A DNA stretch of 45,137 bases from an uncultured Granulosicoccaceae bacterium (GTDB lineage Bacteria > Pseudomonadota > Gammaproteobacteria > Granulosicoccales > Granulosicoccaceae): NCBI GenBank assembly GCA_938020525.1, contig CALIHW010000072.1, positions 1-45,137 of the forward strand, read 5' to 3'. The notes under the pieces were generated by a model that worked only from the letters and a program-made list of their open reading frames with translations, searched no databases and was not told the DNA's origin. Below are positions 1-45,137 of the stretch, piece after piece (within the stretch, counting starts at the first letter, position 1; each line of letters starts with the position of its first letter). Made by a program: the position numbers and the translations under genes.

Positions 1-1
1 C

Positions 2-121
2 TCTTCGTCAGCTCTTACTGAGCTTTATCAGACGCTTGTTAAGCTATTTTGTGATTATAAGGCTCAGATTCCCGTGCTCAATGAGAGCTGCGGTGAGCGG
101 CTAATAGCTTCGGGTAATTAG
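2..121 (+). CDS. C-terminal end of an unrecognised protein (truncated by window edge)
   Basis: The second forward frame is open from the window edge to a TAG at 119-121, giving 39 residues that start SSSALTELYQ and end GERLIASGN. The composition (helical, with Cys, Tyr and mixed charges) looks like real protein rather than chance, and the gene to the right, DUF493, is in the same orientation. The start lies outside the window. The family cannot be recognised from so short a tail, and chance openness over 120 nt remains possible. Confidence 0.35.
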   Translation, partial: SSSALTELYQTLVKLFCDYKAQIPVLNESCGERLIASGN

Positions 122-137
122 GGTTTTTACGACACCC

Positions 138-218
138 TCCCATAGGGAGAGTGACTTGGCTTTGGGTACGTGTATTAAAATATAGTCGAACAGGATTTCA
201 AAAAATGCTTTGGCGACA
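138..218. repeat. Dispersed intergenic repeat, copy 1
   Basis: About 80 bp here, beginning TCCCATAGGGAGAGTGAC and ending near TTTGGCGACA, recur almost unchanged at 7956-8036 (about three mismatches). Both copies lie in gene-free DNA on the same strand. The repeat begins with a CTCCC-ATA-GGGAG mini-palindrome and is followed by a second CTCCC/GAGAATGGC segment (221-239). It belongs to the same motif family that fills 7440-8080. Confidence 0.8.
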
Positions 219-363
219 GCCTCCCGGAGCGAGAATGGCTATACGGGGTTTCGCTTGCCGCTCGTATTAACGACGCACTCCCGCAAAAAGATAGAATGGC
301 TTGACCGGGCCATGTGTACTTCGATTAAACTTTGCCTTGTTAACTAAAGGCAAAATTCCAGAG

Positions 364-660
364 ATGCATGACGACTCTACAAATAGCAGTACAGCTGACG
401 ACGGACGACCGCTGAGGCACTTTCCTGACACCTATTCAATCAAGGCTGTTGGCAAGGATAAGGATGATTTTGCATCCTACGCCAGAGCAATTGTCGAGTC
501 GGTTATCGATGCATCAGAATCCATTTCGTACAAAATGCGCGAAAGCAAAAATGGCACCTACCTTTCAGTAACTATCGACTTTACAGCACGCGATCAGGAT
601 GAGCTTGATCTGGTCTTCACAACTATGAATGCCGATGATCGTGTGGTGTGGGTGCTATAG
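364..660 (+). CDS. ybeD: DUF493 family protein (YbeD-like)
   Basis: A 98-residue protein of the DUF493/YbeD family, close to the roughly 87 residues of E. coli YbeD. It fits the family's small ACT-like ferredoxin fold: hydrophobic strands around YSIKAVG and LSVTIDF, and a C-terminal WVL. The frame is open upstream to a TTG at 301, but the ATG at 364 is preferred because the first 21 residues look non-coding and the family begins near here. In many gammaproteobacteria ybeD sits just upstream of lipB, as here (24 bp gap). Biochemical function is unknown; a link to lipoate assembly is inferred from context only. Confidence 0.85.
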   Translation: MHDDSTNSSTADDGRPLRHFPDTYSIKAVGKDKDDFASYARAIVESVIDASESISYKMRESKNGTYLSVTIDFTARDQDELDLVFTTMNADDRVVWVL

Positions 661-684
661 TTTGGTCACGTAACTGGTGACCCG

Positions 685-1320
685 ATGACCTCTATTTTTG
701 TAAAAAAAACCGGCCTCCAGCCCTATGCTGCTGTTTTTGAAGAGATGCAGCAATTCACGAATTCCAGAACCCCAGAGACTGACGATGAGATCTGGGTTTT
801 ACAGCATTTACCTGTCTATACTCTCGGCCAGGCGGGAGATCCTGAGCATGTCCTTAATGCAGGTGAAATCCCGGTAGTACAGTCTGATCGCGGCGGACAA
901 GTGACCTACCATGGTCCAGGTCAGTTGATCGTCTATCCATTGATCGATCTCCGGCGATATAATCTCGGGGTTAGAAGCCTGGTTGAGTTACTGGAAGATG
1001 TCGTTATCTTATTGCTTGGCGAATTTGAAATTCAAGCTGAGAGTCGACTTGATGCACCGGGAGTATATGTTGGCGGAAAAAAAATAGCGGCACTCGGACT
1101 AAGAATTAGACACAGCTGTAGTTTTCACGGCTTGTCATTAAATATTGATATGGATCTTGAGCCTTTTACGCGAATAAACCCCTGCGGTTATCAAGGACTG
1201 GAAGTGACACAAATTTCTGATTTTAAAAATGAAGTCGATATTGAATCTGTTGCGGTTCGATTAGTAGAACTCCTGCTTGCAGCTTTTGATCATAAGAAAT
1301 CATACGGCAGCGCTCCTTAA
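685..1320 (+). CDS. lipB: Lipoyl(octanoyl) transferase LipB
   Basis: Cytoplasmic enzyme that moves octanoate from acyl carrier protein to the lipoyl domains of 2-oxoacid dehydrogenases and GcvH. The 211-residue product has the family hallmarks: RGGQVTYHGPGQL at residues 69-81, GGKKIAALGLR with the catalytic Lys at 133, and INPCGYQGLEVTQ with the acyl-thioester Cys at 167. Length matches E. coli LipB (213). ATG start 24 bp after the DUF493 gene, and lipA follows after 36 bp, so the three are probably co-transcribed. Identification is secure. Confidence 0.97.
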   Translation: MTSIFVKKTGLQPYAAVFEEMQQFTNSRTPETDDEIWVLQHLPVYTLGQAGDPEHVLNAGEIPVVQSDRGGQVTYHGPGQLIVYPLIDLRRYNLGVRSLVELLEDVVILLLGEFEIQAESRLDAPGVYVGGKKIAALGLRIRHSCSFHGLSLNIDMDLEPFTRINPCGYQGLEVTQISDFKNEVDIESVAVRLVELLLAAFDHKKSYGSAP

Positions 1321-1356
1321 CAGCTATACAATGGTGGTGAGTAAACGGCCTTTCTG

Positions 1357-2466
1357 ATGACTGATAATTCGACAAGCAAACCTTCCAAACTAGACGGCAT
1401 ACCGGTCGTTGTCAGCTCGCGGGGTGTTAACTCGCCCGGTGTTAACTCGTCAGTTGTAGATTCACCTGCTGTAAATTCACCAGCAGTGAATTCTGCAGCG
1501 ATTAATTCAGGAGACAAATACGTTACCGGCAATGGTTTTAAAGCCATTAAAGATGGCATCAAAGGTAACGATAGTGCCGCACCCGTGGCAGGTCGGAAAC
1601 CATCATGGCTTCGGGCAAAAGTGCCGGGCGGTGGTAAATATGAAGCAGTAAGAAAGAATGTACGCGAACACAAGCTTGCCACAGTATGTGAAGAGTCAAA
1701 GTGTCCCAATATTGGTGAGTGCTGGACTTCAGGTACCGCGACAATAATGGTTATGGGTGCTGTCTGTACTCGGGCCTGTAAATTCTGTTCGGTCGATACG
1801 GGCAATCCAAATGGCTGGCTTGATGCACAGGAACCTTCCAATACAGCCAGATCGGTTGAACTAATGGATCTTAAGTACGTTGTGATCACCTCAGTTGATC
1901 GCGATGATCTTGCGGATGGCGGTGCGGCGCATTATGCAGACTGCGTGAAAGCGATTAAATCATTGCGACCACAAACTGCTGTAGAGGCATTAACGCCAGA
2001 CTTTGATGGCCGAACTGAACTCGTAGAACTGGTGGTGGATTCAGGGTTGGAAGTGTTTGCTCAAAATGTTGAAACCGTGCGTCGGCTAACACATCCTGTA
2101 CGGGATATTCGTGCAGGGTATGAGCAGACAATCAATGTGCTGCAGCACGCAAAAAAACACAGACCGGATGTATTAACCAAAACCAGCTTAATGTTGGGGC
2201 TTGGTGAAACAGAGGATGAAATTGTTCAGACTATGGATGATCTGCGTGCCGCCAATGTAGACATACTGACGATGGGACAATATTTACGACCCACTGCAAA
2301 TCATCTGGAAGTGCAGCGCTATGTCAGTCCGGATGAGTTTGATTTGTATCGACAGTGGGGGCTTGAACGCGGCTTTCTCGAAGTGGTGTCAGGGCCGTTA
2401 GTGCGTTCGAGTTATCGTGCTGAACGTGTGCTTGAACTTAACAACGTCGGGCTAGATTCTGAGTAA
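1357..2466 (+). CDS. lipA: Lipoyl synthase LipA with repetitive N-terminal extension
   Basis: Radical SAM enzyme that inserts two sulfurs into octanoyl groups delivered by LipB. Auxiliary [4Fe-4S] Cys 111, 116 and 122 lie in [13 protein letters not shown]; the radical SAM CxxxCxxC is CTRACKFC (137, 141, 144). The C-terminal RSSYRAE supplies the conserved Ser ligand of the auxiliary cluster. At 369 residues it is about 48 longer than E. coli LipA. The excess is an N-terminal tail of five-residue repeats ([25 protein letters not shown]) at residues 24-52, a low-complexity linker not expected for the enzyme. If translation began later the catalytic domain would still be intact, but no better start is obvious. 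Confidence 0.96.
1426..1512 (+). repeat. In-frame 15-nt tandem repeats inside lipA
   Basis: Six imperfect 15-nt units, each encoding a variant of V-N-S-P-A, lie near the 5' end of lipA. Because units are multiples of three they lengthen the protein without breaking it. Codons vary between units (GTTAACTCG, GTAAATTCA, GTGAATTCT), so the array is not freshly duplicated or has been diversified. Confidence 0.85.
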
Positions 2467-2484
2467 CCCGAGGTTGCATGCTAG

Positions 2485-2556
2485 TTTAGGATTTCACTTC
2501 GTCACTGGCTCAGGAATTCACTTCGTTACTAGTTCAGGAATTCACTTCGCCATTGG
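2485..2556 (-). repeat. Three 24-nt tandem copies of a gene's last codons plus stop
   Basis: Three adjacent 24-nt units (2485-2508, 2509-2532, 2533-2556) share the core CACTTCG. Read on the minus strand, the unit nearest the gene encodes the last residues of the membrane protein (E-V-N-S) and its TGA. The next two units, still in frame, would encode N-E-V-N-S-TGA and D-E-V-K-S-TAA. The stop-containing 3' end has therefore been reiterated beyond the functional stop. Confidence 0.85.
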
Positions 2557-2944
2557 AGCGATCACTGAGCGATCTTAAAAGTAACCCAATTCCGCCAAAT
2601 GCAAGTACCAGTATCACCATTAAATCAAATGCTGACATACCGCGCATTGAAAAATTTACTGTAGAAAGCACACCGAAGATCAGTGCGACAACAGAACCAA
2701 CAGTAAGTAACCATCCAATTGAGCTGCGTCGGTCGTAGAAGATCATGCCGACCCCAAATAAAAACGGAATCATGATCATGCCGCTGGTGATGCCATAGCC
2801 ACCAAAAGAGTAGACCCGATAACCCAGACCAAAGTTAGCACGTATAACTATTGCGTTAAGTAGCAGGTAAAAGCCACCGCAAGTCATGATTAGTCCGATC
2901 AGGAATGTTAATACGCCGCCTGGCGTTCCACCTGCACCTTTCAT
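2534..2944 (-). CDS. Small inner-membrane protein of unknown function
   Basis: 136 residues with about four hydrophobic spans (roughly 11-31, 50-69, 77-97 and 106-123) joined by short loops, one holding YDRRSS. The N-terminus is Gly-rich (MKGAGGTPGG) and no catalytic motif is visible. It converges on lipA and lies 59 bp downstream of the metB-like gene on the same strand, so it may be read from that transcript. The 3' end is part of the 24-nt tandem repeat. No family recognised. Confidence 0.75.
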   Translation of the reverse strand: MKGAGGTPGGVLTFLIGLIMTCGGFYLLLNAIVIRANFGLGYRVYSFGGYGITSGMIMIPFLFGVGMIFYDRRSSIGWLLTVGSVVALIFGVLSTVNFSMRGMSAFDLMVILVLAFGGIGLLLRSLSDRSNGEVNS

Positions 2945-3003
2945 GTTGTGTCCTTTCTTTGATCTTCGGGATGAATACTTTGCACCTGCGATTTAAATAC
3001 AGA

Positions 3004-4170
3004 TCACGCCAGGGCTTGATCGATATCTGCAATCAAATCTTCGATGTCTTCTATCCCGACAGACAATCTCACCAGTCCATCGTCTATTCCTAGTTCTGCT
3101 CGTTGAGCTGCCGGTATAGAGGCGTGAGTCATGATCGCAGGGTGTTCAATCAGGCTTTCAACGCCGCCGAGGCTTTCTGCAAGGGCGAATATTTCGACTT
3201 TCTCAAGAAACTTTTTCGCCGTTGGTAATCCACCTTTGAGCACCACTGTAACCATTCCACCCGGGCCGTCCATCTGCTTTTGAGCCAGCTGATATTGCGG
3301 GTGGCTCTTAAGGCCCGGGTAGTAAACCTTTTCTACAGCGCTGTGTGCTTCCAGGTGACTGGCGACTTCCATTGCTGATTCACAATGGCGTTGCATACGT
3401 AGCGACAGTGTTTTTAATCCGCGAAGTGCCAGAAAGCTATCGAAAGGTCCTTGAATAGCGCCTACTGAATTCTGTAGGAAGGTAAGGCTCTCTTCGAGTT
3501 CTTTGTTTTCACCAACAACCATAATACCGCCGACCATATCACTGTGACCGTTAAGGTATTTGGTTGCGGAGTGCATAACCAGATCAAAACCAAACTCTAA
3601 TGGTCTTTGGACGTAAGGGCTTGCGAATGTGTTGTCACAACAGCACAAGACTCCTTTGGCCTTTGCTATACCTGCGATACGTTCGAGGTCTGCGAGTTTA
3701 AGTAACGGGTTGGTAGGTGTTTCGACCCAAATCATGCGTGTTTTGGGGGTGATTGCAGCTTCCAGTAAATCGGTGTTGGCAAGGTCAACAAACGAAAACT
3801 CAAGACCCTGTGATTCACGCCGTACATTTTCAAACAGTCTGAACGATCCACCGTACAGGTCGTTCATAGCCACAATATGATCACCAGGTTTGAAATGATC
3901 CAGCAGTGTTGCAAGAGACGCTAACCCGGATGCAAATGCGAAACCGCGATTACCACTTTCAAGGTCTGCAACGCATCGTTCATACGCCATCCTAGTCGGG
4001 TTTTGAGAACGACTGTATTCGTAACCCTGATGAACGCCAGGGCTCGACTGCACGTATGTTGATGTTGCGTAAATCGGTGGCATGATTGCACCGGTAGACG
4101 GGTCTGGAGATTGGCCGGCGTGGATTGTTCGGGTGGTGAATCCCTGGCGGTTTTTGATCGATTTGCTCAT
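3004..4170 (-). CDS. metB: Cystathionine gamma-synthase/lyase family PLP enzyme
   Basis: PLP-dependent enzyme of Cys/Met transsulfuration (cytoplasm). Motifs: TRTIHAGQSPDPSTGA at the N-terminus, YSRSQNPTR, DNTFASPYVQRPL, and SATKYLNGHSD with the Schiff-base Lys at residue 204. The C-terminal region FALAESLGGVESLIEHPA is typical of the CGS/CGL group. The ATG at 4170 gives 388 residues, matching MetB (386); a TTG seven codons upstream also keeps the frame open. Sequence alone does not separate synthase from lyase. An odd local detail is CCC just before the PLP-contacting DNT. The homocysteine methyltransferase at 42.3 kb would act on the same metabolite pool. Confidence 0.9.
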   Translation of the reverse strand: MSKSIKNRQGFTTRTIHAGQSPDPSTGAIMPPIYATSTYVQSSPGVHQGYEYSRSQNPTRMAYERCVADLESGNRGFAFASGLASLATLLDHFKPGDHIVAMNDLYGGSFRLFENVRRESQGLEFSFVDLANTDLLEAAITPKTRMIWVETPTNPLLKLADLERIAGIAKAKGVLCCCDNTFASPYVQRPLEFGFDLVMHSATKYLNGHSDMVGGIMVVGENKELEESLTFLQNSVGAIQGPFDSFLALRGLKTLSLRMQRHCESAMEVASHLEAHSAVEKVYYPGLKSHPQYQLAQKQMDGPGGMVTVVLKGGLPTAKKFLEKVEIFALAESLGGVESLIEHPAIMTHASIPAAQRAELGIDDGLVRLSVGIEDIEDLIADIDQALA

Positions 4171-4330
4171 GGCGCTCAACTGTTTATCCAATCAAATCAT
4201 TCTAATGATTTGCGGCGTCAGAAGATAGCGCTGGAACTGTACAAGAGGTGTTGCGAACGGGGAGAGTAGCTTGCAGTTCGCAAGGGCAGTTCGCGAGAGG
4301 TGTCCTGCTAGCTGGTCGCGCGAATGCAAC

Positions 4331-4361
4331 GATGGCGCCCGAATAGGATTCGGGCGCCATC
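4331..4361 (-). terminator. Perfect 14-bp hairpin after the DHH gene
   Basis: GATGGCGCCCGAAT and its exact complement flank a 3-nt loop, 8 bp beyond the minus-strand stop of the DHH gene. There is no T-run on the minus strand, so it may stabilise the mRNA 3' end rather than terminate by itself. Confidence 0.6.
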
Positions 4362-4369
4362 CGAGAGAT

Positions 4370-5338
4370 TTAGCCGTCGTTTGTGATAGTACTTATCAAT
4401 TCACTGAGAACTTGCTCTGCTCGATCAGTGCTCACCTGACATGTACCGGCGGCCTGATGACCACCGCCGCCGTATTTAAGGCATAGCTCACCAACATTAG
4501 TTTTGGAGTCGCGCTTGAGAATTGATTTGCCGGTGGCATATACGACATTCTGCTTTTTCAATCCCCACATCTGGTGTATTGAAATGTTGCACTCAGGGAA
4601 GAGTGCGTAAATCATGAATCGATTAGTCGGATAGATTGTTTCTTCATCCTTTAAGTCGAGAACAACCAGATTGCCATGTACTGTTGCACATCTTTTGATC
4701 TGCTGTTTGGCTTTGGTTTTCATCGACATGTACAGTTCTATACGTTCCATAACATCTGGCAGCTGCAGAATTTCCTGAATGTTGTGCTCAGCACAGTAGT
4801 CGATCAACTTCATCATCAGTTCGTAGTTTGAAACAGTGAAGTCTCTGAATCGACCAAGTCCGGTACGTGCGTCCATCAGATAGTTCAGCAGCGTCCAGTC
4901 AGATGGCTCGAGAATTTCGCTGCGCAGATACTGTGCAGAGTCTGCCTTGTCTACCGCGACCATCATGTCATCCCAGTCTGCAGGAAATGTCGCAGCGCCA
5001 CCAAGGTAGTCGTACACCACTCGTGCGGCAGATGGTGCGTCGGCGTCAATGATGTGGTTATCGTGAGCGCCGTTTCTGATGGTTTCACTCAAGTGGTGAT
5101 CAAAAGCGAGGTAACACCCGGAAACATAGGGCAGGTTAGTCGTGATGTCGTTTTCATCAACCTCGATAGTCCCGTCCTGCATGTCTTTTGGATGTACGAA
5201 CTTGATTTCGTCAATGACATTAATGTGCTTCAACAGCACCGCACATGCGAGTCCGTCGAAATCACTCCGAGTAATAAGACGATACCGCTTTGAGGTATCA
5301 AGTATGAAATCTGAACTCGCTGCCTGGGGGAGACCCAT
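4370..5338 (-). CDS. DHH-family phosphoesterase
   Basis: 322-residue DHH/DHHA1 hydrolase of the group often annotated as exopolyphosphatase-related. Visible motifs: RSDFDG (residues 24-29, metal ligands), FDHH (79-82), and the C-terminal GGGGHQAAG (290-298) of DHHA1, which contacts substrate. Members are Mn-dependent phosphoesterases acting on oligonucleotides, cyclic dinucleotides, pAp or polyphosphate; the substrate cannot be assigned here. No CBS or membrane domains are present, so this is a stand-alone soluble enzyme. Transcribed alone, with a strong hairpin downstream. Confidence 0.88.
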   Translation of the reverse strand: MGLPQAASSDFILDTSKRYRLITRSDFDGLACAVLLKHINVIDEIKFVHPKDMQDGTIEVDENDITTNLPYVSGCYLAFDHHLSETIRNGAHDNHIIDADAPSAARVVYDYLGGAATFPADWDDMMVAVDKADSAQYLRSEILEPSDWTLLNYLMDARTGLGRFRDFTVSNYELMMKLIDYCAEHNIQEILQLPDVMERIELYMSMKTKAKQQIKRCATVHGNLVVLDLKDEETIYPTNRFMIYALFPECNISIHQMWGLKKQNVVYATGKSILKRDSKTNVGELCLKYGGGGHQAAGTCQVSTDRAEQVLSELISTITNDG

Positions 5339-5746
5339 CAGTATTCTCCGATATTTTAAAGACGCAAATCGGCGTCTGACCGCTGTGCCAGGACTAGCGG
5401 CATTTTGAGTAATTAACTTAGCCGATTGTATTTGTGGCGCGAGCTATTCGATGTTTTATTGGCGCATTTATTACGATGGCTGGTCCGTAATCAGTCTGCC
5501 TGTTTTTATTTAAGTGTTTGATAAATATATAATAAAAATTTTCCGCTATGATTGTTGGGTTTGGTATTACCCGGCATGAATATTTCTGTTGCTAATGGCT
5601 GGGGTGATGGAATATGGTCGAATTTAAAAATATGTTCCTAAGAGTCAACTTTCAGTCCTATCATTAGTCAGATGTTTGGATCAGATATTAAATTCTGCTC
5701 CGTGAAGTGCTGAACCAATCCAAATTTAGAACAGGGTCTAACCAAG
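5339..5746. promoter_or_regulatory. Divergent promoter region between DHH gene and sbmA
   Basis: About 400 bp without a gene between two divergent genes. The central part (5500-5545) is strongly A/T-rich and includes a perfect TATAAT at 5528-5533. No good -35 box at standard spacing was found for it, so the promoter assignment is tentative. No operator palindrome or riboswitch was recognised. Confidence 0.4.
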
Positions 5747-6988
5747 ATGTTTGATTCGTTTTTTCCATCGCCGCGAAAGTTTCTGATGTCGGCCATTGTG
5801 TGGTTTTTTGCCAGTCTGTTTCTCTGGTACGGCTTGTTTGATGGCATGGCTGCGCAGTTCAGTCTGATGAAAGAAGCACTGCCGACTGTCGATGGTCAGC
5901 GCGAACCATTTTTAAATCCAGATAAGGTGTGGCTGTACCAGTACATCGTTATAGTCACGGCGCTGTTCTGCGTCGCCTGGTTCTTTATTGAACGGAACCG
6001 TTGGTACTGGTGGGCTGTAGTCGGATCAGCAGTGATACTGCTAGTGACTTACTTCCAGGTGCAGCTTGGCGTCTATATCAACAACTGGTATGGCGACTTC
6101 TACGATATGATTCAGTTGGCGCTCTCGGAGCGTGGAGTTAGCAACGTTACCAGTGAAGAGTTTTATGGCAAGCTTATAACGCTACTCTACATTTTGATTC
6201 CAAATATTCTGTTGTTGGTGCTGTTCTCCTATTTTACCCAGCACTACGTTTTTCGCTGGAGAACTGCGATGAACGAATATTATATGACTCACTGGGGTGC
6301 ACTAAGAACAATAGAAGGGGCAGCGCAGCGTGTGCAGGAAGATACTATGCGGTTTGCAAGTATCGTAGAGTCTTTGGGGTCAGCGTTTATTAGTTCGATA
6401 ATGACGCTGATAGCTTTTCTACCCCTACTGTGGAATCTATCAAAAGAAGTTACTGAGTTGCCCCTGATTGGGGCGGTCAATGGTTCTCTTGTATTTATTG
6501 CGCTTCTGTCTGCCGCATTTGGAACCGTCTTACTAGCAGCAGTTGGTTATAGATTGCCGGGACTTGAGTTTAACAATCAGAAGGTTGAAGCAGCTTATAG
6601 AAAAGAGCTGGTATATGGTGAGGATGATCAGGCTCGAGCTGCTCCGCCAACTGTTAATGAGTTGTTTGGGCATGTCAGAAAGAACTACTTTAAGCTGTAC
6701 TTTAACTATCTTTATTTCAATGTGTTCCGCTACGCCTACCTGCAGGGTGCTAACTTTATACCTTTAATCGCGCTGGGTCCCACATTTGTGGCGGGTGCTA
6801 TCACCTTTGGTATTTACCAGCAGATTAATAATGCTTTTTCTCGAGTTGAGAATTCTTTCCAGTTTCTGGTAAATTCATGGACAACAATTATTGAGCTGAT
6901 GTCTATTCACAAACGACTTAAAGCATTTGAATCTGTGATTGAACATAATGGACTGGATTCAAATACCGACGTTATTTTGTCCCACTAG
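5747..6988 (+). CDS. sbmA: SbmA/BacA-like peptide antibiotic transporter
   Basis: 413-residue inner-membrane protein of the SbmA/BacA family (E. coli SbmA 406), proton-driven importers of peptides such as microcins, bleomycin and proline-rich peptides. The N-terminus MFDSFFPSPRKFL, the loop IEGAAQRVQEDTMRFA (near residue 185) and the FRVENSFQFLV-type region near 355 fit the family. At least six membrane spans are evident and there is no nucleotide-binding domain, which separates it from ABC-fused YddA/BclA relatives. Single-gene unit with its own upstream region; the hairpin at 7011 follows. Confidence 0.9.
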   Translation: MFDSFFPSPRKFLMSAIVWFFASLFLWYGLFDGMAAQFSLMKEALPTVDGQREPFLNPDKVWLYQYIVIVTALFCVAWFFIERNRWYWWAVVGSAVILLVTYFQVQLGVYINNWYGDFYDMIQLALSERGVSNVTSEEFYGKLITLLYILIPNILLLVLFSYFTQHYVFRWRTAMNEYYMTHWGALRTIEGAAQRVQEDTMRFASIVESLGSAFISSIMTLIAFLPLLWNLSKEVTELPLIGAVNGSLVFIALLSAAFGTVLLAAVGYRLPGLEFNNQKVEAAYRKELVYGEDDQARAAPPTVNELFGHVRKNYFKLYFNYLYFNVFRYAYLQGANFIPLIALGPTFVAGAITFGIYQQINNAFSRVENSFQFLVNSWTTIIELMSIHKRLKAFESVIEHNGLDSNTDVILSH

Positions 6989-7004
6989 TTAATGTTGCTA
7001 GTGT

Positions 7005-7045
7005 AAAAAACGGCGAGACAATCACAGGGAAGGATTGTCTCGCCG
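7005..7045 (-). terminator. Intrinsic terminator (minus strand)
   Basis: A perfect 13-bp stem, CGGCGAGACAATC at 7011-7023 with its complement at 7033-7045, is followed on the minus strand by six T (7010-7005). It would end transcripts from the small lipoprotein gene; the stem may also protect the sbmA mRNA 3' end on the plus strand. Confidence 0.85.
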
Positions 7046-7157
7046 AATAGGGGTGGTACTACAACTACACCCTAAAGACTTCACTCTTAATCGGTACTGA
7101 ACTCAATCAAATTATAGCCAGTAATTTTTTAGTGCAGATGTCTAACTGAACATCACC

Positions 7158-7194
7158 TTAAAACTGTCAGTTAAACTCTCCCTTAAAACTCCCA
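7158..7194 (-). repeat. Reiterated stop codon at the end of the small lipoprotein gene
   Basis: Three units of 12, 12 and 13 nt on the minus strand, each ending GTTTAA or GTTTTAA. The first contains the true last codons and TAA (W-E-F-stop); the second repeats a TAA in the same frame; the third is shifted by one base. Same phenomenon as at 2485-2556. Confidence 0.7.
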
Positions 7195-7413
7195 GTGGCG
7201 CCTGCCGAAATGATAACCGCGAAATCTATGTCCGTTATCGTGGTTGAATTTGTACTGATTAGCTAAAAAGGCCGAAGGCAGTTCTTTACCGTAGAAAGAA
7301 GAGGCAGTGAATGTTGCCTGTGAGGTGTCTGGCTTCAGGGATTGGATCTGGCTGCATCCGCTTAACGTAAAAACCACTGCTGCGCTAAGACATAGGAGTG
7401 TGTGCTTTTTCAC
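7183..7413 (-). CDS. Small predicted lipoprotein
   Basis: 76 residues. The N-terminus MKKHTLLCLSAAVVFTLSGC is a clear lipoprotein signal with lipobox L-S-G-C (Cys 20), followed by about 56 mature residues. The C-terminus is rich in His, Arg and aromatics (GHRFRGYHFGRRHWEF). No family recognised. It stands alone with its own terminator (7005-7045). Asp is not at position +2 after the Cys (Ser is), so outer-membrane sorting is expected if the Lol rule holds. Confidence 0.75.
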   Translation of the reverse strand: MKKHTLLCLSAAVVFTLSGCSQIQSLKPDTSQATFTASSFYGKELPSAFLANQYKFNHDNGHRFRGYHFGRRHWEF

Positions 7414-7439
7414 TTTGATTCTCGGTGGTGGAATGACCC

Positions 7440-8079
7440 CACTCTAAACGTTACTGGGCCGTTTGGTTATTTCAATTTGGTAGAGAGTGCTCTGGTTGGC
7501 ATAACCAAATTCCTTAGGTAATCGTGGTGCAATAGCGCGCTGGGAAACGGGTAGGTGCTCTTGATCGATGAGTAGCCATTCTCCCTCCGGGAGAAAAGCT
7601 ATCCGGGTTTTGTTTGAGGCTAAAGCGACACTCTCACTGTGGGAGGGTCAGACGCGGTAGCGGCCGGGGAGGGAATGGTGTCATGCAAGCGGTAGTTAAA
7701 TCCGAGATATCGAACCCTCTTGCAAAGCAAACAACGCTTTGTATTCTCCCGGGGAGGGTGTCGTCAAAGGTTTTAGTGACTATCACATGACCATAACCAG
7801 TGCCGCTTTTGTCATTCTCCCTGGGGAGAATCCGGCGTGTAGATTGCGCTGGAAGAGGGGTGTGTCTGGTTAGATTTTCAATAACACTTCGAGCTTAAAT
7901 ATTGAATTTATTGCCAAAAGTATCCCTCTCCCAATGCAAACTATGCATTGGACTGTCCCATAGGGAGAGTGACTTGGCTTTGGGTACGTGCATTAAAATA
8001 TAGTCGAACAGGATTTCAAATAATGCTTTGACGACACCCGGGGGGAGAATAGCAATTCGGGTTTTTGTTGAGACTAACT
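7440..8079. other. Gene-free, repeat-rich stretch with CTCCC/GGGAG hairpins
   Basis: No credible gene. Inside are many copies of a mini-palindrome made of CTCCC and GGGAG: TTCTCCC-TCC-GGGAGAA near 7580, a reordered copy near 7745 running into GGTGTCGTC, ATTCTCCC-TG-GGGAGAAT near 7814, a longer one at 7924-7968, and GGGGGGAGAATAGC near 8040. Several are flanked by (GC)GACA or AATGGC, linking them to the 80 bp repeat. A separate stem, TTTGGTTAT (7462-7470) with ATAACCAAA (7501-7509), lies at the left end. Confidence 0.7.
7956..8036. repeat. Dispersed intergenic repeat, copy 2
   Basis: Same 80 bp sequence as at 138-218 with about three substitutions (for example CGTGCATT for CGTGTATT). The copies are 7.8 kb apart in direct orientation. 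The flanks differ: this one is preceded by a CCAATGCAAACTATGCATTGG palindrome-like segment at 7931-7951 and runs into the MITE-like element to its right. Confidence 0.8.
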
Positions 8080-8240
8080 AACCCGGACTATTCATCAAGC
8101 CGACGGCATCTCGCTTGATCTTTGATTCCACAGCAAATTTATTCTTTTGCAAATATCAGTAAGTATTCGACGCAAGAATAAAATTCACTGTGAAAACAAA
8201 TCTCTGCGCGATATGCTCGCCATTTCATGAATAGTCCGGG
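8080..8240. mobile_element. MITE-like imperfect palindrome
   Basis: A roughly 160 bp element whose two halves are imperfect inverted repeats. The termini CCCGGACTATTCAT (8082) and ATGAATAGTCCGGG (ending 8240) match exactly over 14 bp, and the arms continue with similarity through CACAG...AATTTATTCTT to about 68 nt each. It encodes nothing. The hexamer CTAACT occurs directly outside both ends (8074-8079 and 8241-8246), as a target duplication would. This is the anatomy of a non-autonomous transposable element; the parent transposase is not in the window and I do not name the family. Confidence 0.7.
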
Positions 8241-8369
8241 CTAACTGATACGAAAACTTCCGGAGAGTTGAAGCGTTTTGCCAAGTCGATCAATTGATCT
8301 GGCCGATAGATTGCAGCTTATCCTCGAACGGCTGGATAGGCCGTGCAACTACGGGGTTTGCCGATTCTG

Positions 8370-9068
8370 ATGCAGTCACTTAGTAACGTAAAAAATCTAC
8401 GGGATTCTGACAGCGCACTGATGATGTCGTTCGCTGCAGGCGATTGCGAAGGTTTTGAAGTGCTGTATCGGCGCTATAGCGCTTCGATATATCGGTTTTT
8501 CTACTTTGGCACTCACGCGGATCAAGCGCTGACTGCTGAGTTGTTTTACGACGTATGGATGACAGTTGCTCGCGGTCGTGCCCGTTATACCAATGATATA
8601 AATTTTACTGATTGGCTATATCATTCTGCCTGGGCACGGTTGCACGATCACTTGCGCCTACATTCACTGGATCGAGAAATTGATAACCTGAAGCCGGTTA
8701 ACAGGGAATCGACTGTTGTTAACATGGCAGACTTTGTATCGGATAGTGCAAAAAGCGATGAGAAAGGATCGGTAGCCGACATCTCATCTGACACCCCTGA
8801 GGTTGATGCAAAGAAATTCTTGTCCGATGGTTCCTTGCCAGAAAGTTCTTTACCAGATAGTTCATTGGTAGCAGCGATCAAAAATTTGAATTCTGAACAG
8901 AAAGAGGTGGTGCTGCTTCGATATTGTTTTTCAATGTCGAATCCGGACATCGCCGAGTTTATTGACGTGAGTAAGTCAACAGTTGATCGTATAACACGAG
9001 AAGCGTCCAGTTTGCTAAGACAGAATGTGATTGAATCGCGTGCACAGGGGGATCAATTCAATGGGTGA
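8370..9068 (+). CDS. ECF-like RNA polymerase sigma factor
   Basis: 232 residues from the ATG at 8370 (a GTG at 8343 is also in frame). Region 2-like helices lie at about 12-95 (DCEGFEVLYRRYSASIYRFF, then DVWMTVARGRARY). A long acidic Ser-rich linker (about 110-165) includes a repeated S-S-L-P-E/D. Region 4 is at about 170-220 (LNSEQKEVVLLRYCFSMS, then the HTH around DIAEFIDVSKSTVDRI). The linker is unusually long for an ECF factor. The gene overlaps the next by 8 bp, the arrangement expected for a sigma/anti-sigma pair. Promoter target unknown; a 5' hairpin-like segment (about 8310-8347) is visible. Confidence 0.85.
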   Translation: MQSLSNVKNLRDSDSALMMSFAAGDCEGFEVLYRRYSASIYRFFYFGTHADQALTAELFYDVWMTVARGRARYTNDINFTDWLYHSAWARLHDHLRLHSLDREIDNLKPVNRESTVVNMADFVSDSAKSDEKGSVADISSDTPEVDAKKFLSDGSLPESSLPDSSLVAAIKNLNSEQKEVVLLRYCFSMSNPDIAEFIDVSKSTVDRITREASSLLRQNVIESRAQGDQFNG

Positions 9069-9549
9069 TGTTGTTAGCATCAAGAAATCATTGGACGATG
9101 ATCTCCATGAGTTGTTTGTTCAGGCGTGCCCTGAGGTGCCTGCGTTTGTTAATGAAAAAGTTCAGAGTGCTGTAAATCATTCGCTCGGTGGTGGAGCTGC
9201 TTCGAATTATCAGCCATCATTTAGAACGGTATGTTTTATCGTCGCTGGTGCTTGTCTGTTGGGTGCAGGATTGGTTAAAGGGTTCACTGCACGTTGGAGT
9301 GATGCCGTTGATTCAGTAGCGATGTATACAGCTCAGTCCGAATCGCTAAACAAAGAAGCGGTGTTGGGTGCGGCAATGCCTGCGACTGCCTCTGAAACGG
9401 GTGATAGCGAGCAAAGCTGGCGTCGATCAAAAGGGGCGTGGGCTGAATACATTGCACGGCTTGAGCGAGATCCGTTTTATCAGCATGTACAACAAGAAAA
9501 ATTGCGTTTTCAAGCGCGTTACCCAAGTACGACGATATCCCCTGATTAA
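9061..9549 (+). CDS. Single-pass membrane protein, putative anti-sigma partner
   Basis: 162 residues, starting at an ATG within the last codons of the sigma gene (8 bp overlap). Residues 1-50 are soluble and acidic (SLDDDLHELFVQACPEVPAFV), residues about 58-78 form one membrane span (CFIVAGACLLGAGLVKGF), and a soluble domain follows on the far side. The cytoplasmic N-terminus, one helix and translational coupling to a sigma factor are the typical architecture of anti-sigma factors. There is no zinc HxxxCxxC motif, and sequence similarity to a known anti-sigma family is not evident, so the role is inferred from context. Confidence 0.7.
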   Translation: MGDVVSIKKSLDDDLHELFVQACPEVPAFVNEKVQSAVNHSLGGGAASNYQPSFRTVCFIVAGACLLGAGLVKGFTARWSDAVDSVAMYTAQSESLNKEAVLGAAMPATASETGDSEQSWRRSKGAWAEYIARLERDPFYQHVQQEKLRFQARYPSTTISPD

Positions 9550-9958
9550 CCTCGCTTGTGGGTTCGCAATGAGTCAATAATCAGAAACACCATACCGGTA
9601 TATATCCGACGGTCGGATGTATCATCCCTTCGTGCAGATAGCCTTTGCAGGCGCAATTGTCTGGCCCTGATATTTAAGACAGTGGCTGTGATATTCCGAA
9701 GCGGAGCCGAATCCCGCAATCCAGGACCTTCAAGAATCGGCCATCAACACGCTGGCCATCATGACGCCGGGCTTGAGGAATTCCGATAGATCCCCAAATT
9801 ATTGACAGATTAGCGTTTTCTGGAGCCGCAGATTCAGCTAAAGGTATTGGATACAGGCGTATGCTGGTAACCAGTTGAAGTCTGACTCAATTTTTCGATG
9901 TGCCCGCCGACACACTTAGGCGAGACGGGGGATCCGGGTAACCGGTGAAACTATTAAC
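9550..9958. other. Intergenic region without a recognisable gene
   Basis: About 400 bp. A 77-codon open frame (9556-9789) has a composition unlike the neighbouring genes and no ribosome site, so I do not call it. A direct repeat of GGCCATCA occurs around 9740-9762. The last 60 bp before the membrane gene are G/C-rich (GGCGAGACGGGGGATCC); no known riboswitch core was found. Confidence 0.4.
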
Positions 9959-10441
9959 ATGATTGGTAAAATTGTATTTGGCATTGCTTGTTGCTTGTTT
10001 TTTGCCTCGCTTTTTACGGCGACGGTAACCTTGGGCGAAGCTAAATCCCTTTCGGGTATCCAGGCATTCATTTCTGCGCTGCGTTATGGCACTGCGGGTC
10101 TTTTCTCGCCAGCGTCTTTCTCAGCGTTTATCACCCACTTTATCGCTTTGATGTCAGCCGCGGCAAACTTTGTATTTGTCTTCTGGGCGTTGCTGGTATT
10201 TTCACCAACGAAAGTCACCTCACTGAGATGGTTTTGGTGGATCAGTCTGATCTTTATTGTGGCAGCAGTTTACACGGGTGTGTTGGTACTGCTTGATGAC
10301 CGTGCGGCTTTGCAGTCCGGTTATTTTTTCTGGCTGGCAGCATTGATGTTGATGTTTATTGCACCAGTGGTAGCCAGAATAGAGCGTAAGCGGGCGGTTT
10401 CGATAGCACGCCGCAACAAGAGCGTTACGCTAAAGCCTTAA
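9959..10441 (+). CDS. Four-helix membrane protein of unknown function
   Basis: 160 residues with hydrophobic spans at about 5-25, 58-82, 90-112 and 123-140 and a basic C-terminus (RIERKRAVSIARRNKS) that should be cytoplasmic. No conserved motif recognised. Stand-alone gene between the sigma/anti-sigma pair and convergent pncB. Confidence 0.75.
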   Translation: MIGKIVFGIACCLFFASLFTATVTLGEAKSLSGIQAFISALRYGTAGLFSPASFSAFITHFIALMSAAANFVFVFWALLVFSPTKVTSLRWFWWISLIFIVAAVYTGVLVLLDDRAALQSGYFFWLAALMLMFIAPVVARIERKRAVSIARRNKSVTLKP

Positions 10442-10507
10442 ACACCATGCGTTAGGCTGGTAAGTTCCTGTCTATAAACTAGTCCACGTAGTGTTACCGG
10501 AATTCTG

Positions 10508-11812
10508 TTAGACGTCTACTTTTGTTTGAGTGCGATTTTCATCGCCAAAAACTTTAAGATATCTTTCGATTTCAGATTTTGGTCCGGTTGCTTTTGCAAG
10601 GTTATCTGACAGCTTGACTGTCGGATCACCATTAGCGGACGTTATTTTCACCACCACCGAAAACGCCCGGAGGTTTTCGTTTTCATATGGTGCGCAGTCA
10701 CGGAAGTCATTGGTGAGGTTAGTTCCCCAACCAAAACTTGTTCTGACTTTACCTTCAAAGTGTTTGTAGGTTGATTCGATGGTGTCTATATCCAGACCAT
10801 CGGAGAAAATCACCAGCTTGTCTTTCGGGTCGATGCCTTTGCTTTTCCACCAGGTGATAATTTCCTCTCCGCCTTCGACTGGATCTTTGGAATCAATTCT
10901 GAAGCCTTTCCAGTCTGCGACCCAATCGGGTGCGTCCTGCAAAAAGCGCGTGGTACCGTAGGTATCTGGTAGAACTATCAACAAGTTGCTGTCATAGGTT
11001 TTTTGCCAGCTTTCAAGAACCTTGTACGGGCTTGCCGCCAGTTCCTCATCATTGTTGGAAAGTGTTGCGACAGCCATAGGTAGTTCATGTGCGTTGGTAC
11101 CGATTGCTTCAAGGTCATGATCCATAGCGAGCAAGACGTTGCTTGTGCCAATGAAGTTCTGATTCAGGCCTTCTTTCAATGCGTCTACACACCAGCGTTG
11201 CCATAAAAAGCTGTGTCGTCTGCGGGTGCCGAAGTCAGCAATTTTTAAGTTTGGCAGTTGTTTCAGCCGCAGCACTTTTTCCCACATTTTTGCCTTGGCA
11301 CGTGCGTAGGTAACATCTACTTCAAAACGTCCCATACCACGCATGGCTGCACGTGATCGAAGCTCACTAATGATTGTTAATAACGGAATTTCCCACAGAG
11401 AGGTTTCAGCCCAGGTGCCATGGATGTCAATGATGTACTGTCCATCGCGTTTGGCAAGCTCGAATTCCGGGAGTTGAAAGTCTTTAAGCCATTGCAGAAA
11501 ATTTGCGTTAAATAATCGTTCCTTACCGTAGAACGTGTTACCTGCTAACCAGATACTTTCTTTTTTTGTTAGTTTGACTGTTCGCGCATGTTCCAATTGT
11601 TCTCGTAATTCCGCTTCATCAATTTCATCAGCGAGTCTGACAGTCTTGCTGCGATTGATGAGAGAGAACGTGACCGGGATGTCTTTCCATTCCTGCAGAA
11701 TGGTCTGCAGCATCAGAAGCTTGTATACATCTGTGTCCAGAATGCTGCGGACAATCGGATCCATCTTGAATGTATGGTCGTATACGCGCTTTGCGAAATC
11801 TATATTTGCCAT
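10508..11812 (-). CDS. pncB: Nicotinate phosphoribosyltransferase
   Basis: 434 residues, near E. coli PncB (400). It couples ATP hydrolysis to formation of nicotinate mononucleotide from nicotinate and PRPP in NAD salvage. Motifs: [11 protein letters not shown] at 26-36, [12 protein letters not shown] at 194-205, and [10 protein letters not shown] with the phosphorylatable His at 242. The phosphate-binding end is [12 protein letters not shown] and [11 protein letters not shown]. Strong assignment. The gene lies 77 bp downstream of fdhD on the same strand; no functional link is obvious. Confidence 0.96.
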
Positions 11813-11872
11813 TGTGAAAATCCAGCTGTTGTGTTCGCAGCAGCTACTAGCTTTGGTTTGGGCTTGTACTTG

Positions 11873-11900
11873 TTTTTAAGGGTTGGTTTTTAAGGGTTGG
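11873..11900 (-). repeat. Perfect 14-bp tandem duplication at the fdhD stop
   Basis: TTTTTAAGGGTTGG occurs twice back to back (11873-11886, 11887-11900), followed by a degenerate third start (TGTTTAAG). The fdhD stop codon (TAA, 11892-11890) lies within the second unit, so its last codons and stop were copied downstream. The unit is not a multiple of three, so the copy is out of frame. Confidence 0.85.
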
Positions 11901-12783
11901 TGTTTAAGTCCAACATGCCTTTTGTAGGTGGTGGCACAATTCGTTTTTGAGGAATTGCATCAAGCTCAACGCAGTCTGCGCCGTGGTATACCAGAAAGTG
12001 TTTACCTTTAGCACGGGCGATCATTGTCAGGCCAAGATGTTCTGCCAGCTCAAGCCCCATGTGAGTAACACCTGATCGGGAAACCAGGGCTGGTATGCCC
12101 ATGAAAGCGGTTTTCATAACGATCTCCGAAGTCAGGCGTCCTGTGGTATAAAAAACTTTGTCTGAACCATCAATGCCATCAAGCCACATGTGTCCTGATA
12201 CTGCGTCTGCAGCGTTGTGTCTGCCAACATCTTCAACGTGTATTAATGATTTGGTACCGTGACATAGAGCGCAGCCGTGCACAGCACCGGCACTTCTATA
12301 GATATCATTGAGCTTACCAACCTCACGAATCATTTCGTAGAGTTCTGATTGCTTAATGTTCGCCTGTGGCAGAACAACTTCATACAGCTTGTCTATCGTG
12401 CAACTGAAAATTGTGCCCTGGCCGCAGCCGCTGGTTACAATTTTGCGATTCAGTTTTTCCTGCCAGTCTTCAATGCCGTTGCCAGCTCTGGTTTCAACAA
12501 CTACCAGCTCACGATCCCAGTCAACATGGATAGAGACAATGTCTTCAATGTCTTCAATTAGTTTTTGATTGCGTACATAGCCAAGGGTAAGTGCCTCTGG
12601 CTGTGAGCCGAGAGTCATTAGTGTGACTATCTCTGTATCGTCAATACGGATAGTCAGCGGAAATTCACCGGGGATTTGTTGCTCGGTTTGCTCACCGTAC
12701 TCATTGACGACTGTGACCGGGTGGGTCGGTCGCAGCCCGGATTGACTCATCTCTGGTCGGTATTGTGAGTTGTTCTGTGCCAC
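11890..12783 (-). CDS. fdhD: Formate dehydrogenase accessory sulfurtransferase FdhD
   Basis: 297 residues. FdhD passes sulfur from the cysteine desulfurase to the Mo/W-bisPGD cofactor before insertion into formate dehydrogenase. Visible: FPLTIRIDD, TSGCGQGT around Cys 120, GAVHGCALCHG at 166-176, EDVGRHNAADA at 184-194 and the late FMGIPALVSRSG region. In E. coli the loop equivalent to TSGCGQG carries a C-x-x-C pair; here only the first Cys is kept, and a separate C-A-L-C pair sits at 171-174, a variant seen in other FdhD proteins. It diverges from the formate dehydrogenase gene set that starts at about 13.07 kb. Confidence 0.94.
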   Translation of the reverse strand: MAQNNSQYRPEMSQSGLRPTHPVTVVNEYGEQTEQQIPGEFPLTIRIDDTEIVTLMTLGSQPEALTLGYVRNQKLIEDIEDIVSIHVDWDRELVVVETRAGNGIEDWQEKLNRKIVTSGCGQGTIFSCTIDKLYEVVLPQANIKQSELYEMIREVGKLNDIYRSAGAVHGCALCHGTKSLIHVEDVGRHNAADAVSGHMWLDGIDGSDKVFYTTGRLTSEIVMKTAFMGIPALVSRSGVTHMGLELAEHLGLTMIARAKGKHFLVYHGADCVELDAIPQKRIVPPPTKGMLDLNTNP

Positions 12784-13067
12784 GCTCTGATTACTCTGAT
12801 GGTTGGCGGCGATATGCCACGCTACTGTGCGAGTTGCCTGGTCGATATGGGAATCAACCTTGACTGACAGGTTATCACAGGCCGGACGCGACTTTCTTTG
12901 GCCAAAAACAGAAATGCCGGATCAATTCCGCTTTGTTCCAGGTGTGTGGCAGTAGCGGGCAATTGTGTTTTTGTGTGGTGCGGCTTGCTGTGGGCGGTAA
13001 TTCGACTTCTGTGGCAGGGCCATTTGCAATTCCCCGCCAACCGCTTCACGATGGAATGCTGGTGAAC

Positions 13068-13655
13068 ATGCAGGGCATTGGTATTGTGAATGAAACCTTG
13101 GTAGAGCGTCGACAAGCACCGGCTTTTGATGTTGGTGTTGTGCTCAATCGCGGCTTACGTACTTTTGCAGCTGGCAAGTCTACGGAAATGAAGATTCCAG
13201 TTTGGTCGTTGCGAGAGCTGGTAGTGCGCGGACAAATCGATGCAGAGTCTCTTACTGATCGACCCACAGGTCTGGAAAAAACTATTATCAATGAAACCGA
13301 AGATAGTTACGATGCACTGTGGACAGGTTTCAGACTCGAGTTCTTTCGAGACGGTGGTCAGAGTTACTGGCACACCTTAGTCGGAGAACAGCAACAGATT
13401 TTTGTCGTGTGTCAGGACGATGAAGACGGCGTTTTCACACCGATACTGGTCACTGCGGACTATGATGAGGCGATGGCCTACCATGAGGCAGACGACACCA
13501 TCCTGAGCGCGCCGATGCCTGAAAAGATATATCTGGTTCTTGAGCGTTTTGTTCTGGAGAACTATTCGCCAGCGCAGAAAAAGAGACGCAAACGTAAGCA
13601 GTGGCACGGTGGAGAGCAAGATGAAACATTCGCGCGAAAACCAGTCGCTCGGTAA
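13068..13655 (+). CDS. DUF3305 family protein (formate dehydrogenase cluster)
   Basis: A 195-residue soluble protein resembling DUF3305, a family found almost only beside formate dehydrogenase genes. Family-like stretches are FDVGVVLNRG near the N-terminus, IFVVCQDDEDGVFTPILVTA, the YDEAMAYHEADD segment, PMPEKIYLVLERFV, and the basic end KKRRKRKQW. The start is uncertain: ATGs at 13056, 13068 and 13188 share the frame. I favour 13068 because the family motif begins 20 residues later and the DNA upstream does not look coding. The central insertion (about 30-70) is longer than I expect. Function unknown. It overlaps the DUF3306 gene by 35 bp. Confidence 0.72.
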   Translation: MQGIGIVNETLVERRQAPAFDVGVVLNRGLRTFAAGKSTEMKIPVWSLRELVVRGQIDAESLTDRPTGLEKTIINETEDSYDALWTGFRLEFFRDGGQSYWHTLVGEQQQIFVVCQDDEDGVFTPILVTADYDEAMAYHEADDTILSAPMPEKIYLVLERFVLENYSPAQKKRRKRKQWHGGEQDETFARKPVAR

Positions 13656-14466
13656 CCTGAAAGGTCAATCGGTGAGCAATAAACGAGACGCAGCGTCGGA
13701 AGGTGAATCATCAAAAGGTGAGGGTGGCTTCATTGGTCGTTGGGCAAGGCGCAAACATGATACTGCGATTGATGCACAAGACCCTGCAACAGATGACGTT
13801 TTCAGTGACCCGTTAAGTGAAGTCCCTGAGCACGCATTGCAGCCTGAGGAATCCGCGGCTGACAAATCCAAACTAATTGAAGAGCCCGAGCCTGCCCCGG
13901 TACTTACCGACGAAGACATGCCCGATATTGAAACGCTGAATGCAGATAGTGACTTCAGTCCTTTCTTTTCCAAAGGTGTGAGTAAAGACCTTAGAAACCT
14001 GGCGCTTAAAAAGCTATTTTACAGCGGCAAGTTTTCCGTGCGTGACGGTCTTGATGACTACGACGATGATTTCACCAAGTTTGAACCACTTGGTGATACG
14101 GTCACGTGTGATATGAAATTTCATGCACGGCGCAAAGAGAAAGCAAGACTGGCCGCGTTGGAAGAAGAGAGACTGAAGCTTGAAGCTGCCCAGGTTGAAA
14201 GTAAGAAGGCTGAAGGTGAGCTGGCTGAAGATAAGCAGGTAGAAGGCATAGAAGAATCGCCAAAGGAAGAATTGCCGAAGGAAGAAATATCAGAGATGGA
14301 AACTCTTGAGGAGGAAACAGGTTTAGCGTCTGTCGAATCGTCACTGCAAGACGAAATATCTAGTGATGAATTACCACACGCAAGCAGTGACAGTATAAAT
14401 ACCGAGATCTCAGACGAATCCGTAACTAAAGCTGCTTTGCTTAAAGATAAAGAACCGCACGTATAA
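13621..14466 (+). CDS. DUF3306 family protein (formate dehydrogenase cluster)
   Basis: 281 residues from the ATG at 13621, which has a good GGAGA site 5 nt upstream and lies inside the end of the DUF3305 gene. The family core is present: GFIGRWARRK near 35, then SDFSPFFSKGVS, LRNLALKKLF, and DGLDDYDDDFT at about 110-155. The last 110 residues are a Glu/Lys/Ser-rich, probably disordered coiled-coil-like tail with internal repeats (SPKEELPKEEIS), longer than usual. Function unknown. The pairing with DUF3305 ahead of the ferredoxin and FdhA is the usual order for this locus type. Confidence 0.82.
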   Translation: MKHSRENQSLGNLKGQSVSNKRDAASEGESSKGEGGFIGRWARRKHDTAIDAQDPATDDVFSDPLSEVPEHALQPEESAADKSKLIEEPEPAPVLTDEDMPDIETLNADSDFSPFFSKGVSKDLRNLALKKLFYSGKFSVRDGLDDYDDDFTKFEPLGDTVTCDMKFHARRKEKARLAALEEERLKLEAAQVESKKAEGELAEDKQVEGIEESPKEELPKEEISEMETLEEETGLASVESSLQDEISSDELPHASSDSINTEISDESVTKAALLKDKEPHV

Positions 14467-14493
14467 CCGGTTAGTCCGCCGGGCAGGAACTGT

Positions 14494-16116
14494 ATGGAAA
14501 ACACACCAATTGAATTTACCCCGTCTAATGCGGTTCAGACTACGTCTCTGGTGGGGTATCAGTCACGTGGACATTGCCTGATTATCGGTCCGCTGGACCT
14601 TGCACTTAATATTGCAGCAAAGCTTGATACTCCGGCACAGACTGTTCTGGTGCCAACCCCTGGCAAGACCGATTTCCAGAAGCGTGCGACAGAGGACGGT
14701 GTGATAGTTGTTGAGGCTGATGCGATGTTATTAAAGGGGTATCTGGGGGCTTACGATTGTGCGATTGGTGATCCGGAATCCCCTGGCTCACTGGCAATGG
14801 TTGCTGGTGTATCGCTGCTGGGCGGATTTGATTTGGTGCTTGATCTTGGTGATATGCCGATGCTGCGTCAGGAAGTTCTGCCGTTCGGTTATAAGGCAAC
14901 AGGTACTGATGAAGTATTAATTGATGCTGCATTGGCTGAGCTTTCCGAGTTGCAGGGCGAGTTTGAAAAACCTAAGTACTTTGAATACAACGCATCTATT
15001 TGTGCACACTCGAGAAGTGGTATCACGGCATGTACGAATTGTCTGGATGTTTGCGGTACCGGTGCGATAACAAGTACTGGAGACGGAATAAACATAGAGC
15101 CGTATCTTTGTCAGGGCTGTGGAAGTTGTGCGACAAATTGCCCGAGCGGTGCGGTTAGTTATGCATACCCGTCACCGGTAGATGCACTTTCACAACTGAC
15201 CGTATTACTTAAAGACAGACAGCAGCAAAAACTCAAGACGGTTGTTTATTTCCACGATGCAGAAGCTGGGACAGAGAGACTCGAGTCGATGAAGTCCTCG
15301 CTTGATGCTTGCGTGTTACCTCTGGCAGTAGAGGAGGTGGCAAGTGTCGGTATGGATGTGTGGCTGTCTGCACTCGCGTATGGTGTCAGTGCCATTGCCA
15401 TTGATGCACCTGCTCTTGATTCCGGTGCGGTGCGCGCGCTGAAATCCCAGTCTGATACTGCTAACACGATCCTTTCGGGAATCGGATTAGAAAAACGCAT
15501 AGCGTTAGTTGATGGTGCTGACCCACAAACAATAAATGAATTTGCGACAGGTGAATTCCTATCTATTTCCAATGCGACTTATAAAACTTTTAATGATAAA
15601 AGACAGTCAATTCGTAACGCGATTGATCATCTGGCTTTACATTGTCAGACAGATTTAGACTCAGTCGAATTAGGAGGGCAGTCGCCGTTCGGGCAAGTTG
15701 TGGTTGATCAAAGTGCATGTACTTTGTGTTTGGCCTGTGTGACAGTTTGTCCGGCTAGTGCTTTGCAGGATGGCGCAACCGTACCACAATTGAATTTCAT
15801 AGAAAGTCAGTGTCTGCAGTGCGGTATGTGCGAGCAAGCCTGTCCGGAAAACGCGATAACACTGCGTCCCCGTTATCTCATAAACTCAGAGGAAGCACGC
15901 AAGGCGCAAATACTAAATGAAGAAACGCCGTTTAACTGCGTTGTTTGCAATACACCATTCGCGACTCAGCAGATTATTGGCAGAATGCAGGCAAAACTAG
16001 CTGACCACTGGATGTTTACAGAGGATAAGGCGATGCGCCGCCTCAAGATGTGTGAAGATTGTCGAGTCAAAGACATGTTTAGTGACACTGAATCCGGTAT
16101 TGATGTGCATAAGTGA
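14494..16116 (+). CDS. Multi-cluster 4Fe-4S ferredoxin of the formate dehydrogenase locus
   Basis: 540 residues. The first pair of cluster motifs is CTNCLDVC (180-187, with Cys 170) and CQGCGSCATNC (206-216). The second pair, near 410-450, is CTLCLACVTVC and CLQCGMCEQAC. Near the C-terminus CVVC and CEDC form a possible zinc or extra cluster site. The N-terminal 160 residues carry no cluster motif and resemble a Rossmann-like domain. Such polyferredoxins sit beside DUF3305/3306 and fdhA in many proteobacteria; electron transfer to or from FDH, or a maturation role, is inferred. The last codons are reiterated downstream (16099-16161). Confidence 0.88.
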   Translation: MENTPIEFTPSNAVQTTSLVGYQSRGHCLIIGPLDLALNIAAKLDTPAQTVLVPTPGKTDFQKRATEDGVIVVEADAMLLKGYLGAYDCAIGDPESPGSLAMVAGVSLLGGFDLVLDLGDMPMLRQEVLPFGYKATGTDEVLIDAALAELSELQGEFEKPKYFEYNASICAHSRSGITACTNCLDVCGTGAITSTGDGINIEPYLCQGCGSCATNCPSGAVSYAYPSPVDALSQLTVLLKDRQQQKLKTVVYFHDAEAGTERLESMKSSLDACVLPLAVEEVASVGMDVWLSALAYGVSAIAIDAPALDSGAVRALKSQSDTANTILSGIGLEKRIALVDGADPQTINEFATGEFLSISNATYKTFNDKRQSIRNAIDHLALHCQTDLDSVELGGQSPFGQVVVDQSACTLCLACVTVCPASALQDGATVPQLNFIESQCLQCGMCEQACPENAITLRPRYLINSEEARKAQILNEETPFNCVVCNTPFATQQIIGRMQAKLADHWMFTEDKAMRRLKMCEDCRVKDMFSDTESGIDVHK

Positions 16117-16161
16117 TCAATTGATGTAGAGCAGTGATCAATGCAATTGCCTAAGTGACCA
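16099..16161 (+). repeat. Three 21-nt in-frame units carrying the ferredoxin stop codon
   Basis: Unit 1 (16099-16119) encodes I-D-V-H-K-TGA-S, the real end of the ferredoxin. Unit 2 (16120-16140) would encode I-D-V-E-Q-TGA-S. Unit 3 (16141-16161) is more diverged, encoding M-Q-L-P-K-TGA-P. All three keep the same frame and a TGA at the same place. Confidence 0.85.
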
Positions 16162-16254
16162 TTGGTAAAGCCGGTGGGCTGATAGGCAAAAAGGACTAGA
16201 AATAATCGTTTTTTAGGAGCAAACTGGAACACTGGAAAATAAAGGCCCCATTTG

Positions 16255-16932
16255 ATGCAGGTGGAAGCTGTGAGCAAAGATTCTCTAAAAGGTGCGATCA
16301 TCAAGATCAGCACGCCTGAGAGTATTGCGTCCAGCGAAGCTCTTTCTCAGGAAGCAGAAGAGGCCGCTGCCGATCGGGCAAACCTGTACTCGTCACTTGG
16401 CGCGCTGTTTGCCGCTCCGGCAAGCGCTGAACATCTCGCAGTCCTTAAAAATCTCCCGGAAATACAACAACCTGAATCCGATCTGGAAATGGCTTGGTCG
16501 CTGCTGCGCCGCGCTGCCTCTGACTACACTCCTGAACAGATTGATGACGAATATCATCAATTGTTTATCGGCCTTGGGCGTGGTGTGGTTGTGCCATATG
16601 GTTCCTGGCACCTGACAGGGTTCCTGATGGAGAAGCCGCTTGGTGCTTTGCGGGCAGACTTACGCAAGCTGGGCATTGAGCGCTCTGCGGGTGTTGCAGA
16701 GTCCGAGGACCATATCGCCTCTCTATGTCAGGCAATGGCAGCCATTATTGTTGCAGACGAAATAGACTTTGATACTGAACGCGCATTCTTTAGTGAGCAC
16801 ATAGCTTCCTGGTCGGATGATTTTTTCCGCCTGTTGGATGAAGCGTCCTGTGCCGGTTTTTATCGCGCGGTTGGTAACCTTGGTAAAAGTTTTACAGATG
16901 TAGAAAAGCAATATTTGAGTATGAGTGTCTAG
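16255..16932 (+). CDS. TorD/DmsD-family chaperone (formate dehydrogenase assembly)
   Basis: 225 residues, helical, of the TorD-like cytoplasmic chaperone family that binds Tat signals of molybdoenzymes and holds them for cofactor insertion. The family core is visible: ANLYSSLGALFAAPAS at about 42-57, YHQLFIGLGRGVVVPYGSWH at about 102-121, and the EDHIASLCQAMAAII stretch near 152-166. Position between the ferredoxin and the Tat-targeted FdhA fits a dedicated FDH chaperone. ATG at 16255; a TTG one codon earlier also fits. Confidence 0.88.
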   Translation: MQVEAVSKDSLKGAIIKISTPESIASSEALSQEAEEAAADRANLYSSLGALFAAPASAEHLAVLKNLPEIQQPESDLEMAWSLLRRAASDYTPEQIDDEYHQLFIGLGRGVVVPYGSWHLTGFLMEKPLGALRADLRKLGIERSAGVAESEDHIASLCQAMAAIIVADEIDFDTERAFFSEHIASWSDDFFRLLDEASCAGFYRAVGNLGKSFTDVEKQYLSMSV

Positions 16933-17000
16933 TTGGTATGACCGTATAACAAATAACAGCGTTGCTGCAGCTGCGCTGTTTAAAATGATTGGAGGTTTTG

Positions 17001-17201
17001 ATGAGCAAGAAATTCATAAAGTCCGAACGACGCAGTTTCCTGAAAGGTGCAGTCGTCGCTACAGGGGCTGCAGCTGTTGCCCCAACCACCACAGTCGCTT
17101 CTGAAATAAAAAATCCTGTTATAGAAGTGCAGGACAAAGCTGATAAAGGCTACGTAGAGAACGACTACGTTCGCAATTACTATGATCGTGCGCGGTTCTG
17201 A
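17001..17201 (+). CDS. Small Tat-signal protein of the formate dehydrogenase locus
   Basis: 66 residues with an excellent GGAGG site 5 nt before ATG. The N-terminus has a twin-arginine motif (ERRSFLKGA, residues 9-17), a hydrophobic Ala-rich stretch and a likely cleavage site after T-V-A-S. Only about 32 residues remain (NDYVRNYYDRARF at the end). It matches the short Tat protein family that regularly precedes fdhA. Proposed as a small FDH subunit or assembly factor; the role is not known. Confidence 0.85.
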   Translation: MSKKFIKSERRSFLKGAVVATGAAAVAPTTTVASEIKNPVIEVQDKADKGYVENDYVRNYYDRARF

Positions 17202-17229
17202 TCAAACCGACACGTAAAAGGGGAATTGA

Positions 17230-20145
17230 ATGAAACTCACAAGAAAGACAAACTCGGAAGCGCATGGTCATCAAGGCGATGATTCAGGTGTAGGCCTAAG
17301 TGCTCGAAATGGCTTGTTCGGTCGGGCGGTTAATCGCCGGACGTTCTTGCGCCACTCAGGTGTTACAGCGGGTGGAGCTGCTTTGGCCACCGTTGCAGCG
17401 CCTGCAATGGTTAAAAAAGTTCGCGCTGCTGAAACATCTCCCAAAGATGGCGTTGAAACAGAAATCAAACTATCTGTCTGTACACACTGTTCTGTAGGTT
17501 GCGGTGTTGTAGCAGAAGTTCAGGACGGAGTCTGGACAGGGCAGGAGCCTGACTATGACTCTCCACTTAACATCGGTGGTCACTGTGCCAAAGGTGCTTC
17601 TATAAGAGAGCACGGACACGGTGAAAAGCGCGTCAAGTACCCGATGAAACTCACTGACGGCAAATGGAAGAAAGTCAGCTGGGAAGAAGCGATTGAAGAC
17701 ATCGGTGATCAGATGCTTTCAATTCGTGAAGAATCCGGTCCTGATTCTGTTTACTGGCTGGGCTCTGCAAAGTTTAATAATGAACAGTCTTACATGTTCA
17801 GAAAATTCGCAGGCATGTGGGGTACTAACAACGTAGACCACCAGGCGCGAATCTGTCACTCCACCACGGTTGCAGGGGTTGCTAACACCTGGGGCTATGG
17901 TGCAATGACCAACTCATACAACGACATGCACAATTCGAAAGCGATGTTCTTCATCGGCTCGAATGCAGCAGAAGCGCACCCGGTTGCCATGCAACACATT
18001 TTGCGTGCTAAAGAAAACGGTTCAAAGCTTATTGTGTGTGATCCGCGTTATACACGTACCGCTGCGCACGCAGATCAGTTTTTGCGCTTCCGTCCCGGTA
18101 GTGACGTTGCATTGATCTGGGGTATGTTATGGCATGTATTTGAAAACGGCTGGGAAGATAAGGAGTTCATCCAGCAGCGCGTTTACGGCATGGAAGAAAT
18201 CAAAGCTGAAGTAGCCAAGTGGAATCCTGCAGAAGTTGAGCGTGTCTCTGGTGCGCCAGAAGCAGAGGTTAAGCTCGCTGCACAAACCATGGCTGAGAAC
18301 CGACCGGGCACCATTGTCTGGTGTATGGGTGGTACGCAACACACTATCGGTAACAACAATACCCGTGCTTACTGTGTACTGCAGTTGGCTCTGGGTAACA
18401 TGGGTGTCTCTGGTGGTGGTGCGAATATCTTCCGCGGCCACGACAATGTTCAGGGTGCTACTGACTTCTGCATTCTTTCTCATTCTCTGCCTGGCTACTA
18501 CGGTTTGTCAGCTGGTTCGTGGAAGCACTGGTCATCTGTCTGGGGTGTCGATTACGAGTGGATGAAAACCCGCTTTGATTCCGGTAGTTATGAAGAAGCC
18601 GGTGGCAAGCCAGCCAGTCCGATGAATACTAAGGGTATGCCAGTGTCGCGCTGGATAGATGGTGTTCTTGAAGATCGCGGCAACATTGCTCAAAAAGATA
18701 ACATTCGTGCAATGGTGCTTTGGGGGCATGCGCCAAACAGTCAGACCCGTGGGCCTGAAATGAAAGAGGCGATGGAGAAGCTTGATCTGATGGTAATCAT
18801 CGATCCTTATCCAACTCACTCGGCAGTTCTGCCAGACCGTAAAGACGGTGTTTATATTCTGCCGGCAACGACGCAGTTCGAAACCTATGGTTCCGTGACC
18901 GCCTCTAATCGTTCACTGCAATGGCGTGAGAAAGTAATCGATCCGTTGTTTGAGTCTCTACCTGATCACACCATCATGTACAAGCTTGCCAAGAAATTTG
19001 GTTTCGCAGATGAGTTTACTGCCAATATCGCTGTAAATGATGATGAGCCCTTGATTGAAGACATCACAAGAGAATTCAACACGGGTATGTGGACAATTGG
19101 CTACACCGGTCAAAGTCCTGAGCGTTTGAAAGCACATAAGGAACACCGCAGTACTTTTAATACCACTACTCTGCAAGCTGAAGGTGGTCCGCTTGATGGT
19201 GAGTATTACGGTATGCCGTGGCCATGTTGGGGAACTCCTGAAATGAAGCACCCCGGTACACCGCTTCTGTATGACACCAGTAAGTCTGTGGCAGAGGGTG
19301 GTTTGAATTTCCGTGCACGATTCGGTGTTGAACGTAACGGTGAAAGCCTGTTGGCAGAAGGTTCCTACTCTGTGGGTGCTGAGATCGAAGATGGTTATCC
19401 TGAATTTACCCATGAAACTCTAAAGTCACTCGGCTGGTGGGAAGACCTCACTGACGACGAGAAGACTGCGGCTGAAGGTAAAAACTGGAAGACCGATCAG
19501 TCCGGTGGTATTCAGCGTGTTGCAATCAAGCACGGTTGTGCACCATTCGGTAACGCCAAGGCGCGTGCCGTAGTCTGGACATTCCCCGATCCGGTACCGA
19601 TTCACCGCGAGCCGTTATATACGAATCGTCGCGATCTGGTTGCCGACTACCCGACCTACGAAGATCGTAAGTCGCACTATCGATTGCCGACCAGATACGC
19701 ATCGATTCAGGAAGAAGACTTTTCAGAAGACTTCCCTCTTATTCATACCAGTGGTCGACTGGTCGAATACGAAGGTGGTGGTGATGAGTCGCGCTCTAAT
19801 CCGTGGCTTGCAGAACTACAGCAGGACATGTTCGTAGAGATCAATCCGGCAGACGCAAATGACGCAGGTGTTGATGACGAGCAGATGGTCTGGGTTGAAA
19901 GTCCGGAAGGTGGCAAGATTAAAGTTAAAGCGATGGTCACGCCCAGAGTCGGGCGCGGGGTAGTATTTACTCCGTTCCACTTTGCCGGTCACTTTGAAGG
20001 CGAAGATCTCGAAGGCAAGTATCCTGAAGGTACCGCACCGTATGTTCGTGGTGAGGCGGCTAATACCGCATTTACCTACGGCTACGATTCCGTCACACAA
20101 ATGCAAGAGTCGAAAGTTACGCTCTGCAAAATCTACTCGGCTTAA
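17230..20145 (+). CDS. fdhA: Formate dehydrogenase catalytic subunit (Mo/W-bisPGD, Cys type)
   Basis: 971 residues. A Tat signal is near the N-terminus (NRRTFLRHSG, about 36-45), followed by the proximal [4Fe-4S] motif C-x2-C-x3-C (CTHCSVGC, about 84-91) with its fourth Cys in GGHCAKG. The metal ligand and catalytic pair is Cys209-His210 in ARICHSTTV; many FDHs have selenocysteine here, but this gene uses a TGT codon. C-terminal molybdopterin-binding features include HTSGRLVEYEGGG and TPFHFAGHF. It oxidises formate to CO2 in the periplasm with FdhB and FdhC. The closest type is the membrane-anchored three-subunit Fdh; electrons should go to quinone. RBS AGGGGAA precedes ATG. Confidence 0.96.
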   Translation: MKLTRKTNSEAHGHQGDDSGVGLSARNGLFGRAVNRRTFLRHSGVTAGGAALATVAAPAMVKKVRAAETSPKDGVETEIKLSVCTHCSVGCGVVAEVQDGVWTGQEPDYDSPLNIGGHCAKGASIREHGHGEKRVKYPMKLTDGKWKKVSWEEAIEDIGDQMLSIREESGPDSVYWLGSAKFNNEQSYMFRKFAGMWGTNNVDHQARICHSTTVAGVANTWGYGAMTNSYNDMHNSKAMFFIGSNAAEAHPVAMQHILRAKENGSKLIVCDPRYTRTAAHADQFLRFRPGSDVALIWGMLWHVFENGWEDKEFIQQRVYGMEEIKAEVAKWNPAEVERVSGAPEAEVKLAAQTMAENRPGTIVWCMGGTQHTIGNNNTRAYCVLQLALGNMGVSGGGANIFRGHDNVQGATDFCILSHSLPGYYGLSAGSWKHWSSVWGVDYEWMKTRFDSGSYEEAGGKPASPMNTKGMPVSRWIDGVLEDRGNIAQKDNIRAMVLWGHAPNSQTRGPEMKEAMEKLDLMVIIDPYPTHSAVLPDRKDGVYILPATTQFETYGSVTASNRSLQWREKVIDPLFESLPDHTIMYKLAKKFGFADEFTANIAVNDDEPLIEDITREFNTGMWTIGYTGQSPERLKAHKEHRSTFNTTTLQAEGGPLDGEYYGMPWPCWGTPEMKHPGTPLLYDTSKSVAEGGLNFRARFGVERNGESLLAEGSYSVGAEIEDGYPEFTHETLKSLGWWEDLTDDEKTAAEGKNWKTDQSGGIQRVAIKHGCAPFGNAKARAVVWTFPDPVPIHREPLYTNRRDLVADYPTYEDRKSHYRLPTRYASIQEEDFSEDFPLIHTSGRLVEYEGGGDESRSNPWLAELQQDMFVEINPADANDAGVDDEQMVWVESPEGGKIKVKAMVTPRVGRGVVFTPFHFAGHFEGEDLEGKYPEGTAPYVRGEAANTAFTYGYDSVTQMQESKVTLCKIYSA

Positions 20146-20156
20146 GGAGAACAGTC

Positions 20157-20744
20157 ATGGCTAGAATGAAATTTCTTTGTGACGCCGAACGCTGCATTGA
20201 GTGTAACGGTTGTGTCACTGCATGTAAGAACGAACACGAAGTGCCTTGGGGTGTAAATCGTCGTCGCGTTGTGACGATCGGTGATGGTGAAGTCGGCTCT
20301 GAGAAATCAATCTCTGTGGCTTGCATGCACTGCACTGATGCGCCTTGTCAGGCCGTCTGTCCGGTTGATTGTTTCTATACCACCGATGATGGCATTGTTC
20401 TGCACGATAAAGATCTTTGTATCGGTTGCGGTTACTGCTTCTATGCATGTCCGTTTGGCGCACCGCAGTATCCAAAGCAATCTGCTTTCGGTGCACGCGG
20501 CAAGATGGATAAATGTACCTTCTGTGCCGGTGGTCCAGCGGATGATCTGTCTCAGGCAGAGTACGAAAAGTATGGTCGTAACCGTATTGCTGAAGGCAAG
20601 CTGCCTCTGTGTGCAGAGATGTGCTCGACTAAAGCCCTGATCGCCGGCGACGGTGACAAAGTTGCAGATATCTATCGCGAGCGTATTACCAGACGCGGCG
20701 GCAGACCTGACAACTGGGGTTGGGATACGGCGTACAAAGGGTAG
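20157..20744 (+). CDS. fdhB: Formate dehydrogenase iron-sulfur subunit
   Basis: 195 residues carrying four [4Fe-4S] motifs: CIECNGCVTACKNEHEVPWG (about 13-32), CMHCTDAPCQAVCP (about 56-69), CIGCGYCFYACPFG (about 88-101), and paired Cys around CTFC and CAEMCSTKAL that complete the fourth set. It passes electrons from FdhA to the cytochrome b subunit. Shorter than E. coli FdnH (about 294) and without its C-terminal membrane helix, like Fdh3B. Strong AAGGAG site; 11 bp after fdhA. A hairpin follows at 20773. Confidence 0.95.
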   Translation: MARMKFLCDAERCIECNGCVTACKNEHEVPWGVNRRRVVTIGDGEVGSEKSISVACMHCTDAPCQAVCPVDCFYTTDDGIVLHDKDLCIGCGYCFYACPFGAPQYPKQSAFGARGKMDKCTFCAGGPADDLSQAEYEKYGRNRIAEGKLPLCAEMCSTKALIAGDGDKVADIYRERITRRGGRPDNWGWDTAYKG

Positions 20745-20772
20745 TCCCGGTACGTCTTTGTTTGGATCAATT

Positions 20773-20796
20773 GCGGCGGTCTTTTATGGCCGCCGC
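20773..20796 (+). terminator. Hairpin between fdhB and the lipoprotein gene
   Basis: GCGGCGGTC and GGCCGCCGC pair around a 6-nt loop, followed by TGTTGTTT. The T-tract is weak, so it is more likely an attenuating or mRNA-stabilising hairpin that raises fdhAB over fdhC than a full stop. Confidence 0.6.
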
Positions 20797-20850
20797 TGTT
20801 GTTTGAGCAATTGATAAATTTGAGCAGACTAAACTTGATGACTAAATTTG

Positions 20851-21078
20851 ATGAGTAGAAAAATGCAAAACTCAGCACAACTGGTTCTGGTGGCAACTGT
20901 GATGTTTTTTCTGAGCGCTTGTGACTCTATTACAGGTTCAGGTGAAGTAGACGAGGCCTCGCTTGATCCGTCTGCGTATGAATATAAAGGTGCTGCTGAT
21001 CCATTGCTTAGCGTACCAGCCGCCGACAGGGCAGGTGGTCTTGCCGACCGCTTTGATCTTGTGCAAGGTCGTCAGTAG
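20851..21078 (+). CDS. Small predicted lipoprotein in the formate dehydrogenase operon
   Basis: 75 residues. The N-terminal region is basic, followed by a hydrophobic stretch ending in lipobox L-S-A-C with Asp at +2 (VMFFLSACDSITGS), suggesting inner-membrane retention if the Lol rule applies. The mature part, about 47 residues, is acidic (VDEASLDPSAYEY). It lies between fdhB and fdhC in the same orientation. Family not recognised; it could help anchor or assemble the FDH complex, which is inference from position. Confidence 0.7.
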   Translation: MSRKMQNSAQLVLVATVMFFLSACDSITGSGEVDEASLDPSAYEYKGAADPLLSVPAADRAGGLADRFDLVQGRQ

Positions 21079-21165
21079 CCTAGCGCTACATCCTTGTTAC
21101 ACCGAACGGCACTGAAGGCAATAAGTACTAAAAATCGAGTACTAAATAATCGGGGGATACAATTC

Positions 21166-22296
21166 ATGAAAGTAAAAGACCTACCCAAAAATCATCCGGC
21201 ACGTATAAAGAGACGCAAGCGCATTGCTGTCTTGACTTTTGCCTTCATTATGTTGGCGGCACTGCTAGCACCGTTTAGTGGCTTCCTGTTGAGTGGCCAG
21301 TTTATAGGTAGTGCAGTGGCACAGGAGAAAAGCGCTGACTCTAATCCACGTGCGGACTACTGGCGCGCAGTGAAGGGTGGCGTTGGTGGTTACAGTGCGA
21401 TCAAAGGGCCCGAGACCGGTGTGCTAACACAAAGCGCAGGTGTCGATTGGGCAAACTTTCGGCGTGGACCCATAGTTAAATATGCTCCTTGGGCGATTGC
21501 GGGTATGTTTTTAGTGATCCTGTTGTATCACCTGTTACATGGCAAAAACAAACTTACGCACAGACCTTCCGGTGTGATGGTAAAACGCTGGTCCTGGTTT
21601 GAGCGACTGGTGCACTGGACAACAGCGATATCTTTTATCGTTCTGGCGGTGACCGGTATGAGCATGCTGCTCGGCCGGACTCTGCTGCTGCCGCTGTTTG
21701 GCGGTTTGCAGGGCGGTAAAGCAGCCTATGCAGCATGGGCGCAATTTTCTATACAACTGCACAATGTAATGGGTCCGGTCCTGAGTGTTGGTATTGTGTT
21801 GATGATTGTTATGTGGATCTGGCATAACTTTCCGTCAAAGGGTGACTGGGGCTGGATTAAAGCTGGTGGCGGTATTATTGGTGACAAGCACCCAAGCGCC
21901 GGGCGAATGAACTTTGGTGAAAAGATCTGGTTCTGGATTATTGCTACCTTTGGCATGGCGGTAGTCATCACCGGACTGTTGATGGTTGCACCGAGCTTTC
22001 CTTCATTGCAGGCGTTGCTTCCAATACCAATTACACGTGGAATGATGCAGGATGCCAATGTCTGGCATGTGGTTGCAGGTATCATCTGGATGACTGTTGC
22101 TATCGGTCATATCTATATCGGTACTGCGGGCACAGAGGGTGCGTTTCAGGGGATGTCAACCGGTTACGTATCTGCTGAGTGGGCGGAGCAGCATCATAAT
22201 CTTTGGTTCTACAAGATGAGAAGACAGGGCAAGGTGGCACGACACCCTGATCGATATGCTAGAGGTCACGGTGCGATAAGGCAGCGTTCCTTATAG
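21166..22296 (+). CDS. fdhC: Formate dehydrogenase cytochrome b (gamma) subunit
   Basis: 376 residues from the ATG at 21166 (GGGGGA upstream). An N-terminal hydrophobic segment (about 22-44) is followed by a periplasmic stretch. Four main membrane spans of a FdnI/FdoI-type di-heme cytochrome b then follow, starting after WFERLVHWTTAISF. Candidate heme b histidines are in RLVHW, IQLHNVMG, VWHVVAGIIW and IGHIYIGTAGTEGAF. It anchors FdhAB to the membrane and passes electrons to quinone. Longer than FdnI (217), with the extra N-terminal domain found in proteobacterial FdhC. A clear terminator ends the operon. Confidence 0.93.
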   Translation: MKVKDLPKNHPARIKRRKRIAVLTFAFIMLAALLAPFSGFLLSGQFIGSAVAQEKSADSNPRADYWRAVKGGVGGYSAIKGPETGVLTQSAGVDWANFRRGPIVKYAPWAIAGMFLVILLYHLLHGKNKLTHRPSGVMVKRWSWFERLVHWTTAISFIVLAVTGMSMLLGRTLLLPLFGGLQGGKAAYAAWAQFSIQLHNVMGPVLSVGIVLMIVMWIWHNFPSKGDWGWIKAGGGIIGDKHPSAGRMNFGEKIWFWIIATFGMAVVITGLLMVAPSFPSLQALLPIPITRGMMQDANVWHVVAGIIWMTVAIGHIYIGTAGTEGAFQGMSTGYVSAEWAEQHHNLWFYKMRRQGKVARHPDRYARGHGAIRQRSL

Positions 22297-22353
22297 CAAA
22301 GCGCTGTTTGTAATCTGGTTTATAAGCTGGGCTTGTAAGCGTTATTGATAAAG

Positions 22354-22379
22354 AGGCGGGCATTTGCCCGCCTTTTTTT
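22354..22379 (+). terminator. Rho-independent terminator of the fdh operon
   Basis: Stem AGGCGGGC/GCCCGCCT around a 4-nt loop, followed by seven T. It lies 57 bp after fdhC. Confidence 0.93.
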
Positions 22380-22420
22380 GTTCCAGAGTTGTTGAATGTT
22401 TAAGTGCTTGTGTGGGTTAA

Positions 22421-22993
22421 ATGAAATCAATGCATGGTGAATCTAACAATCAGACTTTTCCTGCTTCAGTCATAGAGAAGATGACTGAAGGTGGTTCAAC
22501 CGTGACATGTCTGCCAGTCAAGCTCGAGGAGGATGACAACTGGCAGTCTGCAGTTTTCTTCAGGCTGGGCGGGCGGGAATCACAGGTCGATATTAAATTG
22601 TTGAGTGAACAGCAATCCGCATTAGGCGTAGGAATTGAAACTGATTTGATTGAACATGCCAACGCTACGGTTGTCATGCTGCGACTGCAAATGTTTACTC
22701 AGCCAGAGAATCCATTGGTGGGTGAGGTGTTGATAACCCCCGGTGGTGCAGAGACTCACTATGAGATATTGACACTGCTTAGCACACAGAAAACACTCAC
22801 CTGGTTTTTATCTGATCAGGAGTTTCAGATTATCCATCAGCAGCGTCAACCGTTGAATGATGACTGGCGCAAAGAATTTCTTGACCTGCGTGATGAGGCG
22901 TTTAAGCGTGATACATTGCTTAGGCTTTCAGGCAATTACAGTGCGCAGACGGCATTTGCTGAGGTGGTTTCTCATTACGCTTTACGTAGCTGA
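22421..22993 (+). CDS. Hypothetical protein
   Basis: 190 residues, soluble, acidic, no signal peptide or membrane span. The middle alternates strands (AVFFRLGGRES, TVVMLRLQMF, VGEVLITPGG) and the C-terminus is helical (WRKEFLDLRDEAFKRD). It starts 42 bp after the fdh terminator on the same strand, so it probably has its own promoter. No family recognised; a link to the FDH locus is possible but not supported. Confidence 0.75.
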   Translation: MKSMHGESNNQTFPASVIEKMTEGGSTVTCLPVKLEEDDNWQSAVFFRLGGRESQVDIKLLSEQQSALGVGIETDLIEHANATVVMLRLQMFTQPENPLVGEVLITPGGAETHYEILTLLSTQKTLTWFLSDQEFQIIHQQRQPLNDDWRKEFLDLRDEAFKRDTLLRLSGNYSAQTAFAEVVSHYALRS

Positions 22994-23136
22994 ACGACCA
23001 CTAAAGCTCGATTCAGATCTAACCTATATCGGGAGTCTGTTTTAAGAATGTCCAATCTCAAAATTCATCATGCAACCAGCATTCAAATACATCGCCACTT
23101 TAGCGTGTCATAGTCAAGCTATAAGAGAAAATTAAA

Positions 23137-23934
23137 GTGCGTGCTTTCTTGATTCTGCTTTTCGTTTTTTTTCTCCCAGGTTTACATGCGCCTGGTTTGC
23201 ATGCGGAGGAGGCATGCGGTCCACTTCAACAATCACAGGGTTCTCTCTCGCAAGCAGAGTTGGTAGTTGCCGAGTCCGAATGGAAGCGGGCTATTGATCA
23301 GGATAAAGCTGAGGATTTAGCTCGATTGCTGCCCGTAGTTGATGTGCAAATCACCAATGACAAGGGTAAAACAGCATTGATGGCAGCACTTAAGATCGGT
23401 GATCAGTGTCTGTTACAGGAACTTCTGCGGCGTGGTTTGAGAATGTCTGACACTGGTTACACTGGTGGTACGACACTGATGTATGCGGTTCTTGGCAATC
23501 AGTCTGATATGATTCAACAGGTGCTGAGCTACAATCCTGAGTTGAATGCTGAAAGCACTAACGGTTGGACGGCCGTCATGATAGCTGCTGCAAAGGGTTT
23601 TGAGTCTGCGATTAGATCGTTGTATGAGGCAGGTGCTGATGTCAATCTGGCTGATGTCTATGAGTGGACGCCGCTAATGCGAGCTCTGGACAACAGGCAT
23701 AGTGCTGTAGTGAGTTTTCTACTGTCAGTGCCGGATATAGACATAGCTCATCCGAATGAAAACGGAGCAACTGCACTGCATATTGCCGCTCAGACCGGTG
23801 ATGCGTTGGCAGTGGGGCTGTTATTGCAGCGAGGTGCAGATACTGATCTTATGGATAAAAACGGAAATTCGCCGGCTGATATTGCTATTTTAAATAATCA
23901 CCAAGTGGTGGCGGAATTAATTCTTCAAAGGTAA
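23137..23934 (+). CDS. Secreted ankyrin-repeat protein
   Basis: 265 residues from a GTG. A signal peptide (RAFLILLFVFFLPGL) precedes about five ankyrin repeats from residue 70 to the end; typical helices are KTALMAALKIGD, GTTLMYAVLGNQ, WTAVMIAAAKGF, WTPLMRALDNRH and ATALHIAAQTGD. It is therefore exported, probably periplasmic, and acts by protein binding. The signal region carries a fresh 15-nt in-frame duplication (23176-23190 and 23191-23205) giving P-G-L-H-A twice, consistent with the tendency to small tandem duplications seen across this window. Partner unknown. Confidence 0.85.
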   Translation: MRAFLILLFVFFLPGLHAPGLHAEEACGPLQQSQGSLSQAELVVAESEWKRAIDQDKAEDLARLLPVVDVQITNDKGKTALMAALKIGDQCLLQELLRRGLRMSDTGYTGGTTLMYAVLGNQSDMIQQVLSYNPELNAESTNGWTAVMIAAAKGFESAIRSLYEAGADVNLADVYEWTPLMRALDNRHSAVVSFLLSVPDIDIAHPNENGATALHIAAQTGDALAVGLLLQRGADTDLMDKNGNSPADIAILNNHQVVAELILQR

Positions 23935-24057
23935 GGTTTGAATCCAATAGTAGTTCAGTTAAAAATTTTTCCCTGAGTGCACTTGGATGCGTGGACCTGG
24001 GTGAATGGACCTGAGTTAATGTTCTCGGGTAAATGGTCGCGAATGTAAGAGGCTGGA

Positions 24058-24456
24058 TTAAAGATAAACGAGTCCGCTATAAGGGCTGGTTTCTAATGCT
24101 TTAAGGCGACTCTGTAAATCACCGGTGTGAATTTCAAGCTTGTGGCCGTCCGGATCCAGTAGATAGAACGACACCCCGTGGCTTTTATTTTCTTTCCATT
24201 GTTTGATGCCGTTAGACGTCATACGTGCGCAGAATTTATCATAGTCTGCAAGTGAAATACTGAAGGCGATATGTGAGTAATCGACTTTCGGGCAGGGAGC
24301 ATCACAAGAAAGGCAGAGCCATAAGTCTCCAATGGTGAGGTATGCGCCGTTATCCCACTTTACATGCCCGGTAAAGCCCAGGGTGTCTATATAAAACTTC
24401 AGAGATGTATTGAGGTCACTGACGGCGAGCGTAATGTGGTTAATACCAGTGATCAT
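24058..24456 (-). CDS. fosA: FosA-like glutathione transferase (fosfomycin-modifying candidate)
   Basis: 132 residues of the vicinal oxygen chelate fold. Metal ligands expected for FosA are in place: His7 (NHITLA), His62 (SHIAF) and Glu108 (KLEIH). Substrate and potassium-loop residues are also conserved: Thr9, Lys88, Ser92, Ser96, Tyr98 and Arg117 (WKENKSHGVSFYLLDPDGH, then DLQSRL). With this complete set it is closer to FosA than to a generic glyoxalase. FosA adds glutathione to fosfomycin in the cytoplasm. Whether this chromosomal copy confers resistance is inference. It converges on the ankyrin gene and lies 22 bp downstream of the Rieske gene. Confidence 0.82.
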   Translation of the reverse strand: MITGINHITLAVSDLNTSLKFYIDTLGFTGHVKWDNGAYLTIGDLWLCLSCDAPCPKVDYSHIAFSISLADYDKFCARMTSNGIKQWKENKSHGVSFYLLDPDGHKLEIHTGDLQSRLKALETSPYSGLVYL

Positions 24457-24478
24457 AGATTTTAGTCAACTATAGGAA

Positions 24479-25183
24479 TCAGCACTTAATTGTCTGCCTC
24501 GTATAGTCAGACAACTTAACTACAGATACCTTGTCATTCGAGAGGGTCTTGGGGTCACTGATTTTGTGTTCCATAGACGCACGGAAGCCGAACTTGTCGA
24601 AAAAGCGATCATACATATCGGCGCCGTAACTGCCTGCTGCATATATGTGACCGTTCGAATCGTCATACTCCAGTTCGATTGCTGCCAGCGGGTGTGGTGC
24701 AGGGCCACCAAGTACTTTTGCACCTTGTGACGGGTCGTAGACGCTGCGTTCTGAGCAACAGGATATAAGCCCTGATTGCTCAACTGATTTGCCTTCCTCA
24801 TGATTAAAATAAGTTATCGGGTCGTGACGATAATTAATAAAAGATATTTCTTTTGCCGGATGACTCATTTTGTGACTGCAAATAGCAGAGTAGGCAACAA
24901 TCGATTTGTCTGGCCCTATACCTCCACGCCACTGTGAGTTTTCATCGGTGGTGAGTGGCTTGCCGGTGTTAATCAGCAAGCACGGTGTTGTTACAAACGG
25001 ATAAAAAAATAAATAGGGCTCACCAACGGTTATTTGATCTACCGTGAGTATTCCTGACGAATCACCTTGTAGAAGGCAACGTTGATAACTCACCTTCTTT
25101 GTATCAGCAAGTACGCTAGATGATTGTGCGCCAGCTGCTATAACGATTGAAGTACATACTTTGGTGAAGTCCCTGCGTTTCAT
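24479..25183 (-). CDS. Tat-exported Rieske-like protein with altered cluster ligand
   Basis: 234 residues from the ATG at 25183 (AGAGGAAT upstream). The Tat motif KRRDFTKVC begins at residue 2 and a hydrophobic Ala-rich segment follows, so the protein should be periplasmic. The Rieske fold is indicated by box 1, C-S-H (Cys102, His104), and box 2 followed by VYDPSQGAKVLGGPAPHPL. In box 2 the expected C-x-x-H reads C-S-E-R (Cys143 to Arg146), so one of the two His ligands is Arg. Relatives I recall have C-C-A-E-H-S here. It may hold a modified [2Fe-2S] cluster or none. Partner oxidoreductase not evident nearby. Confidence 0.8.
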   Translation of the reverse strand: MKRRDFTKVCTSIVIAAGAQSSSVLADTKKVSYQRCLLQGDSSGILTVDQITVGEPYLFFYPFVTTPCLLINTGKPLTTDENSQWRGGIGPDKSIVAYSAICSHKMSHPAKEISFINYRHDPITYFNHEEGKSVEQSGLISCCSERSVYDPSQGAKVLGGPAPHPLAAIELEYDDSNGHIYAAGSYGADMYDRFFDKFGFRASMEHKISDPKTLSNDKVSVVKLSDYTRQTIKC

Positions 25184-25559
25184 TTTGGTATTCCTCTTAT
25201 ACCGTAACTTTGCTGTACAACAGCTGAGATGATTGTTGCTGTCCAGAGCGTAACTGGTCGCTTGTGTGAAAACGTGTGAAATTCTGCTCGTATCGTTCAA
25301 TGGAAGTATGTTTGTACGACAAGCTGTTCAGTGAGTGTTCGGTCGTGATGGGTTTTCCTGTGCGGAAGCTTTGTTTAACTGGATAACTAAATGGCAATGT
25401 GCTGTAAAAATCTGTTACTCGATATTGTGTCATTAGCCAAAAGATATCAATGTACCTACCCGTGCAAGGCTGTTTTTTGTAACCCGGTCGTAACCCACCC
25501 CAGGTTAGACCACACTATAACCATAATTTCATCATCATAAAAATAATAGGTCTAACACA
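25184..25559. other. Divergent intergenic region upstream of the Rieske and DUF481 genes
   Basis: 376 bp with no supported gene; a 78-codon minus-strand frame (25197-25433) overlaps the Rieske leader and looks non-coding. The last 60 bp before the DUF481 start are A/T-rich (ATCATCATAAAAATAATAGG). The repeated CGTAACCC near 25484-25497 and AGGT(C)TA(A/G)AC near 25502 and 25547 could be operator half-sites, but this is weak. Confidence 0.35.
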
Positions 25560-26372
25560 ATGAAAACAAAACTTACCCTTATTTCTGTTGTTGCAGGTTG
25601 TGCTCTACTCGCCGGTGGTCCGGCAATGGCTCAAGGTGACTTGCTGGAAGGCTGGTCGGGCAGTGCGAGTCTTGGTGCGCTGTTTACGTCGGGCAACACT
25701 GAATCGACCAACGTGAATGGGTCTGCCAGTGTGACAAAGCAAATTGATGAATGGCGCCATACCGCATTCGGCAGTACCTATACCGCTGAAGACAATGATG
25801 TAGAGTCAGCTAACCGGTTTGACCTTGGCTATAAGCTGGATCGCCAATTTACCGACACCCTCTACGGTTTTGGTCGATTGAGATTCGACACAGATGAATT
25901 CGGCAATATCGACAACAGAATTACTGGTGTTGTCGGTGTTGGTAATCAACTTCTTAATGATGGAAAGCAGACACTAAGTGGCGAGATTGGTATTGGTGCG
26001 CATCAAACTGAATTTCTTGAAGATCCAGGTACAGTATCTGTAGGCACAGGAGAATTTGATCCTGTCACAGGTTTTGAGATACTTAATGTGAACACTGATA
26101 ACGTTGAAGGCACAGAAGCGGACGGTGCGGTTCTTTACGCGGGTCTCAACTATAGCAATATTCTGAGCGATACCCTGACGTTCAATTCTGTCCTGAGTAT
26201 TGAGGCGGCGGACGTAAATACATTAGCGGTTTGGGATAACAGCCTGAATGTTTCTCTCTCTGAGCGGATTTCTTTGTCTCTGGGCTTGCTGACAAGAACC
26301 AATACAGATCTTGGTGATGATTTTGAGGCAACTGATACAGCGACACGTGTCAATATTGTTTACGGGATTTAA
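25560..26372 (+). CDS. DUF481 family outer-membrane protein (YdiY-like)
   Basis: 270 residues with a signal peptide cleaved after A-M-A (residues 1-24). The mature part is all alternating amphipathic strands: SGSASLGALFTSGNTESTN at the start, then WRHTAFGSTYTAEDND, LYGFGRLRFDTDEFG, and the C-terminal RVNIVYGI ending in a hydrophobic residue. This fits the DUF481 family of small beta-barrels (salt-stress-induced YdiY type). An Asp-rich insertion near residues 155-185 would be an external loop. Single-gene unit with a textbook terminator, which is the group II intron's landing site. Confidence 0.88.
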   Translation: MKTKLTLISVVAGCALLAGGPAMAQGDLLEGWSGSASLGALFTSGNTESTNVNGSASVTKQIDEWRHTAFGSTYTAEDNDVESANRFDLGYKLDRQFTDTLYGFGRLRFDTDEFGNIDNRITGVVGVGNQLLNDGKQTLSGEIGIGAHQTEFLEDPGTVSVGTGEFDPVTGFEILNVNTDNVEGTEADGAVLYAGLNYSNILSDTLTFNSVLSIEAADVNTLAVWDNSLNVSLSERISLSLGLLTRTNTDLGDDFEATDTATRVNIVYGI

Positions 26373-26403
26373 TTAACCTGGTAGTTAATACTTAGGTATT
26401 AAT

Positions 26404-26435
26404 AAAAAGCCCCTGCTAAGTCAGGGGCTTTTTTT
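26404..26435 (+). terminator. Rho-independent terminator of the DUF481 gene (intron insertion site)
   Basis: Stem AAAAAGCCCCTG/CAGGGGCTTTTT with a 6-nt loop and a T-run to 26435. The group II intron begins 4 nt later, as is characteristic of the IIC class. Confidence 0.95.
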
Positions 26436-26921
26436 GTGGTGCGCCGAGCATGGCGCGAAGCGCCATGGTTGGCGTTTATAAGTGGTAAGTGAAAGCGAAC
26501 CACGAAGTGACTTGGAGGTGAAAGTCCTCTGGGAGCCTTGATAACAGGAACCCCTAGCTGAACAGCAAGTGCAACATCGTGAGGTGTTGTGTGAAGGAAG
26601 CTGCAGGCAAAGCTCTGGCCTGACGAACAGGAACTGTATATAAGGCATGAGATGCGGGGTGAGGGAGCCAAAAAGTCTGAAGCCCGATGTTATCCAGAAC
26701 GCACTTATGTAGATGCAGCAGGTATATGGAGTGAAGGTCACGCGTCTTACCTCGGGAGGTCTGTCGACTTGCCCGCGGGGCTACCACTGCTGAGAGGTAG
26801 TGGGATGATTTGGCAGAAGTCAGCAGAGGCCATAGTAGTTTGATGCACCATCGAACGAAGGGCCGAACAGGAAGAACAGACATGTTCTATCAGTTTCGAT
26901 GATGGGTGGTGAGGCAGAAAG

Positions 26922-28304
26922 TTGGATAGAAGTCCAACACAGACAACCGAATGCTTTGATGGCAGTACCATCGAAGCTCGCCGGTCTGTGCCACAAGCCG
27001 ATCCGGCAACTGATAGCTCTACGTGTCGTGCGTCAATGGAGTTGATGGAAGAGGTGGTGTGCCGCGAGAACTTATTAGCGGCATGGGCGCGAGTCAAACG
27101 CAATCGAGGTGCTGCAGGAATCGACGACATGTCAGTCGACGATTTGATGCCGTATTGTCGAGAGCATTGGCCGCGTATAAAGAAGTTGTTATTGTCAGGG
27201 CACTATCGTCCGCAAGCAGTGAAACGGGTAGTTATCCCAAAAGCTGCCGGTGGTGAACGTGTTCTGGGTATTCCGACGGTTCTTGACCGTTTGATTCAAC
27301 AAGCGTTACTGCAGATACTGCAACCCATTTTTGACCCCCACTTCTCGGACAACAGCTACGGTTTTCGTCCGGGTCGAAGTGCACACGATGCCGTCTTGGC
27401 TGCCCGTGGGCACGTACGTGCTGGTCACCGTTGGGTAGTTGATGTCGATCTGGAATCGTTCTTTGATCGAGTTAACCACGACATGCTGATGGCACGAGTG
27501 GCAAGACGAGTAAAGGACAGACGAGTGTTGCGCCTTATCCGCCTGTATTTGCAGGCAGGTATGTGCGATGGAGGTGTGGTGAGTGTGCGAACAGAGGGAA
27601 CGCCGCAAGGCGGACCGTTGTCGCCGCTGTTGTCGAACATCCTACTTGATGAGTGGGATCGGGAGCTTGAAAAACGAGGTCACCGTTTTGCCCGTTATGC
27701 TGATGATTGCAATATTTATGTGCGCTCAGAAGCGGCAGGTGAAAGGGTCATGGCCTCGGTGAGACGGTTTCTTGAACGTCGGCTACGTCTTCAAATCAAT
27801 GAGTCGAAGAGTCAGGTTGCGCGTCCCTGGAACGTCAAGTTTCTGGGCTACAGCATGACTATACATCGTGTGACAAAGCTCAAACCGGCACCGGCCTCGG
27901 TGAGACGGTTTAAAGCCAAGTTACGTGATTGTTTCCGTCGGGGTCGAGGCCAGTCAATAGGCCGAGTGGTTGCAGAGCTAGCACCCATTCTGCGAGGTTG
28001 GATCAACTACTTCAAATTAAGTGATGTTAAGGGCGTCTTTGAGGATCTAGATCAGTGGCTACGCCGCCGGTTACGGGTCATTATATGGCGACAGGCGAAG
28101 CGTGCGCGAACACGTGTGCGCATGCTACGCCGACATGGCATTGATGAAAAGCGTGCTAAGGCTTCTTCCAGCAATGGCCGTGGCCCTTGGTGGAATGCTG
28201 GGGCAAGCCACATGAATCAAGCCTTCCCTAAACGTTTCTTCCATGCTTTAAGGCTTGTGTCCCTCTTTCAAACTTACTCCAGACTTCGTGAATGTTCTGC
28301 TTGA
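26922..28304 (+). CDS. ltrA: Group II intron reverse transcriptase/maturase
   Basis: Intron-encoded protein of up to 460 residues from the TTG at 26922 (GAGG 7 nt upstream); an ATG at 27036 would give 422 and also starts before the RT domain. RT motifs: NRGAAGIDDMSVDDL, QALLQILQPIFDPHFSDNSY, YGFRPGRSAHDA, VVDVDLESFFDRVNH, GTPQGGPLSPLLSN, and the catalytic ARYADDCNIYV. The maturase domain X follows (LAPILRGWINYFKLS, then LRRRLRVIIWRQ). It stops after FFHALRLVSLFQTYSRL, so there is no DNA-binding/HNH endonuclease domain, as in class C. It binds the intron RNA for splicing and copies it into DNA at new sites. Confidence 0.95.
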   Translation: MDRSPTQTTECFDGSTIEARRSVPQADPATDSSTCRASMELMEEVVCRENLLAAWARVKRNRGAAGIDDMSVDDLMPYCREHWPRIKKLLLSGHYRPQAVKRVVIPKAAGGERVLGIPTVLDRLIQQALLQILQPIFDPHFSDNSYGFRPGRSAHDAVLAARGHVRAGHRWVVDVDLESFFDRVNHDMLMARVARRVKDRRVLRLIRLYLQAGMCDGGVVSVRTEGTPQGGPLSPLLSNILLDEWDRELEKRGHRFARYADDCNIYVRSEAAGERVMASVRRFLERRLRLQINESKSQVARPWNVKFLGYSMTIHRVTKLKPAPASVRRFKAKLRDCFRRGRGQSIGRVVAELAPILRGWINYFKLSDVKGVFEDLDQWLRRRLRVIIWRQAKRARTRVRMLRRHGIDEKRAKASSSNGRGPWWNAGASHMNQAFPKRFFHALRLVSLFQTYSRLRECSA

Positions 28305-28336
28305 ACCGCCGTGTACGGAACCGTACGCACGGTGGT
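28303..28336 (+). ncRNA. Group II intron domain V
   Basis: 34-nt hairpin starting in the RT stop codon: ACCGCCGTG pairs with CACGGTGGT, with a two-base CG bulge, then TACG/CGTA capped by GAAC. This is the catalytic core fold of group II ribozymes. Confidence 0.88.
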
Positions 28337-28392
28337 GTGGGAGGAGGTGGTGGTAACATCACCTCCTACCCGATATACCAGCCTGCCATAGT

Positions 28393-28437
28393 TTTTAGAC
28401 AGCGAGGGCTTTTAGACAGCAAGGGCTTTTAGCCTGC
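28393..28437 (-). repeat. 17-bp tandem repeat at the stop of the thioredoxin-like gene
   Basis: TTTTAGACAGC-AGGGC-type units at 28393-28409 and 28410-28426 (one mismatch), then a partial third (TTTTAGCCTGC, 28427-28437) that contains the gene's TAA. Another 3'-end duplication, here out of frame. Confidence 0.85.
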
Positions 28438-28833
28438 AATAGCTTTATCGAAAAGCTTCGCTATTGCATCAGAGCTTGTTTGGGCAATTACCCGGTCAAT
28501 CTCGGCTCCGTCTTTGAACATGACCAGCGTGGATTGACGTCTTATGCCCAAATCCTTGGTGAACTGATCGTCTCTGTACAAATCCCAATCAACTCTCATT
28601 ACAGTCACGGCCTGGTAGGCCTCGTTGTCATCGATTAGTGCACTCACGGTGCGCTCTTGAGATCGACAGACGGGTCACCAGTTGGCGGAAAAATCGAGCA
28701 GGAATGGCTCGCCGCTCTCAAGTGCCGCCTCGTACGCCTCCGGAGTAAAATCAATTTTTTTGCTGCTCTCAGCCCATGTCGGGGAAGTTGCAAATGCTAG
28801 TGCAGAGAGAGCCAGAAACTGGCGTCTTTTCAT
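28429..28833 (-). CDS. Thioredoxin-like protein with in-frame TGA at the first active-site Cys (candidate selenoprotein)
   Basis: Two same-frame open segments (28833-28678 and 28674-28429) are separated by a single TGA at 28677-28675. Read through, they give a 134-residue protein: Tat signal (KRRQFLALSALAF) cleaved near T-W-A, then LLDFSANW-[TGA]-PVCRSQERTVSALIDDN, then VMRVDWD and STLVMFKDG. The TGA therefore replaces the first Cys of the thioredoxin W-C-x-x-C, giving W-U-P-V-C if decoded as selenocysteine. Everything else of the fold is intact on both sides; the cis-Pro position is Ser. ATG at 28833 has AGAGGA upstream. The periplasmic redox role is inferred. The alternative is a pseudogene by nonsense mutation. 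Confidence 0.65.
28629..28668 (-). promoter_or_regulatory. Possible bacterial SECIS hairpin
   Basis: Just after the TGA, the mRNA can form a 7-bp lower stem (UGUCGAU 28668-28662 with AUCGAUG 28635-28629, two G-U pairs). An asymmetric internal loop and an upper stem follow (GCAC/GUGC, 28652-28649 with 28643-28640). The 5-nt apical loop CGUGA contains the GU expected for SelB. The apical loop begins 26 nt after the TGA, within the usual bacterial spacing. Hand-folded only. Confidence 0.35.
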
Positions 28834-28931
28834 TGTGTGTCCTCTGGATTTCTCAGTATCAAGGTACTGTAATCTATCAGACATGACCGTTTTTCTGAAG
28901 TTCCGCCGGGAGTTCCAAAGCCGGGCAATTG

Positions 28932-29717
28932 TTAGCCGACGAATGCTTTCTCCATAACAAAGGTGCCCGGACGACTATTCGAACCTTCTTGCAGGCCGTG
29001 TTTTTCACAGATTGTCTTCATGTCTTTGTTCAGGCCCATAGAACCGCAAATCATGACGCGATCAGTGTCCGGGTTCAGTGGTTCAACACCAATGTCATTA
29101 AAAAGCTGTCCGCTCTCGATGAGCTGGGTAATGCGGCCTTGCGGGGTAAATTCTTCCTGGGTGATTGTCGGGTAGTAGCGAACTCTGGGTGTAGCAAGTT
29201 CGCCGATCAAGGGATCATCCGGCAAGCTGCTGATGAGCTGTTGGCTGTAGCCGAGCTCTTCGACCTGTCTGCAGGTGTGTGTTAGTACAATTTCATCAAA
29301 GCGGTCGTAGAGATCGGGATCACGAATAAGAGATGCAAAAGGAGCGACGCCTGTGCCTGTGGCAAACAGATACAATCGTTTGCCCGGGAGCAGAGCATCC
29401 AGCACCAATGTGCCGACTGGTTTTTGTTGCACAATGATCCTGTCACCGACTTTGATGTTCTGCAGTTTCGAGGTGAGTGGGCCGTCCTGTACTTTGATGG
29501 AATAGAATTCAAGTTCATCGTCCCAAGAGGGGCTCGCAATTGAGTAAGCACGTTTGAGCGGCTTTGCAGTGTCATCTGGCAGGCCGATCATTGTAAACTC
29601 ACCAGAGCGAAATCTGAGGCTTGCCGGGCGAGTCACGCGAAACGAAAACAGTTTGTCGTTCCAGTGCGTTACTTCGGTGACGGTTTGCGAGTCAGGGGAT
29701 TGGGATTGCTGGTTCAT
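28932..29717 (-). CDS. fpr: Ferredoxin-NADP+ reductase
   Basis: 261 residues, matching bacterial Fpr (about 250-260). It swaps electrons between NADPH and ferredoxin or flavodoxin through FAD. Motifs: RAYSIASPSWDDELEFYSI (FAD binding, about 75-93), GPLTSKLQ, FATGTGVAPFASLIRD (NADP pyrophosphate, about 118-133), VMICGSMGLNKDM near 222-234, and the family C-terminus FVMEKAFVG. It lies 98 bp upstream of the candidate Sec-thioredoxin on the same strand, so the two could share a transcript, although Fpr is cytoplasmic and the thioredoxin is predicted to be exported. Confidence 0.95.
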   Translation of the reverse strand: MNQQSQSPDSQTVTEVTHWNDKLFSFRVTRPASLRFRSGEFTMIGLPDDTAKPLKRAYSIASPSWDDELEFYSIKVQDGPLTSKLQNIKVGDRIIVQQKPVGTLVLDALLPGKRLYLFATGTGVAPFASLIRDPDLYDRFDEIVLTHTCRQVEELGYSQQLISSLPDDPLIGELATPRVRYYPTITQEEFTPQGRITQLIESGQLFNDIGVEPLNPDTDRVMICGSMGLNKDMKTICEKHGLQEGSNSRPGTFVMEKAFVG

Positions 29718-29856
29718 TGCTCATTGACTAATTTCATTCGTATGCAAACAGTATATGGGCGATTGAGCGGTTTTTACAGTGTATTTCTGCAGATTTGTCA
29801 ACTGTTCAATGCCAGTGGCGAAACTTACAACGTTGTTCTGAATAAAAGGTTCGATC

Positions 29857-31137
29857 ATGAAAATTGAACTCGCCTTCGGGCAGTCCGGGCTGGAAGTGGA
29901 TCTGCCCGAGCAGGTCAAGCCGACCGTATTACGTAAGCCAGCCATGGATGCAAGCAGGCCGGCTGCGGACATAATTCAGCAGGCGCTGGATAACCCGATT
30001 GGTACAGACAGTCTGGCTGTGCTTGCGCAGGGTTCGAAAACAGCCTGCATTCTAATCTGCGATATCACCCGTCCGGTGCCGAACGGTGAATTCCTGCAGC
30101 CGGTAATCAGGCTTTTGATGGATGCTGGCGTGCCTAAGGCGGGTATTACGGTTTTGGTCGCTACCGGATTACATCGTCCGAACCTGGATGCGGAACTCGA
30201 AGAGCTAATCGGTGATCCCTGGGTGCAACAAAATGTGCGGGTAGAAAATCATTATGCTCGCGATGAAGATAGCTGCGTGCATCTTGGGGTCACAAAAGAA
30301 CATGCAGTACCGGTTGGGCTCAACAGGCTGTTTGTTGATGCGGATGTGAAAATTGCAACCGGTTTGGTTGAGCCGCACTTTATGGCGGGCTATTCGGGGG
30401 GGCGCAAAGTAATTGCCCCGGGAGTTGCGCATCATGAAACTATCCGTACCTTCCACAGCGCGCGCTTTATGGAACATCCGCTAGCAACTTCCTGTGTTTT
30501 GGATGGCAATCCCTTGCATGAAACGCAGCTTGAAATAGTACAGCTGCTGAGTGGTCCGGTATTAAGTCTAAATACGGTACTTGATGAACATCGTAATCTG
30601 GTGCATGCCACTTTCGGTGAGGTGGTAGAAAGTCATCTGCAAGCGGTGCAGTTTGCACGTGGGAGTTGCGAGTTGTCTGTTGGAAGAAAATTCAAAACCA
30701 TACTCACTTCATCTGCCGGTTACCCACTAGATAAGACCTACTATCAAACCGTGAAAGGTATGGTGACTCCATTGGGAATACTTGAAGATGGAGGCGACCT
30801 GATTATTGTGTCAGAGTGTTCTGAAGGGTTTGGTTCAGAAGAGTTTTGTGATGCACAGAAGCGCTTGGTCGAACTTGGGCCGGAAGGGTTCCTTGACTCA
30901 ATAGCAGAGAAATCACTGGCAGATGTCGATGAATGGCAAACCGAAATGCAGTTAAAGCCAATGCGTATTGGCAGAATTAAATTGTTTGCACCCAAGCTTG
31001 GTGCTGACCCATCTGCAATGACGGGTGTTGAGCCTGTTGAAAATCTCACTGCCGCAATCAGGGAGAGTGTCGTGCGTCATAGGGATAGAGATATCGCGAT
31101 TATTCCTGAAGGACCTTACGTTGTGCCATTCACATAG
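29857..31137 (+). CDS. larA: LarA-family nickel-pincer racemase/epimerase
   Basis: 426 residues, homologous to lactate racemase LarA. Catalytic residues can be placed with the same numbering as the Lactobacillus enzyme: Arg72 (DITRP), His106 (ATGLHRP), His174 and Lys184 (EPHFMAGYSGGRK; Lys forms the covalent cofactor link), plus Gln297 and Lys300 (TYYQTVKGM). LarA enzymes use a Ni-pyridinium dithio-mononucleotide to racemise or epimerise 2-hydroxyacids. Substrate cannot be read from sequence; the D-2-hydroxyacid dehydrogenase at the operon end suggests a 2-hydroxyacid. First gene of the operon, divergent from fpr; followed by larC after 18 bp. Confidence 0.92.
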   Translation: MKIELAFGQSGLEVDLPEQVKPTVLRKPAMDASRPAADIIQQALDNPIGTDSLAVLAQGSKTACILICDITRPVPNGEFLQPVIRLLMDAGVPKAGITVLVATGLHRPNLDAELEELIGDPWVQQNVRVENHYARDEDSCVHLGVTKEHAVPVGLNRLFVDADVKIATGLVEPHFMAGYSGGRKVIAPGVAHHETIRTFHSARFMEHPLATSCVLDGNPLHETQLEIVQLLSGPVLSLNTVLDEHRNLVHATFGEVVESHLQAVQFARGSCELSVGRKFKTILTSSAGYPLDKTYYQTVKGMVTPLGILEDGGDLIIVSECSEGFGSEEFCDAQKRLVELGPEGFLDSIAEKSLADVDEWQTEMQLKPMRIGRIKLFAPKLGADPSAMTGVEPVENLTAAIRESVVRHRDRDIAIIPEGPYVVPFT

Positions 31138-31155
31138 ATTGGTATTGTAAAGTCT

Positions 31156-32415
31156 ATGGATAAACATAAGCATATTGTGCGGATTGATCTGGCGCCATTG
31201 GGTGGGATCGCAGGTGATATGTTTGCGGCTGCAATGTTTAACGGATTTCCGCACCTTTATGATTACTTTTGTGATGATTTAAACTTGCTGGGTATTGAAG
31301 GGCTATCTGCAACGATCGAAGATCGACTATCCAACGGGCTTCAAGCGAAGTACTTCAATGTTCAACAGCAGACAACACTAAATCCACCCCGTACTCTGGC
31401 GGCAGTAAAAGAGTTTTTTTACAATAAACCGTTAGATGAGTCTGTTGCTAATCATGCGGTTGGGATTTTCACCAAGCTTGCACAGGCTGAGAGTGAAGTA
31501 CACGGCAAGTCGATTGAGACGATACATTTTCATGAAGTCTCTGACTGGGATTCCGTGATCGATATACTGGCGGCAGCCGGAGTTATCGCCCGCCTTAAGT
31601 GTTCTGTCTGGCGCGTTGGCGTTCTTCCACTCGGTGCCGGCACAGTTAATACTGCGCACGGTGATATTCCGGTTCCGGCACCCGCGACCCTTGCATTGTT
31701 AAAAGATTTTCAGTGGCAGGATGATGGAATTAGTGGTGAGCGGGTTACACCAACCGGGGCTGCCATCCTCTGTTACCTGCAGGCAACCGATGCTGGGGCA
31801 GGAACTACAGCAGCCAGTCTTGTGACTGTTGGTAGTGGTTGTGGTAGCCGGGACCTAAATGGACGGGCCAATATCCTTCGGATGACGGCATTTTCCACCA
31901 GAGCTGTGGACACGGCATCGCGATCACCCTTGTTACTGGAAGATAACGGGTTGCTTGAAGATAAAGTGACCGTAGTAGCGTTTGAAGTCGATGATATGAC
32001 AGCGGAAGAAATTGCATGGGCTGCCGATGAGATACGTGCCGTTGACGGGGTGTTGGATGTTAGCTGTCAAAGCATGCAAGGTAAGAAAAACAGAGTGTCC
32101 ATCGGATTTAGAATTACTACATCCCCCGAACATTTGCACGCCGTGGTTGATCAGTCTTTTTTATTAACCTCAACAATAGGAATTAGGTACAGTCATTTGG
32201 CGCGTTTTGTTTTGCGGCGTTCTGAAGACACTGTAGAAAGCACCAATGTCAAAGTAGTTGAGAGACCTGCAGGGATAATCTCTGCTAAAGCATCAAGTGA
32301 TGATCTTGCATCTGCGGTGTCTCTTGATGAACGACGTCGACTGGCACAGGTGGTATGTAATAAAGCTCTGCAATCTAATAACCATTGCCATAACAATGAT
32401 GAAGACAAGCAGTGA
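31156..32415 (+). CDS. larC: Nickel insertion protein LarC
   Basis: 419 residues. LarC is a CTP-dependent cyclometallase that puts Ni into the pincer cofactor. Family motifs: LGGIAGDMFAAA (about 15-26), IHFHEVSDWDSVIDI (about 124-138), NTAHGDIPVPAPATLALL (about 165-182), and a C-terminal half with VVAFEVDDMTAEE. In some species LarC is split by a programmed frameshift; here it is one continuous frame. The C-terminus is His/Asn-rich (NNHCHNNDED), a plausible metal-binding tail. Its TGA overlaps the larE GTG by 4 nt. Confidence 0.93.
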   Translation: MDKHKHIVRIDLAPLGGIAGDMFAAAMFNGFPHLYDYFCDDLNLLGIEGLSATIEDRLSNGLQAKYFNVQQQTTLNPPRTLAAVKEFFYNKPLDESVANHAVGIFTKLAQAESEVHGKSIETIHFHEVSDWDSVIDILAAAGVIARLKCSVWRVGVLPLGAGTVNTAHGDIPVPAPATLALLKDFQWQDDGISGERVTPTGAAILCYLQATDAGAGTTAASLVTVGSGCGSRDLNGRANILRMTAFSTRAVDTASRSPLLLEDNGLLEDKVTVVAFEVDDMTAEEIAWAADEIRAVDGVLDVSCQSMQGKKNRVSIGFRITTSPEHLHAVVDQSFLLTSTIGIRYSHLARFVLRRSEDTVESTNVKVVERPAGIISAKASSDDLASAVSLDERRRLAQVVCNKALQSNNHCHNNDEDKQ

Positions 32416-33251
32416 AATCTAAATCAGACAGCAGGGAGGTATTAGAAAAAATACTCTGTCAGCGTACAGATGATCTGTATATCGCATTGAGTGGCGGCAT
32501 AGATAGCATCACATTGATGCGTGTCGCAGCTGAAATTCGCGCAGCTCCGACTGTTGCAATGCACGCTGTGTCTGCGGCTGTACCTGCTGAGGCTACCAAT
32601 CGCTGTCGTGAGCTTGCATCACGCTACAACTGGCGGCTAGTGCAGATTGATGCAGGTGAGTTTAATGACAGGCAATATGTCTCTAATCCGGTTAATCGAT
32701 GCTATTACTGCAAGAGTCGTCTATTCGATAGCATTAAGGCGCAGCTCGAAGGCAACTATTGCATTGCGACCGGCACCAATACCGACGATCTTGGTGACTA
32801 TCGTCCAGGCCTTAAAGCTGCAGGCGAACGGGATGTATGGCAACCCTATGTCGAAGCCGGTATAGATAAGCAAGCTATTAGAGATCTGGCGCTGCAATAT
32901 GACCTGGGAGTTTTATCGCAAATGCCGGCACAGCCGTGCTTATCCAGTCGCATAGAAACGGGGATAAAAATTGATACCGATGACCTTGCGTTTGTGCACA
33001 GGCTGGAGCGCAAGCTAGCTGAACAACTAGGTGATGGAGATATACGCTGTCGTATTTTGAGTGGAGGAGTTGTTGTGCAGTTGCCAGCTGACAGTGTCGT
33101 ATTTAATAGTGTTGTTCAGCGTCAGTCGATAGAAAAACTAATTAGTACATACTGCGAGGTGTCAGCGCGCCGCCTGATAAAGATTGAACCCTACAAGATG
33201 GGTAGCGCTTTTTTGCTTGCGGCTTCTGTAGAGGTCCATAAGCGATCATGA
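32412..33251 (+). CDS. larE: Sacrificial sulfur transferase LarE
   Basis: 279 residues of the PP-loop ATP pyrophosphatase class. It sulfurates the pyridinium dicarboxylate made by LarB. Motifs: ALSGGIDSITLM (P-loop, 25-36), NRCYYCKSRLF (95-105), and QPCLSSRIETG with Cys at 176, the same position as the sacrificial Cys of the Lactobacillus enzyme, so a one-Cys, sulfur-donating type rather than the [4Fe-4S] type is likely. GTG start overlaps larC by 4 nt; its own TGA overlaps the larB ATG by 4 nt. Tight coupling supports balanced expression. Confidence 0.93.
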   Translation: MKSKSDSREVLEKILCQRTDDLYIALSGGIDSITLMRVAAEIRAAPTVAMHAVSAAVPAEATNRCRELASRYNWRLVQIDAGEFNDRQYVSNPVNRCYYCKSRLFDSIKAQLEGNYCIATGTNTDDLGDYRPGLKAAGERDVWQPYVEAGIDKQAIRDLALQYDLGVLSQMPAQPCLSSRIETGIKIDTDDLAFVHRLERKLAEQLGDGDIRCRILSGGVVVQLPADSVVFNSVVQRQSIEKLISTYCEVSARRLIKIEPYKMGSAFLLAASVEVHKRS

Positions 33252-33916
33252 TCAACGAAATTAACTTTGACTGGCATCGCGGTGAACGCACAGGTATTGC
33301 GGAAGCCGTGCTTTGTAGTCATAAAAGCAAGTCGCAGGTTATTGAAATTGTCGCGCGTGCGCAGAAAAAAAATCAGTCTCTTCTTTTAACACGGCTCAGT
33401 GTTGAAATCGCAGAGTGTTTGCAGCAAACATATCAGAATATCGACTGGCATTTACTGTCTGCAACAGCTTTTGTAGACAATGGAATAAAGTCACCAGTTG
33501 ATTCTGATTGCATTATTGTGACTGCGGGAACTTCAGATGTACCTGTTGCTGAGGAAGCAAGGCGCACGCTGTTGTTCAATGGTCTTAAAGTAACTGTTTT
33601 GCACGACTGTGGTGTCGCCGGTTTATGGCGACTCACTGATCAGCTTCCTGTATTATCCAAAGCGCCTGTAATCATTGCTGTAGCCGGAATGGAAGGTGCG
33701 CTTTTTTCCGTGTTGGCAGGGTTGGTGCCGGGGCTCGTTATAGCAGTGCCCGGTTCTACGGGCTATGGTGTTTCTGAGGGAGGCCATGTAGCGTTAAACA
33801 GTGCGTTGTCTGCATGTGCGCCAGGTGTTGTAGTTGTGAACATTGACAATGGTTTTGGTGCAGCTTGCGCGATGTTGAAGCTGCTATCGCAACGACAATT
33901 GTTAGAAGACTGTTAG
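33248..33916 (+). CDS. larB: Nickel pincer cofactor carboxylase LarB
   Basis: 222 residues; PurE-like carboxylase that converts nicotinate adenine dinucleotide to pyridinium-3,5-biscarboxylate mononucleotide, the first step of the Ni-pincer cofactor. The PurE-like core is visible: IIVTAGTSDVPVAEEARRTL (about 88-107), VLHDCGVAGL, IAVAGMEGALFSVLAGLV, and VPGSTGYGVSEGG. pncB elsewhere in the window feeds the same NaMN/NaAD pool. ATGA overlap with larE. Confidence 0.93.
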   Translation: MINEINFDWHRGERTGIAEAVLCSHKSKSQVIEIVARAQKKNQSLLLTRLSVEIAECLQQTYQNIDWHLLSATAFVDNGIKSPVDSDCIIVTAGTSDVPVAEEARRTLLFNGLKVTVLHDCGVAGLWRLTDQLPVLSKAPVIIAVAGMEGALFSVLAGLVPGLVIAVPGSTGYGVSEGGHVALNSALSACAPGVVVVNIDNGFGAACAMLKLLSQRQLLEDC

Positions 33917-33956
33917 CAAGATGTATTTCAACAAGAACTGAATCACAGAGAAGACT

Positions 33957-34898
33957 ATGAAGCCATCAGTGGTATTGGTTAATCCTATCTTTGCTCCGAC
34001 ACAGAAAGAATTTGAAGAGACCTATGTTGTACACAAACTGTGGGAGGCGAATGATAAGGCTAAGTTTCTCGCTGAAATTTCTAATGATGTTCGTGTTGTT
34101 GCGACCGATGGTGGGTCAGGTGCAAGTGCTGAATTACTAAGGCAGTTACCCAATGTAGAAGTTATCACTGTATTTGGCGTGGGTGTTGATGCGGTTGATT
34201 TGGACTACTGCAAAGCTAAAGGTATACGGGTCGGGAATACTCCCGATGTACTTTCGGATGATGTCGCTGATTTGGCTGTGGCTCTTTGTCTTGCCACTTA
34301 TCGCCAGATTCCTACGGGTCATGAATATGCGAAGACAGGGCAATGGGAAACCCACGGCCCGATGCAGTTGACGTCAAAATTTTCCGGTAGTCGCGTCGGT
34401 ATTTTTGGCCTTGGTCGTATCGGTCTTGTGATTGCCAGACGTCTACAGGGATTTGATTGCCAAATTAGTTATTGCAATCGGAATCAGCGCGACGATGTGG
34501 AGTACAAGTATTTTTCCGATATTCGTGAAATGGCCGAAGCAGTGGATTGTCTGATTCTGGCTGTCGCACCAACACCGGATATGGCAGGCTTTGTAAGCAC
34601 CGATGTGTTGGCAGCGCTCGGACCGACAGGGCATATCGTCAATATCTCGAGAGGACTTGTCATCGATGAAGATGCGTTGATTGAAGCACTGGCTGAAAAA
34701 AAGATCGCAGGTGCGGGTCTTGATGTATTTGCTAATGAGCCAACTATTCCTGAAGCGCTTAGATCACAGCCCAATGTTGTGCTACAGCCACATGTGGCCA
34801 GCGGTACCGTGCAAACCAGAACTGCAATGGGAAAATTAATGCTCAAAAATCTTTCGAATTTTCTTAACGGTGATGAATTGGTAGCCTTTGTTGCATAG
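33957..34898 (+). CDS. D-2-hydroxyacid dehydrogenase (glyoxylate/hydroxypyruvate reductase type)
   Basis: 313 residues. NAD(P)-binding GLGRIG at 151-156; catalytic Arg232 (NISRGLVIDEDAL), Glu261 (DVFANEPTIP) and His279 (LQPHVASGT) are all present. The family interconverts 2-oxoacids and D-2-hydroxyacids. The residues after the second strand of the dinucleotide fold read YCNRNQRDD; an Arg two positions after Asn is often seen with NADPH preference, but this is only suggestive. It follows larB by 40 bp in the same direction, so is likely the last gene of the lar operon and could use the D-isomer made by LarA. Confidence 0.88.
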   Translation: MKPSVVLVNPIFAPTQKEFEETYVVHKLWEANDKAKFLAEISNDVRVVATDGGSGASAELLRQLPNVEVITVFGVGVDAVDLDYCKAKGIRVGNTPDVLSDDVADLAVALCLATYRQIPTGHEYAKTGQWETHGPMQLTSKFSGSRVGIFGLGRIGLVIARRLQGFDCQISYCNRNQRDDVEYKYFSDIREMAEAVDCLILAVAPTPDMAGFVSTDVLAALGPTGHIVNISRGLVIDEDALIEALAEKKIAGAGLDVFANEPTIPEALRSQPNVVLQPHVASGTVQTRTAMGKLMLKNLSNFLNGDELVAFVA

Positions 34899-34982
34899 TC
34901 TACTGTGCGCAACTGAAATACTAGTTGTGAATATCCGACAGTTGAGCCACACTAATTGGGGCTGTGACATGGAGAGCGTAGC

Positions 34983-35672
34983 GTGAAAATTCTTCTAATT
35001 GACGACCACAGTCTTTTCGCGGAAGGATTGCGGGTACTGCTGAAAGACTTTAACCAAACTGTCGACAAGCCTGTACAGCTCGCCAGTTTTAATAGCTGTG
35101 AACAGGCGCTTGAAGAGCCGGACCCGGATAGTGTTGAACTAATACTACTGGATTATTATCTGCCTGGCCTTAGTGGTGTGAAAGCATTGTCTGCACTGCG
35201 TGAGTACTGTCCTAATTCGCGAATCATTGTTGTATCTGCCCTGGATGATCCACAGCACATTCGCCAGATTATTGATGCCGGTGCCGCCGGGTTCATTCCA
35301 AAGACCTCTACTTTTGCTGTAATGTCAGCAGCACTGAATCTGGTTATTGCCGGTGGTACCTACCTGCCACCTCAGGCAATAGATTCAAAAGGTGGTACTA
35401 CTGCGCGCGCTCACCACCACAATCAGTCGGACCAAGATGCGGGTGCTGGACTGGACTGTCTGTCGCAAAGACAGCGTGAAGTGTTAATGCAGGTTGTGCA
35501 GGGCAAGCCTAATAAGGTTATTGCCAGAACGCTGGATATTTCTGAGCACACAGTTAAGGCTCATGTTTCTGCATCATTTAAGTTGTTGGGTGTAAAAAAT
35601 CGCACTGAGGCAGTCTATGCTGCTGCTCGATTGTATCGCCAAGATTTGGATCGTGTTGACGAAGCGGGTTGA
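34983..35672 (+). CDS. NarL/FixJ-family response regulator
   Basis: 229 residues from GTG (GGAGAG upstream). The receiver domain has Asp7-Asp8, phospho-acceptor Asp57 (LILLDYYLPG) and Lys107 (GFIPKTS). After a His/Gln-rich linker (ARAHHHNQSDQDAG) comes a LuxR-type HTH (LSQRQREVLMQVVQGKPNKV, then SEHTVKAHVSASFKLLGV). No cognate kinase is adjacent, so this is an orphan in the window. It lies 84 bp after the dehydrogenase; regulation of the lar operon is possible but unsupported. Confidence 0.92.
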   Translation: MKILLIDDHSLFAEGLRVLLKDFNQTVDKPVQLASFNSCEQALEEPDPDSVELILLDYYLPGLSGVKALSALREYCPNSRIIVVSALDDPQHIRQIIDAGAAGFIPKTSTFAVMSAALNLVIAGGTYLPPQAIDSKGGTTARAHHHNQSDQDAGAGLDCLSQRQREVLMQVVQGKPNKVIARTLDISEHTVKAHVSASFKLLGVKNRTEAVYAAARLYRQDLDRVDEAG

Positions 35673-35719
35673 CGTCTTTGCCTGCCCGTCTTTGCTTAGT
35701 CATCTTTCCCCTTGCCATC

Positions 35720-36367
35720 TTAAAGTCGTAACAAATAGCGAAGCTCATCAACTGTATTTGCCATTGGCTCATTATATTTTTTCAGCTCGGTGGCAGTATG
35801 GTATCCCCAGGTTACGCAGATTGTTTTCGTCTTTGCGTTGTGAGCACATTCCAGATCGACAGTAGAGTCACCTACAAATACACACTCTGAAGGTTCAACA
35901 TCAGCTTCATTGCACAGTTGCAGAAGCGCTGCCGGATCTGGTTTCTTTGCTACACCGGCTTTTTGCCCATGAATGTAGGGGAATATTTTACGCCCGAAGA
36001 GATCTTCTGTTATCTCGACGGTAAACTGATGAGGTTTATTGGATAGCACGCCTAAGACCTTACCGCTTTGCGCGAGATCATTTACCAGAGCTTGTATTCC
36101 TGTAAATGCGACTGTACCGGGTCGCCAGGTTTTTTTGTAGTAGCTTTGAAACCAGCTCTGCAGTTCGGTAATTTGGCTATCGAGGAATTCTTCTGCCGGT
36201 AATGCACGGCGCAGTAACATCCAAAGGCCGTCACCGACGTAGGTTTTGACTGTAGTAAGAGGAAGTGGTGCTTGACCGAGATCGGATAGCGTACGATTCA
36301 AGGCCGCGGTTAAACCGGGGAGTGAATCGACAAGCGTGCCATCCAGATCGAAGATAACAGCTTTCAT
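35720..36367 (-). CDS. gph: Phosphoglycolate phosphatase
   Basis: 215-residue HAD hydrolase. Motif I FDLDGTLVDSLPGL (6-19) with nucleophile Asp7, motif II VLSNKP near 108-113, Lys in KKPDPAAL and motif IV FVGDSTVDLECAHNAK. YVGDGLWMLLRRAL in the cap is typical of Gph rather than of other HADs. It removes phosphate from 2-phosphoglycolate, which arises from DNA repair or oxygenase side reactions; the product glycolate is a 2-hydroxyacid. Converges on the response regulator gene. Confidence 0.88.
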   Translation of the reverse strand: MKAVIFDLDGTLVDSLPGLTAALNRTLSDLGQAPLPLTTVKTYVGDGLWMLLRRALPAEEFLDSQITELQSWFQSYYKKTWRPGTVAFTGIQALVNDLAQSGKVLGVLSNKPHQFTVEITEDLFGRKIFPYIHGQKAGVAKKPDPAALLQLCNEADVEPSECVFVGDSTVDLECAHNAKTKTICVTWGYHTATELKKYNEPMANTVDELRYLLRL

Positions 36368-36430
36368 GCTATAGAGCCTTGTTATTCAGGTAGCTGTTAG
36401 ATCTGTATATTGCGGAGGTATAAACGAGAA

Positions 36431-36450
36431 CGCCGGCAATTCTGCCGGCG
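36431..36450 (-). terminator. Hairpin between the cytochrome c gene and gph
   Basis: CGCCGGCA/TGCCGGCG stem with a 4-nt loop. On the minus strand, downstream of the cytochrome c gene, it is followed by TTCTCGTTT, a weak T-tract. A second palindrome, GTAGCGCT/AGCGCTAC at 36464-36485, precedes it. Together they probably end the cytochrome transcript. Confidence 0.55.
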
Positions 36451-36519
36451 CTTTAAAAATCATGTAGCGCTGTTTTGTAGCGCTACTGTTGTTCGCGAAG
36501 GGTAGATTCGAACAACTGA

Positions 36520-36825
36520 TTACAGAGAGCTGTAGTACGCAGCCAGGTCCATCATGTCCTGTTCGCTTAAGCCTGCAGCCATCGGTGCCATCGTCGCAGA
36601 GCTTGCGCCTTTGCGCTCTCCGGATTTGAACGCCTTTAACTGTGCTACCAGATATTCGGCTTTTTGACCGGCCAGATTAGGGAAGGTGGGCCCAATGCCA
36701 ACGCCATCAGCACCGTGACAGGCCGCACATACTGCAGATTTGCCTTTTCCGGCTGCGGCATCACCAGCAGCGAATGCCGGAGAACTGGCGAGAACAGCGA
36801 ATGTTATAGCGAGAAGAGTTTTCAT
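36520..36825 (-). CDS. Class I cytochrome c (c553/c5-like)
   Basis: 101 residues from the ATG at 36825. A Sec signal (MKTLLAITFAVLASSPAFA, 1-19) is followed by the heme site CAACH (Cys33, Cys36, His37), GIGPTFPNLAGQ, and an axial Met in ATMAPMA (residue 79 or 82). The C-terminal helix is DMMDLAAYYSSL. Small periplasmic electron carrier. The reading frame is open upstream to 36900 but the signal peptide sets the start. Partner oxidase or reductase not nearby. Confidence 0.92.
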   Translation of the reverse strand: MKTLLAITFAVLASSPAFAAGDAAAGKGKSAVCAACHGADGVGIGPTFPNLAGQKAEYLVAQLKAFKSGERKGASSATMAPMAAGLSEQDMMDLAAYYSSL

Positions 36826-36934
36826 ATAAAGTATTTTCCTGGAGAACATTGATAGCGTAGCGCAATAAAGCGAACCCAACCTTAATGTGAACCGGGTCAC
36901 AAATAAACCCGGTTCTAAAGGTGAATAACGGCGC

Positions 36935-39019
36935 TTACGAGGCTTTCTTCATTTCGGCTGCCTGCGCAATAACAACCTCAGCGACGTTGCTCGGGCAAGG
37001 TGCATAGTGAGAGAATTCCATAGAGAATTGACCACGGCCAGACGTCATAGTTCGCAGGTCGCCGATGTAGCCGAACATTTCGCTCAGAGGTGCGTCGGCC
37101 TTAACACGAACACCGGTCACGCCTGCCTCCTGACCCTGAATCATACCGCGTCGGCGGTTTAGATCACCAATGACATCACCAACATGGTCCTCTGGGGTGA
37201 ACACATCAATTTTCATGATCGGCTCAAGCAGCTGAGGGCCTGCCTTTGGCATAGACTCTCGGTAGGCTGCCTTCGACGCAATTTCAAATGCCACGGCTGA
37301 GGAGTCAACAGCATGGAAGGCACCGTCCATTAGTGTGACCTGGAAATCCAGGCACGGATAACCCGCCAGTACGCCATTCTCGATGCTTTGCTTGAAACCC
37401 TTTTCAACCGCAGGCCAGTACTCGCGAGGTACGTTACCACCGGTTACTTTTGATTCAAAAGTAAAGCCGGTGCCCACTTCTGCAGGTTCGATAACATATT
37501 CGATCTTGGCAAACTGACCGGAACCACCAGTCTGTTTCTTGTGCGTGTAAGTATCTTCAATGCGCTTGGTGATGGTTTCGCGGTAGGCAACCTGAGGCTT
37601 ACCAACTTCTACATCAACATCGTGCGTTCGCTTGAGAATGTCGACTTTAATGTCCAGGTGCAATTCACCCATACCTTTGATAATGGTCTCGCCGCTTTCC
37701 TCGTCGGTCTCAACATGGAAAGAAGGATCTTCCTGAACCATCTTGCTCAGTGCCAGCCCCATCTTCTCTGAACCACCTTTGTCTTTAGGTGAGATAGCGA
37801 TAGAGATAACCGGATCAGGGAATACCATGGGTTCAAGGGTGGCCGGGTTCTTAACATCAGCCAGCGTATGACCGGTCTGTACGTTTTTCATACCGACGAT
37901 AGCGACGATATCACCCGCTTGAGCTTTGTCTAGCTCTTCGCGTGAGTCAGCGTGCATTTCCACGATGCGGCCAATACGTTCTGTTTTACCAGTGAAGGTA
38001 TTTAGAACATTAGTACCCTTAGCCAGAGTACCGGTGTAGATTCGCGTAAAAGTTAGTGCGCCGTATCGGTCGTCCATGATTTTGAACGCCAATGCCCGCA
38101 GAGGACCGTCCGGATCAACAATGGCGAACTCACCAGTCTCGTTACCTTCAAGGTCTACTTCCGGCTGAGGTTTAACTTCAGTTGGGTTGGGCAGGTAATC
38201 GACAACGGCATCAAGAACGTTCTGCACACCTTTGTTCTTGAAAGAGCTACCGCAGAAAGTCGGGAAGAACGCAAGGTCAATAGTACCCGTGCGAATACAT
38301 CGCTTAATGGTTTCCAGATCGGGCTCTTCGCCTTCAAGGTACTTTTCCATAGCGTCGTCGTCTTGCTCTAGTGCAGTCTCGATCAGCTTTTCGCGATACT
38401 CTTCAATCTTGTCAGCCATGTCAGCAGGTGGGTCAACGATTTCATATTTCATTGGATCACCCGAGTCATCCCAGACCCATGCCTTACGGGTAAGAAGGTC
38501 CACAACACCCGAGAAGTTTTCTTCAATGCCGATAGGCAGTGTCATGATCAATGGAACCGCGCCGAGAACCTCTTCAACCTGTTTAGTCACACGGTAAAAA
38601 TCTGCACCCATACGGTCGAGTTTATTGACGTAGATAATACGTGCAACACCAGACTCGTTTGCATAACGCCAGTTGGTTTCTGATTGCGGTTCAACACCAC
38701 CGGAACCGCAGAAAACACCTACACCACCATCTAGTACTTTGAGGGAACGATACACTTCAATAGTGAAGTCAACGTGACCCGGTGTATCGATGATGTTCAA
38801 TCGATGATCATTCCAGAAGCAGGTAGTTGCCGCAGACTGGATTGTGATGCCGCGTTCCTGCTCCTGATCCATGAAGTCGGTAGTCGCTGCACCATCGTGT
38901 ACTTCACCGATTTTGTGAATCTTGCCAGTCAGTTTCAGTATGCGCTCTGTCGTTGTGGTTTTTCCCGCATCAACGTGGGCGAATATCCCTATGTTTCGGT
39001 AAAGCGTTAAGTCAGTCAT
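36935..39019 (-). CDS. fusA: Elongation factor G, second-copy type (EF-G2-like)
   Basis: 694 residues. GTPase motifs: [15 protein letters not shown] (G1), [14 protein letters not shown] (switch I/G2), DTPGHVDF (G3), NKLDR (G4). Domains II-V follow, including [11 protein letters not shown] and a [12 protein letters not shown]-like end ([13 protein letters not shown]). It catalyses ribosomal translocation or, for some paralogues, ribosome recycling. It stands alone rather than in the str operon with rpsL, rpsG and tuf, and the early [14 protein letters not shown] resembles the second EF-G of gammaproteobacteria, so it is probably a paralogue. ATG at 39019; an upstream TTG is in frame. Confidence 0.93.
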
Positions 39020-39520
39020 GTCGTTTCTCAAAAATAAAAAGTACCGGTGACAAACACCAGTACGCGTGTGGCGCAGGCCGGGGGCTCGGATAAGGCGCGC
39101 CGCCCAAATTCAGGCGAAGCGACAGGGCGAAGCGTTATTGTGTGCGCTGCATCACATCTGGTTCAGGCCACGAGTACAGCAGGGTTAAGTGTCTGATCAA
39201 ACGAGAAATTCGCTGTAGACAGCAGTCTGCGATATCCGGGGGAAAGTCTTCGCTGATCAGAGGCAAATTTACTGAGGTTGCGTTATCAACTAACCGGTGA
39301 GGCGGCGGCTTGCTTGCGAAGCGGAATATAGGCGAATAAGTGCTGATTTTCAAGGTAAAACGGTGAATTGCACCGTTTTGTCAGGCATTCATACCATTCG
39401 GGTCAAACAGAGGTTCATTTTGTCGGAATACTGCCGAAAAAGTGGCAGTCAAAAATGCTGGACTGTCCGCTGGACATCGCGATTTTCCAGACCTCAGATG
39501 AGAATTCCAAGGATCGACGT
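39020..39520. other. Divergent intergenic region upstream of the EF-G2 and LprI-like genes
   Basis: About 500 bp. A G/C-rich patch at 39066-39135 (GGCGCAGGCCGGGGGCTCGG, then GGCGAAGCGACAGGGCGAAG) carries a short direct repeat of GGCGAAGCG. Minus-strand frames here have unnatural composition and are not called. No promoter can be pinned by eye. Confidence 0.35.
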
Positions 39521-40201
39521 GTGAAGATAATTTGTAGCAAACTGCTTTTGCTGTCGCCAATCCTGTGGCCAATCTTCTGTGTGAATCCCGCAATCGCCGG
39601 TGTGAATTGCGATGGCACACCTCACACGCGGCTGGAATTGGCGATTTGTGGTGAGCCGGTCTTGCAGGCGCTGGATAGTGAGCTTACAGCAGCCTTGAAA
39701 GAAGTGCTGCAACGCAGCGATATCAGCCAACAGGACATCGCAGAACAACGAAACCACATTGCCCGCCAATGCCGTCGCGAAGCCAGTCGGGCATTTAGTG
39801 CGTGTTTAGTTGATGCTGAACTTACCTCTCTTGAGTGGGCGGCGAACAAATTGGGTCAGTCCAATGTCAGCGGCGGCACGGTCATAAGCAAGAGTTGGCG
39901 CTACGATGAAAGTCTTGCAGCTCGTACAAGTCAGTTGCAACGGCAGTTAAAGGTCGCAGAGAATCGATTGCGATCTACCGCTGATCCGAAGCTCACGGTT
40001 GCAACAATTCTTGAATTGATCAATGCGTATGAACAACACCCGGCTCCTCGCAGAAAAGCTATTGACCAGTTGGAACGCCGCCTAAAATCCGGCTGTGATC
40101 ATGTCGTCTACGGTGCCGGGTGGCACCGGGTATTGAGGGACAACAATCTTTCCTGTACTGATCTGCAGGCACCTGCGTTACTAAGCACCTCTGATTTCTG
40201 A
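39521..40201 (+). CDS. Secreted protein with LprI/DUF1311-like domain
   Basis: 226 residues from GTG at 39521 (AAGGA 7 nt upstream); the frame is open further but only this start gives a clean signal peptide (LLLLSPILWPIFCVNPAIAG). The first 85 mature residues match the Cys-rich LprI/DUF1311 pattern: VNCDGTPHTRLELAICGEP, LDSELTAAL, then RQCRREASRAFSACL, with Cys spaced for disulfides. A helical region (about 140-190) and a Cys-containing C-terminus follow. LprI-like proteins inhibit lysozyme in mycobacteria; in proteobacteria their role is mostly unknown. Confidence 0.75.
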   Translation: MKIICSKLLLLSPILWPIFCVNPAIAGVNCDGTPHTRLELAICGEPVLQALDSELTAALKEVLQRSDISQQDIAEQRNHIARQCRREASRAFSACLVDAELTSLEWAANKLGQSNVSGGTVISKSWRYDESLAARTSQLQRQLKVAENRLRSTADPKLTVATILELINAYEQHPAPRRKAIDQLERRLKSGCDHVVYGAGWHRVLRDNNLSCTDLQAPALLSTSDF

Positions 40202-40278
40202 TTAAAAGCCCGACAAGCCAGCTCCATATATATCCTGCTGTTACAATATTAAGAACATTTCCACTATTTCGAGCTTGA

Positions 40279-40932
40279 ATGACACACTGCTTGCTGTTTG
40301 ATAGCGACGGTACTCTGGTTGACAGTGAAGCGATCAATAACGAGGCACTGGAGGATGAGCTTCGTCTGCATGATATCGATGAAGATAAAGCTGCCTTGCT
40401 CGCAAGATACAGGGGCTGGCAATTCAAGCCGATGCTTGAAGACCTGGGTCAATTACACTGTAAAACTCTGGGCCAGGAGTTTGAGAGCACTTTTCGCGCC
40501 CGAGCAAGTGAGTACTTTGAAGAGCGGCTTGAGCCGATTCCAAATATTCATGCAGCGCTTAATGATTTGCCTCAAGCGAAGTGTGTTGCTTCGAATGCAC
40601 CGATGAAGAAGTTGTGTCAAGTGCTTGCTAAAACCAGGCTGTGCGGATTCTTCAATGATAATTTGTTCAGCGCCTATGATATTTCCCGCTGGAAACCGGA
40701 TCCCGAACTGTTTAATCACGCGGCGAGACAGATGGGATTTGAGGCGACAAAGTGTATTGTTATTGAAGACAGTGACGTTGGCGTTCAAGCTGCAATAAGT
40801 GCCGGAATGAAGTGCGTTCATTATGTTCCTGACGGCATGATCAGTAAGTTTTTGGAAAACTCCGGTGTGCTGGGTATAACCGATATGAGTGAGTTGCCGG
40901 CTGCTGTGAGGAAGCTCGAATTACGTCGGTGA
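40279..40932 (+). CDS. HAD-family phosphatase (beta-phosphoglucomutase/YieH-like)
   Basis: 217 residues. Motif I FDSDGTLVDSEAIN (7-20; nucleophile Asp8), motif II VASNAPMKKL near 109-118, motif III SRWKPDPELF near 135-144 and motif IV VIEDSDVGVQAA near 157-168. The S-N-A-P motif and cap sequence resemble YieH-type sugar-phosphate or 6-phosphogluconate phosphatases. Substrate not assigned. Single gene; 77 bp after the LprI-like gene. Confidence 0.85.
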   Translation: MTHCLLFDSDGTLVDSEAINNEALEDELRLHDIDEDKAALLARYRGWQFKPMLEDLGQLHCKTLGQEFESTFRARASEYFEERLEPIPNIHAALNDLPQAKCVASNAPMKKLCQVLAKTRLCGFFNDNLFSAYDISRWKPDPELFNHAARQMGFEATKCIVIEDSDVGVQAAISAGMKCVHYVPDGMISKFLENSGVLGITDMSELPAAVRKLELRR

Positions 40933-41012
40933 CGCTGTTGTTTTCGCAATTCATGTGAATCAGTATGTAAACTCAGAAGACAACCTCAGACGGCAATAAT
41001 CAGGAAGTTGTT

Positions 41013-41306
41013 TTGGCAAAAACCGGTATGGGAGAATGTGGCTTATGCACGCGTCAGTCTGCTTTGACTGCGCATCATCTCATTCCGCGTAAGTTGCATC
41101 GTCGAAAACACTTCAGGAAGCACTTTGAAAAGACAGAGTTGCATGCCACCGTATTGATTTGCCGACAATGTCATGGTGGTCTGCACGTGCTTTATGACGA
41201 AATGCATCTGGGGAAATCACTGAATTCCATAGACAAGCTGCTGGACGACCCACAGGTTAAAAAACACATCGAGTGGGTTGCGCGTCAGCGGGTGCAATGG
41301 CAATGA
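41013..41306 (+). CDS. Small HNH-type zinc/nuclease-fold protein
   Basis: 97 residues from TTG at 41013 (AGGAAG 6 nt upstream); an ATG at 41028 is possible. It has the HNH outline with a structural zinc: C-x-x-C (CGLC, 9-12), HHLIPRKLH (the HH of the beta-beta-alpha metal site) and CRQCHGGLH (second Cys pair plus His). No partner domain. Such proteins are annotated as HNH endonucleases, but many stand-alone members lack a shown activity. No phage or restriction genes adjoin it. Confidence 0.75.
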   Translation: MAKTGMGECGLCTRQSALTAHHLIPRKLHRRKHFRKHFEKTELHATVLICRQCHGGLHVLYDEMHLGKSLNSIDKLLDDPQVKKHIEWVARQRVQWQ

Positions 41307-41406
41307 ACTACACTTGGCCTATGTTTCCTGTTTACTTTTTCCCTGGCCACTCCACCGGCCACTTCTTTAGCCATCTCTCTGGCCACTTTCAAGTCTGTGC
41401 AACGTC

Positions 41407-42180
41407 GTGAGTAATTCACTCGAACCAATGAAGGTTGAGTTTGCGGATATTCTTATCTGGATGAAAGAGACCTCGTTGATTTTCCGGCGACGGCCTTTGG
41501 TGTTTGTGGCAATCTCACTGGCATTTTTTATCCTCTGCTACAAGGTTAGAATCTCTGGCTATCTGACATTCTTTATGGCTCTGCTTTTGTGTCAGATTGC
41601 AATTGTGGCTTGCATTGTGGTGGCGCGTGGCGCGGATGAATCAACAACTCTGACACTGAATATCTGGTACCAGAGTTTGGTCAATGCGATCACCACAACG
41701 GTGCTATGTTCAGCGTTTTATGTTTTGTTGTGGGTTTTGGCAGCCCGGGTTGCCAGTATGTTAATGCTTGATGAAGTAGTACCAGAATCAAGCATGCCAC
41801 CTCCGATAGCATCGCTACAATGGCTTTATGATGGCACGATATCATTGTTTGTAATTTATATTGGCATCATGGTCACCACCATGTGGTTTCTACTGCCGCT
41901 ATCGGTATTCCACAGGCTCGGCTTTATAGATTCAGTAATGTTTGCCAAGCAGGGTGAGCGTAAAAATTTTCCGGTTATAGCAGCGGCTAGCTATCTGCCA
42001 TTTATGGTGTTTTTTATTTTATTTGTTTTTAGTGAGCTGGCGCTGGTGGTGGCTATAGCTGCGCTACCGTTGTTTGCAATATACATGTACGTGAGTTTTC
42101 GACATGTGTATATGGGGCGTAAGGAAAGCCTTCCTGAAAAGGTAAAGTCAGTAGAGGCAGTACCTGCAGAATCAGGCTGA
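41407..42180 (+). CDS. Multi-pass membrane protein of unknown function
   Basis: 257 residues with six hydrophobic spans, about 32-47, 50-73, 91-115, 146-170, 196-215 and 218-233. A soluble N-terminus (FADILIWMKETSLIFRRRP) and a Glu/Lys C-terminal tail flank them. The N-terminal arrangement, helix then FRRRPLVFV, recalls membrane proteins that interact with other membrane complexes, but I do not recognise the family. Start uncertain: GTG at 41407 or ATG at 41428, neither with a good ribosome site. The 70 bp upstream contain four imperfect GGCCACT repeats. Confidence 0.7.
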   Translation: MSNSLEPMKVEFADILIWMKETSLIFRRRPLVFVAISLAFFILCYKVRISGYLTFFMALLLCQIAIVACIVVARGADESTTLTLNIWYQSLVNAITTTVLCSAFYVLLWVLAARVASMLMLDEVVPESSMPPPIASLQWLYDGTISLFVIYIGIMVTTMWFLLPLSVFHRLGFIDSVMFAKQGERKNFPVIAAASYLPFMVFFILFVFSELALVVAIAALPLFAIYMYVSFRHVYMGRKESLPEKVKSVEAVPAESG

Positions 42181-42227
42181 TAATCTCAGCCCGAAAAAAT
42201 AATAGTCAGGTAGAGTCTTGTGCAATA

Positions 42228-42252
42228 GTCGCAGGTAATCGTCGCAGGTAAT
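42228..42252 (-). repeat. 13-nt tandem duplication after the methyltransferase stop
   Basis: GTCGCAGGTAATC at 42228-42240 and GTCGCAGGTAAT at 42241-42252 are identical over 12 nt, 7 nt beyond the minus-strand stop of the methyltransferase gene. Confidence 0.85.
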
Positions 42253-42258
42253 GGTTGA

Positions 42259-43314
42259 TTACGCCGGACGCTTGCGACGGCTTCTGCGCTTAGAATTACC
42301 AGACACCGATCCGCCGGCCACGCTCATATCGCCTTGCAGTTGTGCAGTCGCACCGACTGAGACATCTCCAAGCTCTGCCACAATCGTCTCTAATGTGGGA
42401 GCAGCCCCACCTTCATAATTGTCCAAAGCTTCTTTCATTACTCTAATGTGGTCAGGTGATGTGCCACAGCAGCCGCCAATGATTGTTGCTCCTGCATCGA
42501 ATGCTAACTGTGCATAACGCCCCATTAACTCAGGCGTGCCGTTATAAACAATCTTGCCGTCTACGTATTCAGGTATTCCGCAGTTGGCTTTGGCAATGAA
42601 TGCTGGTGGTTCCTGGAATTCCTGACAACTCTTTTTCATGTTCATCATTGCCGCGACCACTTCAGCAGCGCCAACGCCGCAATTGGTGCCGCAACCGGTG
42701 AGTTCCGGCAGCATTTCAGAAGCGAGCTTGACGATGTCTGCAGCAGTTACACCCATCATGGTGCGGCCGTTAGTATCGATACTCATGCTGAAAACTACAG
42801 GAAGTTTGGTTGTCTTGGCACCCATGAAAGCGGCTTTGGCTTCCTCTAGCGAAGACAGTGTTTCGATCCAGATGATATCTGCACCACCATCGGCAAGTGC
42901 TTGTGCCTGTTCTGCAAATGCATCAGCCGCAGCCTCAATTGATAGTGTGCCGGTGGGCTCAAAGATTTCACCGGTCGGACCGATGTCTCCTGCGACAATT
43001 ACCTTGCGCCCACTCTTATCAACCGCTTCGCGCAGCAACTCCGCCGCACGCTTATTTAATTCTGAGACGCGCTTCTCACCGTTGTGCAGCTGCAATCGAT
43101 ACCGATTACCGCCGAACGTATTGGTCAACACCAGATCAGAACCAGCCTCGATAAAACTCTCGTAGTGTCTAGTAACCCGGTCTGGGTGGTCAGCGTTCCA
43201 GAATTCCGGCGAATCGCCGGTTTGCAGCCCCATGCTGAAAAGGTTTGTGCCTGTTGCACCATCCGCAAGAATGAAGCGTTTTTCCTGCAATATCTCAGTA
43301 ATTATATTTTTCAT
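42259..43314 (-). CDS. bmt: Homocysteine S-methyltransferase family protein (betaine type)
   Basis: 351 residues. It transfers a methyl group to homocysteine to make methionine. The TIM-barrel start is LADGATGTNLFSMGLQTGD; TNTFGGNRYRL follows; zinc ligands are Cys212 (GTNCGVGA) and Cys282-Cys283 (GGCCGTSPDH). The domain layout and QTGDSPEFWN match betaine-homocysteine methyltransferases of marine bacteria, which would use glycine betaine or DMSP-type donors; donor inferred. An unusual C-terminal tail of about 40 residues is Gly/Ser-rich then strongly basic (KRRSRRKRPA). Divergent from the 2OG oxygenase. Confidence 0.87.
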   Translation of the reverse strand: MKNIITEILQEKRFILADGATGTNLFSMGLQTGDSPEFWNADHPDRVTRHYESFIEAGSDLVLTNTFGGNRYRLQLHNGEKRVSELNKRAAELLREAVDKSGRKVIVAGDIGPTGEIFEPTGTLSIEAAADAFAEQAQALADGGADIIWIETLSSLEEAKAAFMGAKTTKLPVVFSMSIDTNGRTMMGVTAADIVKLASEMLPELTGCGTNCGVGAAEVVAAMMNMKKSCQEFQEPPAFIAKANCGIPEYVDGKIVYNGTPELMGRYAQLAFDAGATIIGGCCGTSPDHIRVMKEALDNYEGGAAPTLETIVAELGDVSVGATAQLQGDMSVAGGSVSGNSKRRSRRKRPA

Positions 43315-43433
43315 TGTTTGATTCTTCTACCTGCTTGATCAGGGTTGTTGCAGCAATTGCCTGGGGCTATAGGCGCGCTAACGTTATGTTAGTCTTGTTT
43401 GCGATTAATATGCCGATTGGGATGCTGGAAAAC

Positions 43434-44396
43434 ATGCAAAACGCACACGCATCAAAGAATTCTCTCATAGCCCGGCTGGACTTGTCGGATCCTGCCTCAC
43501 TGGACATAAACTTTGCCGCTGACGAGGTGCTCAAAGCAACCGCAGAGAGCGGTTTTGTCTATATTAACATTAGTAGTTCCAACGCTAGCATAATTGAGAA
43601 TGCACGCCGTGCGCAGCACGCATTTTTTGCATTATCTCACAGTGAAAAACAGAAGATTGCGATTGACGATAATAATCGCGGTTATCTCGCCCAAGGCATG
43701 GCGTCAATGCGCGGTGCAACCCGTAAGGATCAGAAAGAAGTATTTTTCTGGGGTAGAGAAGCAGATGGTAAAGATCCCGATGTACTTGCAGGCTTACCGC
43801 TTTGCGGTCCGAACCAGTGGCCGGAGATTGAAGGATTTCGTGAGGCGATTCTTGACTACTCAAAAATGATACAAACAATTGGCGATAAGCTATTGCAGAT
43901 ATTCGCAGTGGCTCTTGGTGCACGCGCTACTTTTTTTGAAACGCACTATCAAAGATGCATGTTACGCGGGCAGCTTTTATGTTACCCGCCTACAGACGAT
44001 CATCCCGAGCAGTTCGGAGTTGCACCACATAGTGACTTTGGTTGTATTACTTTGTTGCTGCAGGAGACTGCTGGACTGGAAGTCTTGTTTCCGAGTGGTC
44101 AATGGGTTGCGGCACCACCGATTGAAAACACCCTGGTGATTAATATTGGCGATTTGTTGGAACGCTGGTCAAACAACAAGCTTCCTTCAACAAAGCATCG
44201 AGTACGCAATCTCAGTCCCGATGCAAGATACTCAATTGCGATGTTTTACGATCCTAACCCGGGTGCTATTGTGGATCCGCACGAATTGTTGCCGCGGGAA
44301 GCGTCCAAATATCAACCGGTAAAATCGGCTGAATATATTCTTGGTCGTAACAAGGGTGTGTTTGAACATTATAAAGTCGACAATCACAAAGAATGA
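43434..44396 (+). CDS. 2OG-Fe(II) oxygenase, isopenicillin N synthase family
   Basis: 320 residues from the ATG at 43434 (CTGGAAAAC upstream); frames open further left do not look like protein of this family. The N-terminal DIOX_N part includes SGFVYINISSSNASII and YLAQGMASMRGATRKDQKE. The Fe site is His199-x-Asp201 (PHSDFGCITLLLQ) and His255 (TKHRV), with Arg265 of R-Y-S binding 2-oxoglutarate. Members hydroxylate or desaturate small molecules; substrate unknown. Just upstream of a TRAP solute-binding gene, so uptake and processing of one substrate is possible. Confidence 0.85.
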   Translation: MQNAHASKNSLIARLDLSDPASLDINFAADEVLKATAESGFVYINISSSNASIIENARRAQHAFFALSHSEKQKIAIDDNNRGYLAQGMASMRGATRKDQKEVFFWGREADGKDPDVLAGLPLCGPNQWPEIEGFREAILDYSKMIQTIGDKLLQIFAVALGARATFFETHYQRCMLRGQLLCYPPTDDHPEQFGVAPHSDFGCITLLLQETAGLEVLFPSGQWVAAPPIENTLVINIGDLLERWSNNKLPSTKHRVRNLSPDARYSIAMFYDPNPGAIVDPHELLPREASKYQPVKSAEYILGRNKGVFEHYKVDNHKE

Positions 44397-44580
44397 AGGG
44401 CAAAGATGAAGGCTTTCAGCCCGTTGGTCTGCTGATACGAGCCATCGATGGGAATGTCTACTTGCTTTTCCGGCAGAGTCTGATCCAGATCGTCGCTATA
44501 TTTGCTAAAAATCCAGTGATTTTTGGTATACGCGACAACAGAATACAGTGTTATCATCAAGAGTCATTGAGGAGAGAACT

Positions 44581-45137
44581 ATGAATTTTAAGCCTGCACT
44601 TTTTGCTGCCACTGTGGCGCTAACCTTTAATGCCTCTGCGGCACTGGCTGAGACCTGGGATATGCCCATGGCCTACGCCGCGACTAATTATCATTCCGAG
44701 CACGGTGTGATGTTCGCAGATAAAGTCAAAGAATACACAGACGGTAAACTGGAAATTACGGTTCATGCCGGTGGTTCACTTTTTGGTGGTGCCGATATTA
44801 AACGCGCGATTCAAACCGGGCAGGCACCTATTGGTGAGCGCATAATGTCTGCACATGCCAACGAAGAGCCGTTACTGAACTGGGATAACCAGCCATTCCT
44901 CGCTACTACCTATGAAGACTCTGCGAAGTTGTGGGACGCCGCTAAAGACGTAGTCAATGAAACATTGTCTGATATGAATCTAGTCGCACTTTATACATGC
45001 CCATGGCCGGGGCAGGGGTTCTATTTTAAGAATGAAGTTGCTTCCGGTGCCGACGTTAAAGGTATGAAGCTACGCTCATACAATGCAGCTACTGCTACCG
45101 TGATCGAAAGCCTCGGCGGTACACCTGTGCAAATTGA
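44581..45137 (+). CDS. dctP: TRAP transporter solute-binding protein DctP (3' end outside window)
   Basis: Open from ATG at 44581 (GAGGAGA 5 nt upstream) to the window end, about 185 residues. Signal peptide with cleavage near A-L-A (residue 23). The DctP fold is evident: YHSEHGVMFADKVKEYTDGK near 37-56, ITVHAGGSLFGGADIKRAIQ near 59-78, the QPFLATTYEDSAKLWDAA helix, and VKGMKLRSYNAATATVIESL (the ligand-Arg segment) near 160-179. It binds an organic anion in the periplasm for a TRAP permease that should lie to the right. Substrate not assigned. Confidence 0.93.
   Translation, partial: MNFKPALFAATVALTFNASAALAETWDMPMAYAATNYHSEHGVMFADKVKEYTDGKLEITVHAGGSLFGGADIKRAIQTGQAPIGERIMSAHANEEPLLNWDNQPFLATTYEDSAKLWDAAKDVVNETLSDMNLVALYTCPWPGQGFYFKNEVASGADVKGMKLRSYNAATATVIESLGGTPVQI

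What the first reader, a model, noticed from the sequence alone, without database searches (positions are those of the whole stretch)
28429..28833. Candidate selenocysteine thioredoxin: TGA exactly at the first active-site Cys
Seen: a thioredoxin-like gene has a single in-frame TGA and it falls on the first Cys of W-C-x-x-C (W-TGA-P-V-C-R). The Tat signal and LLDFSAN lie before it and about 80 well-formed codons follow (VDWD, STLVMFKDG). Nonsense mutations are unlikely to hit this one codon by chance, and U-x-x-C thioredoxin-fold selenoproteins are known from marine metagenomes. Inference: a periplasmic Tat-exported Sec oxidoreductase. The FdhA in this window uses Cys, so Sec decoding here would serve a redox protein rather than the usual formate dehydrogenase.
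Basis: partly seen in the sequence, partly recalled or inferred. Interest (0 to 1): 0.88.

Follow-up and report, generated by a model that had tools for sequence, protein, structure and literature searches.

The report
Exported selenocysteine thioredoxin in marine bacteria
This bacterium very probably makes a small exported thioredoxin-like protein in which the usual stop signal UGA is read as the selenium amino acid selenocysteine at the active site; such proteins are known in general, and this is a new, well-supported subfamily of them.

Summary
On the minus strand (28833 to 28429) lies a 134-codon Trx-fold gene with a Tat-like leader and one in-frame UGA, at the first active-site position (W-U-P-V-C). 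The genome carries tRNA-Sec, SelA, SelB and SelD. Twenty-five copies, this one included (17 genomes of the family plus two named records), have UGA at this codon; 15 homologues have Cys codons. Just downstream a short segment is almost frozen at synonymous sites (0.96 against a median of 0.46), folds as a hairpin where a bacterial SECIS belongs, and is missing from the Cys genes. UGA forms track tRNA-Sec (16 of 17 genomes, against 2 of 16 with only UGA-less forms). No UGA was found in the matched stretches of three FdhA-like loci, so Sec decoding serves at least the two copies of this thioredoxin. Most likely job: a periplasmic thiol/selenol reductase. Cys relatives sit beside ccdA (14 of 15 loci); near the 17 copies of this genus none was seen, so the electron donor is open. 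Verdict: a new, well-supported member of the known UxxC selenoprotein class. Selenium itself was not measured.

The parts
28429..28833 (-). Sec-thioredoxin gene, 134 codons plus TAA
   Evidence: PF00085 above cut-off; model pLDDT 88.3, Trx fold
28675..28677 (-). UGA at codon 53 read as selenocysteine, first position of WUPVC
   Evidence: UGA at this codon in 25 of 25 stop-bearing copies read, Cys codon in the 15 of 15 other rows read
28636..28656 (-). candidate bacterial SECIS hairpin: 7-position stem with one A-C mismatch in this copy, 5-nt loop CGUGA beginning after 26 nt from the UGA
   Evidence: no consensus hairpin in the 15 Cys rows
28771..28833 (-). twin-arginine (Tat-like) leader MKRRQFL...TWA, 21 residues
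   Evidence: read from the sequence; Arg 3 and Arg 4 nearly invariant in the 40-row alignment; no predictor run
28840..28845 (-). ribosome-binding-like AGAGGA, 6 nt before ATG
   Evidence: by eye
28932..29717 (-). neighbour: FAD/NAD-binding oxidoreductase (ferredoxin-NADP reductase-like), upstream in the same direction; present in the fetched flanks of 11 of 25 UGA loci
   Evidence: Pfam FAD_binding_6 and NAD_binding_1; tblastn; the FNR name is inference

Best explanation
A selenoprotein. The Sec machinery (SelA, SelB, SelD, tRNA-Sec) reads the UGA at codon 53 as selenocysteine, directed by a hairpin whose loop begins after 26 nt. The product is a small thioredoxin-fold protein with a Tat-like leader, so probably folded before export and working in the periplasm with a W-U-x-x-C site. 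Most likely it acts as a thiol/selenol reductase of oxidised periplasmic proteins, Sec attacking the substrate and the second Cys resolving. Shown by comparison: UGA conservation, SECIS-like element, machinery, predicted Trx fold. Inferred: export, direction of the reaction, substrate, electron donor. The confidence below is for Sec decoding of this UGA; for the reductase role I put about 0.6.
For: tRNA-Sec 73.4 bits over a cut-off of 47, also by ARAGORN; SelB 385 bits, SelD 234, SelA 543, each over the curated cut-off. Of the 14 control genomes 5, 2, 2 and 1 pass those cut-offs for tRNA-Sec, SelB, SelD and SelA. UGA at the same codon in 25 copies, Cys codon in 15. Synonymous identity at codons +8 to +11 is 0.96, the highest of 83 four-codon windows, median 0.46 (range chosen). 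Stem pair 24-40 is G-C in 21 and A-U in 4 of 25 rows. An RNA model of the element has two strong places in the genome, 72.3 and 68.1 bits, both these thioredoxin genes (both in the model's own alignment); the next are 18.1 and 15.6 bits (150 of 1767 candidates scored). tRNA-Sec in 16 of 17 UGA-form genomes against 2 of 16 with only UGA-less forms, Fisher p 2e-6; selB 15 of 17 against 0 of 16, p 1.5e-7 (kinship not corrected for). dN/dS downstream of the UGA 0.11-0.22 in five of six pairs; the sixth was saturated.
Against: The 48-nt stretch of this copy folds no better than shuffles (z +0.39); 15 of 23 distinct rows have a mismatch inside the stem, and two of the five covariation measures do not beat the shuffles (pairs changed on both sides 278 of 500, pair types 500 of 500). 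The hairpin alone is -6.1 kcal/mol in 14 of 25 rows, weaker than the -7.5 bound of a published model; by the 48-nt fold 4 of 25 rows miss that bound and this copy (-8.4) meets it. Covariation rests on one pair in four rows. G003 has the UGA gene but no tRNA-Sec or SelB found (84% complete); G012 has no SelB at E<=1e-60. The cis-proline position is Ser. No ccdA of the partner type was found in this genome (no positive control in that call). Nothing here measures selenium.
Confidence: 0.93

Rival explanations
1. Pseudogene or sequencing/assembly error: a true Cys codon damaged to UGA.
For: The genome is a draft in 224 contigs.
Against: Same UGA in 25 copies, including two records on 5.7-Mb contigs; purifying selection after the UGA; no other in-frame stop.
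Confidence: 0.01
2. The organism has reassigned UGA in general (as Cys or Trp), no Sec involved.
For: UGA at a Cys position alone would fit.
Against: Six of the 25 UGA genes themselves end with TGA in my reading (G014, G007, G016b, G013b, G005a, G004b); Sec machinery present; the hairpin goes with the UGA. A genome-wide count of in-frame UGAs was not made.
Confidence: 0.01
3. It is a selenoprotein, but not a reductase: a selenol peroxidase, a disulfide isomerase/oxidase, or a metal- or selenium-handling protein.
For: Ser at the cis-proline position in 38 of 40 rows; no ccdA in the fetched flanks of the 17 copies of this genus and none of that type found in this genome; the second copy lies beside a DsrE-like gene; of two annotated Cys relatives looked at, the Paracoccus one has no ccdA next door.
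Against: Cys relatives sit beside ccdA, the usual partner of periplasmic reductants (recalled), in 14 of 15 loci and in Methylobacterium, and they too have the Ser.
Confidence: 0.3
4. Conditional truncation: UGA mainly terminates, and read-through is a selenium or redox switch.
For: SECIS-directed decoding is not fully efficient (recalled).
Against: A 52-residue product would lack the active site; selection after the UGA is about as strong as before it.
Confidence: 0.03

Closest known systems
Thioredoxin (Trx) UxxC selenoprotein, PF00085, listed as experimentally verified in the 2026 catalogue (PMC13188914, Table 1, sections read)
   Same: PF00085, Sec at the first position of UxxC
   Different: Here a Tat-like leader, Ser at the cis-proline position, far below the thioredoxin equivalog cut-off (41.6 against 96.8 bits). 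The catalogue's own sequence was not on hand, so no direct comparison was made.
GOS Trx-like 1 (COG0526, UxxC, 321 sequences; PMC2398784, passages seen); Sargasso Sea thioredoxin, 11 UxxC sequences (PMC1088965, passages seen)
   Same: Marine Trx-like UxxC selenoproteins; this family may overlap them
   Different: Broad groups; the passages seen describe neither this lineage nor export
Cys 'thioredoxin family protein' beside CcdA, Methylobacterium indicum plasmid
   Same: Similar length, hydrophobic leader by eye, 40.4% identity over residues 19-132, QSTL in place of the cis-Pro motif
   Different: CxxC, no UGA; ccdA next door
Edwardsiella thioredoxin-like proteins, 5zf2 and 5zpv
   Same: Best solved structures: 5zf2 by fold (TM 0.90 by target length), 5zpv by sequence; also QSTL
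   Different: Cys active site; 30-31% identity; biological role not compared

Membership tests
Bacterial selenoprotein (UGA-Sec) | In-frame UGA aligned with Cys in homologues | tested here: met
   25 UGA and 15 Cys rows at one column
Bacterial selenoprotein (UGA-Sec) | selA, selB, selC, selD in the genome | tested here: met
Bacterial selenoprotein (UGA-Sec) | bSECIS geometry: loop 3-9 nt, upper stem at least 4 bp, G in the first two loop positions, 16-37 nt after UGA (PMC13188914, section 5 read) | tested here: met
   Loop CGUGA 5 nt, stem 4 bp plus 2 beyond a mismatch, G at loop position 2, spacing 26 nt
Bacterial selenoprotein (UGA-Sec) | bSECIS energy <= -7.5 kcal/mol (same source) | tested here: inconclusive
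   -8.4 for the 48-nt fold, -6.1 for the hairpin alone; no better than shuffles
Bacterial selenoprotein (UGA-Sec) | Selenium in the protein | not testable with these tools
   needs 75Se or mass spectrometry
Thioredoxin fold, PF00085 | Score over the Pfam cut-off and Trx fold | tested here: met
   44.9 against 23.5 bits
Classical thioredoxin (TIGR01068) | Equivalog cut-off | tested here: not met
   41.6 against 96.8 bits
Classical thioredoxin (TIGR01068) | Conserved cis-proline (feature recalled) | tested here: not met
   Ser in 38, Gly in 1, Ala in 1 of 40 rows; position read from alignments
Named NCBIfam selenoprotein families | Match over a curated cut-off | tested here: not met
   One selenoprotein model listed, TsoB, 20.8 against 805 bits; none of the 10 families listed passes its cut-off
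CcdA-linked periplasmic thioredoxins | ccdA adjacent | tested here: not met
   None in the window; 5 of 25 UGA loci and 14 of 15 Cys loci have it in the fetched flanks
Tat-exported proteins | Functional twin-arginine signal | not tested
   Motif by eye only

The most novel reading that the evidence does not exclude
Gaining Sec let this exported thioredoxin drop its ancestral membrane electron donor CcdA: in the window's genus it became a stand-alone, in several genomes duplicated, periplasmic selenoenzyme with a cis-Ser active site (perhaps a peroxidase or a selenium/metal handler), and it is a main reason why the Sec machinery is kept in a lineage whose formate dehydrogenase uses Cys.
Probability: 0.15. 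Interest if true: 0.65.

Novelty: new member of a known kind. Interest (0 to 1): 0.5.

Why it matters
It shows Sec decoding kept by a Granulosicoccaceae-type lineage for an exported thioredoxin while the FdhA in the window uses Cys. It gives a set of Sec/Cys swaps in close relatives (with Cys forms nested among Sec forms) and a short, nearly frozen SECIS, so what Sec buys a periplasmic redox protein can be tested directly. In routine annotation such genes would be cut at the UGA (inference).

Tried and rejected
Pseudogene, sequencing error and general UGA reassignment were rejected (see rivals). Formate dehydrogenase as the reason for Sec: three FdhA-like loci, none with a stop in the matched stretches, none over the family's cut-off. 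Two weak extra hits of the SECIS model were looked at: L111 lies in another open frame and looks like chance; L110 (18.1 bits) has a UGA with an open frame of some 85 codons after it and only about 25 before it, no likeness to this thioredoxin that I could see, and was not scanned for families. The rest of the selenoproteome was not surveyed. Thermodynamic stability alone does not support the hairpin. A class sample gave 3 of 369 genomes with a match at E<=1e-28, the own one and two without UGA (at most 11 candidates per genome scored, so it can miss). The plasmid collection gave 98 records with relatives under 60% identity (10 listed, 2 opened). Three partial Planctomycetota hits were not followed.

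Papers: selenocysteine + Granulosicoccus, 0; Tat signal + thioredoxin + selenoprotein, 0; selenoprotein + Bugula neritina, 2 of other subject by title. Searches were seen as listings; four papers were opened, PMC9312934 by passages only.

Rows dropped: 12 of the 14 gammaproteobacterial loci (L058-L068, L070) were left out of the 40-row set because they are the same genes as G-handle loci (same positions, identities); the short G023 fragment and matches weaker than E 1e-20 were left out too.

Full report
What is there. The gene runs on the minus strand from ATG 28833 to TAA 28429 with a single UGA at codon 53. With UGA read as a residue it is a 134-residue protein, PF00085 over the cut-off, predicted as a thioredoxin fold with mean pLDDT 88.3 (best solved match by fold 5zf2). 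The leader MKRRQFLALSALAFATSPTWA is Tat-like by eye.

Is Sec decoded in this genome? It holds tRNA-Sec (ARAGORN), SelB, SelD and SelA, each over its cut-off. At E<=0.001 weak matches ring in 14 of 14 control genomes for tRNA-Sec, SelB and SelD, so only the cut-offs count; 5, 2 and 2 controls pass them, and 1 for SelA. SelA and SelB lie on one contig (C48).

Comparative evidence. In 48 genomes of the family, 39 matches at E<=1e-20 fall in 33 genomes: 23 with one UGA, in 17 genomes, and 16 without, in 16 genomes. By genus: 13 of 14 genomes of the window's genus, the one of g2 and all three of g4 carry the UGA form; six genomes have two copies, the window's own among them (second copy C83:41491-41883). 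I read these 23 and two named Gammaproteobacteria records (OY282378, OY282353): the UGA is on the first active-site codon in 25 of 25; in the 15 UGA-less rows read (of 16) that codon is TGT or TGC.

Machinery and gene go together: tRNA-Sec in 16 of 17 UGA genomes, 2 of 16 genomes with only UGA-less matches, and 1 of the 15 without a match; SelB (E<=1e-60) in 15, 0 and 1 (Fisher tests, which ignore kinship). Exceptions: G003 (no tRNA-Sec, no SelB), G012 (no SelB), G022 and G041 (tRNA-Sec with Cys form).

The SECIS. At codons +8 to +11 after the UGA identical amino acids use identical codons in 0.96 of pairs, the top of 83 windows (median 0.46). I chose this range after seeing the per-codon table, in which the Cys genes show no such peak. 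The 25-row alignment folds to a hairpin at columns 23-41 with an invariant CGUG in the loop. Of the cells 90.1% pair, 1 of 500 shuffles reaching that; sliding the partner lowers it to 3.7-69.6%; cells changed on both sides and the covariation score are each reached by 1 of 500 shuffles, but pairs changed on both sides by 278 and pair types by 500 of 500. One pair changes on both sides (G-C 21, A-U 4 rows). The 15 Cys rows yield no consensus pair. Against: single-sequence stability is unremarkable, a mismatch sits in the stem of 15 of 23 distinct rows, and the amino acids are conserved here too. The model made from these rows gives two high scores in the genome, both in the thioredoxin genes (150 of 1767 candidates scored).

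Evolution. In a tree of 44 rows the Sec label needs 4 changes (bootstrap 3-4; starred branches force only 1, so one origin is not ruled out). Three Cys rows (G041, G038, G039) fall in a group with five Sec rows at 91/84 support; 15 Cys rows form a group at 98/94, and the long Methylobacterium row stands alone. The bootstrap had not settled, and the tree does not decide between losses and repeated gains. G041 still has tRNA-Sec.

Function. Cys homologues are next to a 237-residue CcdA-type (DsbD_TM) membrane gene in 14 of 15 loci; among UGA loci 5 of 25 have it (G003, one copy each in G004 and G005, and the two OY records), and none of the 17 of the window's genus within the fetched flanks (flanks differ, 1.5 kb or more as a rule, less where contigs end). 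Of two annotated alphaproteobacterial Cys relatives, Methylobacterium has CcdA next door and Paracoccus has not; both lie beside a sigma-70-family factor and a DUF1109 gene. A search of the window's genome with such a CcdA found nothing; that call had no positive control, though the same query finds the relatives' genes, and a more distant DsbD was not tested. In the genus the neighbour is instead an FAD/NAD oxidoreductase, in 11 of 25 UGA loci, but it faces the other way in some (L064, L070) and has no reason to be in the periplasm, so I do not make it the donor. The cis-proline position is Ser in 38 of 40 rows. I recall work in which loss of cis-Pro lets thioredoxins bind metal; it was not read here.

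Known or new. A 2026 review (PMC13188914: abstract, section 5, parts 1 and 2 of the 3 of section 7, and passages) lists 119 prokaryotic selenoprotein families or subfamilies, among them Trx (PF00085, UxxC) and several Trx-like ones; the GOS and Sargasso Sea papers (passages) list Trx-like UxxC groups. So Sec thioredoxins are a known kind. No NCBIfam model claims this one, and the searches found no paper on it in this lineage; most subscription journals are not in that library.

Odds. Sec decoding of this UGA 0.93; reductase role about 0.6; the boldest reading (Sec replacing the CcdA link) 0.15.

Noticed in passing
window 26573-28374, + strand: Group II intron parts (26573-26746, 26781-26863 and 28304-28374) flank a 460-aa ORF at 26922-28304 (presumably its reverse transcriptase, not scanned); the last part ends about 55 bp beyond the 3' end of the Sec-thioredoxin gene.
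   Followed up: partly
window 29857-34895, + strand: LarA-type (lactate racemase) gene, nickel-insertion (LarC-type) gene and an AIR-carboxylase-domain (LarB-like) gene close together, then a D-2-hydroxyacid dehydrogenase: looks like a nickel-pincer cofactor cluster (Lar names partly inferred).
   Followed up: no
window 17230-20145, + strand: Formate dehydrogenase alpha-like ORF of 971 aa with Cys (RICHSTT) where Sec forms have U; FdhD at 11890-12783 and a cytochrome b561-type gene at 21094-22293 nearby.
   Followed up: partly
G041 and G022 (unnamed relatives): tRNA-Sec present although the thioredoxin uses Cys and no SelB was found at E<=1e-60: possible remnants of lost Sec decoding, or incomplete assemblies.
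   Followed up: no
G013:C44:16326-17331 (L050): Two Sec-thioredoxin genes in tandem, each with its own UGA and hairpin segment.
   Followed up: partly
L047 2913-3362: A DsrE-like gene lies beside the second Sec-thioredoxin copy of this genome.
   Followed up: no
L110 about 1501 (G000:C3:55539): Weak SECIS-model hit with a UGA followed by an open frame of some 85 codons; may be chance.
   Followed up: partly
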